The translations under genes and the position numbers were made by a program. Below are positions 1-64,000 of a stretch of 64,000 bases of DNA, one piece after another. The first letter of the stretch is position 1. Each line of letters starts with the position of its first letter. The notes under the pieces are model-generated. The model did no database searches and had not been told where the DNA came from. It saw only the letters and a program-made list of their open reading frames with translations. This DNA comes from Saururus chinensis (taxonomy: Eukaryota; Streptophyta; Magnoliopsida; Piperales; Saururaceae), in contig CP141142.1 of NCBI GenBank assembly GCA_035235625.1, positions 40,155,644 through 40,219,643 of the forward strand, in the 5' to 3' direction.

Positions 1-22
1 CGACCGATACGGCCTTCTATGA
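1..22. repeat. Edge fragment of MULE-type TATCGATACGG repeat
   Basis: The window opens with CGACCGATACGGCCTTCTAT. This is the reverse complement of the terminal sequence of the element at 11059-11761 (AGAAGGCCGTATCGAT). I read it as the end of another copy whose body lies outside the window. Confidence 0.5.
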
Positions 23-309
23 GAAAGTTACCATGTACCAATATCTCACCAATTTATCGAATTACTTCGTAAAAATGACATAGAAATCAAAAAAACGGGG
101 CAGTATATTAGCTCGAAACCAAGGAAGGCGGCAAATTGCTTTCTATGATGGTTGAATTTGCCACTTTGGTAGCAGTCAATTGTTGCTATTTAATCTATGC
201 GTTTGGCTATTAGTTTTCTGCTGCTCTGAGTTTCGAACAAAATTCTAAGTACTCCTATTATCGTAGCCAAGAGAGAAAAGATAAAACATTCTCTATGGTC
301 CCTTGTTGC

Positions 310-534
310 GGGAAGTGTTTTCTATGCTCCCTAAAAAGCATGAGACGAGCATAAGGAACACCTAGGAGGCATTGATTTTCAAAATCGACGGCGCACATGA
401 TAGTGTACATTAGCGTATGTATTACTTGCGCTATCATGCACTACCATGTGCACCGTTAATTTTCAAAATCAACGACTCCCAAACGTTCCTTACGCTCGGC
501 TCACGCTTAGCATAGAGCATAAAAAACACTTCCC
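310..534. mobile_element. 225-bp palindromic foldback MITE
   Basis: The left half, starting GGGAAGTGTTTTCTATGCTC at 310, is the near-perfect reverse complement of the right half ending at 534. The two arms of about 110 bases meet around 420, so the whole element folds into one hairpin with almost no loop. Shared inner blocks include GATTTTCAAAAT and GCGCACATGRTAGTG. I found no clear target-site duplication. The same GGGAAG...CTTCCC ends recur at seven other places in the window, so this is a dispersed family. No coding sequence is present. Confidence 0.8.
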
Positions 535-734
535 TTATTCTAGCCCACCACAGCCCCTTGCACTCCCCATTACATTTATATTTGAAGAGACCATAGGAGG
601 GGTGCAGCCAAAAAGTATGAATAAGAATTCAAATTATTAGCATGGAAGAGTCAGAAGACCTCCAACAGATGTAATCCAGAAATGTTGTCCTGAGTACGAA
701 AATGAATTATAACTATCTTTAATCAATTGAGAAT

Positions 735-1236
735 CATGACCCTTCATATTTTTAATAAAAAATAATAATAATTAAAAATAATATTTTTAAAGTTATATGA
801 GATCAATACAAGTAAGCCCATGTAATTTACATAATTATTTTTTTACATATAATACGAGTAGGTCCATGCTTACGTAATTATTTAAGCATATAACTTAGAC
901 TCATATTAAGCATATTACTTATTTTTAAAATAAACTAATTTTAGAGCATTTAATATAGAAAATAATGAACAATAATTTGTATGAAACGAAAAACATAATA
1001 GTGCATAGTTCCAAATAAACTAAGTTTAAACTACCCATATCGATTGATACGACATTCTACAGCCTTATTATACTCTAAAAGAAATATTATAATAATATAT
1101 TATTAATTATAATATTTTGTTATGTTTATAAAAATATTTATGCCCGTTTTGGTGCATACCAAACTTATCATCAACGCATACCCGTATCAATAGTCATCGA
1201 TACTATCATCCGTATCGATACTACCTTCCATGCTTT
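735..1236. mobile_element. 5'-truncated copy of MULE-type TATCGATACGG repeat
   Basis: This AT-rich block matches the copy at 7481-8016 over its inner part (AATAATATTTTTAAAGTTATATGA, then TTTTGGYGCATAC) and ends CGATACTACCTTCCATG, the terminal motif of the family. The opposite terminal inverted repeat is missing, so the copy looks truncated on its left side. Flanks 23-309 and 535-734 hold nothing I recognise. Confidence 0.6.
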
Positions 1237-1457
1237 AGCTACATAAATGAAGACAACTCGTCTCTAAATTCTTAGGTTTAGAAAACCATGTCGTAAAATC
1301 TACAGACTAAATTTAAAACTATAATAGATATATGCAACAAAATGCTATTGTCTCCTATTTTATTTTTCAATTGAGAACCCAAATCTAAATGGCACTTTCA
1401 ACCAACAAAGATCAGCAAAAATCATAATTTTTTTTTGAAGAATTAGGTGTTGATAGG

Positions 1458-4400
1458 TCAAATCTTCTGCAGTTTCTGCATCAGAACATATAGTGCAAAC
1501 CCACCACGATGGCAACCAGGCATTTTGGAGGACATATCTTCCAATTCCTCCTGTTATTATAAGCAGCTGTATCAGCATTCAAAATTTGATAAAGGAAAAA
1601 GAAATGAACATTAGATTTAAAGTGGAAATGGAGATCCTACATTTATAACTGATAGTATTGATTTAAATAGCTATAGTCCGACATTTATAACTATTAGTGT
1701 TGATTTAAATAGCTAAAGTCTCTAATAGGTTAACTTGGTACGAGCGCTAAGGTTCTAGGTTTAATTTCCATAGAACGTAGTGTTCCTTGTTGTATGTGTC
1801 CCCAATGTGTGTGATCACATGCAATGCTTGGTGGTGCTTGCATGTGCAGGCATCTTAAGCTTTTGAGAGATGCTATTAATAGCAATAATGATGAGTTTTG
1901 CAACCATTCTTGCTAGCACTTCCACGTCCCACAATCTAATGTGGGCAATTTTAGTTGCATGATGGACCAGTGAGATTTTTTTGGATTGAAGACCAGTGAG
2001 ACTATTAGAGAAACCTTTAATTTTGCCCCAATGTTACCACTGTCTATTGGGAGCTGATTGGGGCACCATATTAATCGTGAACACACAGTATATGCAGTGT
2101 ACTGTGTATACGATACCCTCCCATGCTATGTAATTAAAACCACAAAGAAATGCATTGCTTCCAGGACAATATAAAGGTTAAAGATGGATGGCTGTTCAGC
2201 TTTCTATTAGGTCCAAGAAGTTTAAACCATTCTAACCCTTGAAACTGCATAAAGATGAGTGGACTCATAGCCGTCTTGTGCATTGGAGTACAACTTCTGA
2301 ATTTGCTGTGAATCAAGATTGCAATTAAGAAAGAAAAATGCTGTTGGCCGAACATTTAACTCCCTGTGTGACACTCCAATAAATATAGGATCTGCCTGAA
2401 CACAAAGTAAAAAAGTTATCAACAATCTTGAAAATAAAAAAGAAACAACTTCTCAAATTCATAAGAAAAAATCTAAATCGTACAGATCAGCAGTTGTAGA
2501 AAAACATATAATTGTCAGCAGGCATATATGTTCCCACTAGTTACTCGAGGTATATTATTTTCTGTCACGAGGGAAATTTCACAAAAAATCACAACAATTC
2601 TAATACACATTATTTTGATCAAAAGTATCCATTCACAAAAAATCACAATTTACATGTTAGCAAATAAAGTTGTCGGAAGAAATTATAACAGAATATCAGT
2701 AATTCAAAATAAGTATCCATTTCCTCGTGTCTAAGAAATATAACAGATCATGTAGATGTTAACCAAAGGCCTAACCAGTGATGTTGCAGGGACTCCAACC
2801 TCTTCAACAACTTCACGAGTAATGCCATCAAACATTTCCTGAGAAACCTTCTCATTCAATACTTTAGCGCTTGTCAAATCTCTGTCAGACTGATGGGCTG
2901 ATATTCCTATTTCAAGCGGCTGCCAGTCAACAAAGATGTTGGATTAGCAAATTTATAAGATAATCAAGCTCAATATTAGGGGATGAGTCAGGCTCAATTT
3001 GATTCCAACAGGGTAAACCTAACTCTGCATTTAAATTTTGCTAGGCTCAAACATATCTACGAAGCAGCTCTGCTCCACTTGAACTTGAAGATATAAACTG
3101 AATCAGCCTAGAGCATAGCTAGATAAAGACAAGTTCAATGTTGTAAAACATTGTGAAGCATGAGACGGCTTTCCAACTACAAAAAGGTGTGCTGTAAGAC
3201 TCAATGTGAGGCATGAGCCTCAATTATATAATATTTTACCATGGACCATGTGGAAAAATAAAAAAGAAAGTTATTAAATTAAGTAATTAATAGCATTGAA
3301 TATATTGTAAAAAAGTCACTTCCCAATCGCCTCTAGGTGTGCCCAATTATTGCATGCCCATTAGCATTTGGTGTATTGTGGCTCATATGAATGCATTTAA
3401 GGTGTTTTTATCACTAGTCACATGCCCCAAATCCTTGTTTAGCTATGGCCAACAGAGATAAAAGATGGCTCTAGTTGACTTGAACTCCACATTTGTAAAC
3501 AAGTGAGCAAGATTGAACAGCAGTTAAGGTCAATTCATGTTATTGTGAATCTAGCCCAGGCTGAGTAGTCTAGGTCAGCACAGGAACTTAAAGCCTCCTT
3601 CTAATGTATTGATGAATCTCAGTTCATGTTACCTCTGAATGACCTCCGGGGAAAACAAAGTACCCTGGGAATTCACCCACATTGTGGCTTCTCTGCAAGA
3701 GAAGGATTTTTCCATCCGATGTCTCAACAATTGCGCCATTACCCAAAGGCATTGACATGTGCTGACAACTAACAGAATCATCTGAAACAATACAGGCACT
3801 ATTTGCTTCACAAGACACAAAGTATTGGGTATAGATGGCATTCATATGTATGAATGAATAGTAATTCATTTGCAAATTTTACCTTCAGAATGTATAAGAA
3901 ATTTTTCCCAAGATGGGTTTAAGTTTGTGCCCACAAAGGTCCTGAATGATAAGTAAATATAAAAGAGTTATTACCCAAATGCAAGTTCACGCTATTTGAC
4001 AATGTTTGTTACAACAGTTTAAAAAAACGAGGAGCCATGGATATAACATTAAACAAAACACAGATCCTCAAGTATATAACTTCTAATTCAAAACCCACTT
4101 TTTAACAGTAATCTACTTGCGTTCAACTTTAACTGTTTACTAGTTTTTCATCCTCGTACAACTGCACAATATGAAGACCTCATGCACAAGCACAAGCATT
4201 GGACTTTCATGATGATGATGATGAGCAAAACCTGTAATCCGTCAAACCAAGGTGAAGGCACACATGAGCATCTTGATCATTATGCAAGCTATGACCTCCA
4301 TACTACAATATGTCAGCAATTAGTAAAGATTAGGGTCCCAAACTGACAGGTTATATAAAAAATATAGGGTCGTCATGAAAAAAGACCATTTCACAATAGT

Positions 4401-6076
4401 ACTCCGGTAGTACATGAGAAAGAAAGTGCTGCCACTAGTATGTCAACCAAATTTTCCAATGCACATGTTACATACTTGTTATGGCTCAGTTAGGAGGCCC
4501 ATTAGGATTAGTAGTTTGATTAACTAAAAGCCCATTATGACTAATTATCAGAAATTACAAATAACTTCCCATTATTTAACTAATTAAACTCCCTGATTAA
4601 TCAAACAACAAATCCTAATGGGCCTCCTAACTAAGCCATAACAATACTACAGTGTTTATGAAATGATTGTTTAAAAAAAAACACATATTTACACACTAAG
4701 GGAAAACATACTCTAAACTTAATGCCATTGTACAATGATGGATTTTGATAATATCTCCGGCTCCATATCTGCAAAATGAGGGATGAAAAACTGTAAGGCT
4801 CAATAATGTTCATTAATTTGAGGACTATACAAACAAAAAAAAGATATGATTGTGCTTTGATTACATTAAGATCATACATGTCATTATGGATATGAAATCT
4901 TGTGATCTGATTGCAGATATGTTCATAGCATGTCTGTAAAACTAAAAAGCATATATAGGGCCGAATGCAAACCGACCAAAAAAAACATCCATTTGATTCA
5001 TTAACCAATTGAATTCATGCTTATTTGTTCTTTTAGCTGCCCATCACAGAATCTCAAGTCTATCTCATCGTTAAATAGAATCATATTTTCTCATTCTTAA
5101 GAATGAAAAGAAGCTTAAGTTTCCATGAGTGGTAGCGTGCTTCAGCAAGATAACTTTAAGATGGACCTAGTTTGTTATTACTAAACTAATGAATGACAAC
5201 AGAACATTCCTTCCACTGAATAAGAAGATGAATTTTCATAACAAAATCTTTAAGCACTCTTGTCAACAACCTTTAAGTAGCTAGTCTCGATTATTTTGTA
5301 TTTAAAGGTGACATCTGAAATATAATTACCAGACAGACAAGAAGCTAAAATACAAATTCAGAAGCCATTACTTCGTGAGTAACTAACTTATTGCTATTGA
5401 GAACTGATTCCTAAGAACAAATTGGAGCACATAAAGAGACGAAGTTAGCATTATGTACTCTGAAATAAGCAAATTTAAAGGTACCAAAAGAGTATTTTTA
5501 AAGAATACCTCCGCTATGGATTCCTCCAAGCTAATATCTGAGTGAGGGACCCTGTCAAATGATGATCTGAAATCCACTGAAACCTTCACATGACGTGGAT
5601 CAATTAGAGACAGGACAAATGCAGTGATGCACAGTTTGACTAAGCGGCTTAATAATTCAAAATACATAATTCACCACATGCAGCAAACCACAACATGCAC
5701 GAGCCAAGAAGGCATCCACAGGCACTCTGAAAATATAAATCACATTTGTGCATCCTAATAACATTGACAAGTAGCAGGTGATCCAGTCAAACTTTCCCAT
5801 AAACTGAAGAAATTTCACATTTCCATTTCAAAGCTTGTAGGCAGAAGGGGGGTCCAAAACAGAACAAAAACAAAGTAGCATAAGAAGGACCGGGGAGGAG
5901 ACCTGGCGGCGGGAAAGGCCGGCAGGGCAGGACAGGAGCAGCTTGTAGGCAGATGGGTGTGGCGCAGCTAACGATGAGGGTCCCGCTTCCGGGATGGCGG
6001 CCATGAGATGAGAGCGGAAGGAGAGGCGAAGGAGGGAAGCCGAGGGGGGGAACTTGGCCAAAAGACGCACGGACAT
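1458..6076 (-). CDS. NUDT9: Nudix hydrolase 9 (AtNUDT9/human NUDT22-like)
   Basis: Nine exons join in frame on the minus strand: 6076-5903, 5583-5509, 4768-4712, 4302-4232, 3941-3883, 3781-3633, 2919-2776, 2395-2237 and 1550-1458 (stop). All introns are GT-AG and phases agree. From the ATG at 6004 the protein is 302 residues, close to the usual length of plant NUDT9 (about 310). From the ATG at 6076 it is 326 residues, with an Arg/Ser/Leu-rich, acid-free leader that could be a targeting peptide. The Nudix region reads FVFPGGHSE, then a spacer of about 40 residues, then REVVEEVGV, so the Nudix box is split as in this subfamily. Conserved blocks also include RTFVGTNLNPSWEKF, VRPTAFFFL, AQDGYEST and MPGCHRGGFALY. 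As I recall, the human relative NUDT22 hydrolyses UDP-glucose and UDP-galactose; the plant substrate is inferred only. A MITE sits in the third intron. Confidence 0.93.
1638..1720. repeat. Two-copy tandem repeat, about 42 bp
   Basis: The motif ACATTTATAACT...TTGATTTAAATAGCTA occurs twice in direct succession just upstream of the last NUDT9 exon (inside intron 8). It is short and non-coding. Confidence 0.6.
4476..4644. mobile_element. 169-bp MITE in NUDT9 intron 3
   Basis: TTGTTATGGCTCAGTTAGGA at 4476 and its near-perfect reverse complement ending at 4644 form terminal inverted repeats of about 34 bases, which include AGGAGGCCCATTAGGATT. TAC flanks both sides and could be a 3-bp target duplication, but this is weak. 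The element lies between NUDT9 exons 3 and 4 and disrupts neither splice site. Confidence 0.8.
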
Positions 6077-6304
6077 GACCAGAAGGGAGCCGGAGCAGTG
6101 GACCCGGCGACTCCGGCGATCCTCCCCAGAGTTAAATCGGAACTAGGAAGATACGGCGACGAATGAGATGAGAATAGGAGGAACTGCGGTTGTCCTTTAA
6201 CGGAATGTCCGATTGCGAGTCAGATGCCCAAAACACGTTTTCTTCGACTCGGGAGTCGGGAGTCGGGCGCCGAGTCACGCGCGACCATAGGAGGAGGGAA
6301 CTCA

Positions 6305-6484
6305 GGGAAGAGTGTTTTTGTCTTCCCCTTAATACTAATGAACCCAGCATAAAAAAAATGTTTGATATTTGAGATCAGCCTACACATTAGTGTATATTTT
6401 ACCACTAATATGTATTAATCTGTATATTGCCAATCTCATAGATAACAATTAACAAGCTCTTTGTTAAAATGAAACATGCTTCCC
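6305..6484. mobile_element. Foldback MITE (GGGAAG family) upstream of NUDT9
   Basis: It begins GGGAAGAGTGTTTTTG and ends AAACATGCTTCCC, with diverged inverted arms (AGATCAGCCTACACATTAGTG against CAATCTCATAGATAA). It belongs to the family of the 310-534 palindrome and lies about 230 bases upstream of the NUDT9 start, in the likely promoter. From 6485 to 7480 there is AT-rich DNA, including a Stowaway-like remnant around 6530-6700, and no gene I can support. Confidence 0.55.
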
Positions 6485-7480
6485 AAGAAATATAAACTAA
6501 AAAAAAGATGCTCATCTTTTTAATAAAATTCTACATAAAGTTCGTTATTAAAAATAAAAAATTATATATTTTTTACCTTATTTTAATAGCTTTATTTTAT
6601 TTATTTTATGCAGTTGAGTACTTAAAAATAAATATCTTAAATTTATTTTATCCTATTTAAGTTTCTCACTCGAAAAGGATAATGTAAAAATCATTATCCA
6701 TTAAAAAGTGAGCAAAGAAGCAACAAATTATTTTTGGCAACCACTCCTGAGCAATTGATCAACTGAGTCCAACACACACATAAGAAAAAAGATTAACACA
6801 CAAAATAACAAATGATAATTACCCCAACAAGAACATGTGTACACAATAGGTACAACATATGTTGACAATGGCGAACGGAATTGACCATCGCCGTCAGTGT
6901 AGCCTACAAGAGTTGTCTCCAAGGGTCAGTCATGTGTGATTACCAACCTCACATTTCTCCACTCCTATAAATGCATACCCTATATAACAACAACTAGGGT
7001 TGGTAATCGGCCGAGTTTGGGCCCGTTTGAGAACGTTTATTTAGAGCCCGAGCCCATTAAGCTCAACTATTCACAACCTATTTCAACTGGTCACGGGCTC
7101 TTAACGGGCTATAACTACATTCAACTCAAAAAGAATTATTTTTAGCCTCATAATAAGATGTAACTTGAATATACCATAAAATTTGATTATTGGGGTCAAA
7201 TATTCATTAAAAATTACTATTTTATTATTTTTAAAATAAAAGATAAATATAAAATTTTAAATCCTTTTTAGATATGAAACCATCTCAATGGATTAGGCCT
7301 ATTTAATGCATTTTCTAACGGGGTTTCAAATTCTCTTGCCTAATGTAGTTATTGTTTCATATTTTTTTTAATTGGCTCTTATGCATCAAATTGGTACAAG
7401 TCAATCAATGGTGTAATTTCGATTGTTACGAGGTTAAAGGTGATTTAGATGCTACGTAATACTTAAAACGCACTTAAAGA

Positions 7481-8016
7481 CATGAAAGACCATATCAACC
7501 GATACGTATGAATAGATTTTTTATTGTTACCAAAAGCTCATACATATTGGCTATACCGTATCGATATGATTGATACATATCGATACGGTATTAAAAAATA
7601 AAATTTTATTTTAAAAAATTTTAAAAATAAAAATTTATTCTTAAAAAAATAACAATTCAAACCCAACTTCTTTGAAAGTTTAACTTCTTTAAAAATTTAT
7701 TCTTAAAATAATATTTTTAAAGTTATATGAAATCAATACGGGTAGGTCCATATAATTTACATAATTATTATTTTTACATATAGTGCTCCACAACTATGCA
7801 TTTATTTAAACATATAATTATGACCATATCAATTGATACAGTAATCTACGGTCTTATTATGCTTTAAAAAATTATTATAATAATATATTAATAATAATAT
7901 TTTTCATATTTATAAAAGTGTTTATACCCGTTTTGGCGCATACAAAGCATATCATCAATGTTTACCCATATCTATAGTCATTGATACTATCATTTGTATC
8001 GATATAACATTCCATG
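7481..8016. mobile_element. MULE-type MITE, TATCGATACGG family
   Basis: This copy begins CATGAAAGACCATATCAACC and ends AACATTCCATG. Its interior matches the reverse complement of the element at 11059-11761, including ACAATTCAAACC followed by TTCTTT. The flanks CTTAAAGA (7473-7480) and CTTAAGGA (8017-8024) look like an imperfect target duplication. It has no coding capacity. From 8025 to 8774 I see no gene or recognisable element. Confidence 0.65.
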
Positions 8017-8774
8017 CTTAAGGATGAAAAAAAATACTTTGAAAGTTCTAAATTAGAAAAGTGAATTTAAAAGCTAAGTTGGAATCCCAAAAAAGAGTTG
8101 CCTTTGATATGGTTGACGGTTTATACCAAAACAAAGTTAACATAGATTAAAATAATCTACTTATTATCCTTTCGCCATTGCCATATGAGTGTGGATTCTT
8201 TTAAGCCATGTGATTGCACTATCTTGATAACAATAAAAATATTTTGCACATAATATAATTTATCTGCTTTTGGTCTATTATAGCTCATTTTTCTCTAGGC
8301 ATAAGCATAATTTTGAAATTACATACAAACTTCCCATGCTCTAACCAGCACTGCTCTCTCTTCTACTTCAATAGCTACACCTAGCTTTCTGATCAAATCT
8401 TGTTTCAATGCTTTCAATCTTTTATCTGGGCAAGTAGCTACTTAAAACTGAGAAATGCAGCTATTGCTCTCTTTAATACCAATAATCAGTATTCCCGGCA
8501 ACAAAAGCATTATCCATCACGCACAAAACAACCTGCTTCATAATAAGATTGAATCACAACTTCCGCATATCATAATAAGAACTAAACTCCAGCAGCTTCT
8601 CATCAAACTTAAATACCAACACAAGTAATTGCAAAATAAGGCACAATACTTAAAGAAATGAGTTGTTTACTCAACATCCACAATTAATAATCATGAACTG
8701 CAGATAGCCAATGGGGAAGCACATAAAAAGTATAATTCAGAAGAAAAAAAAACCAAAAACTTGATTTTATTCCT

Positions 8775-10135
8775 TCAGCTATGTTCCTCACCATCTCCTC
8801 CCATCTCCCTCTCCTTTGCAGCAGCAGCCATCAACTCGTCAAAGTTCTCTGTCTTCCCCAGTAGTATCTCAATCTAATCAAAGAAAGGAGAAGTGTCATT
8901 GCTAATTCAGGAGAAAAGACTAAGAGAAAACCATAAATCCTACGTTAATACAAATCCTACTGTTGACGTCATGATCTTTGCAAAGAAGTGAAAATGCAGT
9001 AAGTATGATAACCTTGACACTTAACTTGGGGGTCCTAAAATCATATAATCTAGATCGTGACAAGTACCCAATTATTTATTAATATTATAATGCCAAAAGC
9101 ATTCCCAAGACAAGCAATATTTCATTCTAAGCAGTAAACATCATTAAGTGAAGCATAAATAAAGTGTAATATAAGTTGGAAATTCACACCATTAAAGTAC
9201 CAAAAATTAAATTATAGTATGAAAGTTCAAGATCTTTTAACTATTCCCAACTTGCTTCTCTAGCACTTGTATCTGTTTCACTGATCTTGCACTACTACAA
9301 AGTCTGAGTTTATTTGTGCATAGCTAAAAGTTATAAATAATTTCATAATTCCTTAATAATTAAGGGTACATAATTAAGAATTAAATACCATAATCTTCAC
9401 CTTATTAGTTTACAAAATATTACACCATAAGATTCAATTATATGTTTCTATATCATTGTTTCTCCCTCACAAAGTAACAAAGATACACAACTCTGATCAC
9501 CAAAGTCCTTCAGAAACCCTTTGATTGGCTGTCATGCATTTCCATACTCTGAAAATATACGTAGAAGCCCTACTTGCTACTCATGGGCAACTGTAGTCAT
9601 CAAGCAGTTTATGGTATGAAGTACAAATAAGAACTGAGACTCAGTGATAAATGACAACAACCTAAAAAATGAAGAGAAGCTATACAAATATCAATGGCAG
9701 CTAATTCCAACCATCTCCTATCCAACTAGCACATCTGGGACATACATAACTTATAAAGTCAGATATAGAAGTTACTAATAGCACATGATAATCACAAAAA
9801 ATAAGTATGAATGTCTAATGGACACAAACTATAAACGCACAATTTAGTAGGATAAAGAGAAAAACATACATGCATTTTATAGTAACAAACTTTGACAGAT
9901 TAACCCAAGAACGCATACGAATTTAAGATGACAAACAAAAGAGACCTGCAAGCTAAATTTTATCCATAATCTAGTTCTCAATATTCACAACAACAAAAAA
10001 ACTGATTCAACAGGGGAGAAAACATTTGACAAACATTGAATACATAGCAGAAAAATGGAAAACACAATAAGGACATCAAAGAATCCAGTTTTTACTGCCA
10101 CTTCGAGATCAGCCTTCACGGAAGCTTGCTCCTTG
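8775..10135 (-). CDS. Possible small multi-exon gene, unidentified (partial)
   Basis: I do not recognise this. On the minus strand a clean last exon is possible at 8873-8775. It follows TGATTAG, encodes 32 residues (starting IEILLGKTENFDELMAAAA) and ends in TGA. A candidate upstream exon near 10133-10094 reads EQASVKADLEVA and is followed by a GTAAAA donor. Its composition looks coding: hydrophilic, Glu/Lys/Ala-rich and probably helical. I could not connect the two exons through the 1.2 kb between them or find a start; ATG|GTAATG at about 10360 is one option. It could be a real small helical protein or a decayed fragment. Confidence 0.25.
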
Positions 10136-11058
10136 GCCAATTTTTATTAAAACAAAAAAAATGAATCAGGAAAAAACAATAATAAAGCACTTAAACAATA
10201 GTAGCTCATACAAGCAAAAAGGAAAATATTCACATAATGTGCAGATCACAAACAATAAAGTCAAGATAATAGGAAGAAAAAAAAAGTAAGTTTCAAAGCA
10301 TCATATTCCTGGAAATGAAAGAGATTGAGAATAACTGAAGAGGGGAATGCCATTACCATGCTGAGAGATTCAAAATGGTGAGATTGCAAAAAAGAGCAGC
10401 TGCTTCGAATAGCTGAGGTGAAAATAGATAGAACAAAAGTGACTCCCTTTTCCCTTTCCTTTCAATGCATTACAAAATCCTCCTATGCGCAATCTCCCAT
10501 TTTTAGTTAGCGAAACACAAATCTGAGCTCGAAATACGATCACCTTCCTCTGAACCAAAACTCTTCAAATCAGAAAAAAAGCACAACACAATCAAAAGCA
10601 TCTAAACTCACAGAAACCCCCCTAAAAATTTCATTAAAAAAGTAGAAAAAAATTACCTAAGCATGAGGCCATCGGCTAAATGTTGTGCTCTAGGCAGTAG
10701 AGCTTCCAGCAGAAATTCGAACCCTCCCTATCTTTGGGGGGGGGGATTGGAGTACTCCAGGCAGTAGAGCTCCCAAACCTTGTTGTTGAGTGTCCTCTAA
10801 AACGATGGCGACTGAGGGCTGAATGTAGAGGATGCCCTAGGCATGTGGTCAGAAGAGATGGAGAGGAATGGGTCTTTGTCTACCCTATAATTGGGAAGCC
10901 GTGACCATCCACGAGCTAATAGTTTACACTCAGAGAAGCTGTCCACCGGAGAGGAACGAAGGATTTAGGAGCGGAGCACCAGACAAAGGCGAGAAGGAAA
11001 ATATGAGACTTATCGGGCCCCCGCGGTGGAGCTCAAGCCCTGTTTATTTTATGAGAGT

Positions 11059-11761
11059 ATAGAAGGCCGTATCGATATGCATAATACTATCGATGATTAT
11101 GGATATAGATATGTATTAATGATATATTTAGTATATATTGAAATAGGTATAAATTTTTTTATAAATATAAAAAATATTATAATTAATAATATATTATTAT
11201 AATACTTCTTTTATAGTATAATAAAATTATATAATATTATATCAATTGATATGAATATTTTAAAATTAATTTATTTAGAATTATATATTATTATGCTCTC
11301 TGTCTCATATTAATATTAGTCATTCTTTCTCACATTAAATATTTTAAAATTAATTAATTTTAAAAATAAATAATATGCCTAATATGAGTCTAAATTACAT
11401 GTTTAAATAAATATATATTTGTGGAGCACTATATGTAAAAAAAAGAATTATGTAAATTATATGGACTTACTCGTATTGATTTCATATAATTTTAAAAATA
11501 TTATTTTTAATATAATTAAAACTTAAACTTTTAAAGAATTGGGGTTTGAATTGTATTTGTATTTTTTTAAAAAAAAATAATTTTTTTAATTAATTTTTTT
11601 AAATTTTAAAAATAATTTTTAAATATAGTATCGATATGTATCAGCCGTATCGATACGATACGGTCAATACATATCAAAAAAATATGTGGGGGCGTATCGC
11701 CCCCCGTATCGTATTGGTATCGACCGATACGGACCCGTATCGATCGATACGGCTTTCCATG
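11059..11761. mobile_element. MULE-type MITE with 9-bp target duplication
   Basis: A 703-bp AT-rich element. Its ends are inverted repeats: AGAAGGCCGTATCGAT on the left and, read inward from the right, GGAAAGCCGTATCGAT. TATGAGAGT occurs immediately outside both ends (11050-11058 and 11762-11770), a perfect 9-bp duplication typical of Mutator-like transposition. The right end holds several nested palindromic CGTATCGATACGG units. There is no transposase reading frame, so the element is non-autonomous. The stretch 10140-11049 holds no gene I can support. Confidence 0.82.
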
Positions 11762-11994
11762 TATGAGAGTCCAATAACATTCTGTTCATATCTATTTATA
11801 CGGGCTCAGGCCGAGTTGGTCAAACGGGCTGAGGGCATGTTTGCCAGCCCTAACAACAATGGACAATGATTGACACCACTCCATGGGACGATGAGGATGA
11901 GGCACGCCGAAGAGGTCAACCACCATCCATAATGAGGACCTCAACCCAATACTTAAAGAGCTGGGAGGTTGGGGTATGTCCAAGTAACAACAAG

Positions 11995-12280
11995 CATAAA
12001 GTAACCAATTGGTGAAGCGGAGTATCTATGACATATGTTAGGATACACATACGTATGAAATTATTATATTTACAAGTCTTCCCTGTAATCACGGGATAGT
12101 GAAGCAGACTATCCGTGACACATGTTGGGGCATACATATATATAGAAGTGTTGTATTTGTGAGTCTTCCCCACAACCACGGGGTAGCAAAATGAACTATT
12201 CATGAAACATAGTGGGGCGCACATACGTGTGGAAGTGTTGTATTTACGGGTCTTCCCAACAACGTCTGCATATATGGTGT
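11995..12280. repeat. 87-bp minisatellite, about three direct units
   Basis: Units starting near 12023, 12110 and 12197 repeat with an exact 87-base spacing (TATCYRTGA, ACATGTTGGGGCATACA, GTGTTGTATTT, RGTCTTCCC). Because 87 is 29 codons, the minus strand stays open through the array and gives a spurious 29-residue repeat protein. A further unit in inverted orientation follows at about 12335-12400. Confidence 0.75.
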
Positions 12281-12429
12281 GCAACACTACGGATAGTTCC
12301 TACAACGCATGCACACTTAGTATATAACATTTCTACACATGTGTGTGCTCCAGCGCATATTACAGATAATCCATTTCGCTACCCTGCGACACAATCCACT
12401 AGAGTCATTAGCAATACATGGAGATTAGT

Positions 12430-13870
12430 GGTGTAATATTGCAACACTCAAAAGCCCCAATTTTGTTTACCCAATGGAGATTTTGAGTGGAAACATTAGT
12501 CAAGGCATTGGCAATCGTTTCCCCAACCTCAATGTTTCTAAGCGATCAGCTATGTGCAAGTACATTAACATTATAGTTATCAATATTTGGGTCACATCAT
12601 TATTATATTATGTCAATTGCCTATTTACCCCTTCAAGATAAAAGTGGATTACTTAGGGGTTGTGTTGTGTATTAAATTTGTGTAAGATTTTGTTGATTCC
12701 GCCTCAATTTCATCTTGAATTACCATGTCTGTGTGTTGAAAGTGTGCAGAATTAAAAATTCAACCTTAAAGTTAATTTCAAGCCGTTTTGAGACGGAATT
12801 ACCGAATCACCTCATGAGGTGATTCTGTCAATTTTGGCTCCCAACCCCCATTTTAAAAATTACATATTCTGTGATTTTACAATAGTTACCTCTCATATGG
12901 ATTTGAGCCTCGAGAAATATACCATATACATGGGGCCGACTTTAAAAGTTCAAAATTACCAACCTTTGTGGATCTTGTTTGATAGAACTTGTATTTAAGA
13001 GCGTAATAGTATAAAAAACGTGCATATCCGAGTTCAAGAGAGAGAGTAATACTAATTTGAAGTTTTAAAATTAGGCTTGATGCGACATTTGAATTAATTT
13101 TAAAAAAATTTATTACCACCCATAATTTACATTATGCGCCACTTTTCTTTTATAAAAAATCAAACACTCAAACAGCCCCTTAATATATAGTTGTTCTACT
13201 AACCAACATTTCCATGTTGGAACCACCTTCACGACACGGGTGACATTTTTCCTTATTTGCCCTCTAGGATAATTTTACAATTTCTCTTCTTACCTGAAAT
13301 TCATGTAAATCTCATCTATCAATTTTAGGATCACTTGTCAACTTTTACTTTAAACTTTTCTATCAATTTCTATCTTAATCTGGGTTTATGGTTTATGTGG
13401 ACACCTTGTTCAACATGTCCACCAGTTTGTGGACACATAAGTGGCATCAACATGTGTGTGGATGTGTCGACAAAACCTGAAATTGGCAAATAGCAATTTT
13501 TCTCTCCTTCGGCAGCTAGACAAGGATTTTGGTCATCTCTACTCATCCCTAAATTATCTTAAACACTCAGATGCATCCCAATAGTGACAACTAATATGAC
13601 CACTCGGCGCTCAAATTACGAGCATAAACTTGTGTTTGCTTGCATCTAGGAGTGTATTTTAGGCACTAAAAGTATAAGAAACTCGAAATTTATTAATAGG
13701 AAGCGACCAAACCTCAATTTCCTATGGTCTTTGTGCTTGCAATCATCGTCCTACAGTGTGTTCTTCTTGAATCTTTTGTACCCTGCAAAATTGGCGTTGA
13801 AATATACTCCAACTAGCTCTCTAGAGTTTTGGTCGCTCTTGGGGGTTAGGGTTATGTTTTGGAAACCTTA
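12430..13870. other. Intergenic, no supported gene
   Basis: The region holds short open frames only, with no splice-consistent exon chain and no recognised family. I see no terminal repeats or target duplications here. Confidence 0.5.
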
Positions 13871-13871
13871 G

Positions 13872-14848
13872 GGGTATGTTTGGATTGGTAGAAAGTGAAG
13901 GAAATGAAATGAATCTTTAAAAAATCTCTCAGATTCCATTGTTTGGTAGAATGGGGAAAGAGAAATTTGAGTGAAATTTGAGAGAAAATGGATGAAAATT
14001 TGGCCCTAAAAAGTTCCACTCATCAACCCATAGATTTTGGGAGAAAATTAACATACTAATGGCTTATGTCTCGCCGTCATCATTACTACTACAATTGTCA
14101 CTGGCCCTACCACCACTGCCACTACCTCTACCTCCACCATTACTGTCATCACCGCTACCACCATCACCACCATTATCGCCTCCACCATCACTACTGCTCC
14201 CACCGTCATTACCGTCATCGCTAGCAACACTACCCCTGCCACCGCTACTGTCACCGTCATCAACACTGCCATCACTGCCACATCCACCGCCTGCGCCACT
14301 GCCACCCTTGCCCCCTCCGCCACCCCTGCTACTGCCGCCGCTATTGCTACCACTATCGCCGCCACCACCACTACTACTGCAACCACCACTACCGTTGCCA
14401 CTATCACCGCCGCTACTACCACTACCATTACTTGCGCCACCACTACCACTTGCACCACTGCCACCCCTACCACAACTGTCGCCGCTACCACCACCACTAT
14501 CATTGTCACCACCGCTGCAACTACCACCACCTTCACTACCGCTGCTGCTACCCCTACTACTGCTATCGCCACTACCGCCACTACCCTCATCACCACTACC
14601 TCAGCCACCACCATCAGCACTGTTACCACCACCAATACCACGCTATTACCACCTCCATCACCATGGCTAACTCTACCACCACTACTACAATTGGTAGATT
14701 TAAGTTTCAATTTTCTTCAACATCGTTTGTGCAACCAAACTGTATAAATTTTTTAGGAATCTCCTAGTTTCTCTTTCACCTAGATTCATTTTCTCTTTCT
14801 CTTTCCCTTTCTCCCGATTTCCACCAATCAAAACAGACCATAGATGTG
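13872..14848. mobile_element. Inverted-repeat element with trinucleotide core
   Basis: The left flank (GTATGTTTGGATTGG, GAAATGAATCT, CAGATTCC) is repeated in inverse orientation on the right (read inward: GGTCTGTTTTGATTGG, AAATGAATCT, GGAGATTCC). The arms are about 100 bases and enclose the trinucleotide array at 14065-14690. The structure resembles a MITE or foldback element. I found no clear target duplication. Confidence 0.55.
14065..14690. repeat. Imperfect (CCN/CAY)n trinucleotide array
   Basis: About 625 bases of interrupted triplets, mostly CCA, CCG, CTA, CTG and TCA in changing order. The period of three keeps several frames open on both strands, giving Pro/Leu-rich, His/Tyr-rich and Val/Ala-rich translations. 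None has a start context, domain or splice structure, so I treat it as a microsatellite rather than a gene. Confidence 0.85.
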
Positions 14849-14849
14849 T

Positions 14850-16540
14850 TTGTATAAGAGAAACCCTATGCATGGAAATAAGTCCATATGGTGGTTCTAT
14901 TGACACCTTGATGGATGTATCTACTAGCTAGCCAACATAGAATTGGCATATGTCGACAAGTTCCTCTACATGTCCATGGACATGTTTACAAACCTCCTTT
15001 TCCCAAAGTTTTGATAGGAATATCTCCTTTTCTCAAGTTAGATTTGCAAGTTCTTGTTATTGCTAGAAAGCCCTCGACAAGCTCTAGTCAACGATAACCT
15101 CACCAAATATGCTTTCCTTAAGAATGCTGATATTCCTACTTCACTTTTTATCGAATAAAACTTTACACAAAATTTTAATTGGACATAGGTCTCACTTGAC
15201 AATAGGGGTTTCCCTTTTCACTTACCAATTAAAACCTAGTAGAAGGTTTTGTTGGACAAAAAGTGTAGTAGGAAAATTATTATACTTTCTCTACCTTTTC
15301 TCAAGTGAGATTTACTCACACATCACTTCCCAAGGTCGCAACTTCCGCCCTTGGCATCCATTTTGTCACATTCTTGAGCTTGTGATGTTTGCCTTCAAGA
15401 ACTCCACTTGTAACACTATAGCAATCTTCCTAGTTTAGGAGCTTATAATGGATCCACCTAGTGCCCCAAGGTTATCATGGCCCAAAAATTTTAAAGTATA
15501 TTTTAAAAATGTGGCAGTTATAAGTGGCAATGCATACAAATAGATATCACACAATTAGAGCGACACGAGTGGGATTAGGCAAAAAGGAAAGGGTGGCATA
15601 CACAAAGAGTAAGTGGAGGAAGAAGAATCAAGTGATGGAGGATAAAAGGGGAGTATGAAGACAAAACGTAACACCCAAAATATTCACTTGATTTATTTAA
15701 ACTTTGGGTGTGAAAATTTAAGCATTGAGTTAACACGTACCACAATAGAAGCACCAACTTTAACCCGTGATCTTTAGTAATAGTTCACTGAACTTTTCCA
15801 ATTTATCCGAGAGAATGGTGGGTAAGAAATTAACTCGATCAAATGGGCAAAGCAAAACCTTAGTACACTTGATTGAGAGTATGAGAAGGGGAAAATAAAA
15901 TAAGGGCATTGACATATAAAGATAAACAAAAGTTAACTAATTCTAAAAAATTACAACAACCACTTTACTTATCATAAAGCGTCATTATTGTCAGTTGTGG
16001 TTGAAAAAGACAAAAATACCCACCCTTGGTGAAGCCTAGTCACTCTCATCCTCCGTCAACTTCGAATTAAACCTCCAATATTTTCTCGTCCTTTCTGCGA
16101 CAATTTGCTCCTCCGTCTTCTGGAGATTCTCTCTTTCATCCTCCAGTGATTCTCTCATCTTTCTTCTAGCGTATTTCTTTCCCATATTCCACTACCATTG
16201 TTCGACAGCTGTCTAACAATCTTTGCCCTAGAATTCATTCTTAGTTAGTTCATAGCTTGAATTCATTCTTAGTTAGTTCATAGCTTGCTTCTTCTGAGGT
16301 AATCTCCCATTACTATTTATAATCTAGCAAGTATGCCACAAAATTTTTTGCACATTTCTTCCATTACTACATTACAATGGAGAGGTGGAGAGGTCTTTCT
16401 CTTTTGCTTTAGGGGAATGTTAACATATGTCTATGTAAGATTTTTATTTTTTTATTATGGACAATTATGTTATTTTCATATCTCTCCGTCTTTCTCTTTT
16501 TCTTTTGGGGAATGTTTTCATATCTGGTTGCTTTTGATAA
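14850..16540. other. Intergenic, no supported gene
   Basis: Short, mutually inconsistent open frames and AT-rich sequence. A 26-base direct duplication (GAATTCATTCTTAGTTAGTT) is present near 16231-16285. No gene family or complete element could be recognised. Confidence 0.45.
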
Positions 16541-16544
16541 TATA

Positions 16545-16925
16545 AAGGTTAGCGATGGATGGCTGTTCGTTTCTTTATTAGGGGCCAGAAGTTCATATCG
16601 ACCTAACCCTTGCAACTGCATAAAGCTGGGTGGACTCATAGCCAACTTGCAGTTGAGTGTAAGTGCATTACTTACTGAATTTGCTTTGACTGGAGATAGC
16701 AAATTTGCACTTGAAGGGGGGGAAAAGCTGTTGGCCGAACTTGCAGCTTCCTGCCTGATTCTTGAATAAATATTGGACCTGCATGACCTCAAAATATAAC
16801 AACAATAATGGATGGACAATAATAAAATGAAATAAATTTTCAAATTCATAAAAATACAAATATCTAACTCGTATAGATTGTAGAAAAATTTATCGTTGAA
16901 TTCATTGGCAGCAAGCATATTGAGT
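16545..16925 (-). pseudogene. Decayed copy of NUDT9 exon 8 and flanking intron
   Basis: This stretch aligns over its whole length with 2170-2530, which is exon 8 of the NUDT9-like gene plus flanking intron, in the same orientation. Shared blocks include GATGGATGGCTGTTC, ACTGCATAAAG, GTGGACTCATAGCC, GCTGTTGGCCGAAC, ATAAATAT and TTCAAATTCATAA. In the exon-8 frame the copy has length changes and loses the VRPTAFFFL block after VRPTAF, so it cannot encode the Nudix segment. The co-duplicated intron shows a DNA-level duplication, not a retrocopy. It lies just downstream of the ankyrin gene. Confidence 0.8.
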
Positions 16926-17306
16926 CCGACTTACTGTGTCGATTCTTTTTATACCACAAAACAAACAGCACTGGTTTTTCCATCATCTCGGATACCATTG
17001 AAAAACAAAAGATCAACCAAGCCAATTTTACCTTCAGCAAAATGATTACTAATTGAAAGCATATCCAAGTTGCCTTGTGCTCTAGGTGAGACAGATGTCA
17101 TGATCCCAGTCAATTTAAAAGGTCTTACGGGGCAGTGTAAGCAATTTCGTTGTAGTTGCAACATACAATCGTCAAAACCTCCCCAGGCATCCAAGGGCCT
17201 CGTTTTTTGTTATATATATATGTACATGCAATAGTAAGTAGAACAACATAGTTACAACAAAAACCGCTTCTGCAGAAGACCAAATGAGATTTGGGCTTGA
17301 CTGCTA

Positions 17307-20300
17307 TTAAATTATGTAAATTGGGTTTATCTCTGAATCAGAAAATTCTGCGTAATGATTCCATGAGTTAGAGCCACTCCTCCTTGATGACTTCTCCCTC
17401 TTTCTCAGTTTCCTGGTCCGTCTAGACTTAAGAAAATAGTAGGTCATAGTGCCGAGCACACTAGCCATTACTACTCCCCCAATACAAGTAACCAATATAG
17501 CTGCCCACCGGTGATGTCGGCCAACAACAATATAAGCGGAGGCAATAAATGCCACAGAGGTGCATACTGAGGCCAACCACATCAATTTGTTAATAACTTC
17601 TATAACACTTCTCTCTGTTTTAGTCTCCCCTCTAACCAACGTAATTTGGACCACCACGACAGCCAAAGAAGTGAAAAGAGCAACTGCATTGAATAGAAAG
17701 AAAATTTTGAAGGAAGTTCTACCAACCATCACGGCAACACCTGAATCTTCATCTCCACCAGGCAAGGTAAAAATAGCGGCAAAAGCCACTGTGGCAAACA
17801 AAACTGCAACCACTGTAACAGAGTTGGTGGCATTATTGATCCCTTCTCGGTGAAGCTTACGAAGCTCCTTGGCAATTCCATAAACATTCTTGTTTGTTTT
17901 TCGGGTTTGCTCGAGCTGGGTGTGGACATCCTTCTTGATTTCCGTTACAGTTTTTCTTAGCTCGTCCCTTGGTTGATTGAGTTCATTAGCTCTTATGGCA
18001 CCACAACGTATCAGGCATTCTTTTATCTCTTGGGCTTCCTCTGAAAGAGGCAGTCCCTCGGCTATGTCCAAAGCTGTTTTGTGGTCTCTGTTAAGCGCAT
18101 TCGCGTTGGTATCAGGAAGGGATAGGAGTGCATTTACAATCTGCCATTGAACAAAGGATATATAGTTAATACGCCATCAACTGATGTCCTTAATTAAGGT
18201 GCAACATGTAGAATACAATAAGAAATTTTTATTCAGATATCAGTAGAGCAAATTTGTAATACAGGTTGTTTGATATTCACCAAGTTCCTACTTTGAGGAA
18301 AAGAACTGACCACTAGCCAAAGAATTTTCAGATTAAAACACAATAGATTTAAATTTTCAGATAATCAACACCTTCTTTCGCCATCAACTGCTAACCCTGC
18401 TTCAGTTACAATTTGCGGTACAAAATAAGGATTTCTTCATGAACAACACCGTAAACATCAATCCATGTTGCATGATATATATGAAATCCCCACTTTGAGT
18501 GAAAGAATAAACCACTATCCTTCTTGTTCACAATACAAAAATTCCAAAAGAAATAAAAAAGAATTTTCAGATGAAAACACAAGCAATGACCAAATGGATT
18601 TTGTATAAGTTGCTCGAATGAAGAAACGAGATCCACAACAATGACCCATTAACATGAAATTTTCAGAGTCTTTACCCAGACAGTGCAGATTAGCTCAGCT
18701 AAAGCCAACAACTATGAAACAACATATGCAATTCTTTATTACATCATACGCTGATGGGGCAGACAAAAGCAGATCACTTTATCAAAATGGTCCAAGTTCA
18801 GAGATTCTTTAAGATGCAATACAGAGATGCAAGCCAGAGATTGCTTTCCACTCTCCTAATGACCAACAAAACAATGCATTCGATGTTTTATTATTAAGAA
18901 CAGACTATAAACAACCAAGTCTAATATTTGAGATGAAAAGTTTTAAAAATTTCCTTAGATATGTATCAGTTCAGTTAAACAAATTTTAAACAAATCCTTT
19001 TTAAAATAAGAAGTCTGAGTCAAGAGACTTAAGAAAATGCAAGATATATAAACAATACCACAAAACTAAGCCACAAAACTTATTACACAGTACCTCTGAT
19101 CGCTTTTTCCTTGTGGCTACATGCAAAGCAGTGTTTCCAAACTTGTCAGGTAGCATTACTATTGCAGCATCTGCATCAAGAAGTGATTTTACCACTTCAC
19201 AAGAGGTTCCTTTTACAGCCATATGTAAGGCAGTCTGTCCTTTTTTATCTTTTATGCGCGCCAATTGTGGATCCTTGTCAAGTAACGCATTAACAATTTC
19301 TACATGACCTTGCCGTGCAGACAAATGGAGTGCATTTTTTCCATTGGTCCTAGCAATCCCTAGTAAGCTTGAATCCCTTAATAATAATTCTTTCACCACC
19401 TCAGTGTGACCCCTAGTTGCCGCAGAAACAAGGGGAGTTGCATTTGATTGGCCCAGTGTTTTGCTTAGTCCAATGTCAAAATCCAAAAGTACCTGCACAA
19501 TAGCTGTATAAAACATACCAGAATATCATTAACTCAGCCTGATACTTCTTCTCCAAATCTTTTTCAACTACTTTTATCTTTCTTGTAAAGTTTATGCTGA
19601 TCCACTACCAGCAGGAGAAAGTTGTATTGATAATGCAACAAAATCATAGAAGATAATAGCATGAATTTCAAGACCCAGTGCTTCCATGCCATAAGAGTCA
19701 AGACTAACAATTGGATTAGATAAACAATATCAGCAACTCAATAGAATTCGTCCAATATGTAACAGCTCTAAGTTAGATATAAGTCTCTTGTCTTCCTCCA
19801 AAACAGTTCTGTTTTTCTCTTAACAAACATTACCTTAATACTGCTCACCAATTTACACCCACTAATTCTCCATTCCATCAAGTTATATACATTCAAAATT
19901 TCAAAGCTAACAGTGAAATACACATACTTTTTTATTATTAAAGTACAATTTTTTTATTTGATGGTCATGTAACAATTGCCCACAACAAACTCATCACTTA
20001 AAACTTTAAACGTGCCAAATGGAGCATTATAATATAATAACGAAAATCAACATGAAAAGCTGTTTCCAATGTAATCTCAACAGCCACATCAAATGAAATA
20101 TACAACCGATTTCAACACCATAAGTCAAGTTCAACACTGCTCATTACTGTCAACCACCAAACTATTGAAAGCCATTTGCGACAACAGTGTGGTTCACTGA
20201 TCTGCCAATATCATCGCTATAATATACCAAATCACGACAATTCCGATACTCTACTTTCGATCATGTAGTACTTAAAATAGCATACACAGTACACACTGTA

Positions 20301-21076
20301 AGATTTACCTTAAGCAATAATTCCATCCATTAAGGACCCCAATTTTATTACTAAGTTGAAGCACAGTCTGATGTACTAAATAATTGTTGAATCACAATCA
20401 CCAGAAAAGAGTCACCACAAAATCAATATAGACAATAAATTCTTCTTTTTCTCAACTTCGATACATCGCCTTAGTCCACATTGTAATGACAAAAAAATGA
20501 TAAGGAACGCAAACAACTCAGAAGAGAAATTGATAGCTCACCATGGTGACCCTGGCTGGCCGCCCGATGAAGAGCATCGAACCCGGCCAGGTTCTTCCTC
20601 ATAACGCAATCCTTGCTCGAGTACTTGAGCAGCTCCTTCACCACGTCCAGGTGCCCCTTCTCCGCGGCCATGAACAACGCCGTCTCCCCCAGCTCGTTGA
20701 CCTCGTTGACAACGGAAGCCTGGATCTCGGCAACCTCCGCGTCGAACTCGGCACCGCTCAAGGTTCCCACCATCTGCGCGTCAATCTCGCCGAGGATCTG
20801 CTTGACGGCCGCGAGGTCTCCCCTCTGCGCCGCCAGGTGGAGGTCGGTGTCGTTGTGACGCCCGGTCACCTGCTTCACGTACTTCTTCTTCCCGGACGAC
20901 TGGTCCATCCGCTTACCGGAATTGGACAGGACCAGCGCCGGGGCTGCGGAAGAGGGCGAGGGGGTGGCGGTGGAGGGAGAGGGGACCGAGGAGGGGGAGA
21001 GGAGGCACGGTGGGGGATTGATAGGCGCGAGAGCAGGATTAGAATTGGGTCTTACCGAACCCATTTCGAGATCCAT
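17307..21076 (-). CDS. Ankyrin-repeat/PGG-domain membrane protein (ITN1-like)
   Basis: Three exons join in frame: 21076-20542, 19503-19094 and 18140-17307, giving 592 residues. The start is ATG at 21076; a second ATG is 12 bases downstream. Residues 1-70 are Pro/Ser-rich and probably disordered. Ankyrin repeats cover about 78-340 (motifs such as GETALFMAAEKGHLDVVKEL, KNALHLSARQGHVEIV and QTALHMAVKG). A PGG domain follows (NATNSVTVVAVLFATVAFAA, TLPGG at about 440), with four membrane segments near 422-440, 456-483, 494-520 and 526-551 and a basic C-tail. Arabidopsis ITN1 and relatives are plasma-membrane proteins in salt, ABA and ROS responses; that role is by family only. Exon 1 is strikingly GC-rich compared with the introns. 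Both introns are GT-AG (about 0.95-1.04 kb). Confidence 0.92.
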
Positions 21077-21379
21077 TGATCAGCTCCGTAAAAAAGCTAT
21101 AACTTTTGCGACGAAAATCGCGGCGAAAAACGGAAGAGAGGAACTGCGGGGCCGGGATTCAGACGCAGGCGTCTCGATCAGCGTCGGAATACATGTCTCC
21201 GATCGGCGGGAGGATCGGGAGCCTCATGAATCCATTTCCGAATTCCGACCAAGCGAGAAGTGGGTGGGGGAGAGGAGGAAAAGGTGTCAGGGGCAGGAAG
21301 GTAAATTCCTTACAGAAGCCGCCGGGCCCACTCCCACTCTGAACCAATGAGGATTTTATGAAGAAAAAAAACTCAACCA

Positions 21380-24300
21380 ACGAGTAAGTGGGTTGTTCGC
21401 GTGCTAATTCTCGAGTTCAGGCGTGTGGAGGCCGTCAGATCAGGTGGGGCCTAGTTAATCTGACGGCTTTTACGCAAAATTAGCATGCAATTTTGGGTAC
21501 GCGTTATCTCATTTATCTTTCCAGAATGACGCGGGGTCAATGACGCAAATCTTCTAAAATCTCTTATTAAGGTACCGACATCTAAAAATCTTATACTTCA
21601 TTTAAGAAAATTTTATTCATCCAAAATACCCAAAGCACGATAAATTTTTCGCCCCATATTTTATCCGCCTCACCCCAATTAGCTACCTACCCGCCCGGAA
21701 GAAAGACACACCCCCAAACTCAATTTAATTTTTTTATAAATATTATTATATGGGTTCTAAGCAGGGGGGCACCTCCGGCAAAACCCTACCTTATGAAATA
21801 GGGACTCTTCTACATCCCTGTCTGTCTGCCCCCAACTAAAAAACCTCCAAAAATATTATTATATAGGTTTTGGAGGAGCACCCCCTGTACACAATCAAAC
21901 AAAGATTTTTTTGTACCAAAAATCTCTAAAAACATAATTGTCTAGGTCCTAGCACAAAAACCTTGCACAAACAGATAAGGAGATCCCCCCACTAAAAAAA
22001 CTCTAAAAATATTACTCTGGCTACTTTGGTACCTTCATCAACTTAAGTTAGTATGAGAATAAATTATATATTCTATTGTTGATTATGCTACTTTAGTATT
22101 TTTAATATGTTTAACTTTATTAAATATGTGCACATATATATCTAAGGTTAATTTAATAAATTTATATTTCATGCATGTCTTAGTACATATAATCTTATAT
22201 ATTGAATTATATCTTACATAAGATAATATGATTACTTAGGTGTGTATATGTAGCCATGTTTATATTTCATTGCATCATAAAATAATTTGTAAACTATAAA
22301 TTAATCATAGTTAGTTGAGGTTTCTATAGTTGTTAGATTAGTTACATATGAGGTTTATTGAATTAGTTTTACTTTTAAAAGTGCGAAGTTTTATGTCCAA
22401 TGGATGGAATTTTACGTTTGAAATGATGGGTTTATTCCTCCCCCTGGTTGAGATTATTGAGACTATTTATTTATTTAGACTTATGAAGTTTGCTCTAGGC
22501 TAATCATGACCATTGTGCATTGGCGTGACTAAGGATTTTTGGTATATTTTAGTATTTGGGATACGAGGTGACATGTAACAGGCGACTAACAAATTTTTGA
22601 TTTGTTGCACTCTTTTATTATCTTGCGATGACTTTTGATATTCATTTACTCCGAATTGTGGTGTAAGACTCTTATGATGAAAATGTTGAGATTTATTTGC
22701 ATAGGTTTTTGTGTAAAGACTTTACTTTGAATGAGCTTATTTGTTAAGGTGTAATGCAAAGTATTTTCAAAGCCTTACTGAGTTTATATTTATCCTTTCT
22801 TATTTGTGTGAATTCTTTGGGATTTTCTGTGTGATGGTGTCACGCAGGTGCTTAAGACAACTTGTTTTTTTAACATAACAAGGGGGATTACTATTTACTA
22901 AAGGAAAATTATAGGAAATAAATGAAGATACATTATGAAACTTCATATTACTTAATAGTGTTTCATGTCTAGTAGGTAGTTTCTTTTGTTTAGTTTGAAG
23001 TATGTTTATGTCATTGCACTGTAACTCTAGTAAGTGGATATTTAATCATAATTATGATAAAAGTAGTTCAATTTCATTTTTATATTATTCTTCGGGTTGT
23101 TTTTAAGTAAAATGATGGCTCAACTATACAATTTCAATATAATCTAGGGTAAAGTTAAGAATTATTGCGTCTTCTAGCCGGTTTTAGGTAGGGGTGACAA
23201 GATACATAGAAAAGAATTAGACAATTTTAAGTTACTGACATCAATAAATTAGGGTGGGCTTGATAGAATTTGAGGTATAAAACTTCCTATTTATACCCAA
23301 AAAGGAAAAAATGTAGTATTTTTTTTATTGTCCAGCCCTTCATGTGTTACTCACTATTTTGATATCAGTCACCCCAACATCCCTTTAACTCATGCTTTCC
23401 CTTCCAAGAAAAAATGGGTAGAAGGCTCACTAAATTTGTGAAAACCATAAGGGGGCACTAAATTTCTTCTTAGTGCCCACCTAAGAAGAAATATTTAAAT
23501 TCAATTGGCCTGCGACGCCATGGCCACCCTACCCCCTGGTTTCCTCTCCTCTATGCTTCCCCTTCTTCTTCATCGTCAGTGATTTTTTCGTCTTCTTATG
23601 TAGTCAATGCCCAAACACTGCTAGAGCCGAAGCCAGGGAGACTAGAGCTAGGCTCGCAATGGCTATAGGGAGACCCATGCTAACTAGATCTAACCTAGCT
23701 TGGCTTGGCTTTGGTCACCACAGTAGGCAGGCATGGATGGTGCAAGCTAGATCTAGTCTGCACCTAGTTTGGTCGCAAGCCCCTGGATTGGGCTAGCCTG
23801 GCTTGGTGAGACCAAGTCCAGGCTGGATCTAACCAGCACTTGGTCTTGTAGTGGGAGCGACTATCACCCTTTTAGCTTGTGGCATGATAACTCCTTTGTG
23901 TCGCTAGCAGTGAAGAAGAAGGAAGAAGAATATTTATTTAAACTATTTCTAGGGTGGGGAGGGATATGCATTAGTAATTTTTAAAATTTTATTTGCATGT
24001 ACAAACAGTGTGTCATTGTGTATATGTTGGGGGCAATAAGAGCATTTTATTCTATATTGATTTAGCCAGGTACTTAAGAAAGGATCTCATAAACTTATTT
24101 TCCATTCTATTAACTATTTCTCAAATTTTTTTACGAGATGAAGAGATTAAAATGAAATAAGCATCTCTTTTCAAAGTGTGTAACATTGTTCGGTCAATTT
24201 TGTCTGCATTGGGTGGGGATACTATGCACCGTCATTAAATACTTTTTTTTCCTATATTAATTGTTTACATTTTAAAAATAATAACATTTAAAAAAATTAA

Positions 24301-24630
24301 TTTATTAACTTTCTACTCTATTCACTAATCTTTTACTTTAACCACTAATTAGTAAGAGAAAAATAGCACCAAGTAAGACAATATATATATATATATATAT
24401 ATAATCTCGATAATTAATAATATGAAACATAAACACAACATTGACGAATACTAATACTAAGGTGCTTAGTGCATTTAGGACATTTTTAACCAAATCAGAG
24501 CCCTTTTAATGTAGTTTTTAAGGGACTGAGATAGGCTTTGATGACACCCACAACCAATGGAGAGAGTGCCCAATCAACTGTCACCAATGGTAGAAACACA
24601 TATAAAGGCGGACCCAAATTTTACGTAATT
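21380..24630. other. Intergenic, no supported gene
   Basis: AT-rich sequence with a (TA)n run at 24381-24403 and scattered short frames. A partly GC-rich stretch near 23500-23900 (AGCTAGGCTCG-type words) has no start, splice or domain evidence. I see no complete transposon. Confidence 0.5.
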
Positions 24631-24635
24631 TCAAA

Positions 24636-24836
24636 TACTCTCTCCATCCAATATTAATAGTTATATTTAAAAAAATAATAATATTTATTGAATGGTGAAA
24701 CCAATATCTAAGAAAAGGGAGAATTGAGCTATAATACTCTTTTTTAAGTACCCAACTACTTAAATTGAGTAAAATAAAGCTTTTAATATAGAACAAACTT
24801 TTTTACTGAATAGAGCTCTTAACATGGGATGGAGTA
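24636..24836. mobile_element. Stowaway-like MITE with TA target duplication
   Basis: It begins TACTCTCTCCATCCAATATT and ends ATGGGATGGAGTA. The ends are inverted repeats of the CTCCCTCCGTCCCA type flanked by TA, the usual Stowaway target. The interior is AT-rich with TTAAGTACCCAACTACTTAA and is non-coding. Confidence 0.75.
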
Positions 24837-25199
24837 ACAGAGGGACTATTTTCCCGATGGTGGCTCATTGGGTTCTGACTTATCATTAACTATGGGTGTC
24901 GTCAAGAGTATATCCAAATCAGTTTTCAAGATATATGCAGTATTATGTAGCGTGAAACACCCGGCTTTGTGAAACACCACCCCTCGGATTTCATCCAAAG
25001 ATAAAACATAGTTGTATTTTCATTCGATTAATAAGTGATAAACCCTCCCCTTAAAATGATCTTTAAAAGCAACTTATTTTGTAAGATTGTTTTAACAAAT
25101 TACCCTTGTTAATAGCTCTATTTAATTTTTTAAATTTAATTAAAATTAATTTATATTTTAGTTAATTTTGAAAAACCAAATGAAACTATAAATGTAGGA

Positions 25200-25410
25200 A
25201 AGAGGAAATATATCATATGCACCAAACTTTTCTTTATCTCTTAAAGAAACTAGATAATATTTAAAGAACTAGCTCTCTATTTAATTACTTAAATAAATAA
25301 ATGTTTAATATATCATAAACACAAAAATTTTCTTTATCTCTTAAAGAAACTAGAGAATGTTTAAAGAACTAGCTCTCTATTTAATTACTTATATAAATGA
25401 ATGTTTAATT
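25200..25410. repeat. 100-bp direct tandem duplication
   Basis: CTTTATCTCTTAAAGAAACT occurs at 25232 and again at 25332. Following words (AAAGAACTAGCTCTCTATTT) repeat at the same 100-base spacing. A third, weaker unit lies near 25460-25560. Non-coding and AT-rich. Nothing further is supported up to 28077. Confidence 0.7.
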
Positions 25411-28077
25411 ATAATACTTCAAAAAATAGTTTATTTTGAAAAATTAAATAAAGCTATTAATGTTGGAGGGAAAGAAAATATCATAAATAACAAATTTCAC
25501 TTTTCTCTTAAAGATAAAAGATAATGTTTAATGAACTAGCTCCGTGATTAATTGCATATATAATTATAATGCTCTACAATCATGTGTGGCTTTTCTATGA
25601 GTTAGTTAATAATGATCAAGATAAACCAGATTTGAACTATCTAAATGTTGAAAACTTTATTGGGCCAAAAGCACCGACTGTGGAGATGACATGGACCGCC
25701 ACTAGCTATTTCCCACTTACATCCCCAGCTAAACTCACCTTTTCCCACTTAAAACTGTTTACTTTTTTTTTCAGGCAATCACTTCGAGTCTGAGGGAATG
25801 TGAGGTGCATGTTGGTATGTGATAGGGTCGATCCATTGGCAGAATAAAGAGATTGATTGCCAGGCGTGGATTATATTACGGAACGGGTTAAACATTTTCT
25901 TCCTCAATAACTTATTTGGAACCTGGTTTTTTGGTAAGGTTGAACCAAAAAATCGTTACTACACATAAGTGAAATTAATCGGTTCAGTTCCTTAAGTTAA
26001 AAGAACCAATTTATTTAGTTTGGTTCTAGTTCATGAAAACTAGAATGTTTTTTAATATTCTAATCTCGACTATTTATTTGAATGAACAACCAAGATCACC
26101 CTTAATTTTCTTATACTAACCCTAAACTTAACCCTCCCCATCCCTCATTCCCTCCCACTACCCAGCCTCCCTCTCCTCTAGATTACTTCTATGTCATTTG
26201 CCCTCTGCCACACTCTACTCTCGCACCCCCTCCCTCGATCCCTTGTAACGCATGAGATTTTTTTATTAACACATTTTTTAAAAAAATAAATTTTGTTTGT
26301 AATATAACGATTATAAATAAGGAAAAGGACAAAATATAAAATTTGTGAAAGCAGTTTTATAATATAAAATATCACACATTCATTTTTCTTATATAAATTT
26401 TTTTAAAATCAATTATACATTGTATAGCTAAACTAAATATTCTCAGGCATTATTTAAAAATAACGTATAAAATAAATTGCAATGATTATAGGCTTTAAAT
26501 ACAAATCTATTTCAGACATCACTGAATATAATTCCTATAATAATTCATAGTCTAATTTAAATTACAAGTGTAGAAAGCACAAACACCTTAATTGTTATTT
26601 CACCTAATACATCAAATCGTGACACAAAATAATACTCGCAGTGAGTCAAGGATAGACCTATTATGGGCTTATGAGCCCTTATAAGCCTTAACTTTATGGC
26701 ATTGATGGAGCGGGCTATTATCTTCAGCAAGTGCATGAAAGAGTGATATATATTTCGATGAGTCATTGAGATCTCCTTAATGTTGTCAGTGATCCTCTTT
26801 ACTTTATGTTAAAAGTATCTTAAGGTATCATTATTAATGTGGTTAATTTTGCAATATCTTCTTGCGGTTCTACCTCAACCATCCTATTGAGTATTTAATA
26901 TACTCAGTATTCGTGTGATACAGATATTCAAAATGAGTAAACTTTTAGGAGGATTTAGTGTGCATAGTGAGGATGTTCAATTTAGGCCTTATGTAGGATT
27001 TTTTAAAAATTGATACAAACTTTTATGGATGATTCTTGACACATGATTGTCAATTTATTTATGTTAGTGTATATTATGATTTCCAGACATGTACATAGGT
27101 AAGACTTATTTCGTTTTATACTATATTTTAATGATGGTTAATATGTACTATGATTTGATATTTGTATACTTGAAAAATCAGATATATTTTGATAAGTATT
27201 TTATCTTAGTAAAGTGATGACAATATTGTTTCTTGTGTGATGGCTTTTGTTAAAAATAAATTCTAAAAATCTCAGTGAGACACTGTGACACAAAAGTATC
27301 CAAGACTTCTGCAGGCCTCAAATTCAACACACTCAATTACAATCCAAAAGGAAGGCGCATGCCATCCAAGATGATAGCTATAAGTACAACAACCACAATT
27401 GAAGATGGACCATAGTTCCTGAAATTCTTCAGTCAAATGCCGACTAAACTCAAATAGAAGCTATTAATGGGAATTTGGCTAGCTATATATGGTGCCCAAA
27501 TAGGGGTGAGAAAAAAAATAAAACTATCAGCTCCTGCTAGAGCCGTCACCATACCTTAGTAGACCAAGCACTAGGCAAAAAGAAAAGGATGCTAAAAACC
27601 CTATACAACTTTCTTACCAACAAAGCCTTACACCAGGTTTTGATTAGACTAGTGTAGAAAAATCAATATCCAACAGAAAACCATAGCCATCTACTATAGT
27701 CTTAGAGGGAGTAGAGAGGACACTTCCTGAGAGAGTGTGAGGGAGGGGGGCTGTAGTAAAGGGAAGGCATTTAGATGTACCCACCATCAATAAGTCCAAA
27801 ACCAAAATGAGCCCCTATTACAAGTGGGCACGTGAGGGAAGATGGTTTCGATAACTACAATAGGGGTTCATTTTTAGTTCATTGCATTTGGATGCATTTA
27901 CAAAATCTTTCGTGATCAAGACGAGAGAATGGACGTTGCTCATGCAGGCAGCAAAGCAGCAAGCGTACAAAGACAATCATGGCGCCAAAGGGTAGCCATA
28001 ACGGTGGTCTCCTAGAACACTTTATTCGTATGTCAATTGTCCATTTCTTATTGTGACAGCTGATATATATACACGGA

Positions 28078-28270
28078 GGGAAGCTTTTTTCATGCTTCAA
28101 ATGTATGTAAAGCGTTTATTTTCAGCCTAGCTTAAGAAATGTATATAAAGCATTTATTTTTGAGATGGATGATGCATATGTTAATGCAAGTTAGCATAAA
28201 TAAATATTTATGCTTAACATACGTTTTGCTATGCCTTCTTTACGCTCAGCAGCTCATTAGAGCACTTCCC
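28078..28270. mobile_element. Foldback MITE (GGGAAG family) upstream of pectate lyase
   Basis: It starts GGGAAGCTTTTTTCATGCTT and ends AGAGCACTTCCC. The arms are inverted repeats of about 90 bases (CATTTATTTTTGAGATGGATGA in the centre-left, GCATAAATAAATATTTATGC at the centre-right). It sits about 270 bases upstream of the pectate lyase ATG, probably within its promoter. Confidence 0.65.
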
Positions 28271-28543
28271 TCGTGGAGCTGACTGAGCTTCGCCTTCGAG
28301 AGACAGAAGAAGAGTAACGACAAAAGGATTGGCGTTATGGCCGGTAGAAGTGTAGAACTTAGAAGAGTAACGCGACACTTTGGCCGTTACGTTTTCGGTC
28401 GTAACAGCAGCACTGAATGAACTGCCCCCTTCTCCAACTCCAACCTCGCCTGAAACTGAAAAAAACCAGACATACACTATTTCAAGGCCGCCACCTTCCC
28501 ACCGCTCAATGACTCCATCTTCCTCTATTGTCTGCCTTCGACC

Positions 28544-30795
28544 ATGTCCTGCACAGACTCTGCACCTCCCCCGCTGCCCGGTAGTGCAGCAGGAAGTGGC
28601 TGCCCGGAGAGGATGCCAGTGTTGCCGTACGGAAACCTGGACTGCACCCTCCGCGGCCTTGCTGGTCAGGCCGAGGGCTTTGGCCGTTGCGCCATCGGCG
28701 GGGTCCATGGCGAGCTCTACCGCGTCACCACTTTAGCTGGTGAATGTCTCTGTTTCTGGATTCTGTTTTTCTGAGTGTTATAAGTTTGACATATTCTGTG
28801 TTGCTTCCATTAACAACAAATTTGTTGCATTTCCTTATGCTTGTTGATTTTGCAAATACGAACGGCTTCTGACTTCCTGCTTTGAATTGCTGCGATGAGT
28901 TTTCTTTTTCCCCTATTTATACTAAATAAAAATCAGATCTTTTTACCTTATTCTATCAATTATTTTGGCTAGAAAAATCCACAATAGAATGGTAAACTAA
29001 TATCCTCATAAGTCCTAATCAACTGCTAGCAAATGTATTCTGTAACAGCTTTGCAGTTTTTGACCAGGCACTAATCTTGCCCATTACTAAACTAGGATTT
29101 TGTATACAGAATAATGTAAGATTTTATTTTCTCCAACATATCTATCACTAGGAAGTGAGAAATCCCTCCCTTTCCAGGCAATATTTTATACCCTGTAAAC
29201 GATTGTTCATTGGCTCTAATCAAGTTGTTTACAACAGCCCCTCTCTAATCTATGTTCTGAACGGATTTATCTTGCACAGTCTAAATGATTCATATTTCTT
29301 ATTCATGTCACCTATATGCAGAGGATGGACATGGTTCTCTTCGTGAAGGGTGTGGCAGGAAAGATCCGGTCTGGATTGTCTTTGAAGTCTCAGGAGTAAT
29401 TCATCTGTCATCACCCATTAGGGTCTCATCTTACAAGACCATTGATGGCCGCGGCCAGAGGATAAAAATAGACGGCAAAGGCTTAGAGTTGATAGGATGT
29501 GAACATGTGATCATATGCAATCTGAAGTTTGAAGCAGGGAGGGGACCTGATGTGGATGCCATTAAAATCAAGAACAAGTCTAGACATATATGGATAGATA
29601 GGTGTAGTCTCAGTGACTACAACGATGGGCTGATTGATATTAGTCGAGAGAGCACTTATGTTACCATTTCTAGGTGAGTTGGTGAGATTTACTTTTTGGC
29701 ACTGATTCTTTATGAGTTATTGCCATAATGAAATTTTGATAAGAACTCATTCATTTCCAAAAACAGATGCTACTTCTCCCAGCATAACAAGACTCTGCTT
29801 ATAGGTGCTAACTGCAGTTGCATCGAAGACCGATGTATCAAGGTGACAATCCATCACTGCTTTTTCGATGGGACCAGGCAGCGCCATCCTCGTGTTAGAT
29901 TTGGGAAAGTTCACCTATACAACAATTATACGAGAAATTGGGGCATATATGCTGTTTGCCCATGCGTCGAATCACAGGTTTTTAATATTTAGAGCTTATG
30001 TTTCAATTGGAACGTATAAAAATGGTTTGAGCTTCTTTCAAATTTATTAATCTTATGTTTCATTTATCTGCTTCAGATTATTTCTCAGTGCAATATCTAT
30101 GAAGCAGGGAGGACAAAGTTGGTGTTTAAAAGCCTGCGTGAAAAGGTAAGGCATCTCTTGTTGCTAATTGGACATTCCTTGAGTTCTCTATTTTCCGTGT
30201 GTCCTTATGTATATTGAATTAGCCTATAGACAAACTAAATTTTAGCTATGTTATTGCAAGTGTTTCATTAGCTTGATTAGGAAGCAAAACTTGGCAGTTT
30301 GTTTCATCCATTTTCTCCACTTGACTGTTAATTCACACATATTATGATCATTTACTTTTTCCTAATCTGGAATCACCCTTCAATAGTTATTAATGTGTAG
30401 TTCAACGTTGATTTAGTGCTCGTGGCCTTCATGGGCCTCACCTATGTCAGTTCTTATTGTTGCTAACAGCATTGAATATCTTGTAAAAAGAATTTATCTG
30501 TTTATTATATTTTTCTAGTTCAGGTAATATTTAGTTACTGATCAGTGGATGGGTCATGTTCTTACAGGCAACAGACAAAGATGAGGCTGTGTGTGGATTA
30601 CTAAGGTCAGAAGGAGATATGTTTCTTAATGGTGCTCTGCCAGGTTCACCATCAGAGCTGGATATGGACAGCGTGTTAAAGGCTGATGAAAATTACCAGG
30701 CCTGGACAGTGGAGCCTCCTTCGGAGGCCCTGAAACAGGCCCTTCAAGTTTGTACTGGATGGCAGGATATTCCCAGGCCTCCAGATGTAGCTTGA
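28544..30795 (+). CDS. Pectate lyase, PL1 family (probable pectate lyase 4-like)
   Basis: Five exons join in frame: 28544-28739, 29322-29673, 29767-29977, 30077-30145 and 30568-30795, giving 351 residues. All introns are GT-AG with matching phases. It cleaves de-esterified pectin by beta-elimination in the family's usual reaction. Hallmarks are LRGLAGQAEGFGR, WIVFEVSGVIHL, SSYKTIDGRGQRI, HIWIDRCSLSDYNDGLIDI (Ca-binding and substrate region) and FDGTRQRHPRVRFGKVHLYN, which carries the catalytic RxPxxR arginine. WIDR replaces the WIDH common in secreted plant lyases. The N-terminus shows no obvious signal peptide, as I recall for the pectate-lyase-4 subgroup, so secretion is uncertain. I chose the ATG at 28544 because it precedes the conserved PYGNLDCTLRGLAGQ block; upstream sequence is 5' UTR or promoter. 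Confidence 0.93.
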
Positions 30796-32260
30796 GAAGG
30801 ATTAAAATGAGAAATTGTTTTCTCTTCTTCAAATAATAGTAGATGAGGTTTTATTCATGATAAATAAGTAGTAATGTACTAAAAAACAGTTTTGCAAACA
30901 CTGTTTTAGATTTCCTCTTAGGAATATATACATACTCATATTGCTATGATATTATGTCAAGGCTGACTAATGCTGTGCTAACATGTTCAAAGTAGTTACG
31001 TTGTTGAAGCTTTAGGATCGCACATTCTGATGCCACTGAAAGAATAACTTGTCCATTTGATTTGGAAAATGAGTAAGCTTCAGTGACCAAATTGGGCATC
31101 TGGTTGTTAAACTCTCAAAGACAACAGGAAAAACTTTGGTCTTCACGCTATTCTAGTAGGCCCATTTCATATTTTTATAACTATGAAGAAAACGCTAATT
31201 AAAAATGTCATTTTCTTGACTTTTTTTTTCTTTTGCTTGCATCATTTGCTTGACCTTGCCGTACTAAGAGGTGAAAACTACAAAACTTGTTTCCTACTAG
31301 CAAGTTCACAAGCTAATTAGCAGAGATAAGAAATGAATTTGGGAATGGAGGCTTACATAGATCCATGTCACCGGCCTCAAGAAAAGGTGCTTCTTAATTA
31401 TGATTATGATTAAGAAGTGAACTGGGGAAGGGGAGAAACCAAGAGGAAATGAAGGGAAATTAGGTGACAAATTGGGTGCATTTGAGGAAGTAGTTGCAAA
31501 TGAAGAGGGGAATTTGGAGAAAAAAGAGTAATTTGGGGTGAAGGTTGAAGGGGAAGGAAAAAGAAGATAAGTAGGGTAAAAAGTAATCCTCACTAATGCA
31601 AAAGAACTAATGCCCTTAACTACAAAATACAGATCTAAACAAGCCACTAATTAAATAATTAACAAGCAATCCTCATGACCGAATTTAATTTGTAGCTAAT
31701 CAATCAACTAATAAACCATAAAAAGTGGAAAGAGTAAGAGCTGAGTGGAATCCATCACCAACTATTTTCATACCATACCATAAATGCTTGATAACGCTTT
31801 TTGCTATGTGAATGTAAAGTCCTGGTAAAAGCATAAAAGAATCGCATGATGAAATTTTCTGTAGCAAAATTTGAGATAACTTTCCATTAACTGGTTGCAT
31901 CTTGAGAAATATCAAGGAGAGATTAGTGAGGTAAAAAAAGGCAGCCTATCCTGACACTCTTGAAATTTGCAGGGGGACCAACTTGTAGGTCTTATTTACT
32001 GGTTGCAGGGACACCTTTTTTTTAAAAAAATTCGTATTGTATTTAGTCTCTTACATCGTTTTAGGCAACTCTTTTGTGGCTTGTGTGATCCTCGGAAGCC
32101 GGGGCACCCGAATTTTTTTCTTTTTTCTTTTTATCATTTGCTTGGCCAAAACTCGTGAATGGTTGGTCTAGTCTTCCCCTTCAAAGGCAGAAGCCTAACA
32201 ACACAGTTGTGCACACAAATGGACTGGAATTTAATGTATTTTTAATTATTAAGAAATATT
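30796..32260. other. Intergenic, 3' flank of pectate lyase, no gene
   Basis: Probable 3' UTR to about 31000, then AT-rich DNA. Minus-strand frames near 31306-31650 come from polypurine tracts. No conserved domain or exon chain is visible. Confidence 0.5.
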
Positions 32261-32261
32261 C

Positions 32262-32404
32262 TCTTCCTCCTATAATAATAGTTAAGAAGGAAAAACAAGT
32301 TTATCATATTATTTTTTAGTACCCAATCACTAAATAAAATAAAATTATTAATATAAAACAAATTTTTTTTGCCAGATGAAACTATTAATTTAAGATTAAG
32401 GAGT
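32262..32404. mobile_element. Stowaway-like MITE
   Basis: It begins TATTCTCTTCCTCCTATAAT and ends AAGATTAAGGAGTA. It shares the family interior (ATTATTAATATAAAACAAATTT) with copies at 41-49 kb. The terminal match is degraded. Confidence 0.5.
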
Positions 32405-32573
32405 ATCAAATATCACTTGCGCTATTAAGAATAACGATAGATAACTACAAATATGTCACTAGACTTATTTTGTGTGTGACAATAAAATGAGAACAGAAAA
32501 CTTTTAGCTGCATTGCAATGGCAACCCCCCCATCCAACAGAGCACTTAGACTTAGGGTGAGAAGAGGCTTATA

Positions 32574-32721
32574 GGAAGAGTTTTTTATGCTCCCCTCTAA
32601 CATTGAGCCCAACATAAGCTATGCATGGGAAACTATTGCGCTAATGATCTAGTGGGTGAACAATTCCTATGTATGGCTTATGCTGGTCCATTGTCAGAGG
32701 GGAGAAAGGAAAAACTCTTCC
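32574..32721. mobile_element. Foldback MITE (GGAAGAG family)
   Basis: GGAAGAGTTTTTTATGCTCC on the left is mirrored by GAAAGGAAAAACTCTTCC on the right. Inner inverted blocks (CATAAGCTATGCATGGGA against TCCTATGTATGGCTTATG) make a hairpin of about 148 bases. Confidence 0.7.
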
Positions 32722-34304
32722 AAGGCCCGTGGGATTTTTCCTTTCTTTTGTTTTTTTATTCTTTTTCTTATGAGGGACCACATGATGAGCATGCGGAAAT
32801 GAAGGAGAAACATGTATTTTAGAAGGAAAATGATAATATCTCAATGAATCTACCTAACAAATTTTCCCAACTGTATTTCACGTGTAAACCCAAGTGAATT
32901 TTGTGTAAAAACTACATATTCTCTATATCATTATCCATTTTAGAACTAGGGTTGCTGTGGCCAGTGAGGTAATATTGCATGAAACTTTTGACGTTTTGGA
33001 AAAGAGAAAAGGGCGGAATCTTTTGACATAACACACCTAGCTTGACATTCTGATATTCGAAACCAATCGCAAGATGGCCTCCAATGTTACATTTTCGATA
33101 GTGATATCAGTATGGCCGACGAAAGATAATATGGAAAGTTCAGTTCAAGACGTCTACTATATCAAACAAGGCTACAAATGCCGAAAAATAAGGTCAGTTC
33201 CTACCAACGAAGACAAATGTTCTGCGTAAAATGACCTCACAGAAAGATAGAGACATGTTTAAAGTAGGAGGGTGAGATGCAGACAAAGTCATACCAAATC
33301 TTTGACACTGAGTTGCATGCTGAATTAGAAGGACGAATTATGGGTTGTTTATATAGTCTTGATGAGGTGGCTCATGTGACATATACGCACAAAGAAATAA
33401 GTTTGCGAGAAGTGAGAACTGGAGTAAATAATCATTGAAGGTGTGTCTTATTATCTTTCTCTTTTGCAAACCTCATTTGAGATGATTGAATTGGAGTTAC
33501 ACCATCTGAGAGTTCTGGTATTTGATAAAGCTAGATTTGCAGTTCAAAGGCATTGAGAAGCTGAGAGTGTAATCTTTTGTCTTACTTATTCCCCTTTCCT
33601 TTATGTAAAATTAGATGTGCAAACATATATATATATATATGTATGGCAGTTGATGGACTATGTGTTTGTCTATCCAGGTAAAAATTTGGCGAAGGCTACT
33701 TTATTCTCAAACCAAGGGTAGATAAAAAAAAATTAAAGATAAATAAGTCAAAATAATAGTGAGATATTTCATCTAATAAATAAATAATACTATAAAAGAT
33801 ACGCTAGAGTACGACATGCATTTTTTACAAAGACTATGTGACATAGGAGGCTAGTAAGTTAGTATTAATTAATAATAACAATAATAATAATGATAATAAA
33901 AAAATATATAATTGGAAAATACAAATGGTTGTGCTTATAGCCAAACCTTGTTCACGGCTGTATACATTAGGGACAAACAATAAAATAATTACCCATTTTA
34001 GTGCCGACCGATGCATACCTAAACATATAACCTAAATAGATAACATACAAAGGGGCCTGTTTACACTCCTATGCAAAATAGGGTTGTGTAGTGTAGTAGC
34101 TCTGTAAAAGAAAAAAAAAGAATTAATCTTTTTTAATATTTATTATATAAGAAAACAAATTTGTAGGGCCCTACAACATTCCCAAGTAAAGCTATTTCAT
34201 CCTTAGGGTTATTCACATTCCACCAAGTATAAAAAAACACATTTGGTACTTGGTAGTAGTCATCATCTAATACTATTTTTTTGCCTTTATATAAAAAACA
34301 CATA

Positions 34305-34527
34305 TGAGTTTTTTATACTTCACTCTAACAATGAGTGCAATGTAAAAAACGTATATCATGAGCCTTTAATATTTGAGGTTGATGGCATATATGCTAATAC
34401 ATGTTAGCACCTATACAATTAATATTAATATACACTATCATATAAACTGTCAATCTTATAGATAAAAGGCCCTCATATATTTTTTAAATTGTGCTCATTA
34501 AGTTAGTGAAACATTAAGAATACTTCC
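34305..34527. mobile_element. Foldback MITE (same family, diverged)
   Basis: The left arm (GAGTTTTTTATACTTCACTC, TGAGCCTTTAATATTTGAGG) matches the reverse complement of the right arm ending TACTTCC. The centre carries a TATATGCTAATACATGTTAG-type core like the other copies. The surrounding DNA, 32730-34300, has no supported gene. Confidence 0.55.
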
Positions 34528-34897
34528 AAAAACACATGCCCTTGTCTTCGACCTGCTACTTTGCCAGACTCCAGCTCATATCTCTTTCTATGAAGCCGGC
34601 AAAAGCATCAACTATGAGACACATCACATTATTGATCCACGAATACTTCAAGGAAACTTAAACAAGAATATCTCATCGTCTTCATCGATTTGGAAACAAC
34701 AAGTGTGATTAGCGCCTTAATTACAATTTTTTGTGATTAGCACGTTTTTCCTAACCACTTGGAGCCAGCAACAAGAATCCGTGGAACAAAGTTTTAACAA
34801 TTATAATAATCAATTAATCATTCGTCTTACATATGTTTAATACATGATTATACATCCTATCCATCTAAGTGCACCCATGGACAATTCTTTGACATTA

Positions 34898-35015
34898 ACG
34901 TCAGACGCGTCTCGCAGGAAAAAAATCCTGTCGTATTGAACTAGTTATGTACTTATGTCTTTGACTCTTTCAGTCTTTCGCCAGAGTGATCTTTTTCAGT
35001 GAGACGCGTCTGACT
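34898..35015. repeat. Inverted repeat with AGACGCGTCT core, 3' of EXO70
   Basis: GTCAGACGCGTCTCGCAGGA followed by AAAAAATC (34900-34927) is mirrored by GATCTTTTTC...GAGACGCGTCTGAC (34988-35014). The arms are about 29 bases and the loop about 60. A third related unit (TAGACGCGTCCCTTGGAAAA) lies at 37071 beyond the other side of the EXO70 gene. Confidence 0.65.
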
Positions 35016-35066
35016 AGAACCATCTAAACAAAACTGTGGCCGGAAAAACTGTTGACGGTTGGCCGC

Positions 35067-36908
35067 TCACTGGGACCCCCGACAATACTTGCCGGACGGG
35101 GACGACCCACCAGTGCCGGAGATGGAGAAGCTTCCGGCCTCTCTGTGGAACAAGTCGGAAAGGTGGTTCTCCAGGTCCTCCGGTGCGAACCTCACTGCCC
35201 CTGGCGCCGCCGCCCGGTACCGCTGGTAAAATGCACGGTACCCGGGAACAATTGCTCGTGCCGTTGAGATCTTTATTTCGTCCCTCAGCCTCCCGTCCGA
35301 AACCATCCACCCTGCCTGCCTCCGGCAAGCTTCCTCGAACTCCCTATTAAACGTCCTGAACACCTCATCCACCGCTGCCCCCGCCATCTGTTCCTCCGCA
35401 GGCAGCGCTGCCGCCACCTTGCTCCATACCATCCTCTCGTAATTTGCTGCGTAGAGCCTAACGTTCTCCTCCTGCTTCACCACCCACTGATCCCCCAGGA
35501 GTTGGCGAAGGTTGCCGGAGTTTCTCACCTTAGCCACCACGTAGTGAAGGTTGTTGCAGAGGAAGAGATAAGACAAACCCACGTCCTTGTATAGCTCTGC
35601 CTTGCCGTCTATCTTGCAGAGGAGGACGAAGATGATCCAGGCAAACCTGAGGGAGACGGTGGAGAACGGGTTGTTGGAGGAGAGGGAGTCTGAGTTATCA
35701 AAGAATAGTGACTCGGGCAGCATCGGGCTTGGTACTGGGAGCGGCATGTCGTCCAGAATGTTGACCAGGGATCCACCGTAGTCGGCTAGTAAGCAGACGT
35801 AGTTCATCACGTACCGGGTGGCAGGGTGGAGCCCTCCCCCCGGCACTGGTGACTTAGCCGGATCCTTCTGGATGGCCGACTCGAACTCGGCCAGTATCAC
35901 CCGGACCGCCTCGGCAAGTTTTTCCGTTGCGACCACCGCGGCCGCCTGAACATCGGCAGCGGAGTCTGCGGAGAAGGTCGTCTCAATGTCGGGCCAGAGC
36001 TCCACGACGGCCTCGTACATGTCTAGGAACCGGAACATCCGCTCCGGCGTCTTCTTGCACTTAGCGGCGACGGACTCGGGGAAGGCAAGGAGGCCCAGGG
36101 CGGACTTGTGGGCAATCTCATTGAAGCAAGACTCTCGGATGGCGGCCGAGGCGGCGAATACATGGTCGATGAGGGCCCTCTCCCTGGGGAAAAGAGTACG
36201 GACGGCCACCGTGAAGGCACCAAGCCAGGCCCTGATCCTGTGCTCGAGTTGCTCCCACTCCAGCTTCTGCAGCTGGCTGCCGGACATAGCCTCGAACCCA
36301 ATCCGGTACAGACCCTCATCGACGATCGACTTTCTGATGAGGTTGTAGACCTGAACGCACTCCTTGCCGTATCCGGAGCTGATCATGCACTCAGCGATCG
36401 ATCGGAGGTCCGACATCGCTTGGGAGGAGAACCCCTCGACCTCTCTGAGCTGGGTCTCTTCGTCTGAGCCCGCATCCTCTTCGATGTCAGAGGGGGACAA
36501 GGACGCCGCGGTGGTGATGGAGGAGCGGGAGGAGACGGATTCAGGGTCAAGATGATGGCCGCGGTTGGCCTCAAGGATTTGGTAGAACTCCTTCTGCAGA
36601 CGCTTCATGGCCGTCTGCATGAGGCTCTGGGCCTTGACGAGGAGGTGGTGGGAGGGGGAGGTGGCGGAGGGGTGGTCGATGTAGAACTGCATGGCGTGCT
36701 GGAGGTCCCCGACCGCGCGAAGGAAGTCGGCCGCCTCGCGGCGATCATTCCCATAGAAGAGTGAGGCGGCGTCCCACTTGGTGATGATCTCTTCAGCCGC
36801 GGAGACATTGTCCTCCATGAGCGTATCCGAGAAGGACCTGGTCGGCGAGGAAGCTCTGGTGTTGCCAGAAGCAGAAGAAGTTGGTTTGGAAGAAGAGAAG
36901 AGCCTCAT
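35067..36908 (-). CDS. Exocyst subunit EXO70, H-subfamily-like
   Basis: A single uninterrupted exon encodes 613 residues from ATG at 36908. The Ser-rich N-terminus is followed by LMEDNVSAAEEIITKWD, typical of plant EXO70H proteins, which are usually intronless and near 600 residues. The C-terminal Exo70 domain covers roughly residues 220-600; a conserved end block reads FNREFEEACRRQAGWMVSDG followed by LRDEIKISTARAIVPGYRAF. The protein is a peripheral subunit of the exocyst, which tethers secretory vesicles at the plasma membrane; H members are often linked to defence and polarised secretion (family knowledge). The coding region is far more GC-rich than its surroundings. A TATA box lies upstream. 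Subfamily assignment is less certain than the EXO70 call. Confidence 0.9.
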   Translation of the reverse strand: MRLFSSSKPTSSASGNTRASSPTRSFSDTLMEDNVSAAEEIITKWDAASLFYGNDRREAADFLRAVGDLQHAMQFYIDHPSATSPSHHLLVKAQSLMQTAMKRLQKEFYQILEANRGHHLDPESVSSRSSITTAASLSPSDIEEDAGSDEETQLREVEGFSSQAMSDLRSIAECMISSGYGKECVQVYNLIRKSIVDEGLYRIGFEAMSGSQLQKLEWEQLEHRIRAWLGAFTVAVRTLFPRERALIDHVFAASAAIRESCFNEIAHKSALGLLAFPESVAAKCKKTPERMFRFLDMYEAVVELWPDIETTFSADSAADVQAAAVVATEKLAEAVRVILAEFESAIQKDPAKSPVPGGGLHPATRYVMNYVCLLADYGGSLVNILDDMPLPVPSPMLPESLFFDNSDSLSSNNPFSTVSLRFAWIIFVLLCKIDGKAELYKDVGLSYLFLCNNLHYVVAKVRNSGNLRQLLGDQWVVKQEENVRLYAANYERMVWSKVAAALPAEEQMAGAAVDEVFRTFNREFEEACRRQAGWMVSDGRLRDEIKISTARAIVPGYRAFYQRYRAAAPGAVRFAPEDLENHLSDLFHREAGSFSISGTGGSSPSGKYCRGSQ

Positions 36909-37035
36909 TGTTTTTGTTAGGAGTGTCGAATTCGATCAAAAGAAGAAGAAGAAGAATGGCGTGTGAAATTTGATTAAATTGGAGTTGTGAAGAAGAAGAA
37001 GAGAGATGGTGATCAGGGATGTTGGAAGGAAGGGA

Positions 37036-37044
37036 TTTATAAAG
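37036..37044 (-). promoter_or_regulatory. TATA box of the EXO70 gene
   Basis: On the minus strand CTTTATAAATCC lies about 130 bases upstream of the EXO70 ATG, in a plausible position for a core promoter with a 5' UTR of about 100 bases. Confidence 0.5.
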
Positions 37045-37521
37045 GGAGAGGCTTGGGGGAATTTTGACTGTAGACGCGTCCCTTGGAAAAATTATCCTTC
37101 CTTGTGCGGACATTTCCATCGCTATGTTGTTTTACTAAATTGATTTTCTCAAACTGTTTTGTTCTTCTATTCTAAAATATATATATATTTTTTAATTACT
37201 CTTCTAATTATTTTTATATCTTTTACTATTTTTTTCACTTTGTTACCCCCAATTAAAAAATGATGAGTTTATATGTACCATACTAATCTCCTCGTTACCC
37301 GTGTTATTTATAAATTTAGTAATAAGTTTATAGGGTTATTAGGGTATTAAGAAAATTATTAGGGTGCATATAAAATTATTCATTAAAAAATAATAATTTT
37401 TTAATTTTCTTTCTAGGCAGAAGGGGCCACTATTCCTTTCCTCTCTTCCCCTATGGTCTCCGCTTGCCTGGCTTTGCAACTCCTCTTTCTCCTCCTCCTC
37501 TCTTTCTCCTTTATTACTTAC

Positions 37522-38188
37522 TGTTACACCCTTGGTTTGTGGTATACGGGAGGAGCTCATGTGCGGACGACGGAAGCAGCCTAGCGCACATGCAAAGGTA
37601 TGGAGGGCGCGTGGAGGGCATGCTAAGGGCGTGGCCATGTCTTCTCCTTCTCATTGGCACATGGGCGACGTGCCAAGACTGGCGGTTGCATAACCGACCA
37701 GCACGATCTCCACTAAGACCCGAGTGCATCATGGCGAAGAACATGGGAGTAGTGACTGACGGTTGCTACCCACTACCGGAGCGGTTGCTGCACACTCTCG
37801 TGCATAACCGCAAGACGGTTACGGACGGTTACGGACGAACTAGTGGGCTGAGTCATGGGGGTCATGTTGTAACCGCTTGGCTGCGACCAGCGGGTATAAA
37901 AGGGTGGGGAATACATTGTAAAAGAGAGGATGAAGAGAGGGACGAGAAGAGTGCAAGTGGGTTTGGGTTTTGGCACTAAGATTCAAACCAAGTGCTTGTG
38001 TAACATCAAGTGCGAAAGGGTTATTTCAGGCTGAGCCTTTTTCCCTTCACTTTCGTTGTTCTTTATAGCGTGCGTGCGTTTCCTTGTGATCGTGTGTGCG
38101 CTAATAGAGTGAGAAGGCTGCTGATTGTCGAGGGCAGTCAGGCCGCACAAGGCGTGTGAAGTCATAGCGAATTTCGGGCCTTGTGACA
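37522..38188 (+). repeat. 5' LTR
   Basis: The LTR starts TGTTACACCC and ends CTTGTGACA. A TATA box (GGGTATAAAAGGG) at about 37893-37905 marks the promoter, so U3 is about 370 bases. U3 contains repeated CGGTT/AACCG words (for example GGCGGTTGCATAACCGACC and CGGTTACGGACGGTTACGGA), which resemble MYB-type sites. Confidence 0.93.
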
Positions 38189-38190
38189 GT

Positions 38191-38201
38191 TGGTATCAGA
38201 G
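38191..38201 (+). other. Primer-binding site (tRNA-iMet)
   Basis: TGGTATCAGAG is complementary to the 3' end of plant initiator tRNA-Met and lies two bases after the 5' LTR, where minus-strand DNA synthesis would be primed. Confidence 0.88.
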
Positions 38202-38314
38202 ACGAAGCACTGGTGGGTACAACTCTTGGACGGGCTCGATTCAAGAAAGCTTAAGGATTTTACCGAGGTCCTAAAGACTTGGCGGGTTGCTGAAGGCAGA
38301 GAGTTTGCTTGTCG

Positions 38315-39526
38315 ATGGTAGGCTCAATGCTAGCTCGTGTCTCGGAACTTGAGGCGAAGGTGGATGCGATGTCTACGGGGAATGGGATGCTGGCTGAAGT
38401 CCAAACCTCCTTGCATGAAATTCAGGAGCGTTTGGGGGCGTTCAACCAGCGTGTGTCCATTCTAGAGGTCGCTCCCCATCGGGTCGAGTCTCCGAAAGGT
38501 AGTTCGGCTGAAGAGGCAGTTCGGATCACGACGTTGTCCGCTGAAATGGCTGAAACGACGGACTTCCTAAGGCAGCGAATGAATCAAGTTGCAGATGATG
38601 CGGCGGCAAAATTCAAGGAGCTGATGGACGAAGTGTTAATGCTGAAGAGGTCAGTCATCAACACCGCTCTACGAGATGGGGGCGAAGGGACATCTCAACA
38701 AATGTCGAAGAAGACAAAGGTGCCCAAGCCAAAGGCGTACTTGGGAATGCGAGGTGCCAAAGAGATTGGCAACTATCTTTGGGATATGGAAAGCTATTTC
38801 AGGCTGATCCATGCCCCGGAGGAGGCAAAAGTCTCAGTGGCTGCAATGTATCTTGAGGGGGACGCAAAGCTTTGGTGGCAGACGCGGTTGGACGATGATG
38901 TAGTAGCAGGTCGAGCAAGGATTGAAGCATGGCACACGTTCAAGAAGGAGTTGCAGAAGCAATTCCTTCCCAAAAATGTTGCTTGGCTTGCAAGAGAGGC
39001 ATTGCGAAAGCTCAAACATACGGGGGCAGTTCGGGACTATGTGAAGGAATTTCAGTCACTTATGCTGGGAGTGACTAACATGTCGGAGGATGACAAGTTG
39101 TTCTACTTCATGTCGGGCTTGCAAACATGGGCGCAAAACGAGTTGCGTAGAAGGGAAGTAGAGGATCTTCCCGCGGCCATTGCAGCGGCAGACAGTTTGG
39201 CAAATTTCAAGGAGAATTTTGTCGGGCATGGGAAGCAGAGCAACAAGTCAGCAAACACAAGCGGCATAAAGGGTGGTAACGGTGGCAAGGACAAGGGCAG
39301 TGAACAGCCAGGCAGGCCGAACAAAGGTGGTGGTTGTTTCCTATGCAATGGGCCACACCGTGCCAAGGAATGTCCGAAGAGAGAAAGGTTGAATGCGTTA
39401 GTTGCTGCGGAAGAGGATCAAGCTGAGTCAGACCATGAGGACTTAGTTCGGTTGATGCCTTTGCAACGTTTGGGGTGCATTCAAGTGTTGGAGTCCTCGG
39501 GAGAGGGGGCTGATGCGGATTATTGA
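38315..39526 (+). CDS. gag: Retrotransposon Gag polyprotein (gag only)
   Basis: The first ATG in frame is at 38315 and gives 403 residues; a slightly longer frame would need a TTG start. An N-terminal heptad-rich stretch (MLARVSELEAKVDAMSTG) suggests a coiled coil. The central retrotransposon gag domain covers roughly residues 150-290 (YLEGDAKLWW, QKQFLPKNVAWLAREALRKL, FYFMSGLQTWAQNELRRREV). A basic Gly/Lys-rich linker leads to one zinc knuckle, CFLCNGPHRAKEC (CX2CX3HX4C), a spacing I have seen in other plant Ty3-type Gag proteins. The frame is intact, so the protein could still assemble particles. The stop at 39524-39526 is not followed by any pol frame. Confidence 0.9.
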   Translation: MVGSMLARVSELEAKVDAMSTGNGMLAEVQTSLHEIQERLGAFNQRVSILEVAPHRVESPKGSSAEEAVRITTLSAEMAETTDFLRQRMNQVADDAAAKFKELMDEVLMLKRSVINTALRDGGEGTSQQMSKKTKVPKPKAYLGMRGAKEIGNYLWDMESYFRLIHAPEEAKVSVAAMYLEGDAKLWWQTRLDDDVVAGRARIEAWHTFKKELQKQFLPKNVAWLAREALRKLKHTGAVRDYVKEFQSLMLGVTNMSEDDKLFYFMSGLQTWAQNELRRREVEDLPAAIAAADSLANFKENFVGHGKQSNKSANTSGIKGGNGGKDKGSEQPGRPNKGGGCFLCNGPHRAKECPKRERLNALVAAEEDQAESDHEDLVRLMPLQRLGCIQVLESSGEGADADY

Positions 39527-39613
39527 GGAGACTCGCACTTGGGGGATCAGTTCTCCCAAGGACTTGGCTGATTGGAGCAGTCAAGTGGGGCAAGGAGGAG
39601 TCTTTGGATAAAA

Positions 39614-40105
39614 TTTTCACTTAGCCGTGGTGTGATGGGAGGAGTTGGTGACGAGAGGCCAAGCTTTTCAATCGGGGCACCTGGGAAGTATGAGGTTTTC
39701 ACTTAGCCATGGTGTGATGGGAGGAGTTGGCGACGAGAGGCCAAGCTTTTCAATCGGGGCACCTGGGAAGTATAAGGTTTTCACTTAGCCGTGGTGTGAT
39801 GGGAGGAGTTGGCGACGAGAGGCCAAGCTTTTCAATCGGGGCACCTGGGAAGTATAAGGTTTTCACTTAGCCGTGGTGTGATGGGAGGAGTTGGCGACGA
39901 GAGGCCAAGCTTTTCAATCGGGGCACCTGGGAAGTATGAGGTTTTCACTTAGCCGTGGTGTGATGGGAGGAGTTGGCTACGAGAGGCCAAGCTTTTCAAT
40001 CGGGGCACCTGGGAAGTATAAGGTTTTCACTTAGCCGTGGTGTGATGGGAGGAGTTGGCTACGAGAGGTCAAGCTTTTCAATCGGGGCACCTGGGAAGTA
40101 TGGGA
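39614..40105 (+). repeat. 82-bp tandem array, six copies, inside TR-GAG element
   Basis: Units start with TTTTCACTTAGCC at 39614, 39696, 39778, 39860, 39942 and 40024, an exact 82-base period. The units are almost identical, with a few single-base differences. Because 82 is not a multiple of 3, the array is not coding. It lies between gag and the 3' LTR, just before the presumed polypurine tract (GAGGAGGG at about 40134). Confidence 0.95.
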
Positions 40106-40143
40106 TTCGACGAGGACGTCGACGGTTTCAGCCGAGGAGGGTC

Positions 40144-40810
40144 TGTTACACCCTTGGTTTGTGGTATACGGGAGGAGCTCATGCGCGGACGACGGAAGCA
40201 GCCTAGCGCACATGCAAAGGTATGGAGGGCGCGTGGAGGGCATGCTAAGGGCGTGGCCATGTCTTCTCCTTCTCATTGGCACATGGGCGACGTGCCAAGA
40301 CTGGCGGTTGCATAACCGACCAGCACGATCTCCACTAAGACCCGAGTGCATCATGGCGAAGAACATGGGAGTAGTGACTGACGGTTGCTGCCCACTACCG
40401 GAGCGGTTGCTGCACACTCTCGTGCATAACCGCAAGACGGTTACGGACGGTCACGGACGAACTAGTGGGCTGAGTCATGGGGGTCATGTTGTAACCGCTT
40501 GGCTGCGACCAGCGGGTATAAAAGGGTGGGGAATACATTGTAAAAGAGAGGATGAAGAGAGGGACGAGAAGAGTGCAAGTGGGTTTGGGTTTTGGCACTA
40601 AGATTCAAACCAAGTGCTTGTGTAACATCAAGTGCGAAAGGGTTATTTCAGGCTGGGCCTTTTTCCCTTCACTTTCGTTGTTCTTTATAGCGTGCGTGCA
40701 TTTCCTTGTGATCGTGTGTGCGCTAATAGAGTGAGAAGGCTGCTGATTGCCGAGGGCAGTCAGGCCGCACAAGGCGTGTGAAGTCATAGCGAATTTCGGG
40801 CCTTGTGACA
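40144..40810 (+). repeat. 3' LTR
   Basis: Same length as the 5' LTR, with six transitions (for example ATGTGCGG to ATGCGCGG, and CTGAGCC to CTGGGCC). It ends CTTGTGACA, followed by the CTTAC target duplication. Confidence 0.93.
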
Positions 40811-41133
40811 CTTACCATAGTGGCAAATTTAAAATCGTTGCATAGTCGTGATTTATTAGCCTAAGCCATGCTTCATGGATGCTTGGCTTGGTTATATTAA
40901 ACTCAATAAACCTATATTCTTTTTTCAGCAGACACACTTGCGATATGTCATCCCAAATTCTCTCCTGGTGTGGAACTTTACTTAAGTGGCCTATTTTTAA
41001 TCAATGAAAAACTTATGTGAGTTACTTTTGATCAAGAAAAAAATTTGTACGCTAGTTTTCCCTACCATTCAAATCACACTCACTGCACCCATTTATTTAA
41101 GTTGAGCGGCTTCTAAAAGAAATCAATATTTTT

Positions 41134-41309
41134 AATTATCGTATAATTTTTATTAAATAATAAAACTTATATATAAGAGAAGGAAAAGTAAACTTATGGT
41201 ACTCTTTTTTAAGTGTTTAACTACTTAAATTTAACCAAATAGAGCTATTAATATAAAATAAAATTTATTTGTCAAATAAAGTATTAATTTAAAATAGTAA
41301 GAGTATTAT
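41134..41309. mobile_element. Stowaway-like MITE (degraded)
   Basis: AT-rich block with the family words TTTTTAAGTGTTTAACTACT and GAGCTATTAATATAAAAT, ending near AATAGTAAGAGTA. The terminal repeats are worn. The plus-strand frame near 41622-41903 has no family match and I do not call it a gene. Confidence 0.45.
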
Positions 41310-42639
41310 GTAATATAAAAAGAAAACAATGAAATAGATTAGAAAAAAATATTTGTATAAGTCTGAATTCACATTTGTTAGCACGAGTGCTAACATTATG
41401 AGCCATCCGATTGATCCGACAATGTAAGAAGATAAAAATTAAACTGCCCTCCTAAATTTATATATGCGATGAAATTAAAATATAACAGCCCACAATGTTC
41501 AAGCTCGTAGGTTCACATAAAATAGTAAAAGAAGTATTCTTAGGAAAGTGCATGGGAAAGTGGGTGATAAATGTTCTTATGTTTCCAGGCGGGAAATGAA
41601 AGAAACGTTTTTTTTTTTTAAATGAAAGAAACTAGAGGCAGGAAGGAGTTTAGAACCCGTCTTGGTCTTGTAGCGCTCGTCGTTTTCCTAGCAGAACCCA
41701 ACGGACATATTTTTAAAATACCGAAAATGCCCTCACAACCGTGGCGGGTTGCACGTGAAATGACGGCTTTCTTCCTCAACCGCCCAGTCAACTCCAGGGG
41801 AGTAGCCGACCCGACCTCAGCGTCGGAAACTTACATCACTGCCGCCGACATGTCGTTTTTTTTGTTCGGAATTGCTTGCACGCTTGTATTGTGGTATAAC
41901 TGATACTTGAACTTTTGCTTTTTAATTTTTTTGGAAAAAGGACTTTTACTTTATAAGTTTTAATAGGTCTTGCATCATCTGATCTAACTTTATTTCTTTT
42001 TGCTAAATACATCCTCATGACTAAAGTCAAAGCGTTGTTATTTTCTTTTTAGAAGAGCATGAGTAGAATAAGTTTAGGCTCATGTACATTATTAGTATGA
42101 GTATCGATATTGCGGGTGGTCGAATTTAATGCTAGTCGGGAGGCAAGTAGGTTTGAATTGTCCGCCTTTTTTTTTTTTTACGCTATCAAATTTTGATCCG
42201 AGGGCTCACGAGGTCTGGTCTCATGTTAACTTTTTTCTTTAAAAAATTTTAAATTTTCTAAATATGTGTTTGTTTTAATAGGTCTTACATCACCTGATCT
42301 AACTTCTTATTTTTTTTGATAAATACATCATCACCAACAGTCAAAGCCTTGTGCCTTGAAAGTAACTTCAATGGCCACATATTTTGTCAATGCTATTAAT
42401 TATGATTGCTTTCTGATAATCTAGGTTAACTAATTTCTGACTTGGGCTCATGACCAAGCATAGCTAGAAGCAATTGAAGAATGTAATTACTAGCTAGGAG
42501 CATTCCAAGCCATCAATAAGTGTATTCAAAGTAGCAGTTTTGAAAAGCAAGACTGCCTTAATTGTGCTGAAAAATTGCCATTTCCTCTTCCAATAGTCCC
42601 CAGATCAGTAGTAATATTCAAGGTTGCATACACACAACT

Positions 42640-42905
42640 ACTTACCAGGTCCATCAGATCAATCAGCCAAACCAAGCCAAAGGGACACCGGCCCCAGGTC
42701 TATCTTTCACACGCTTTTTTCGTCCATCATTTATGCATATAACATCCCATGTCTTGTGTTTTTTCTAAGCTTTCATCATCTGATGTCTGGTTTGCTGATC
42801 GTGAGTTCATGCTGGCTGATTGGTTACTTGTTCATGCAAATAAACATGCAATTTCATGTAGAAAGCCTGCATGGACCGTGTATTCGCTTTGAAACTTGAG
42901 GTACC
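42640..42905. repeat. Segment A of an old local duplication
   Basis: Words here (CACCGGCCCCAGGTCTATCT, TTTCACACG, TCATGCAAAT, GAAACTTGAGGTA) recur in the same order at 48040-48355 (CACCAGCCCAGGTCCACCT, TTTCACACG, GCATGCAAAT, GAAACTTGAAGTC). Non-coding as far as I can see. Confidence 0.5.
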
Positions 42906-43028
42906 CATGATCTTTGAACCAGATGACCGACGCAACGAGCATCTGCTGAATGCATCACAGTGGACCGACTTAAAATAACGGTAAATAGGATGTAAAAGTC
43001 ACTAATTTAACGAAAGTTTAAACATAAG

Positions 43029-43490
43029 TACTCCCTCCGTCCCACATTAATAGCTTTATTTAACAAATTTTTTTTATATATTAATAACTTTATTTTATTT
43101 AATTTAAATGATTAAGTACTTAAAAAGTATCACATACTTATTTTTCCTTCTCTTAGATATGAGTTTCACTATTGCAATATATTTTTTTTAAATATAGATA
43201 TTAATATAAGAAGAAGTCAGTAAATTTTAAGCAAATACTCATTTTGTCTCATTTTAAGTGTCTCATTTAAAAAAAAACATTTGTGCTACAATTTAGTGTC
43301 ATTTTCTCCTACTCCTAGAAAGTTTATAATATGCTTCTTACACTAATAGGACGAGCATGCAAATCTAAATTAATTAGTGTGAAAAATTAAAGTTACTTAA
43401 AAATGTCTTTTTGTGGTATAAGGTGCACTTCATCTTCTTTAAAATTTATACTTTCAAGAATGAGATATTTAATATGGGACAGAGGGAGTA
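43029..43490. mobile_element. Long Stowaway-like MITE with TACTCCCTCCGTCCCA ends
   Basis: The left end TACTCCCTCCGTCCCACATT and the right end ATATGGGACAGAGGGAGTA are inverted repeats with TA at both borders. The interior contains a second MITE-like start (ACTCATTTTGTCTCATTTTA at about 43240), suggesting a nested insertion. The ends are the classical Stowaway terminal sequence of plants. Confidence 0.8.
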
Positions 43491-44134
43491 TGTTAATAGA
43501 GACTCAACAAGCTCTCTCTTAGATCCACTTATGTATCTAAACCGTCAACTGACGTTAATTTTGGTGGTTTTTTTAATCGGTCATGTCTTCAAATAATTTT
43601 TTTTTTCTTTGGAGTGGAAATATACTTGGATAAATAATGCATGGACTCTTCTTATGGCTGTAGCCTTTTTGTGACTGTTATGAACGTCGTAAAAGAAGTG
43701 ACATCTGACCTATTCAGTCTCAATTTAAAACAAATGTGCACTTCTGTTGAGTGGGTCAATGAATGAGAGATTGGCAGTTATATATGTTTTGTGGGCAAGG
43801 TATGATTAGCAATTATAATTTATAAAGAATGGGTTGCATCATACTATATAATTACACAGATGAACTTCTTCCCATTTAGAACCTTCACCAAATTGCAGCT
43901 AAGATGCTCTTAGATCTTGTCAGCTAATAAAGTATAATTATTGCGGATTGCTAATTTGAATCTCAAGTCAGTCATCCTGACTGATTCTCAATTCCTTTTC
44001 CTAATCTTTGTGCTTTGTTTTCCAGTTGATAAATAATTTTTTATCCTCTAAATCTATATTGATAAATAATGATTCAAAAAAGAAACTCGTCTACATAAAC
44101 ATCTAATTTGCTAATATGTGCAAATAGGTAAATA

Positions 44135-44335
44135 TTATCTCTGTCTTATATTAATAATTCTATTTTAACATAAAAATTATTCTATATTAATAACTTCATT
44201 TGGCTTAATTGAAATGGTCAGTACTTAAAAAAGTGTTTCAAAGATTACTTTCCATTTTCTTAGTTATGGGTCCCATCATTTAATAAAAAATATTAATTTT
44301 TTAAATGAAATTATTAATATGGAATGGAAAGGGCA
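44135..44335. mobile_element. Stowaway-like MITE
   Basis: It begins CTCTGTCTTATATTAATAAT and ends ATTAATATGGAATGGAAAGG. It shares the internal TTATGGGTCCCATCATTTAA motif with its neighbours. Confidence 0.6.
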
Positions 44336-44716
44336 TGCTCAAACTCTACAGTCCTTAAACTACTTCGGCGATCAAGAACGGTTAATTGGGTTTGGTATAT
44401 GACATATTTTATATCTACCCACACATTCCCACCCCTCTCATTTTTATACTTTCTTTAGCTAAAAAATGATGTTAAAGCAGCATTCAATCATCCACTAAAA
44501 TAATCCACATGCAGGATGCTTACTAGTCATTGTTGATCAGTGGTGTCCATAATCTCAATTAAGCCTACGATAGAGAGCTGGTCCCCCACAAATTATCTCG
44601 TTCATAAACTAATGAAGGCTTTTTTCTTTTATAAGTTAAGAAGTAACACATCCTTCACATAGTACACTGGTAAGATAACCATGTTTTTTCTAAAGGCTTG
44701 AGACAGAAAAATCTTA

Positions 44717-44822
44717 CTACTCCCATCTTAGATTAATAGCTTTATATAGTTTTTTAAAATAAACAAAAATTGGTTCGTTTTGAAATATCAAATAGACCTA
44801 TTAATTTAAAACAAATGGAGTA
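44717..44822. mobile_element. Short Stowaway-like MITE
   Basis: TACTCCCATCTTAGATTAAT at the left and ATTTAAAACAAATGGAGTA at the right form inverted ends. About 105 bases, non-coding. Confidence 0.6.
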
Positions 44823-45155
44823 TTTATTTATTTATTTTATATATTAATACCCCTCCACAAGTGCAAGCATCTATCAAGCATGACACATGAAACACAAGTA
44901 AGGCATAAATGCCTCTAAGGAGACTTGAATTGAACCCAATTAAGATACCAATCTCAAAACTTAGAGTTCTGATACCATGTAAGATAGCCATGTTTTACAA
45001 ATGCTCAAACTGTTATGAAAGGAAAATATTAATTATTTATTTTATATTCCAACAATGCCAAGGAGATTTATCCCGCGATTAATCCAACTAGCACAACACA
45101 TGCTAAATCGACTATGTTTTAGTATTTTCCTTCGCTAAAACAAAATTTTGTGACA

Positions 45156-45365
45156 TATTCTATCTGTCTCAAATTAATAGCTCTATTTGGCAAAAAAATA
45201 TGTTATATATTAATAGTTTCACATTTTGTTCAATTTAAGTAATTAAGTGCTAAAAAAGGGTATCATTAGTTCATTTTCCCTTGAATGTAATTAATTAAGT
45301 TTTATCATTCAATAAAAATTCTTATTTTTTTGAATATAACTATTAATATAAAATAAAGAGAGTAT
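45156..45365. mobile_element. Stowaway-like MITE
   Basis: It begins TATTCTATCTGTCTCAAATT and ends ATTAATATAAAATAAAGAGA followed by GTA. The interior has AAGTAATTAAGTGC and a TTTATCATTCAATAAAAATT word common to the family. Confidence 0.6.
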
Positions 45366-45794
45366 AATATTAATCCAAGATGCAGTAGAAATGTTGACTA
45401 CATTACATGAAATATGGAACGTGTACGCATCAGTGATATTTAGCAAAAAGACCCACATGCATGAACCAATAACTGTCACAATAGGTGTTTTGCACACAAT
45501 GGGACTTGTGGTTTGTGCTCGCAACTAATTAAAGGGCCCATTAGATCCTGTGAACTTAGGCAACTTCAGCCGTTTTTTATTCGTGTACTTGGCACAACAT
45601 TCCAGAGTGCAAGCTGAAACGGTGCTTTTGTTGACCTGAATTGTGGGTCATAGCAACTTTTCATACGAAATTACTTCATATTCTTCGAAGGAAAAAAGGA
45701 CTCGTGAAGAAAAATCAGAGCCACAACTCTTAATCAGCAGAGGGGCCGAGCCAATTCAGCAAGTGGTGTACTAGGTGGACCTCTTCCTCAAGAG

Positions 45795-46200
45795 AGAGGC
45801 CCCATCCGTATGGCATCTTGTGTGTTAGAGACCACTAAAAAGAAAAAGGAAAAAAGAAGATGGAACCATGCAAAATTCATATTGCAGGAAGGCCAAAAGC
45901 ACACAGGACAACCATAGTGACGTGAATCTTCAACTGATAGACTGATTAGTAGTGTAGAATTTAGTATATAAGATTAAGATGAGCAACCAGAAAAAATGAC
46001 ATTCATGCAATGCTTCGGATGGGGCCTCTTCCCCATCCGTATGGCATCTTGTGTACTGACCACTAAAAAGCATACTGCAGGAAGGCCAAAAGCACACAGG
46101 ACAACCATAGTGATGTGAATCTTTAACTGATAGACTAATCGGTAGGGTAGAATTTGGTATATAAGTTTAAGATGGGCAACCATAGAAGATGACAATCATG
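45795..46200. repeat. Local tandem duplication, about 215-bp spacing
   Basis: CCCATCCGTATGGCATCTTG occurs at about 45804 and 46034. GCAGGAAGGCCAAAAGCACA and the following words (ACAACCATAGTGA, AACTGATAGACT, TAGTATATAAG against TGGTATATAAG) repeat in the same order. A weaker relative of the same segment lies at about 55050-55160. Confidence 0.75.
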
Positions 46201-46204
46201 AAAT

Positions 46205-46411
46205 GCTTCATAAATACTCCTTTTATATTAAATTAATAGCTTTATTTGATAAAAAAATTTATTTTATATTAATAACTTCATTTTGTTCAATTTAAGTGAT
46301 TAAGTATATATTATAAGCTTATTTCTCTTTTACTTATATGTGGGTTTTATCATTAAATAAAAAATATTATTTTTTTATATAAAATTATTAATATAAGATT
46401 GGATGGAGTAG
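46205..46411. mobile_element. Stowaway-like MITE
   Basis: Left end TACTCCTTTTATATTAAATT; right end ATATAAGATTGGATGGAGTA. It inserted immediately next to the 45.8-46.2 kb tandem duplication. Confidence 0.65.
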
Positions 46412-46829
46412 CAAAGTTTCCCATGCACATGCCTTGGTTAGTAGAACGCTGCCCCAAACCAGAGGAGACGAGACGATCAGCTTAATGAGATCAGGGAAAA
46501 GCACAACTGATCAAGTGGTTGTTGTGGAGGAGAAGGAAAATGATGTGCTCAATCAGTCGCTTCCTCGTCAGCCCCATTATAAGCCAAAGACCAGAAGATA
46601 TGTGACGTGTCTAGGTTCGCATCAAGAAAGGGATGTACTTCATTGTGACTCTTTGTGCAATCACATCATAGATTATAAAATAATCAAAGTTTATGATCAA
46701 TTTAAATGACAAAAAAGGACAATTTTAAGTTGAGTTCTTATGTCGGTTTAAAAGTTTTATATTCTGTAGTTTTATTTGAATTATTTTAAATAATTAAAAT
46801 AATTAAAATAAAATTATTAATATAAGACA

Positions 46830-47050
46830 AAGAGAATATATTTTTTTTGTCTAATAGTTATATTTAAAAAATAATAATTTTTATTAAATGATAAAACCCA
46901 CATCTTAAAAAAGGGAATATAAGATTATAATACTCTTTTTAAGTATTTAATTATTTAAATTTAATAAAATAAAATAATATATATATATATATATAGAGAG
47001 ATAACAAACTTTTTTTACCAAAAGAAGTTAATCACAGATGGAGGAAGTAT
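46830..47050. mobile_element. Stowaway-like MITE with (TA)n insertion
   Basis: Family words ATAGTTATATTTAAAAAATA and TTTTTAAGTATTTAATTATT are present; it ends CAGATGGAGGAAGTA. A (TA)n run at about 46977-46996 interrupts the right half. The open frame at 47089-47469 beside it has a hydrophobic stretch but no recognisable family. Confidence 0.55.
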
Positions 47051-47739
47051 GTTCGGACACCTCTCATTAAAAAAACTTATCGCCACATTTGTGGGAGGGA
47101 TGGAAATACACTCTCACCGGCCAAGTCAAAGCAATGGGGGGTGGCCGGTCCGACCCGGAGGCCCCCAAGCCGCAGGCGAGGCAGCAGCCCATGTTCCTTC
47201 GTTTGAAAACGTTTTTTTTTCCGGTAACTAAAACGTCTTCATGGCATGCATGCGATGCAATACAAAACGTCTATATAACGATTGACTTCTTGTTGATCAG
47301 CAATTTTGTCCCTTCTTTTGACAGCTCTGAAATCATCCCTAACTACCAAAGCGTGTACGCATTGTTTGTAGCATTAATGGCTATGCAGTTTGTCATTTTG
47401 TCAACGTTATTTACGATTGTTTTCTTAATGGAACAACTAGTTTCTTCCTTGGACTCTGACCGAGAATAAGCATTAATTCTTCTGACTTGAGGGTCCTTAA
47501 TTGTTCATCAATGCTTTGTCTCTACAACAGCTTTTTTCCTTTTATTTTGGTCTTCGTCAAGATTAGAAGGGACAAGGCAACCCAATCTTGTAGCATTCTT
47601 TTATCGATCCACTCCGGCATGTACAACTGCTTTACATTACATCCACCAGGTAAACGACTCAGAAGGCATGACTGAAGTGCATAATAGCTGTTTTGACTTT
47701 TGAGCACTAGAACTGGCTTAAAGGCTGAAATTTTATTCC

Positions 47740-48025
47740 TTCCTCCGTTTTATGAATAGATCTATATGTACTCTAATAATTTTCTTAATACCCTAATAAC
47801 TCTATAAAGTTTTTTATAAATTTAAAAGTAAAACAGGTACCGAAGATATTATTAAGCTACACATGGACATAATTTCATTTTATATTTGAAAAATAGTGAT
47901 TATTATTGAATGGTTAAACTCACGTCTATAACACTCTTTTTAAGTACTTAATTGCTTAAATTAAATAAAATAAAATTATTAATATAAAATAGTTTTTTTA
48001 TTAAGTAGAGCAAGACGCAAGGAGT
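47740..48025. mobile_element. Stowaway-like MITE (degraded, compound)
   Basis: It begins CTTCCTCCGTTTTATGAATA and ends AGCAAGACGCAAGGAGTA. The interior has the family block AACACTCTTTTTAAGTACTT and AAAATTATTAATATAAAATA. Confidence 0.5.
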
Positions 48026-48039
48026 AAAAAGTATCAAAA

Positions 48040-48355
48040 ACAACGGGCACCAGCCCAGGTCCACCTTTCACACGTTGTTTTCTTCTATTATGCAGCATTT
48101 GCCAATGATTACTCAGTCAAGCTTCTGCAAGTTCGTAGACGGCCGGCCCTTTGGATTTGGCCTTCCAGATGACTTACATCAGATGGACCGTCCAGGCGCC
48201 CACCTCCTTTTTTTTTTCCCTCTTTGCAGCTCATCATATGATCTGTTTCGCTCATGATAATCAGTCAAGCTGACTGGCTGAATGTTGAGCTGCGCATGCA
48301 AATCTAGAAGGCGTGCCCTGACTGTAAATCAGCTTAATTTGAAACTTGAAGTCAC
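48040..48355. repeat. Segment A' of an old local duplication
   Basis: Partner of 42640-42905, diverged and with indels. See that entry for the shared words. No coding frame is conserved between the two copies. Confidence 0.5.
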
Positions 48356-48639
48356 GGCGTCCCATTAGCTTCGTTACGAAGATAAACGGTATCCCATTAG
48401 CTTTGAAATGACTATATGCAAATGTATATATATTGATCAATCACTGTACACGCAAAATTTGACTCCCCTACGCTAATGTAAGCTTGGGCATCATGCACTG
48501 TAGGTTTGAATTTTTGATTGTTCACGCAAATTGAGGAGGCATTTGAGTTATAGTAACCTTCATTCCTCCCTTTATATAACATGTGCCGTCAAATTGAAAT
48601 TGGACCACCTATGATTCCTAGGTCTCATACTAATAAAAG

Positions 48640-48845
48640 TCTATATTCTCTATATATTTCGTATTTATTGTTATATTTAAAAAATTTATTAAGTACTAAA
48701 ACCTACATTAAAAAGAGAGGAAAATAAACATATCATACTCTTTTTAAGTACTTAATTATTTAAATTAAATAAATTAAATTAAGTTATTAATATATAATAA
48801 TTTTTTTTAAAATAAAATTATTAATTTAAGATAAAGGAACTAATA
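48640..48845. mobile_element. Stowaway-like MITE (degraded)
   Basis: AT-rich block with CATACTCTTTTTAAGTACTT and TTATTAATTTAAGATAAAGG, matching neighbouring copies. The terminal repeats are poorly kept. Confidence 0.45.
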
Positions 48846-49114
48846 TATAGTATATAATATATACTCCAACATTGTCTTCATTTCCTATGATTTCCTATGA
48901 TGACAGTGATAATCTTTTAGAATTTAGATCAGTTCTGTGTGTACTACCCACCCATTGTGGTGGGAGTGCCCAATCAATGCATGCAAATCTCTCAATGCAT
49001 GCGAATCTCTCCCACAACTTGTAGTGGTGCACACCCAACCCATCTTTTCTATCTTCATGTATATAATATGGGTGGCATGACACTCTAAAAATGATTGCAA
49101 AAAAGGTTGCAAAC

Positions 49115-52100
49115 TGTAATATTTGAGAATTTTTTAAATTTTTGAAGTTAGCAACATGAAATTAAGGTATAAGACCCCTTAATCTTCTCATGGGAATAAC
49201 TTAATTATCAGTTGGAAGTAGTAGCTAAAATATATATGGATGAAAAATAGATAGAAAGAGCTTCGAAACACCACAAAAAATGCGCAAATCGAAGTCCGGA
49301 TGAGGGAGATACGACTATTGAAAGTTGAATGTATAGTATAGGGCTCATTTACCAGATTTAAATGTGCAGCTGGGCCATTTAAGTTGTTTTGTGGGCCCAA
49401 TTATTTACTGTTCCAAAATTGGGTTTTTAGGGTTTAATTTCTCATAGGATTAGGAACTCTAATCTCATACCTATAAAAATAGAGAATTAGGGCTTTTTGG
49501 GGGAGCTTTTTAGGGGGAGGACAAACCGCCACTAGAATTTTCTGGTAAATTTTCGGTGAGGCGTTGGCGACGATGGATCGACGACAACTCGGCCTTCAAG
49601 GTAGGATCCTTGTTTATAAACTATGTTGTGGAAAGATGCTTAGGTTTTTGCTTAAAAGTAGTACGTCATTAAAAACTTTTTGGATGAACTATGAGAGAAT
49701 GGTTTGTGTACTTCGATTTCTTATGCGGGGCGAGGAGATGGGTGTGTTTCTTTTTATTTCGTCGATGCATGCTAATGTGTTACATAAGTATATATCTTAG
49801 AGTTAGTTCTGTAAAGGCTAAACGTTCCCTCTGGCGCAGTGTGGCCGTATTGTAAGGGCACTGTTAACAACGGGAGGACTCTTTACAGACGCCGGAGTGG
49901 AAGAAAATAGGTTAGGAAGGTTCGAGTTCGGACATGGTCGGGGAGGAACCTCCTCGGCCAGAAACCGTCAGTGGCCGAAATTCCATGACTCTGGTTGAAT
50001 CTTCCCGCCACCATAGCCAATAGATAAAGGCGGCCGGTGACTGCTGCAAGCATTAATCTACATTGAGGGAGGACTGGAGGATTGGAACAAGAACCGATGG
50101 AGGTTCGGCGTCCTTGGGACTGCCGGATGGACCAAAGAATAGAGCATTGGAAGCTCTATTTCTTTTTTTGTCCGGGCGTGGGAGACAATGGAGGCAGCGG
50201 GGCAGCTAACCCTGGGTCTCCGGTATGAGTTTTCTAGGAATACCCAGGGACGGCAGAGAGAAATACCGGCAGTCCTGGGTGTCCGGACGACCGGTGGTCC
50301 TTAGGTCGCAGCCTTCTCCTCACTGGGCACCTTGGCGAGGAGGCAGCTGAACTCCAACGTTGAGGAGTGAATGGTTGAGTAGGTCAAAAGCTTGTGGGAA
50401 GGCAACAAAAATTGTGCTGTCCCAACGCCAGGGCAGGAGGGCCAGCGGTGACTCGCCGGCCTCACCTCTTGCTCTGGTCTATGTGGAAAAGATGGCGACT
50501 TTGGCCCTTGCCGGCCACCGAGCGGCGGCGGGGGCTAGGCCCATTGTGATTGCCACCTGGCAGCGATCCGATGGACCCTAGCTCATCGGCCGGCAGTGGT
50601 GGAAAGCGGTAGCACCATCAGAGAAAAATACGCCTCTGGCCGGATGCGGGAAGACAACCCGCATTGCGGGTTGTCGACCCAAACCGACCGGGTCTGGGTC
50701 AGTTTAAAAAAAAAGAGAAATAAATGAGGGATGTGAACTGGGTCCGGTTCAGGGGGATAAATAAGTCAAACAAATCTTAGAAAATTACTCATCGACCGGG
50801 AGAGGTGTGGGATTGTTCTGACTGAGTTTGAGGCCTGTAAAAAATTCCAGAGTCCCTAAAATGACCTTTTTACCCCTGGTAGTTAAATCATCGTGTGAGA
50901 ACCATTTGCCCAACTTCGGGGCCCCGGTTCAGGGGCCTAGGAGTTTATTACAAATTGGGAAAATTCTCAGTGAGAGTCCAATTGGTTACCAAATTATAGT
51001 CCAAATCTCTTAGTGAAGAAAATTCCCAGTGACCGGTTAATTGACCCTTTTGCCCTTAGAGTTTATAGTAAACCGTTAAGTAAACCTGGGTCGGTTAAAG
51101 GGGTTCATGACCCCGTTACACACCAAAAAAATTACACAGAGTCCATGAAGGCCAATAGTACCCTTGGTTTTAATTTTAGAACTATTGGATGTCATTAAGT
51201 CCTTAAACCAAATGACAGAAATACCCTTTGAGTGGATCCGCCCACATTTGTGTGAATGGAAGCGCATGTCAGTTTGAAAGTGGAACCTCCAGAGAGGATT
51301 ATGATATAAAATAAATAAAAGGGTTGTGAGATGACCTAATGACTTAAGGGAGGGTAGAATACCCCCTAAGTAGTAAAATTACCCTAATGCCCTTAAGGGG
51401 CAATATATTTTATTTTTGTCAAAACGAATAACCTAGTTAATCAAGAGTTAAAGTACCCTATAAATGACTTCAAAAGGAAGGAGTGTGATCGCTAAGTGAC
51501 ATGAAGACCTTGACATGTCACAGTGTCACGGGAAACCAATGGAAAATCATAATTCTCAGGGTTTAGGGTAGTGTATTGCATGTGTCTGTAACACAGCGCA
51601 GAAATCCACTAGGGCATTATATACGTCACTCATAGAATATGTTAATTTAAATATCGGGCTTGAGTTCTCTGAGCCCTAGCCTTGTAAATGAATGCAATGG
51701 GCCTCCATTTATTATTTATACGTTTGAATGATTGCATGATTATTTATGTTGATGCATGCTTGTGATATTGATGCATTGATTTATATCAGTAACTTAAGAT
51801 TAATGAAGATTAATCAAGAGACATGGGTTGTTGTTGGTTTGAGGGGAGAACATTTAATCAAGATAATGACTAAAATGCCCTCTTTAGGGTTGGGATTAAT
51901 TCATGGAGTAAACGGGGCCTTGACATAGAATTTGACCTTGGTTAATGAACCGAGGGTGATTTTGGGATGTTATATGAGTCATAGCTCAGTGGATGAGCTA
52001 TTTTGTGGGCCAATTTACAAGGTGAAGAGGATTCACATGGTTGAGTGGTTACTTGACTGGATGAAAATAATTTAGTCTAAGTTTTAGATATTTGGGGGAG

Positions 52101-53184
52101 TCAATGGTCATAAAAACCTAAGGCTTCTATTAATACATTAGTAATGTCATAGAAGACATTTTGTCCCAGCGTTAGGAAGGTGGAGATTGCAATATGCTTC
52201 TTCATCGTCACGATGGTTTGGGTATTGACCAAAGGGTCTTTACCGCGGGTCTTCCGCAGGTCTTCTTAGGACTATTTAGTACGTACAAAAAGCAAAATTA
52301 CATGAGCATCATGAAAAGCTTGTGTTTCTTGCCAATCTGTGTCCATGAGCATAGTTGGGATCATCTTCCCCAGATTCGTGGCAAGCTATTGAGAACCCTG
52401 GGGATTTGGGTCAAGCTATTGTTAAGCAATCTACTCCAAGGTTGGAGTACTTTGTTTGGGATTTCTCAAGGGGCGAGTCATCTCCGAGTTACAGATTTTA
52501 TAATATTAATTATCAAACAAGGGACGTGAGATAATTAATAACAATGTTTGATATTACTTGTTAATTAGATAAGTGGAACAGTTAAATGACTTACTAAAAT
52601 GTAGGTTAAAAATATCTAAGCATTGCATGAGTGATGTTATGCTTCTTAGGATAGAATAGTTTCTAGGCAGAACTACGTATGGATCCGATCTTGTTAGAAA
52701 CATTGGAGATGTTGTCTGATGAGTACGTAGGCAACTAACATCGGGTGATGTTGGCCCGATCTGAAAAATATTAATAAAACTTTTTGTCCTTTGGAAGCTA
52801 TTTTTTTGTAGGCGGAGATGCTCCATTATGGTTGTGGTTGTTGTTTGGTTTGCTTTGTTGCAGATTCTCCAGGCGACGACAAGCAAGACGAAAGCATGCA
52901 AGTACAGGAGGTTTTTGCGTTTCTGCAACTTTGGTATGTAAGTGTACCTTAAGCGTGAGAGTCAACTTGTTATTTATTTTTAGACAGGTAACAGACTTGT
53001 ACTTAGATGGATGAGCTGGTTTTTATGCATTTTCCGATGTTAAATAATATCATATGATTTGATATTCGTATTTATGAACCCCAGTTATCACGACCTGGAT
53101 ATTTAATAGAAGGGTTTGTTTTGTATTTTTTTTTAAAATTTCACTACTTACTGTTCGTACTATTTAAAAATCCGAGTCGTGACA
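49115..53184 (+). mobile_element. Solo LTR 1 (4070 bp, large-LTR family)
   Basis: It starts TGTAATATTTGAG and ends CGAGTCGTGACA. The 5-bp flank CAAAC is perfect on both sides (49110-49114 and 53185-53189). No primer-binding site, interior genes or second LTR lie between the flanks, so this is a solo LTR left by LTR-LTR recombination. It is homologous to 55912-59224 over both outer parts (GAGCTTCGAAA, GTCCGGATGAGGGAGA, and near the end AACATTGGAGATGTTGTCTG). The middle (about 49800-50600) is longer than in the other copy. LTRs this long occur in some Ty3/gypsy lineages such as Tekay/Del; that assignment is inference. Confidence 0.9.
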
Positions 53185-53661
53185 CAAACTTTTTTGTATC
53201 AACTTGAATAACACAATTTTTAAGGCATATATTAAACTTGCCCTTATCAAGGATTGTTTATAAGGCATAACCATGTAAATTGGGTTATAGCACATCCTGA
53301 TTATGTATGTAGTATACTCTCTTTGTCCCAAAGTAAATATCCTAGTTGGTTTTTTAAAATTATAAATTAATTTTAATTTATTTAAAAAAATTAAATAAGA
53401 CACTTATTCGAAGACAAACCAAGTATTTTTCAAGTCGATAAGACATCCTCGTATATTTATATAATTAAGATGAACCGGGCACTACACCTATCAAACCAAG
53501 ATTTGACAGTAGGTTCCAAGTCAGGGAAACAGTGATTGATTCATACCGGCTTGCTCTTTTATTTGATGCCACCATTAAATCTGTCAACTCATATTAACTG
53601 TCTTTCAATATATTCTTTATGTTGTCTTCTTTATTATTTCCATGACCATCTTAATTTAATT

Positions 53662-53889
53662 TAAGAAGAGTTTTTAATATTTCATTTTGACAATAAGCCC
53701 CACTTAAGAAATGCATGAGAACCTTTAATAATTAAGATCGGTTGCATACATACTAGCGTATACAAGTGCCAATATCACTAATATTAATGTACAATAATAT
53801 ATGTATTATTGATCTTATAGATAAAAGGCTCTCATATATTTCTTATGTTAGGCTTATTGTTAAAGTGGAGCCTTAAAAATGCATCCCTT
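53662..53889. mobile_element. Foldback MITE (GAAGAG family, diverged)
   Basis: The left arm (GAAGAGTTTTTAATATTTCA, TGACAATAAGCCCCACTTAA) and the right arm (read inward: AACAATAAGCCTAACATAAG) are inverted repeats. The core TACATACTAGCGTATAC matches the family centre. Confidence 0.65.
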
Positions 53890-54089
53890 AATTGCCTTCT
53901 CCATGTCAGCTGGGGTAGAAACATGTTACTAAAAACTAGAATCAACAAGTTCTTTTTAGATCCCCTTTTCAAGCGTGTCCGTACTATCTTAGGTTATAGC
54001 ACGTTAGACGTGATATTGCAAGTTTTCCTCCATCTCCAGATCAATTTTAATTAGTGGGTAAGTAATAATTTGATGCAACCCTGTTCATC

Positions 54090-54385
54090 TTCCCACTCAA
54101 AAACAAACCATCAACTAGATTGGCAGTTGCATAATGTTTTGTGGGCAGGAATTGACTAGCTCTAATAGTGTATAAAGCATGGTCAACAGATGAATTTAGT
54201 CCCGCCAGTTACAGCCTTCACCAAATTGCTGCTGAAGATGCCCTAGTCATCTGATAAATTACATTTATTACATGGATCTCCATAATCTTTGCTCTGAATA
54301 TCTTACCAGTCATCCTGACTCATTCTCATCAAACATTTTTCCTAATCAGTGGTTTGTTTTTCAGTTGATAATATCCTTCGAATTT
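54090..54385. repeat. Segment B' of an old local duplication
   Basis: Shares ordered words with 43740-44050: ATTGGCAGTT, ATGTTTTGTGGGCA, ACCTTCACCAAATTGC-type, GTCATCCTGACT, TTTTCCTAATC and CAGTTGATAA. Both copies are non-coding. Confidence 0.6.
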
Positions 54386-54448
54386 ATGTTGAAATTTGAT
54401 TATAAAGGAACGACAACCATCCGTGAAACGTGTAGCCATGCAAGTGAT

Positions 54449-54558
54449 ATATTCCCTCTTTCCCACATTAATAATTTTATTTAATTTTTTTTAAAAAATT
54501 AAAATTAAATTATTTTAAAAAATTAAATAGATCTATTAATATAAAACAGGGGGAGTAT
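54449..54558. mobile_element. Short Stowaway-like MITE
   Basis: TATTCCCTCTTTCCCACATT at the left and ATAAAACAGGGGGAGTATA at the right form inverted ends. About 110 bases. Confidence 0.65.
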
Positions 54559-55385
54559 ATGATTAAACCCAACTATTATGCTTTCTAGCAGTTATTGAGC
54601 AATGTTGTGCCGATGATCTTAATATGCATCTACAATTTGCGAGCTGGTTTTTCTGTGGGGTGAGCCAACATAGGTTTTAATTAGTGTTTACCTTAGCAAA
54701 AACAGGCTTTAAGCTAACGGAATTAATACAGACGCAACGGTATCTGATACGAATACAAGATGACCTGCCCCTTCTAGTGTAGTGCTAATTAAGGACTCGG
54801 ATACCCCATTATTTTAAGAGTAAAAAAAATGCAAGCTAACTGCATTACGCATGAAGTGTGTATGAGGCATAAATCAGGTGCATAGTTTCCTACTAGCTGA
54901 CCCCCTTATTGGCTTTATTTTTGGGTTATGTATACCTATTTTTCCCTTAGTCGGGCAGGGGCTATTTGGGAGACATCGGAGATGGAGGAGAATTTTTTTT
55001 TCTTTTGAGGGGGAAAGTCTATTTTTCTTCTATAGCGCCTCCCAAATATCTTGGTAGGAAAGGCCAAAAGCTAGCTCACAAGACAACCATTCCGGCATCA
55101 TCCGAACAAGTGATGTTACTGAAACTTAACCTTCAGCTTATGGATTGATGGGTGATGGAATTAGAGGATGTATTTATCTCTTCTTGAGGATCATCTTCTT
55201 CCCCGGTTTGATGGTTTTTACATGAACGTAGTGGTGTCCTAAATCAGAAGGGATGAGCCCAATAAGTCAGGATTCCAACCGAAGTGGACCATGTGGAAGA
55301 GGAAAACGATTGTATGTAATCAATGTTTGCCACCCTGGTCCATCTAAGACCAAAAGAACAAATATATAAGACATGTTTAGGGACG

Positions 55386-55554
55386 AGAAGAGTTTTTAAT
55401 GTTTCACTTTTAAAATGTACAAGAACCCTTCGTTTAGGAAAGTAATGGCGCACAATGTGTACCAAATGTGTGAGCCACTAGTTTAGTATCAAACACTTAT
55501 AGAGATTTCTTACGTTGAACTCATGGTCAAGAGGGAAACACGAAAACTCTTCCC
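55386..55554. mobile_element. Foldback MITE (GAAGAG family)
   Basis: It begins GAAGAGTTTTTAATGTTTCA and ends GAAACACGAAAACTCTTCCC. The inner GCGCACAATGTGTACC block resembles the core of the 310-534 element. Confidence 0.55.
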
Positions 55555-55750
55555 TGGCTGGACAGTCCAAAAGAGAAGGCTATTGTGTCTATGCAATCAT
55601 AAGTGATAGATCAACTTTGGAAATTGGAAGTTGCATGTTGCAGCGAATAATTTAAATCTTATAAAGTTTGAAAAGCCGAAGCCTAAATGCCCAGCCCATA
55701 ATTTAAATCTTATAAAGTTTGATAAGCCGAAGCCTAAAGTTTAAAAATGA

Positions 55751-55858
55751 TTCTCTCTTTGTCTCATATTAATAATTTTATTTAATTTTTTAAATAAATT
55801 AATTTTAATTAATTTTAAAAAATTAAATTAAATTATTAATGTGTAAGAAGGGAGTGTA
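55751..55858. mobile_element. Short Stowaway-like MITE
   Basis: It begins ATTCTCTCTTTGTCTCATAT and ends TATTAATGTGTAAGAAGGGA, immediately before solo LTR 2. About 108 bases. Confidence 0.55.
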
Positions 55859-55911
55859 GAATTAGGGGCTTTAGATTGGAAGAACTGAATGATGACGCTG
55901 AAGTCTGAACT

Positions 55912-58900
55912 TGTAATATCCCTAATTTTCCTGGGTTTCGAAATTTAAATACGTGGAAATTATGGTGTTTGACCCATTGATATTCTTATTAGAATAACTT
56001 TCTCCCTAGATAGAATTTGAGGCTGAAACTAATTCTATTGGAAAGTAGACGAAAAGAGCTTCGAAATGCCACCAAGAATGCGCGAATCGGAGTCCGGATG
56101 AGGGAGAAACGACCGTCTGAAGTTGAATATATCGTGTAGGACCCATTTACCCGAATTAAACGTGCAATGGGGCCGTTTAAGTCGTTTTGAGGGCCCGATT
56201 ATTTAGCATTCCGAAATTGGGTTTTTGGGACTCAATTTCTCTTGGGATTAGGGCTCCTAATCCCATGCCTATAAATAGAATTAATAAGGGCTTTTATAGG
56301 GGTCTTTTTGCCCGATTGGGGGAGCTTTTTGGCCAGTGAAGGAAAGCAAATTTTTCGGCGAAACTCCGGCGAGGCGTTGGCGGTAGTGGATTGACAACAA
56401 CTTGACCTTAGAGGTAAGATTTCGAATTGAGACGGACAAAGACGTCGTTAATTAATTTTAATAAAAGTTATGGTAATTTCTGCAAATTTCTGCAAAAACT
56501 GTTCACGTGATTAGGGAACAGTATTTTCAATGGCCGGAATCATCCTAGAAAGGGGGCCGCTGGCCCTCGCCGTGGCGACCGTGGCTCTGGCCACGGAAGC
56601 CCCGACTCCGGCAGCCTTGGCGGCGGCAGTGAAACTGCCGCTGCAAGCCGTTTGGTCGTCGCGCGAGAAAAAAAAAAAAAGAAAAACAGACAGCGAGACG
56701 CTGCCGCTGGCCGCACTGGCCGAGGCCGTGCCGGCCCAGGCCACGACGGCCCCGGACGCACCGGCCTGGGACGCGCTGGCTCCGGCCGCGTCGGCATCGC
56801 CGCCAGTTTAAAAAAAAAAAAAGACGAAAAAGGGGCCAGCTTTTTGGCCGCCGGACGGCAGCGGGACCGATCTTGTCGGTTCCGCCGTGCTCCGGCGATC
56901 CGGGGTCTGTGTGCCGCCCAAACCTCCGCCGCGGGGGTGGCGGCGCCGCCAGAGGCCGAAACGCCTCTGGCCGGACGCGGGGAAGACGACCCGCGCCGCG
57001 GGCCCTCGACCCAAACCGACCCAGTCCGGGTCGAGTTTTTTTTTTAAAAAAAAAGAAAAGAAGAGAGAAGGGAGTGAACCGGGTCCGGTTCAAGGGGCTA
57101 AAAGTGTCAAATAAATTCTATAAAAATATTCATGTATCTGGAGAGGTTTGGGATTATTTTGACCGAGTTTCAGCTTGGGGAAAAATCCCAGAGATTGTGA
57201 AATAACCTTTTTACCCCTAGTAGTTAAGTTATCGTGTGAAAATCACTTACCTGTTTTAGAGGCTCCGGTTCAAAGGCCTATGAGTTGATCTAAAAAGTAG
57301 AAAAATTCTCAGTGATAGTTTAATATGTAAACTAATTATGGGCTAAACCACTTATTGAGAAAAAAATCCCAGTGAGTGGATAATTGACCCTTTTGTCCTT
57401 AGGGTTTATAGTAAACCATTAAGCAAACCTGGGTCGGTTCAAGGGGTTCATGACCCCGTTACATGTCAAGAAAATTACACAGAGTCCATGAAGGCCAGTA
57501 GTACCCTTGAGTTGAATTTTAGACCCATTGGATATCATTAAGGCCTTAAACCAAATGACAGAACTACCCCTATACAAACTGGCCCGTATTCGCATGGATG
57601 CTATTAACAGGCCAATGTAATACCGAAACATTTTGAGAGGTTAAAGACTTACCCGAGTGCAGAGAGGACTGTATCCAATGTTAGATAATTACTCTAATGC
57701 CCTTGGGTGCATTTCGACCAGTTTAATAAAGATTTATTAAGATAACCCAAGGTGGGTTAGGGCACGAGAGCTCGAATGATTCTTATATCATTAATGAATT
57801 CTATTATTGATATTATGATATGCTTAGACCTGTGCAGTTCTTATGGTTTATGTTGTTCTTTGTTTCGATTTATGATATTGATGCTGTGATAGTAATTTAT
57901 CACAATCTTTAAATTATTGAAAGAATAATTGTTTGGGGTTTGATAGCTTTGGATTGGGCAAGAACACCTAATCAAGATAAAGACTAAAATACCTCAGAGG
58001 GTGCAGGACTAGTTCATACAGTGAATAAAGCCTTTGACCTGACGATTTGCCTTGGTTGATGAACCGATGGCATGTCTCGAGTTGTAAACCTTAGTCTAGA
58101 AGGGACTAATAGGGTTTGGGATAGTCATTCGGAATCCTGGCTTATAGATGAGCAAGATAGGGTTCAGAATGCTTTCCTGAGTTCTAGCTCTATTGAGGAG
58201 CCGCTGATTTGACCGTGAAGTTACACCTCCCCATTGGAGGGAGTTCTTTGTGAGCCGGGCTCACCGTAGATCTATTGAGGATCTTTTAGTGTACACGCAA
58301 TTAGGGTCGCTGACATCCTGCTTGGTTGGCGTCTCTGACCACTTCTGTTCAGGTGCAGTTGTGGGCCATGCCCTTCCACTCCGGTCAGGTCCTTATGGGC
58401 TAGGTTAGGAGATGGCACTTCCTGGTGGATTCCAGGGGCCTGGTGGATTCCAGGGTGTTTCTTATCATTTGTCACTTAGGTTGACATCTGATGTGTCTGT
58501 CTGTCTTTGGGGATTATACGGGAATATTAATTATCGAACAATGGTTCGAGAAATAATTAATAACATTGATTGATATTGCTTATTTAATTAGAACAAGTGG
58601 AACGATTAAAGGACTTGCATAAAATGTAGGTTGCTTGAAAATACTTAAGCATTGCATGGGTGATGCTATGCTTCTTAGTATAGTATAGTTTTTAGGCAGA
58701 ACTACGTTTGGATCCGATCTTGTTGGAAACATTGGAGATGTTGTCTGATGAGTACGTAGGCAACTAACATTGGGTGATGTTGGCCCGATCCGAATAATAG
58801 TAATAAAACCTTTTGTCCATTAGAAGCTCTTCTCCTGAAGGCGGAGATGCTCCATTGTGGTTGTGGTTGTTGTTTGGTTTGCTTTATTGCAGATTCTTCA

Positions 58901-59224
58901 GGCGACGACAAGTCAGACCAAGGCAGGCAAGCTCAAGAGGTTTCCGCATTTTTGAAACTCCGATATGTAAGTGTACCTTAAGCATGAGAGTCAACTTGTT
59001 ATTTATTTTCAGACGGGTGACAGACTTGTACTTAGATGGATGAGCTGGTCTTTATAAATTTTCAGATGTTAAATAATATCATATGATTTGATATTCGTAT
59101 TTGTGAACCCCAGTTATCATGACTTGGATATTTAATCGAAGGATTTGTTTTGTATTTAAAGAAAAAAAATTTACCTACCGTTCGTGCTATTTAAAAATGC
59201 TTTAAAAAAATCCGGGTCGTGACA
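55912..59224 (+). mobile_element. Solo LTR 2 (3313 bp, same family as solo LTR 1)
   Basis: It starts TGTAATATCCCTAATTTTCC and ends CCGGGTCGTGACA. The flank GAACT is perfect on both sides (55907-55911 and 59225-59229). No interior genes are present. It contains a GC-rich block (about 56520-57030) broken by A or T homopolymers, which produces several Ala/Pro/Arg-rich open frames on both strands; I treat these as artefacts. Homology with 49115-53184 covers both outer thirds. Confidence 0.9.
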
Positions 59225-59657
59225 GAACTAATTGGAGGAGTTAATTTAGGTAAGTTAAAATGATATATCATTAAAATGTTATTGGAATGCACTCATTGTG
59301 ATGACATTGATGCACGACTTTAACCATCGTTTTAAATTCAACCTTGCCTGATCGGACACAATCAACTTTTTGGGTTGAATAATTTATTAATTTTTTTTAT
59401 CAACTTGGAAATTAATCAATTAACCAAAATTTTATCAGGTCAGACTTGGAGAACCCTAAATGTGGCCACTATTTTGGATCATTAGCCCAGTAAAAAAAAA
59501 ACTACTCTACACCTAAGTTTGTTCATTGCACCGAGATTCTTATGTTCATTCTGTGTCTAAAATCAATAAGAACTTTAAAATATAAATATCCAAAAATAAA
59601 TAAATAACAATTTAGAATAGTTATTGATATTTTCATTATGAGCTAACCAACACTACA

Positions 59658-59731
59658 GACCGCATAGCGCAGTGGATTAGCGCGTTTGACTTCGGATCAA
59701 AAGGTCGTGGGTTCGACTCCCACTGTGGTCG
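59658..59731 (+). tRNA. trnR-UCG: tRNA-Arg (anticodon TCG)
   Basis: The 74-base cloverleaf is complete. The acceptor stem GACCGCA pairs with TGTGGTC (one G-T), the D arm is GCGC/GCGC, and the anticodon stem TTTGA/TCAAA holds loop CTTCGGA with anticodon TCG. The T arm is GTGGG/CCCAC with loop TTCGACT. The A box (TAGCGCAGTGG) and B box (GGTTCGACTCC) are intact. CAACAC just upstream resembles the plant pol III start motif, and a T6 terminator lies at 59739-59744. There is no intron, and CCA is not encoded, as expected for a nuclear gene. Confidence 0.96.
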
Positions 59732-59738
59732 CAGGAGG

Positions 59739-59744
59739 TTTTTT
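59739..59744 (+). terminator. RNA polymerase III T-run
   Basis: A run of six T residues seven bases after the tRNA-Arg discriminator base. Confidence 0.8.
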
Positions 59745-59832
59745 GTGTTTTTCTGAGTGTACCCCCGGCCTTTCAACAAGTTTGTTGCTTTGTCTCTGCT
59801 AAAAAAAATTTGTTCCTTCGCTTTTTACAGGA

Positions 59833-59952
59833 GAAACTCTTCGTGATGAAGGAGAACTTTTTTGTACAATTGAAGAGAGGCCTGTAATTCAGATTCAAAC
59901 ATCTATTTCACTGTATATATATAAAGCTGAACGTCCTGTAGAGTTCAAATAA
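59833..59952 (+). pseudogene. Orphan exon-like segment, unidentified
   Basis: After a good acceptor (CTTTTTACAG, ending 59830) one frame reads 39 residues (ETLRDEGELFCTIEERPVIQ...) to a TAA. Composition and the acceptor suggest a former terminal exon, but I see no upstream exon between it and the tRNA and do not recognise the peptide. It may be chance or a relic. Confidence 0.2.
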
Positions 59953-59959
59953 TGCCTAA

Positions 59960-61430
59960 ATGTGCTCTGGGTGCATATAAACTTGGAAGATACTCCCATG
60001 TTGGCATTGGGCAAATAGTTTACAAGACTTCCTAATCAATATTGAGCCTGTGATTCGATTTAAACCAGAATATCCGAATGCCCACAAGGATCAAATACTT
60101 CCATGTTGGCTCGGGTTCGCTTCTTACAATTTGGGACTACTGATCTCAGTTCTCTTGCATTTCAAGAATTGGCCACAAGTTCCGGCATTGTTAATTAGAA
60201 AACAGTGTAATATGAAGCAGTTGATACAATCCAAAAAGCTAGTGAGGCTACACCGATTTGAATGAATAAGCATGTCCACATTAAAGCACATTGATCCTGT
60301 GTTCAAACACCAATTTATTTGAGAAACTGTTCTACATTTGAAATCCCCTCACTACAAAACTTTCACTTATCAGACCTGCCAAATTTTCAGTTTCCCATCA
60401 GCACTGCCAAAGGAAGAACAACTCAAGCTGAAGAGAATAAACTACAAAACTGTAGGAACACTTTCTAAATCATGGCTTTGTACTATTTCATGATTGTCAT
60501 AGAGCCTATAAGACCCACTTCAGAATTCAGACAGCATCTTAAAAGTGCTTCCTTGTCAGCAAAAACCTGTATAAATACAAGATTAGCAAAATGTAACATT
60601 TAATTTGTATTGTGACATATGCACAACAAGGACGTTGAATAATAAAGTTATATTGTTCTTAAAATTATTCAAATCTTCCAAAATTTTGCATCCATATTCT
60701 TAAAGTACTAAGCAAAACCTTAACTGGTCAAAGAAACTGAGAGCCTAGCTGCTAAACCCAAACTTATCATGATACCTTAGAAATCTGATTCTGTTATTTT
60801 TGTTGTTGTCAAATTTGAAACTCGACATTCTAACATAATTATACAATAATGTCATTCTATTCCAGAATAAAGAAGGACAATGAAATAACAGTTAATCAAT
60901 ACCAAAAGAAAAATTATCCGTCTTATTCCTTCTGCTTGAAGAAAGGAAAATTGATCTTGACCTAAAGAAAAAGGAAGTCCAATTACACCATTCTGATCCA
61001 TAAACGCCATAATTAAAGTATTATTGTTTCTAAAGTAACAAGCAATCAAAGTCTTTTTCATATGCTTGCTGCTTCTATATTGACTTGAGGATGAGAAAAA
61101 GTATATATTAACTCATGTCTTTGTTAATTTGAATCATTCATAGGAAAAGTCAGTTCTGACCCAGAAACAATCGCCTGGTAATTGACACCAACAAGCTCAT
61201 AAAAAAATTGCAGACCTTGGTGGCTTCCCAAAGCTCATCTTTTTCCCCAATACGAAAGATACTTCTATTGAAATGTTGAAATGAACACATCAAAACCGAG
61301 ACTAACAGATGTCAGTCCAAAGAAAAATATCAGAAACATATACCTCCATACTTAGTCGTGGTATACAATTTGCAAGAGGACTTCCTGCTTAAATGTCTGG
61401 CAAGGATCTCCACCAGATACCCTCAAAGAG
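59960..61430. other. Intergenic and PPR 3' flank, no supported gene
   Basis: AT-rich sequence downstream of the PPR gene, probably including its 3' UTR. No exon chain, domain or element was recognised. Confidence 0.45.
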
Positions 61431-61431
61431 C

Positions 61432-63162
61432 CTACTCTGTTATAGATTCTTTTTCAAGAACCTTTCGTTCCACCAATGCCGTGTGAAGCTCAAAGGCCTC
61501 GTTGGTCATTCCAGCTGCAGCTATTCCTTTTATCAGAGCAGAATAGATGGCTTCGCTTGGTTTATAATGACTAGAAATCATCATATCCAAAATCTCTATT
61601 GCCATATCCACCTTCTTTTTCCTGCACAATCCCTCAATCACTAAACCATAGGTGGTTATTCTAGTTCTATAATTTCGTCTATCCATCTCCCTCAACATAC
61701 CCACGGCCTCTTCTATCAAATCCTTCCAACAGAAGCCACAAATCAAAGAAGAATAAGTGATGTCATCAGGAGTAATTCCTCTTTCAACCATCTTTTCAAA
61801 CAAATGCATTGCTTCTCCCATTTCACCTTTTTTGGACAAGCCATCAATCACAGTGTTGTAAGTGATTAAAACAGGGGAACACCCAACACCTCCTAATGAG
61901 TGAAGTATATTGAGAGCTACATCAGCCAGACCTTCTTTGCAAAGGGCATCCAATAGGGTATTATATGTAACAATATCAGGAGAATGACCCTGGCAGATCA
62001 TCTGGTCCAAGAAATCTATGGCCCTGTCCAGATGTCCATATTTACAAAGACTATTAATCAATATATTGTACGTGACATTAGTTGGGTAATGGGAAGTCTG
62101 GTTCATGACTTCAAGAATATCATCAGCCTTAGACCAATACCCACCACTGCAAAGACCATGAAGAAGGGTGTTGTAAGTGATTGAATTGGGTTCTAATCCA
62201 CGTGACAAAAGATCAAAAACGACCAAGGCTGCATCTTCGTACTTTCCTTCCTTCCGAGTCAGATTTAACAGTGAATTATAAGTCACAATATCAGGGTGGC
62301 ACCCCTCCATTGCAATATCATCGACAACTTCCAAAGCTCTACTTATTCCAAAGTTCTTGTAGACTGATTCAATAAGTATGGTGTATGGAATCAGGAATGG
62401 AGGACATCCTTTTGCAAGCTGATCCTTCCAAAAGAAAACTGCTTCATCAAATTTTCCACTGTTCAACATGCAACGCATTATGGTCTTATATGTGATCACA
62501 TCAGGCTGGCAACCACTCAAACTCATGTTCTCTAGAATTTCCATAGCAGAACTCAACTGTGCTTTCTTACAAAGCCCTCCAATCAGCATATTATAAGTGA
62601 TTATATCAGGGATTCCACCAGACATAACCATGGAATCTAAAACTTTAGTTGCCTTGTCAATTCTATCAGCTCTAATCAGACCTCGTATTAGGTTAACACA
62701 TGTTGGGAAGTCTGGAACCTGACTAAGACGAGCCATGACATCAACCAAGTTTGCAGCCTCAACTACCTTGCCGCTTATGCAATATTTGTTCAGTATATTA
62801 TTGTTCAAGCTCTCACTGTTCTTGACAAATGGCCCGTCAAAGCTTAAGGCAGCTGACTCGGAAGGTCTCTTTGATTCAACCTCCGGACGTACAAGCTTCT
62901 TAGGCGGAGTAAATAAACCTCCGCTAAAGCTGTGATTGTCCTTGCTGCTACCATTAACCCTCTCTATGGAACTACTTCTCTGCAGGACTCTACATTGCAG
63001 CACAAATCTATTCTTCCGGAAAACATCGCGACCCGCCAATGCTAAAAAGGAATCAACATTAGCCTCACAGTTCACTGAACAATCAAGCCGCCATGTTGAC
63101 AACTTGATTGTATAGCAACTGGGAAACCCGTCCATACAGGGGGAGATTCTGCTGGTACCCAT
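61432..63162 (-). CDS. P-class pentatricopeptide repeat protein (At1g08610-like)
   Basis: One exon encodes 576 residues from the first in-frame ATG at 63162. The frame stays open upstream to 63249, but that part begins only with GTG. After about 100 poorly conserved N-terminal residues, roughly 12-13 PPR motifs of 35 residues run nearly to the C-terminus (for example VMSGGIPDIITYNMLIGGLC, GCHPDIVTYNSLLNL, GHSPDIVTYNTLLDALCKEG, GITPDDITYSSLICGFC). No E, DYW or other tail is present, so it is P class. Block order and wording match Arabidopsis At1g08610 as I recall it (GCPPF...YTxL, YNTLLHxLCS). Such proteins bind organellar RNA in a sequence-specific way; target and organelle cannot be read from the sequence. 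A 5'-UTR intron near 63200-63550 is possible. Confidence 0.92.
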   Translation of the reverse strand: MGTSRISPCMDGFPSCYTIKLSTWRLDCSVNCEANVDSFLALAGRDVFRKNRFVLQCRVLQRSSSIERVNGSSKDNHSFSGGLFTPPKKLVRPEVESKRPSESAALSFDGPFVKNSESLNNNILNKYCISGKVVEAANLVDVMARLSQVPDFPTCVNLIRGLIRADRIDKATKVLDSMVMSGGIPDIITYNMLIGGLCKKAQLSSAMEILENMSLSGCQPDVITYKTIMRCMLNSGKFDEAVFFWKDQLAKGCPPFLIPYTILIESVYKNFGISRALEVVDDIAMEGCHPDIVTYNSLLNLTRKEGKYEDAALVVFDLLSRGLEPNSITYNTLLHGLCSGGYWSKADDILEVMNQTSHYPTNVTYNILINSLCKYGHLDRAIDFLDQMICQGHSPDIVTYNTLLDALCKEGLADVALNILHSLGGVGCSPVLITYNTVIDGLSKKGEMGEAMHLFEKMVERGITPDDITYSSLICGFCWKDLIEEAVGMLREMDRRNYRTRITTYGLVIEGLCRKKKVDMAIEILDMMISSHYKPSEAIYSALIKGIAAAGMTNEAFELHTALVERKVLEKESITE

Positions 63163-63849
63163 ATGACCATAATTCAGCTGCAGCCCTCCCACAAATGCGC
63201 ACTGCTTCCAGATTGCCAGAAGCTGAAGTTCATTTGCTTTCTCTATTCATTTCTACGCAGCACATGCACGAGTACCACAAAGAACATCTACAATCAGCTC
63301 ACTCACATAAAAATTAAACTTTTTTGTAAAGCCCAGGTATCTATGGAAACAAAAAGGTTCACCTCATATATTTGTGAAAGCAAGAACACCCCACTGGACA
63401 CTAAAGAAGGGACAAGACATACGCAATAAAGCCCATGAACAGGCGAGCGGCAGCCACTATCAAGACCATTAAATCTGTGAGGAACGAAAAGACAGATCAA
63501 ATTCTATCCACTAAAAGCTCTTGAATCAGCAAGTCCAAAGAAAACCCACCTGGTATGTAATGTTCCAGAGAAGGAAAAATGATAGAGTTCAATGCCCCTC
63601 TGAATTGGGTTTGCCAAAGAAGACTGTCACTCGGCTTTCTTCTTCCCTGAAGCTTTGCAGGTTCTTTTTGGGTTGCTGAGAAGAGGAGCCGTTTTGATTT
63701 TCTGAGAAAACGAGGGAGGGACGTGATTAACTAGGGCTCGCCATGGCCCATTGGGGAGGTTCTTGCCAGGGCTCTAACGGACCCTGATTATTGTGTTGGT
63801 GGACACGGATTGGTGAAGCGGCGGACCCGACTTCGATTGTCTCTTCGAC

Positions 63850-64000
63850 GGAAGCGCTTTTTTGTGGTCCACGAAGAATGTAAGCCAAGCTTACGAACGC
63901 CATAGAGGCGTTTTTTAAGATCTACGATGCACACAATAATATATATTAGCGTGAGTAATATCTATGTTAATGTGTATTATTATATGAGTTATTTATATGA
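63850..64000. mobile_element. Foldback MITE (GGAAG family), cut by window edge
   Basis: It begins GGAAGCGCTTTTTTGTGGTC. The sequence AGATCTACGATGCACACAAT followed by ATATATTAGCG aligns with the left half of the 310-534 palindrome. The right arm lies beyond the window. Confidence 0.55.

Follow-up and report, generated by a model that had tools for sequence, protein, structure and literature searches.

The gag-only LTR retrotransposon at positions 37522–40810 (+ strand) of the window, by which we mean the whole 64,000-nucleotide stretch of Saururus chinensis DNA that was analysed, is a TR-GAG, probably a non-autonomous Ty3/gypsy-type element of an old pol-less lineage, its Ty3/gypsy affinity being read from the Ty3_capsid match of its Gag, the element having no pol. 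A broader reading, which we hold only tentatively, would make this lineage, whose age may reach tens of millions of years, a stable parasite that keeps a selected, private packaging Gag, changes helpers through exchange of LTR and primer site (initiator-Met versus Glu tRNA), carries a multiplied, packaging-like noncoding module, and is itself parasitised in both of its types by Gag-deleted minis. TR-GAGs are already known as a kind; it is the lineage, old, selected and itself parasitised, that is the interesting part.

The layout of the 3,289-bp element was confirmed to the base, as were the features listed in a preliminary description of the sequence: equal 667-bp LTRs, a CTTAC duplication, an initiator-Met primer site, an intact Gag of 403 codons, and no pol. 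Comparison of the flanks places the CTTAC target-site duplication at 37517–37521 on the left and 40811–40815 on the right. The 5' LTR (37522–38188, +), which reads TGTTAC...GTGACA and contains TATAAAAG at 37895–37902, and the 3' LTR (40144–40810, +) are each 667 bp long and differ at six positions, all transitions (K2P 0.0091). The arithmetic of the earlier age estimate of about 0.35 My holds, with the substitution rate remaining an assumption, and a young insertion is supported, the second-youngest gag-bearing sister, L009, standing at K 0.012. In the 126-bp leader (38189–38314, +), present in gag-bearing and gag-deleted family members alike, a GT separates the LTR end from the 11-base primer-binding site TGGTATCAGAG (38191–38201, +), which is complementary to the 3' end of plant initiator-Met tRNA. 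An excerpt of PMC3605345 describes initiator-Met primer sites in plant chromoviruses.

The Gag ORF (38315–39526, +; 403 codons plus stop), defined by open reading frame and Pfam matches (Retrotrans_gag, E 9.4e-19; Ty3_capsid, E 7.3e-10), comprises an N-terminal part predicted to be helical, a Ty3-type capsid and a zinc knuckle. The knuckle is spaced CX2CX3HX4C, one residue less than the usual retroviral knuckle. The predicted structure of Gag has a mean pLDDT of 40, and no claim made here rests on it; a PDB sequence search returned weak Arc matches only (E 0.2 or worse). No pol is present in the element, the Gag stop being separated from the 3' LTR by only 617 bp of noncoding DNA. This interval holds a post-gag stretch (39527–39613, +) homologous to that of L035, a relative described below; six 82-bp tandem repeats (39614–40101, +; 488 bp in total), the units of a conserved noncoding module; an inverted repeat, TTCGACGAGGACGTCGA (40106–40122, +), kept in most members of both types; and, just before the 3' LTR, a polypurine tract, GAGGAGGG (40134–40141, +). 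The repeats, the inverted repeat, the purine tract and the knuckle spacing had gone unmentioned in the preliminary description. Paired LTRs, target-site duplication and a multi-copy family together exclude a chance origin of the element; a bacterial promoter scan was uninformative for plant DNA.

An intronless Exo70 gene (35067–36908, −; Exo70_C, E 2e-110; GC3 0.77) neighbours the element, which lies 613 bp upstream of the Exo70 ATG and in the opposite direction, so that the Exo70 promoter may include its 5' LTR. Elsewhere in the window are Ankyrin/PGG-domain exons (17313–21079, −) and a PPR-repeat gene (61438–63246, −).

Relatives of the element were sought in the genome with its Gag, the best 103 of 3,606 first-look places being listed. 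L035 is flanked by identical 912-bp direct repeats and encodes an intact Gag, 70–72% identical to that of the window, and has no pol. At 18 further Gag places, the downstream sequence, read over about 1.4–1.5 kb, contained the protease motif D[TS]GA in none and a longest frame of at most 138 codons; the criteria for absence of pol in these relatives were motif, ORF length and spacing, not a profile search. The 19 pol-less relatives read span 61–83% Gag identity; among the 18, L036–L038 (75–83%) are older members of the window type and the remaining 15 belong to the L035 type. In all six L035-type copies with gag and 3' LTR both among the listed matches, the gag stop lies 297–337 bp from the 3' LTR.

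These observations bear first on the alternative that pol was lost by repeated, independent deletions from autonomous elements, Gag being conserved only through selection in the autonomous parents. Pol deletion is common in plants, and a related Gag-protease lineage does exist in this genome, where scoring the best 150 of 657 first-look candidates gave two open frames, of 1,415 and 1,435 codons, which lie at C1:4.13 Mb and C11:3.93 Mb; moreover, with the best 103 of 3,606 Gag candidates listed, a pol-bearing relative could have been missed. Nevertheless, we consider this alternative unlikely. The absence of pol from 19 of 19 further relatives across so wide a span of Gag identity agrees with the earlier view that the window element is not a simple deletion derivative. 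In addition, the alignment of the window element with L035 extends beyond the gag stop into noncoding sequence (score 45, reached by 0 of 2,000 shuffles), and repeated deletion would require the same junction to arise twice.

The noncoding module near the 3' LTR that is common to the window element and L035 was present in 30 of the 31 sequences searched (in its alignment L048 has no row and L015 is interrupted), with two to six 82-bp units among family members and one in the L035 type. Two blocks of the module are 82–87% identical in seven pairs of sequences, compared with 42–53% at fourfold-degenerate gag sites; for the window element and L035, the counts are 72/83 in the blocks versus 54/129 at fourfold sites (Fisher p 2e-11), a p-value that is optimistic because it was their alignability that led to the choice of the blocks. 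The consensus fold of the module is weak (−12.5) and leaves the inverted repeat unpaired, and we propose no RNA structure for it. The L035 leader carries a 65-bp tandem duplication of its own (L035 1347–1523), hinting that repeats are gained in leaders as well as at 3' ends.

When the window Gag is compared with those of 16 L035-type copies, several of them with stops, dN/dS is 0.127–0.198 at a dS of 1.05–1.43, equivalent to roughly 40–55 My at the rate assumed in the preliminary description but so near saturation that only "old" can be read from it. Within the window family dN/dS is 0.256–0.437, post-insertion decay making up a larger share. Against a neutral synonymous to nonsynonymous expectation of about 1:2 for transitions and 1:3.5 for all changes, the private changes of the window family stand at 49:91 and the shared ones at 16:12 (p 0.034), while the 16 L035-type copies give 59:152 and 107:96, respectively (p 3e-7); in both sets synonymous change is enriched among the shared variants, all p-values being rough because the copies are related. 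That the L035-type copies carry this signature among themselves argues further against repeated deletion. The suggestion of selection on Gag in the preliminary description is therefore upheld for the lineage and not for the window copy itself, whose own private changes (8 synonymous, 12 nonsynonymous) are uninformative either way; its companion, an intact Gag after a recent loss of pol, finds no support, since the loss looks old. In a literature search for TR-GAGs with purifying selection, the phrase was met only inside a reference entry, and a gag-only query gave no match.

The genome search for further copies that had been proposed revealed a multi-copy family. Using the LTR on the source genome (516 Mb, 11 contigs), with the best 40 of 265 first-look places scored, twelve two-LTR members were read, of which nine have matching 5-bp duplications that differ between members. 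A gag region is found in seven (the window element, L009, L011, L012, L018, L025 and L017), whose LTR divergences of 0.009–0.066 correspond to 0.35–2.55 My at the same assumed rate. Gag is broken in each of the six sisters that carry it, the cause being either stops that are not shared or a late insertion. The stops of the five uninterrupted sisters lie at codon 216; 367; 308; 120 (with an 8-bp deletion); and 187, 214, 231 and 272, with none in common, and mostly represent CAG or TGG to TAG or CGA to TGA. In L017, gag is interrupted by a 3.6-kb insert, and a stop in its second gag part falls outside this comparison. Stops at such different codons look like the post-insertion decay of copies from an intact source. 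Broken Gag frames in most sisters had been named in advance as a finding that would refute the preliminary description; six of six are indeed broken, but in the five compared no stop is shared.

L015, another of the twelve, has a 3.4-kb insert inside its 3' repeats (L015 1348–4736) that is 84–86% identical to window 55911–59224, so that L015 delimits a different repeat family, GC-rich and present in the window; the inserts of L015 and L017 were examined for pol by ORF only. L014, which is additional to the twelve, is rearranged, with three LTR copies and, between them, the leader and the first 150 bp of gag.

The state of the sisters, together with the finding that 11 of 14 single LTRs are solo LTRs, flanked by a 5-bp duplication, would suit a decayed and immobile relic family in which the window copy is intact merely through youth. 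This is very improbable, however, as the low divergence of the window copy (K 0.009) and L009 (K 0.012) and the identity of the 912-bp repeats of L035 indicate that both types were mobile recently. Capture of Gag by the host, which purifying selection might also suggest, is hardly credible when that selection spans many LTR-flanked, individually decaying copies and no conserved single locus was seen.

The remaining five members (L010, L013, L015, L016 and L019) have one common internal gag deletion, at positions of about 324–1168, and cluster in the tree (support 92/89; 94% of bootstraps), with LTR divergences of 0.017–0.115. Of gag these minis retain ~320 bp at the start and ~44 bp at the end, and they also have the leader, the repeats and the post-gag stretch; they may represent a natural deletion map of the cis requirements of the RNA. 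Among eight L035-type LTR pairs listed (2,844–5,064 bp), three (2,844–2,948 bp) retain the 300-bp post-gag stretch adjoining the 3' LTR, and in two of these three the leader is also among the matches listed; their length, which leaves ~600–650 bp between these parts, suggests a second, parallel gag-reduced line in the L035 type.

The two types differ in their primers. The L035-type primer site, beginning TGGTTCCATTGCCGGGA, fits tRNA-Glu at 15–21 of 24 positions in 11 of 12 upstream stretches (18 of 24 in L035; no fit in L052); the tRNA-Glu 3' end used in this comparison occurs at 7 places in the genome, with 0 for the control. Primer sites have also switched inside the window family, older members (L018, L036–L038) having TGGTAGCTGAG or decayed forms of it and younger ones TGGTATCAGAG. 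Over the last ~113 bp, the LTR ends of the window element and L035 are 74% identical (76/103), and the remainder of the two LTRs is without alignment.

The window pattern of LTR end plus primer site was found at 74 genome places with at most two mismatches (control 0). At least seven of these have a same-strand PF13975 or Gag-protease match, among the matches listed, no more than 4 kb downstream, where 0.09 were expected. The exact older-type site, CTTGTGACAGTTGGTAGCTGAG, as in L018, occurs at ten of the 74, and at two of the ten a Gag-protease junction follows, 1.17 kb downstream at C1:41.68 Mb and 0.94 kb downstream at C1:59.31 Mb, again among the matches listed. At C1:41.68 Mb, 406 bp were read, of which 286 bp cover the surroundings of the Gag C-terminus and 120 bp the LTR end. 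The LTR end of this locus is identical to that of the window element at 92/111 positions (83% over 113 bp), whereas its Gag C-terminus is identical at 26/61 (43%), compared with 47/64 for the window element and L035; this locus is therefore not the undeleted parent of the window family. According to the preliminary description, pol in a related full-length copy would mark the element as a simple deletion derivative; this is approached in part by a decayed Gag-protease locus that has the family LTR end but not the family Gag.

The LTR end groups the window element with a Gag-protease element and the Gag groups it with L035, a conflict that LTR exchange explains. Unequal rates could account for it in part and, given 74% identity between the two TR-GAG types at the U5 end, some of the LTR difference may reflect fast divergence instead of exchange. 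Judging from these sequence comparisons, LTR and primer site have probably been exchanged with helpers at least once in the history of the lineage. Both Gag-protease loci, C1:41.68 and C1:59.31, have stops, so that neither is an intact helper, and the best-scored matches of the genome searches included no intact helper with the window LTR. Likewise, no pol-bearing element among the matches listed combined the same LTR with the same Gag, as a deletion derivative would lead one to expect. Elements with a PF08284 protease, which we assume to be Tekay-like, were rejected as the parent, the Gag being about 24–27% identical at five loci.

These data suggest a model where the LTR would drive a single RNA that is translated to Gag, which might form particles alone or mixed with helper Gag-Pol and prefer its own RNA through signals in the leader, the start of gag and the 3' module. 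Helper protease, reverse transcriptase and integrase would then copy the RNA, with initiator-Met tRNA as primer, and integrate the product, generating a 5-bp duplication. Selection would keep Gag if a working Gag improves the packaging of the copy that encodes it, and Gag-less sisters would ride on that Gag. The helper would most likely belong to a Ty3/gypsy lineage with a PF13975-type protease, of which one decayed locus has the family LTR end and primer site. The usual treatment of TR-GAGs is as a structural class, and this genome allows a test of why a parasite that borrows its enzymes keeps a gene of its own, offering many copies, two LTR types, the natural deletion map of the minis and the selection signature of Gag; if the model is true, self-packaging is what Gag is retained for, and natural deletions could serve to map the cis-acting parts of the RNA.

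Several known systems share parts of this arrangement. In the soybean partners SNRE and SARE of Du et al. (2010), a paper listed among the references of PMC3701649, the LTR of a non-autonomous element was reportedly swapped with that of its partner; LTR exchange would be common to both systems but in the window lineage is read only from the conflict of U5 and primer site with the Gag C-terminus. Plant Ty3/gypsy elements with a PF13975 protease and a CX2CX3HX4C knuckle, which we take to be Galadriel-like, resemble the window element in the knuckle, in the NPLQ motif before the protease and, at one locus, in LTR end and primer site; they differ in encoding protease and more, and in a Gag C-terminus that is 43% identical. 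The TR-GAG class itself is said to go back to Chaparro et al. in 2015, in Genome Biol Evol. As excerpted from citing papers (PMC6022998, PMC10025401, PMC9784723), its definition is that of short elements in several copies, with two LTRs around a single Gag ORF and no pol. The window element has paired LTRs, target-site duplication, primer-binding site and polypurine tract, Gag as its sole coding domain, and a multi-copy family, and the TR-GAG identity first proposed for it is thus supported by both anatomy and family. The Arabidopsis TR-GAG AT5TE33540 (ATCOPIA63), for which an excerpt of PMC8704663 records a new insertion in ddm1, is likewise gag-only with two LTRs, but is a Copia element and, unlike the window family, closely resembles AT3TE48480, which is potentially autonomous. 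BARE-2, TRIM and LARD elements, as defined in parts of PMC6022998 and PMC10025401, are also non-autonomous and helper-dependent, and the five minis resemble a TRIM- or LARD-like step. The window element is of neither kind, its intact Gag ruling out a TRIM or LARD and its intact gag without pol ruling out the BARE-2 type, in which gag is defective and pol present. Relative to the TR-GAG layout as far as the excerpts of the citing papers describe it, the window lineage goes further in having two LTR and primer types on one Gag lineage, a conserved and multiplied 3' module and a coexisting gag-deleted sub-line.
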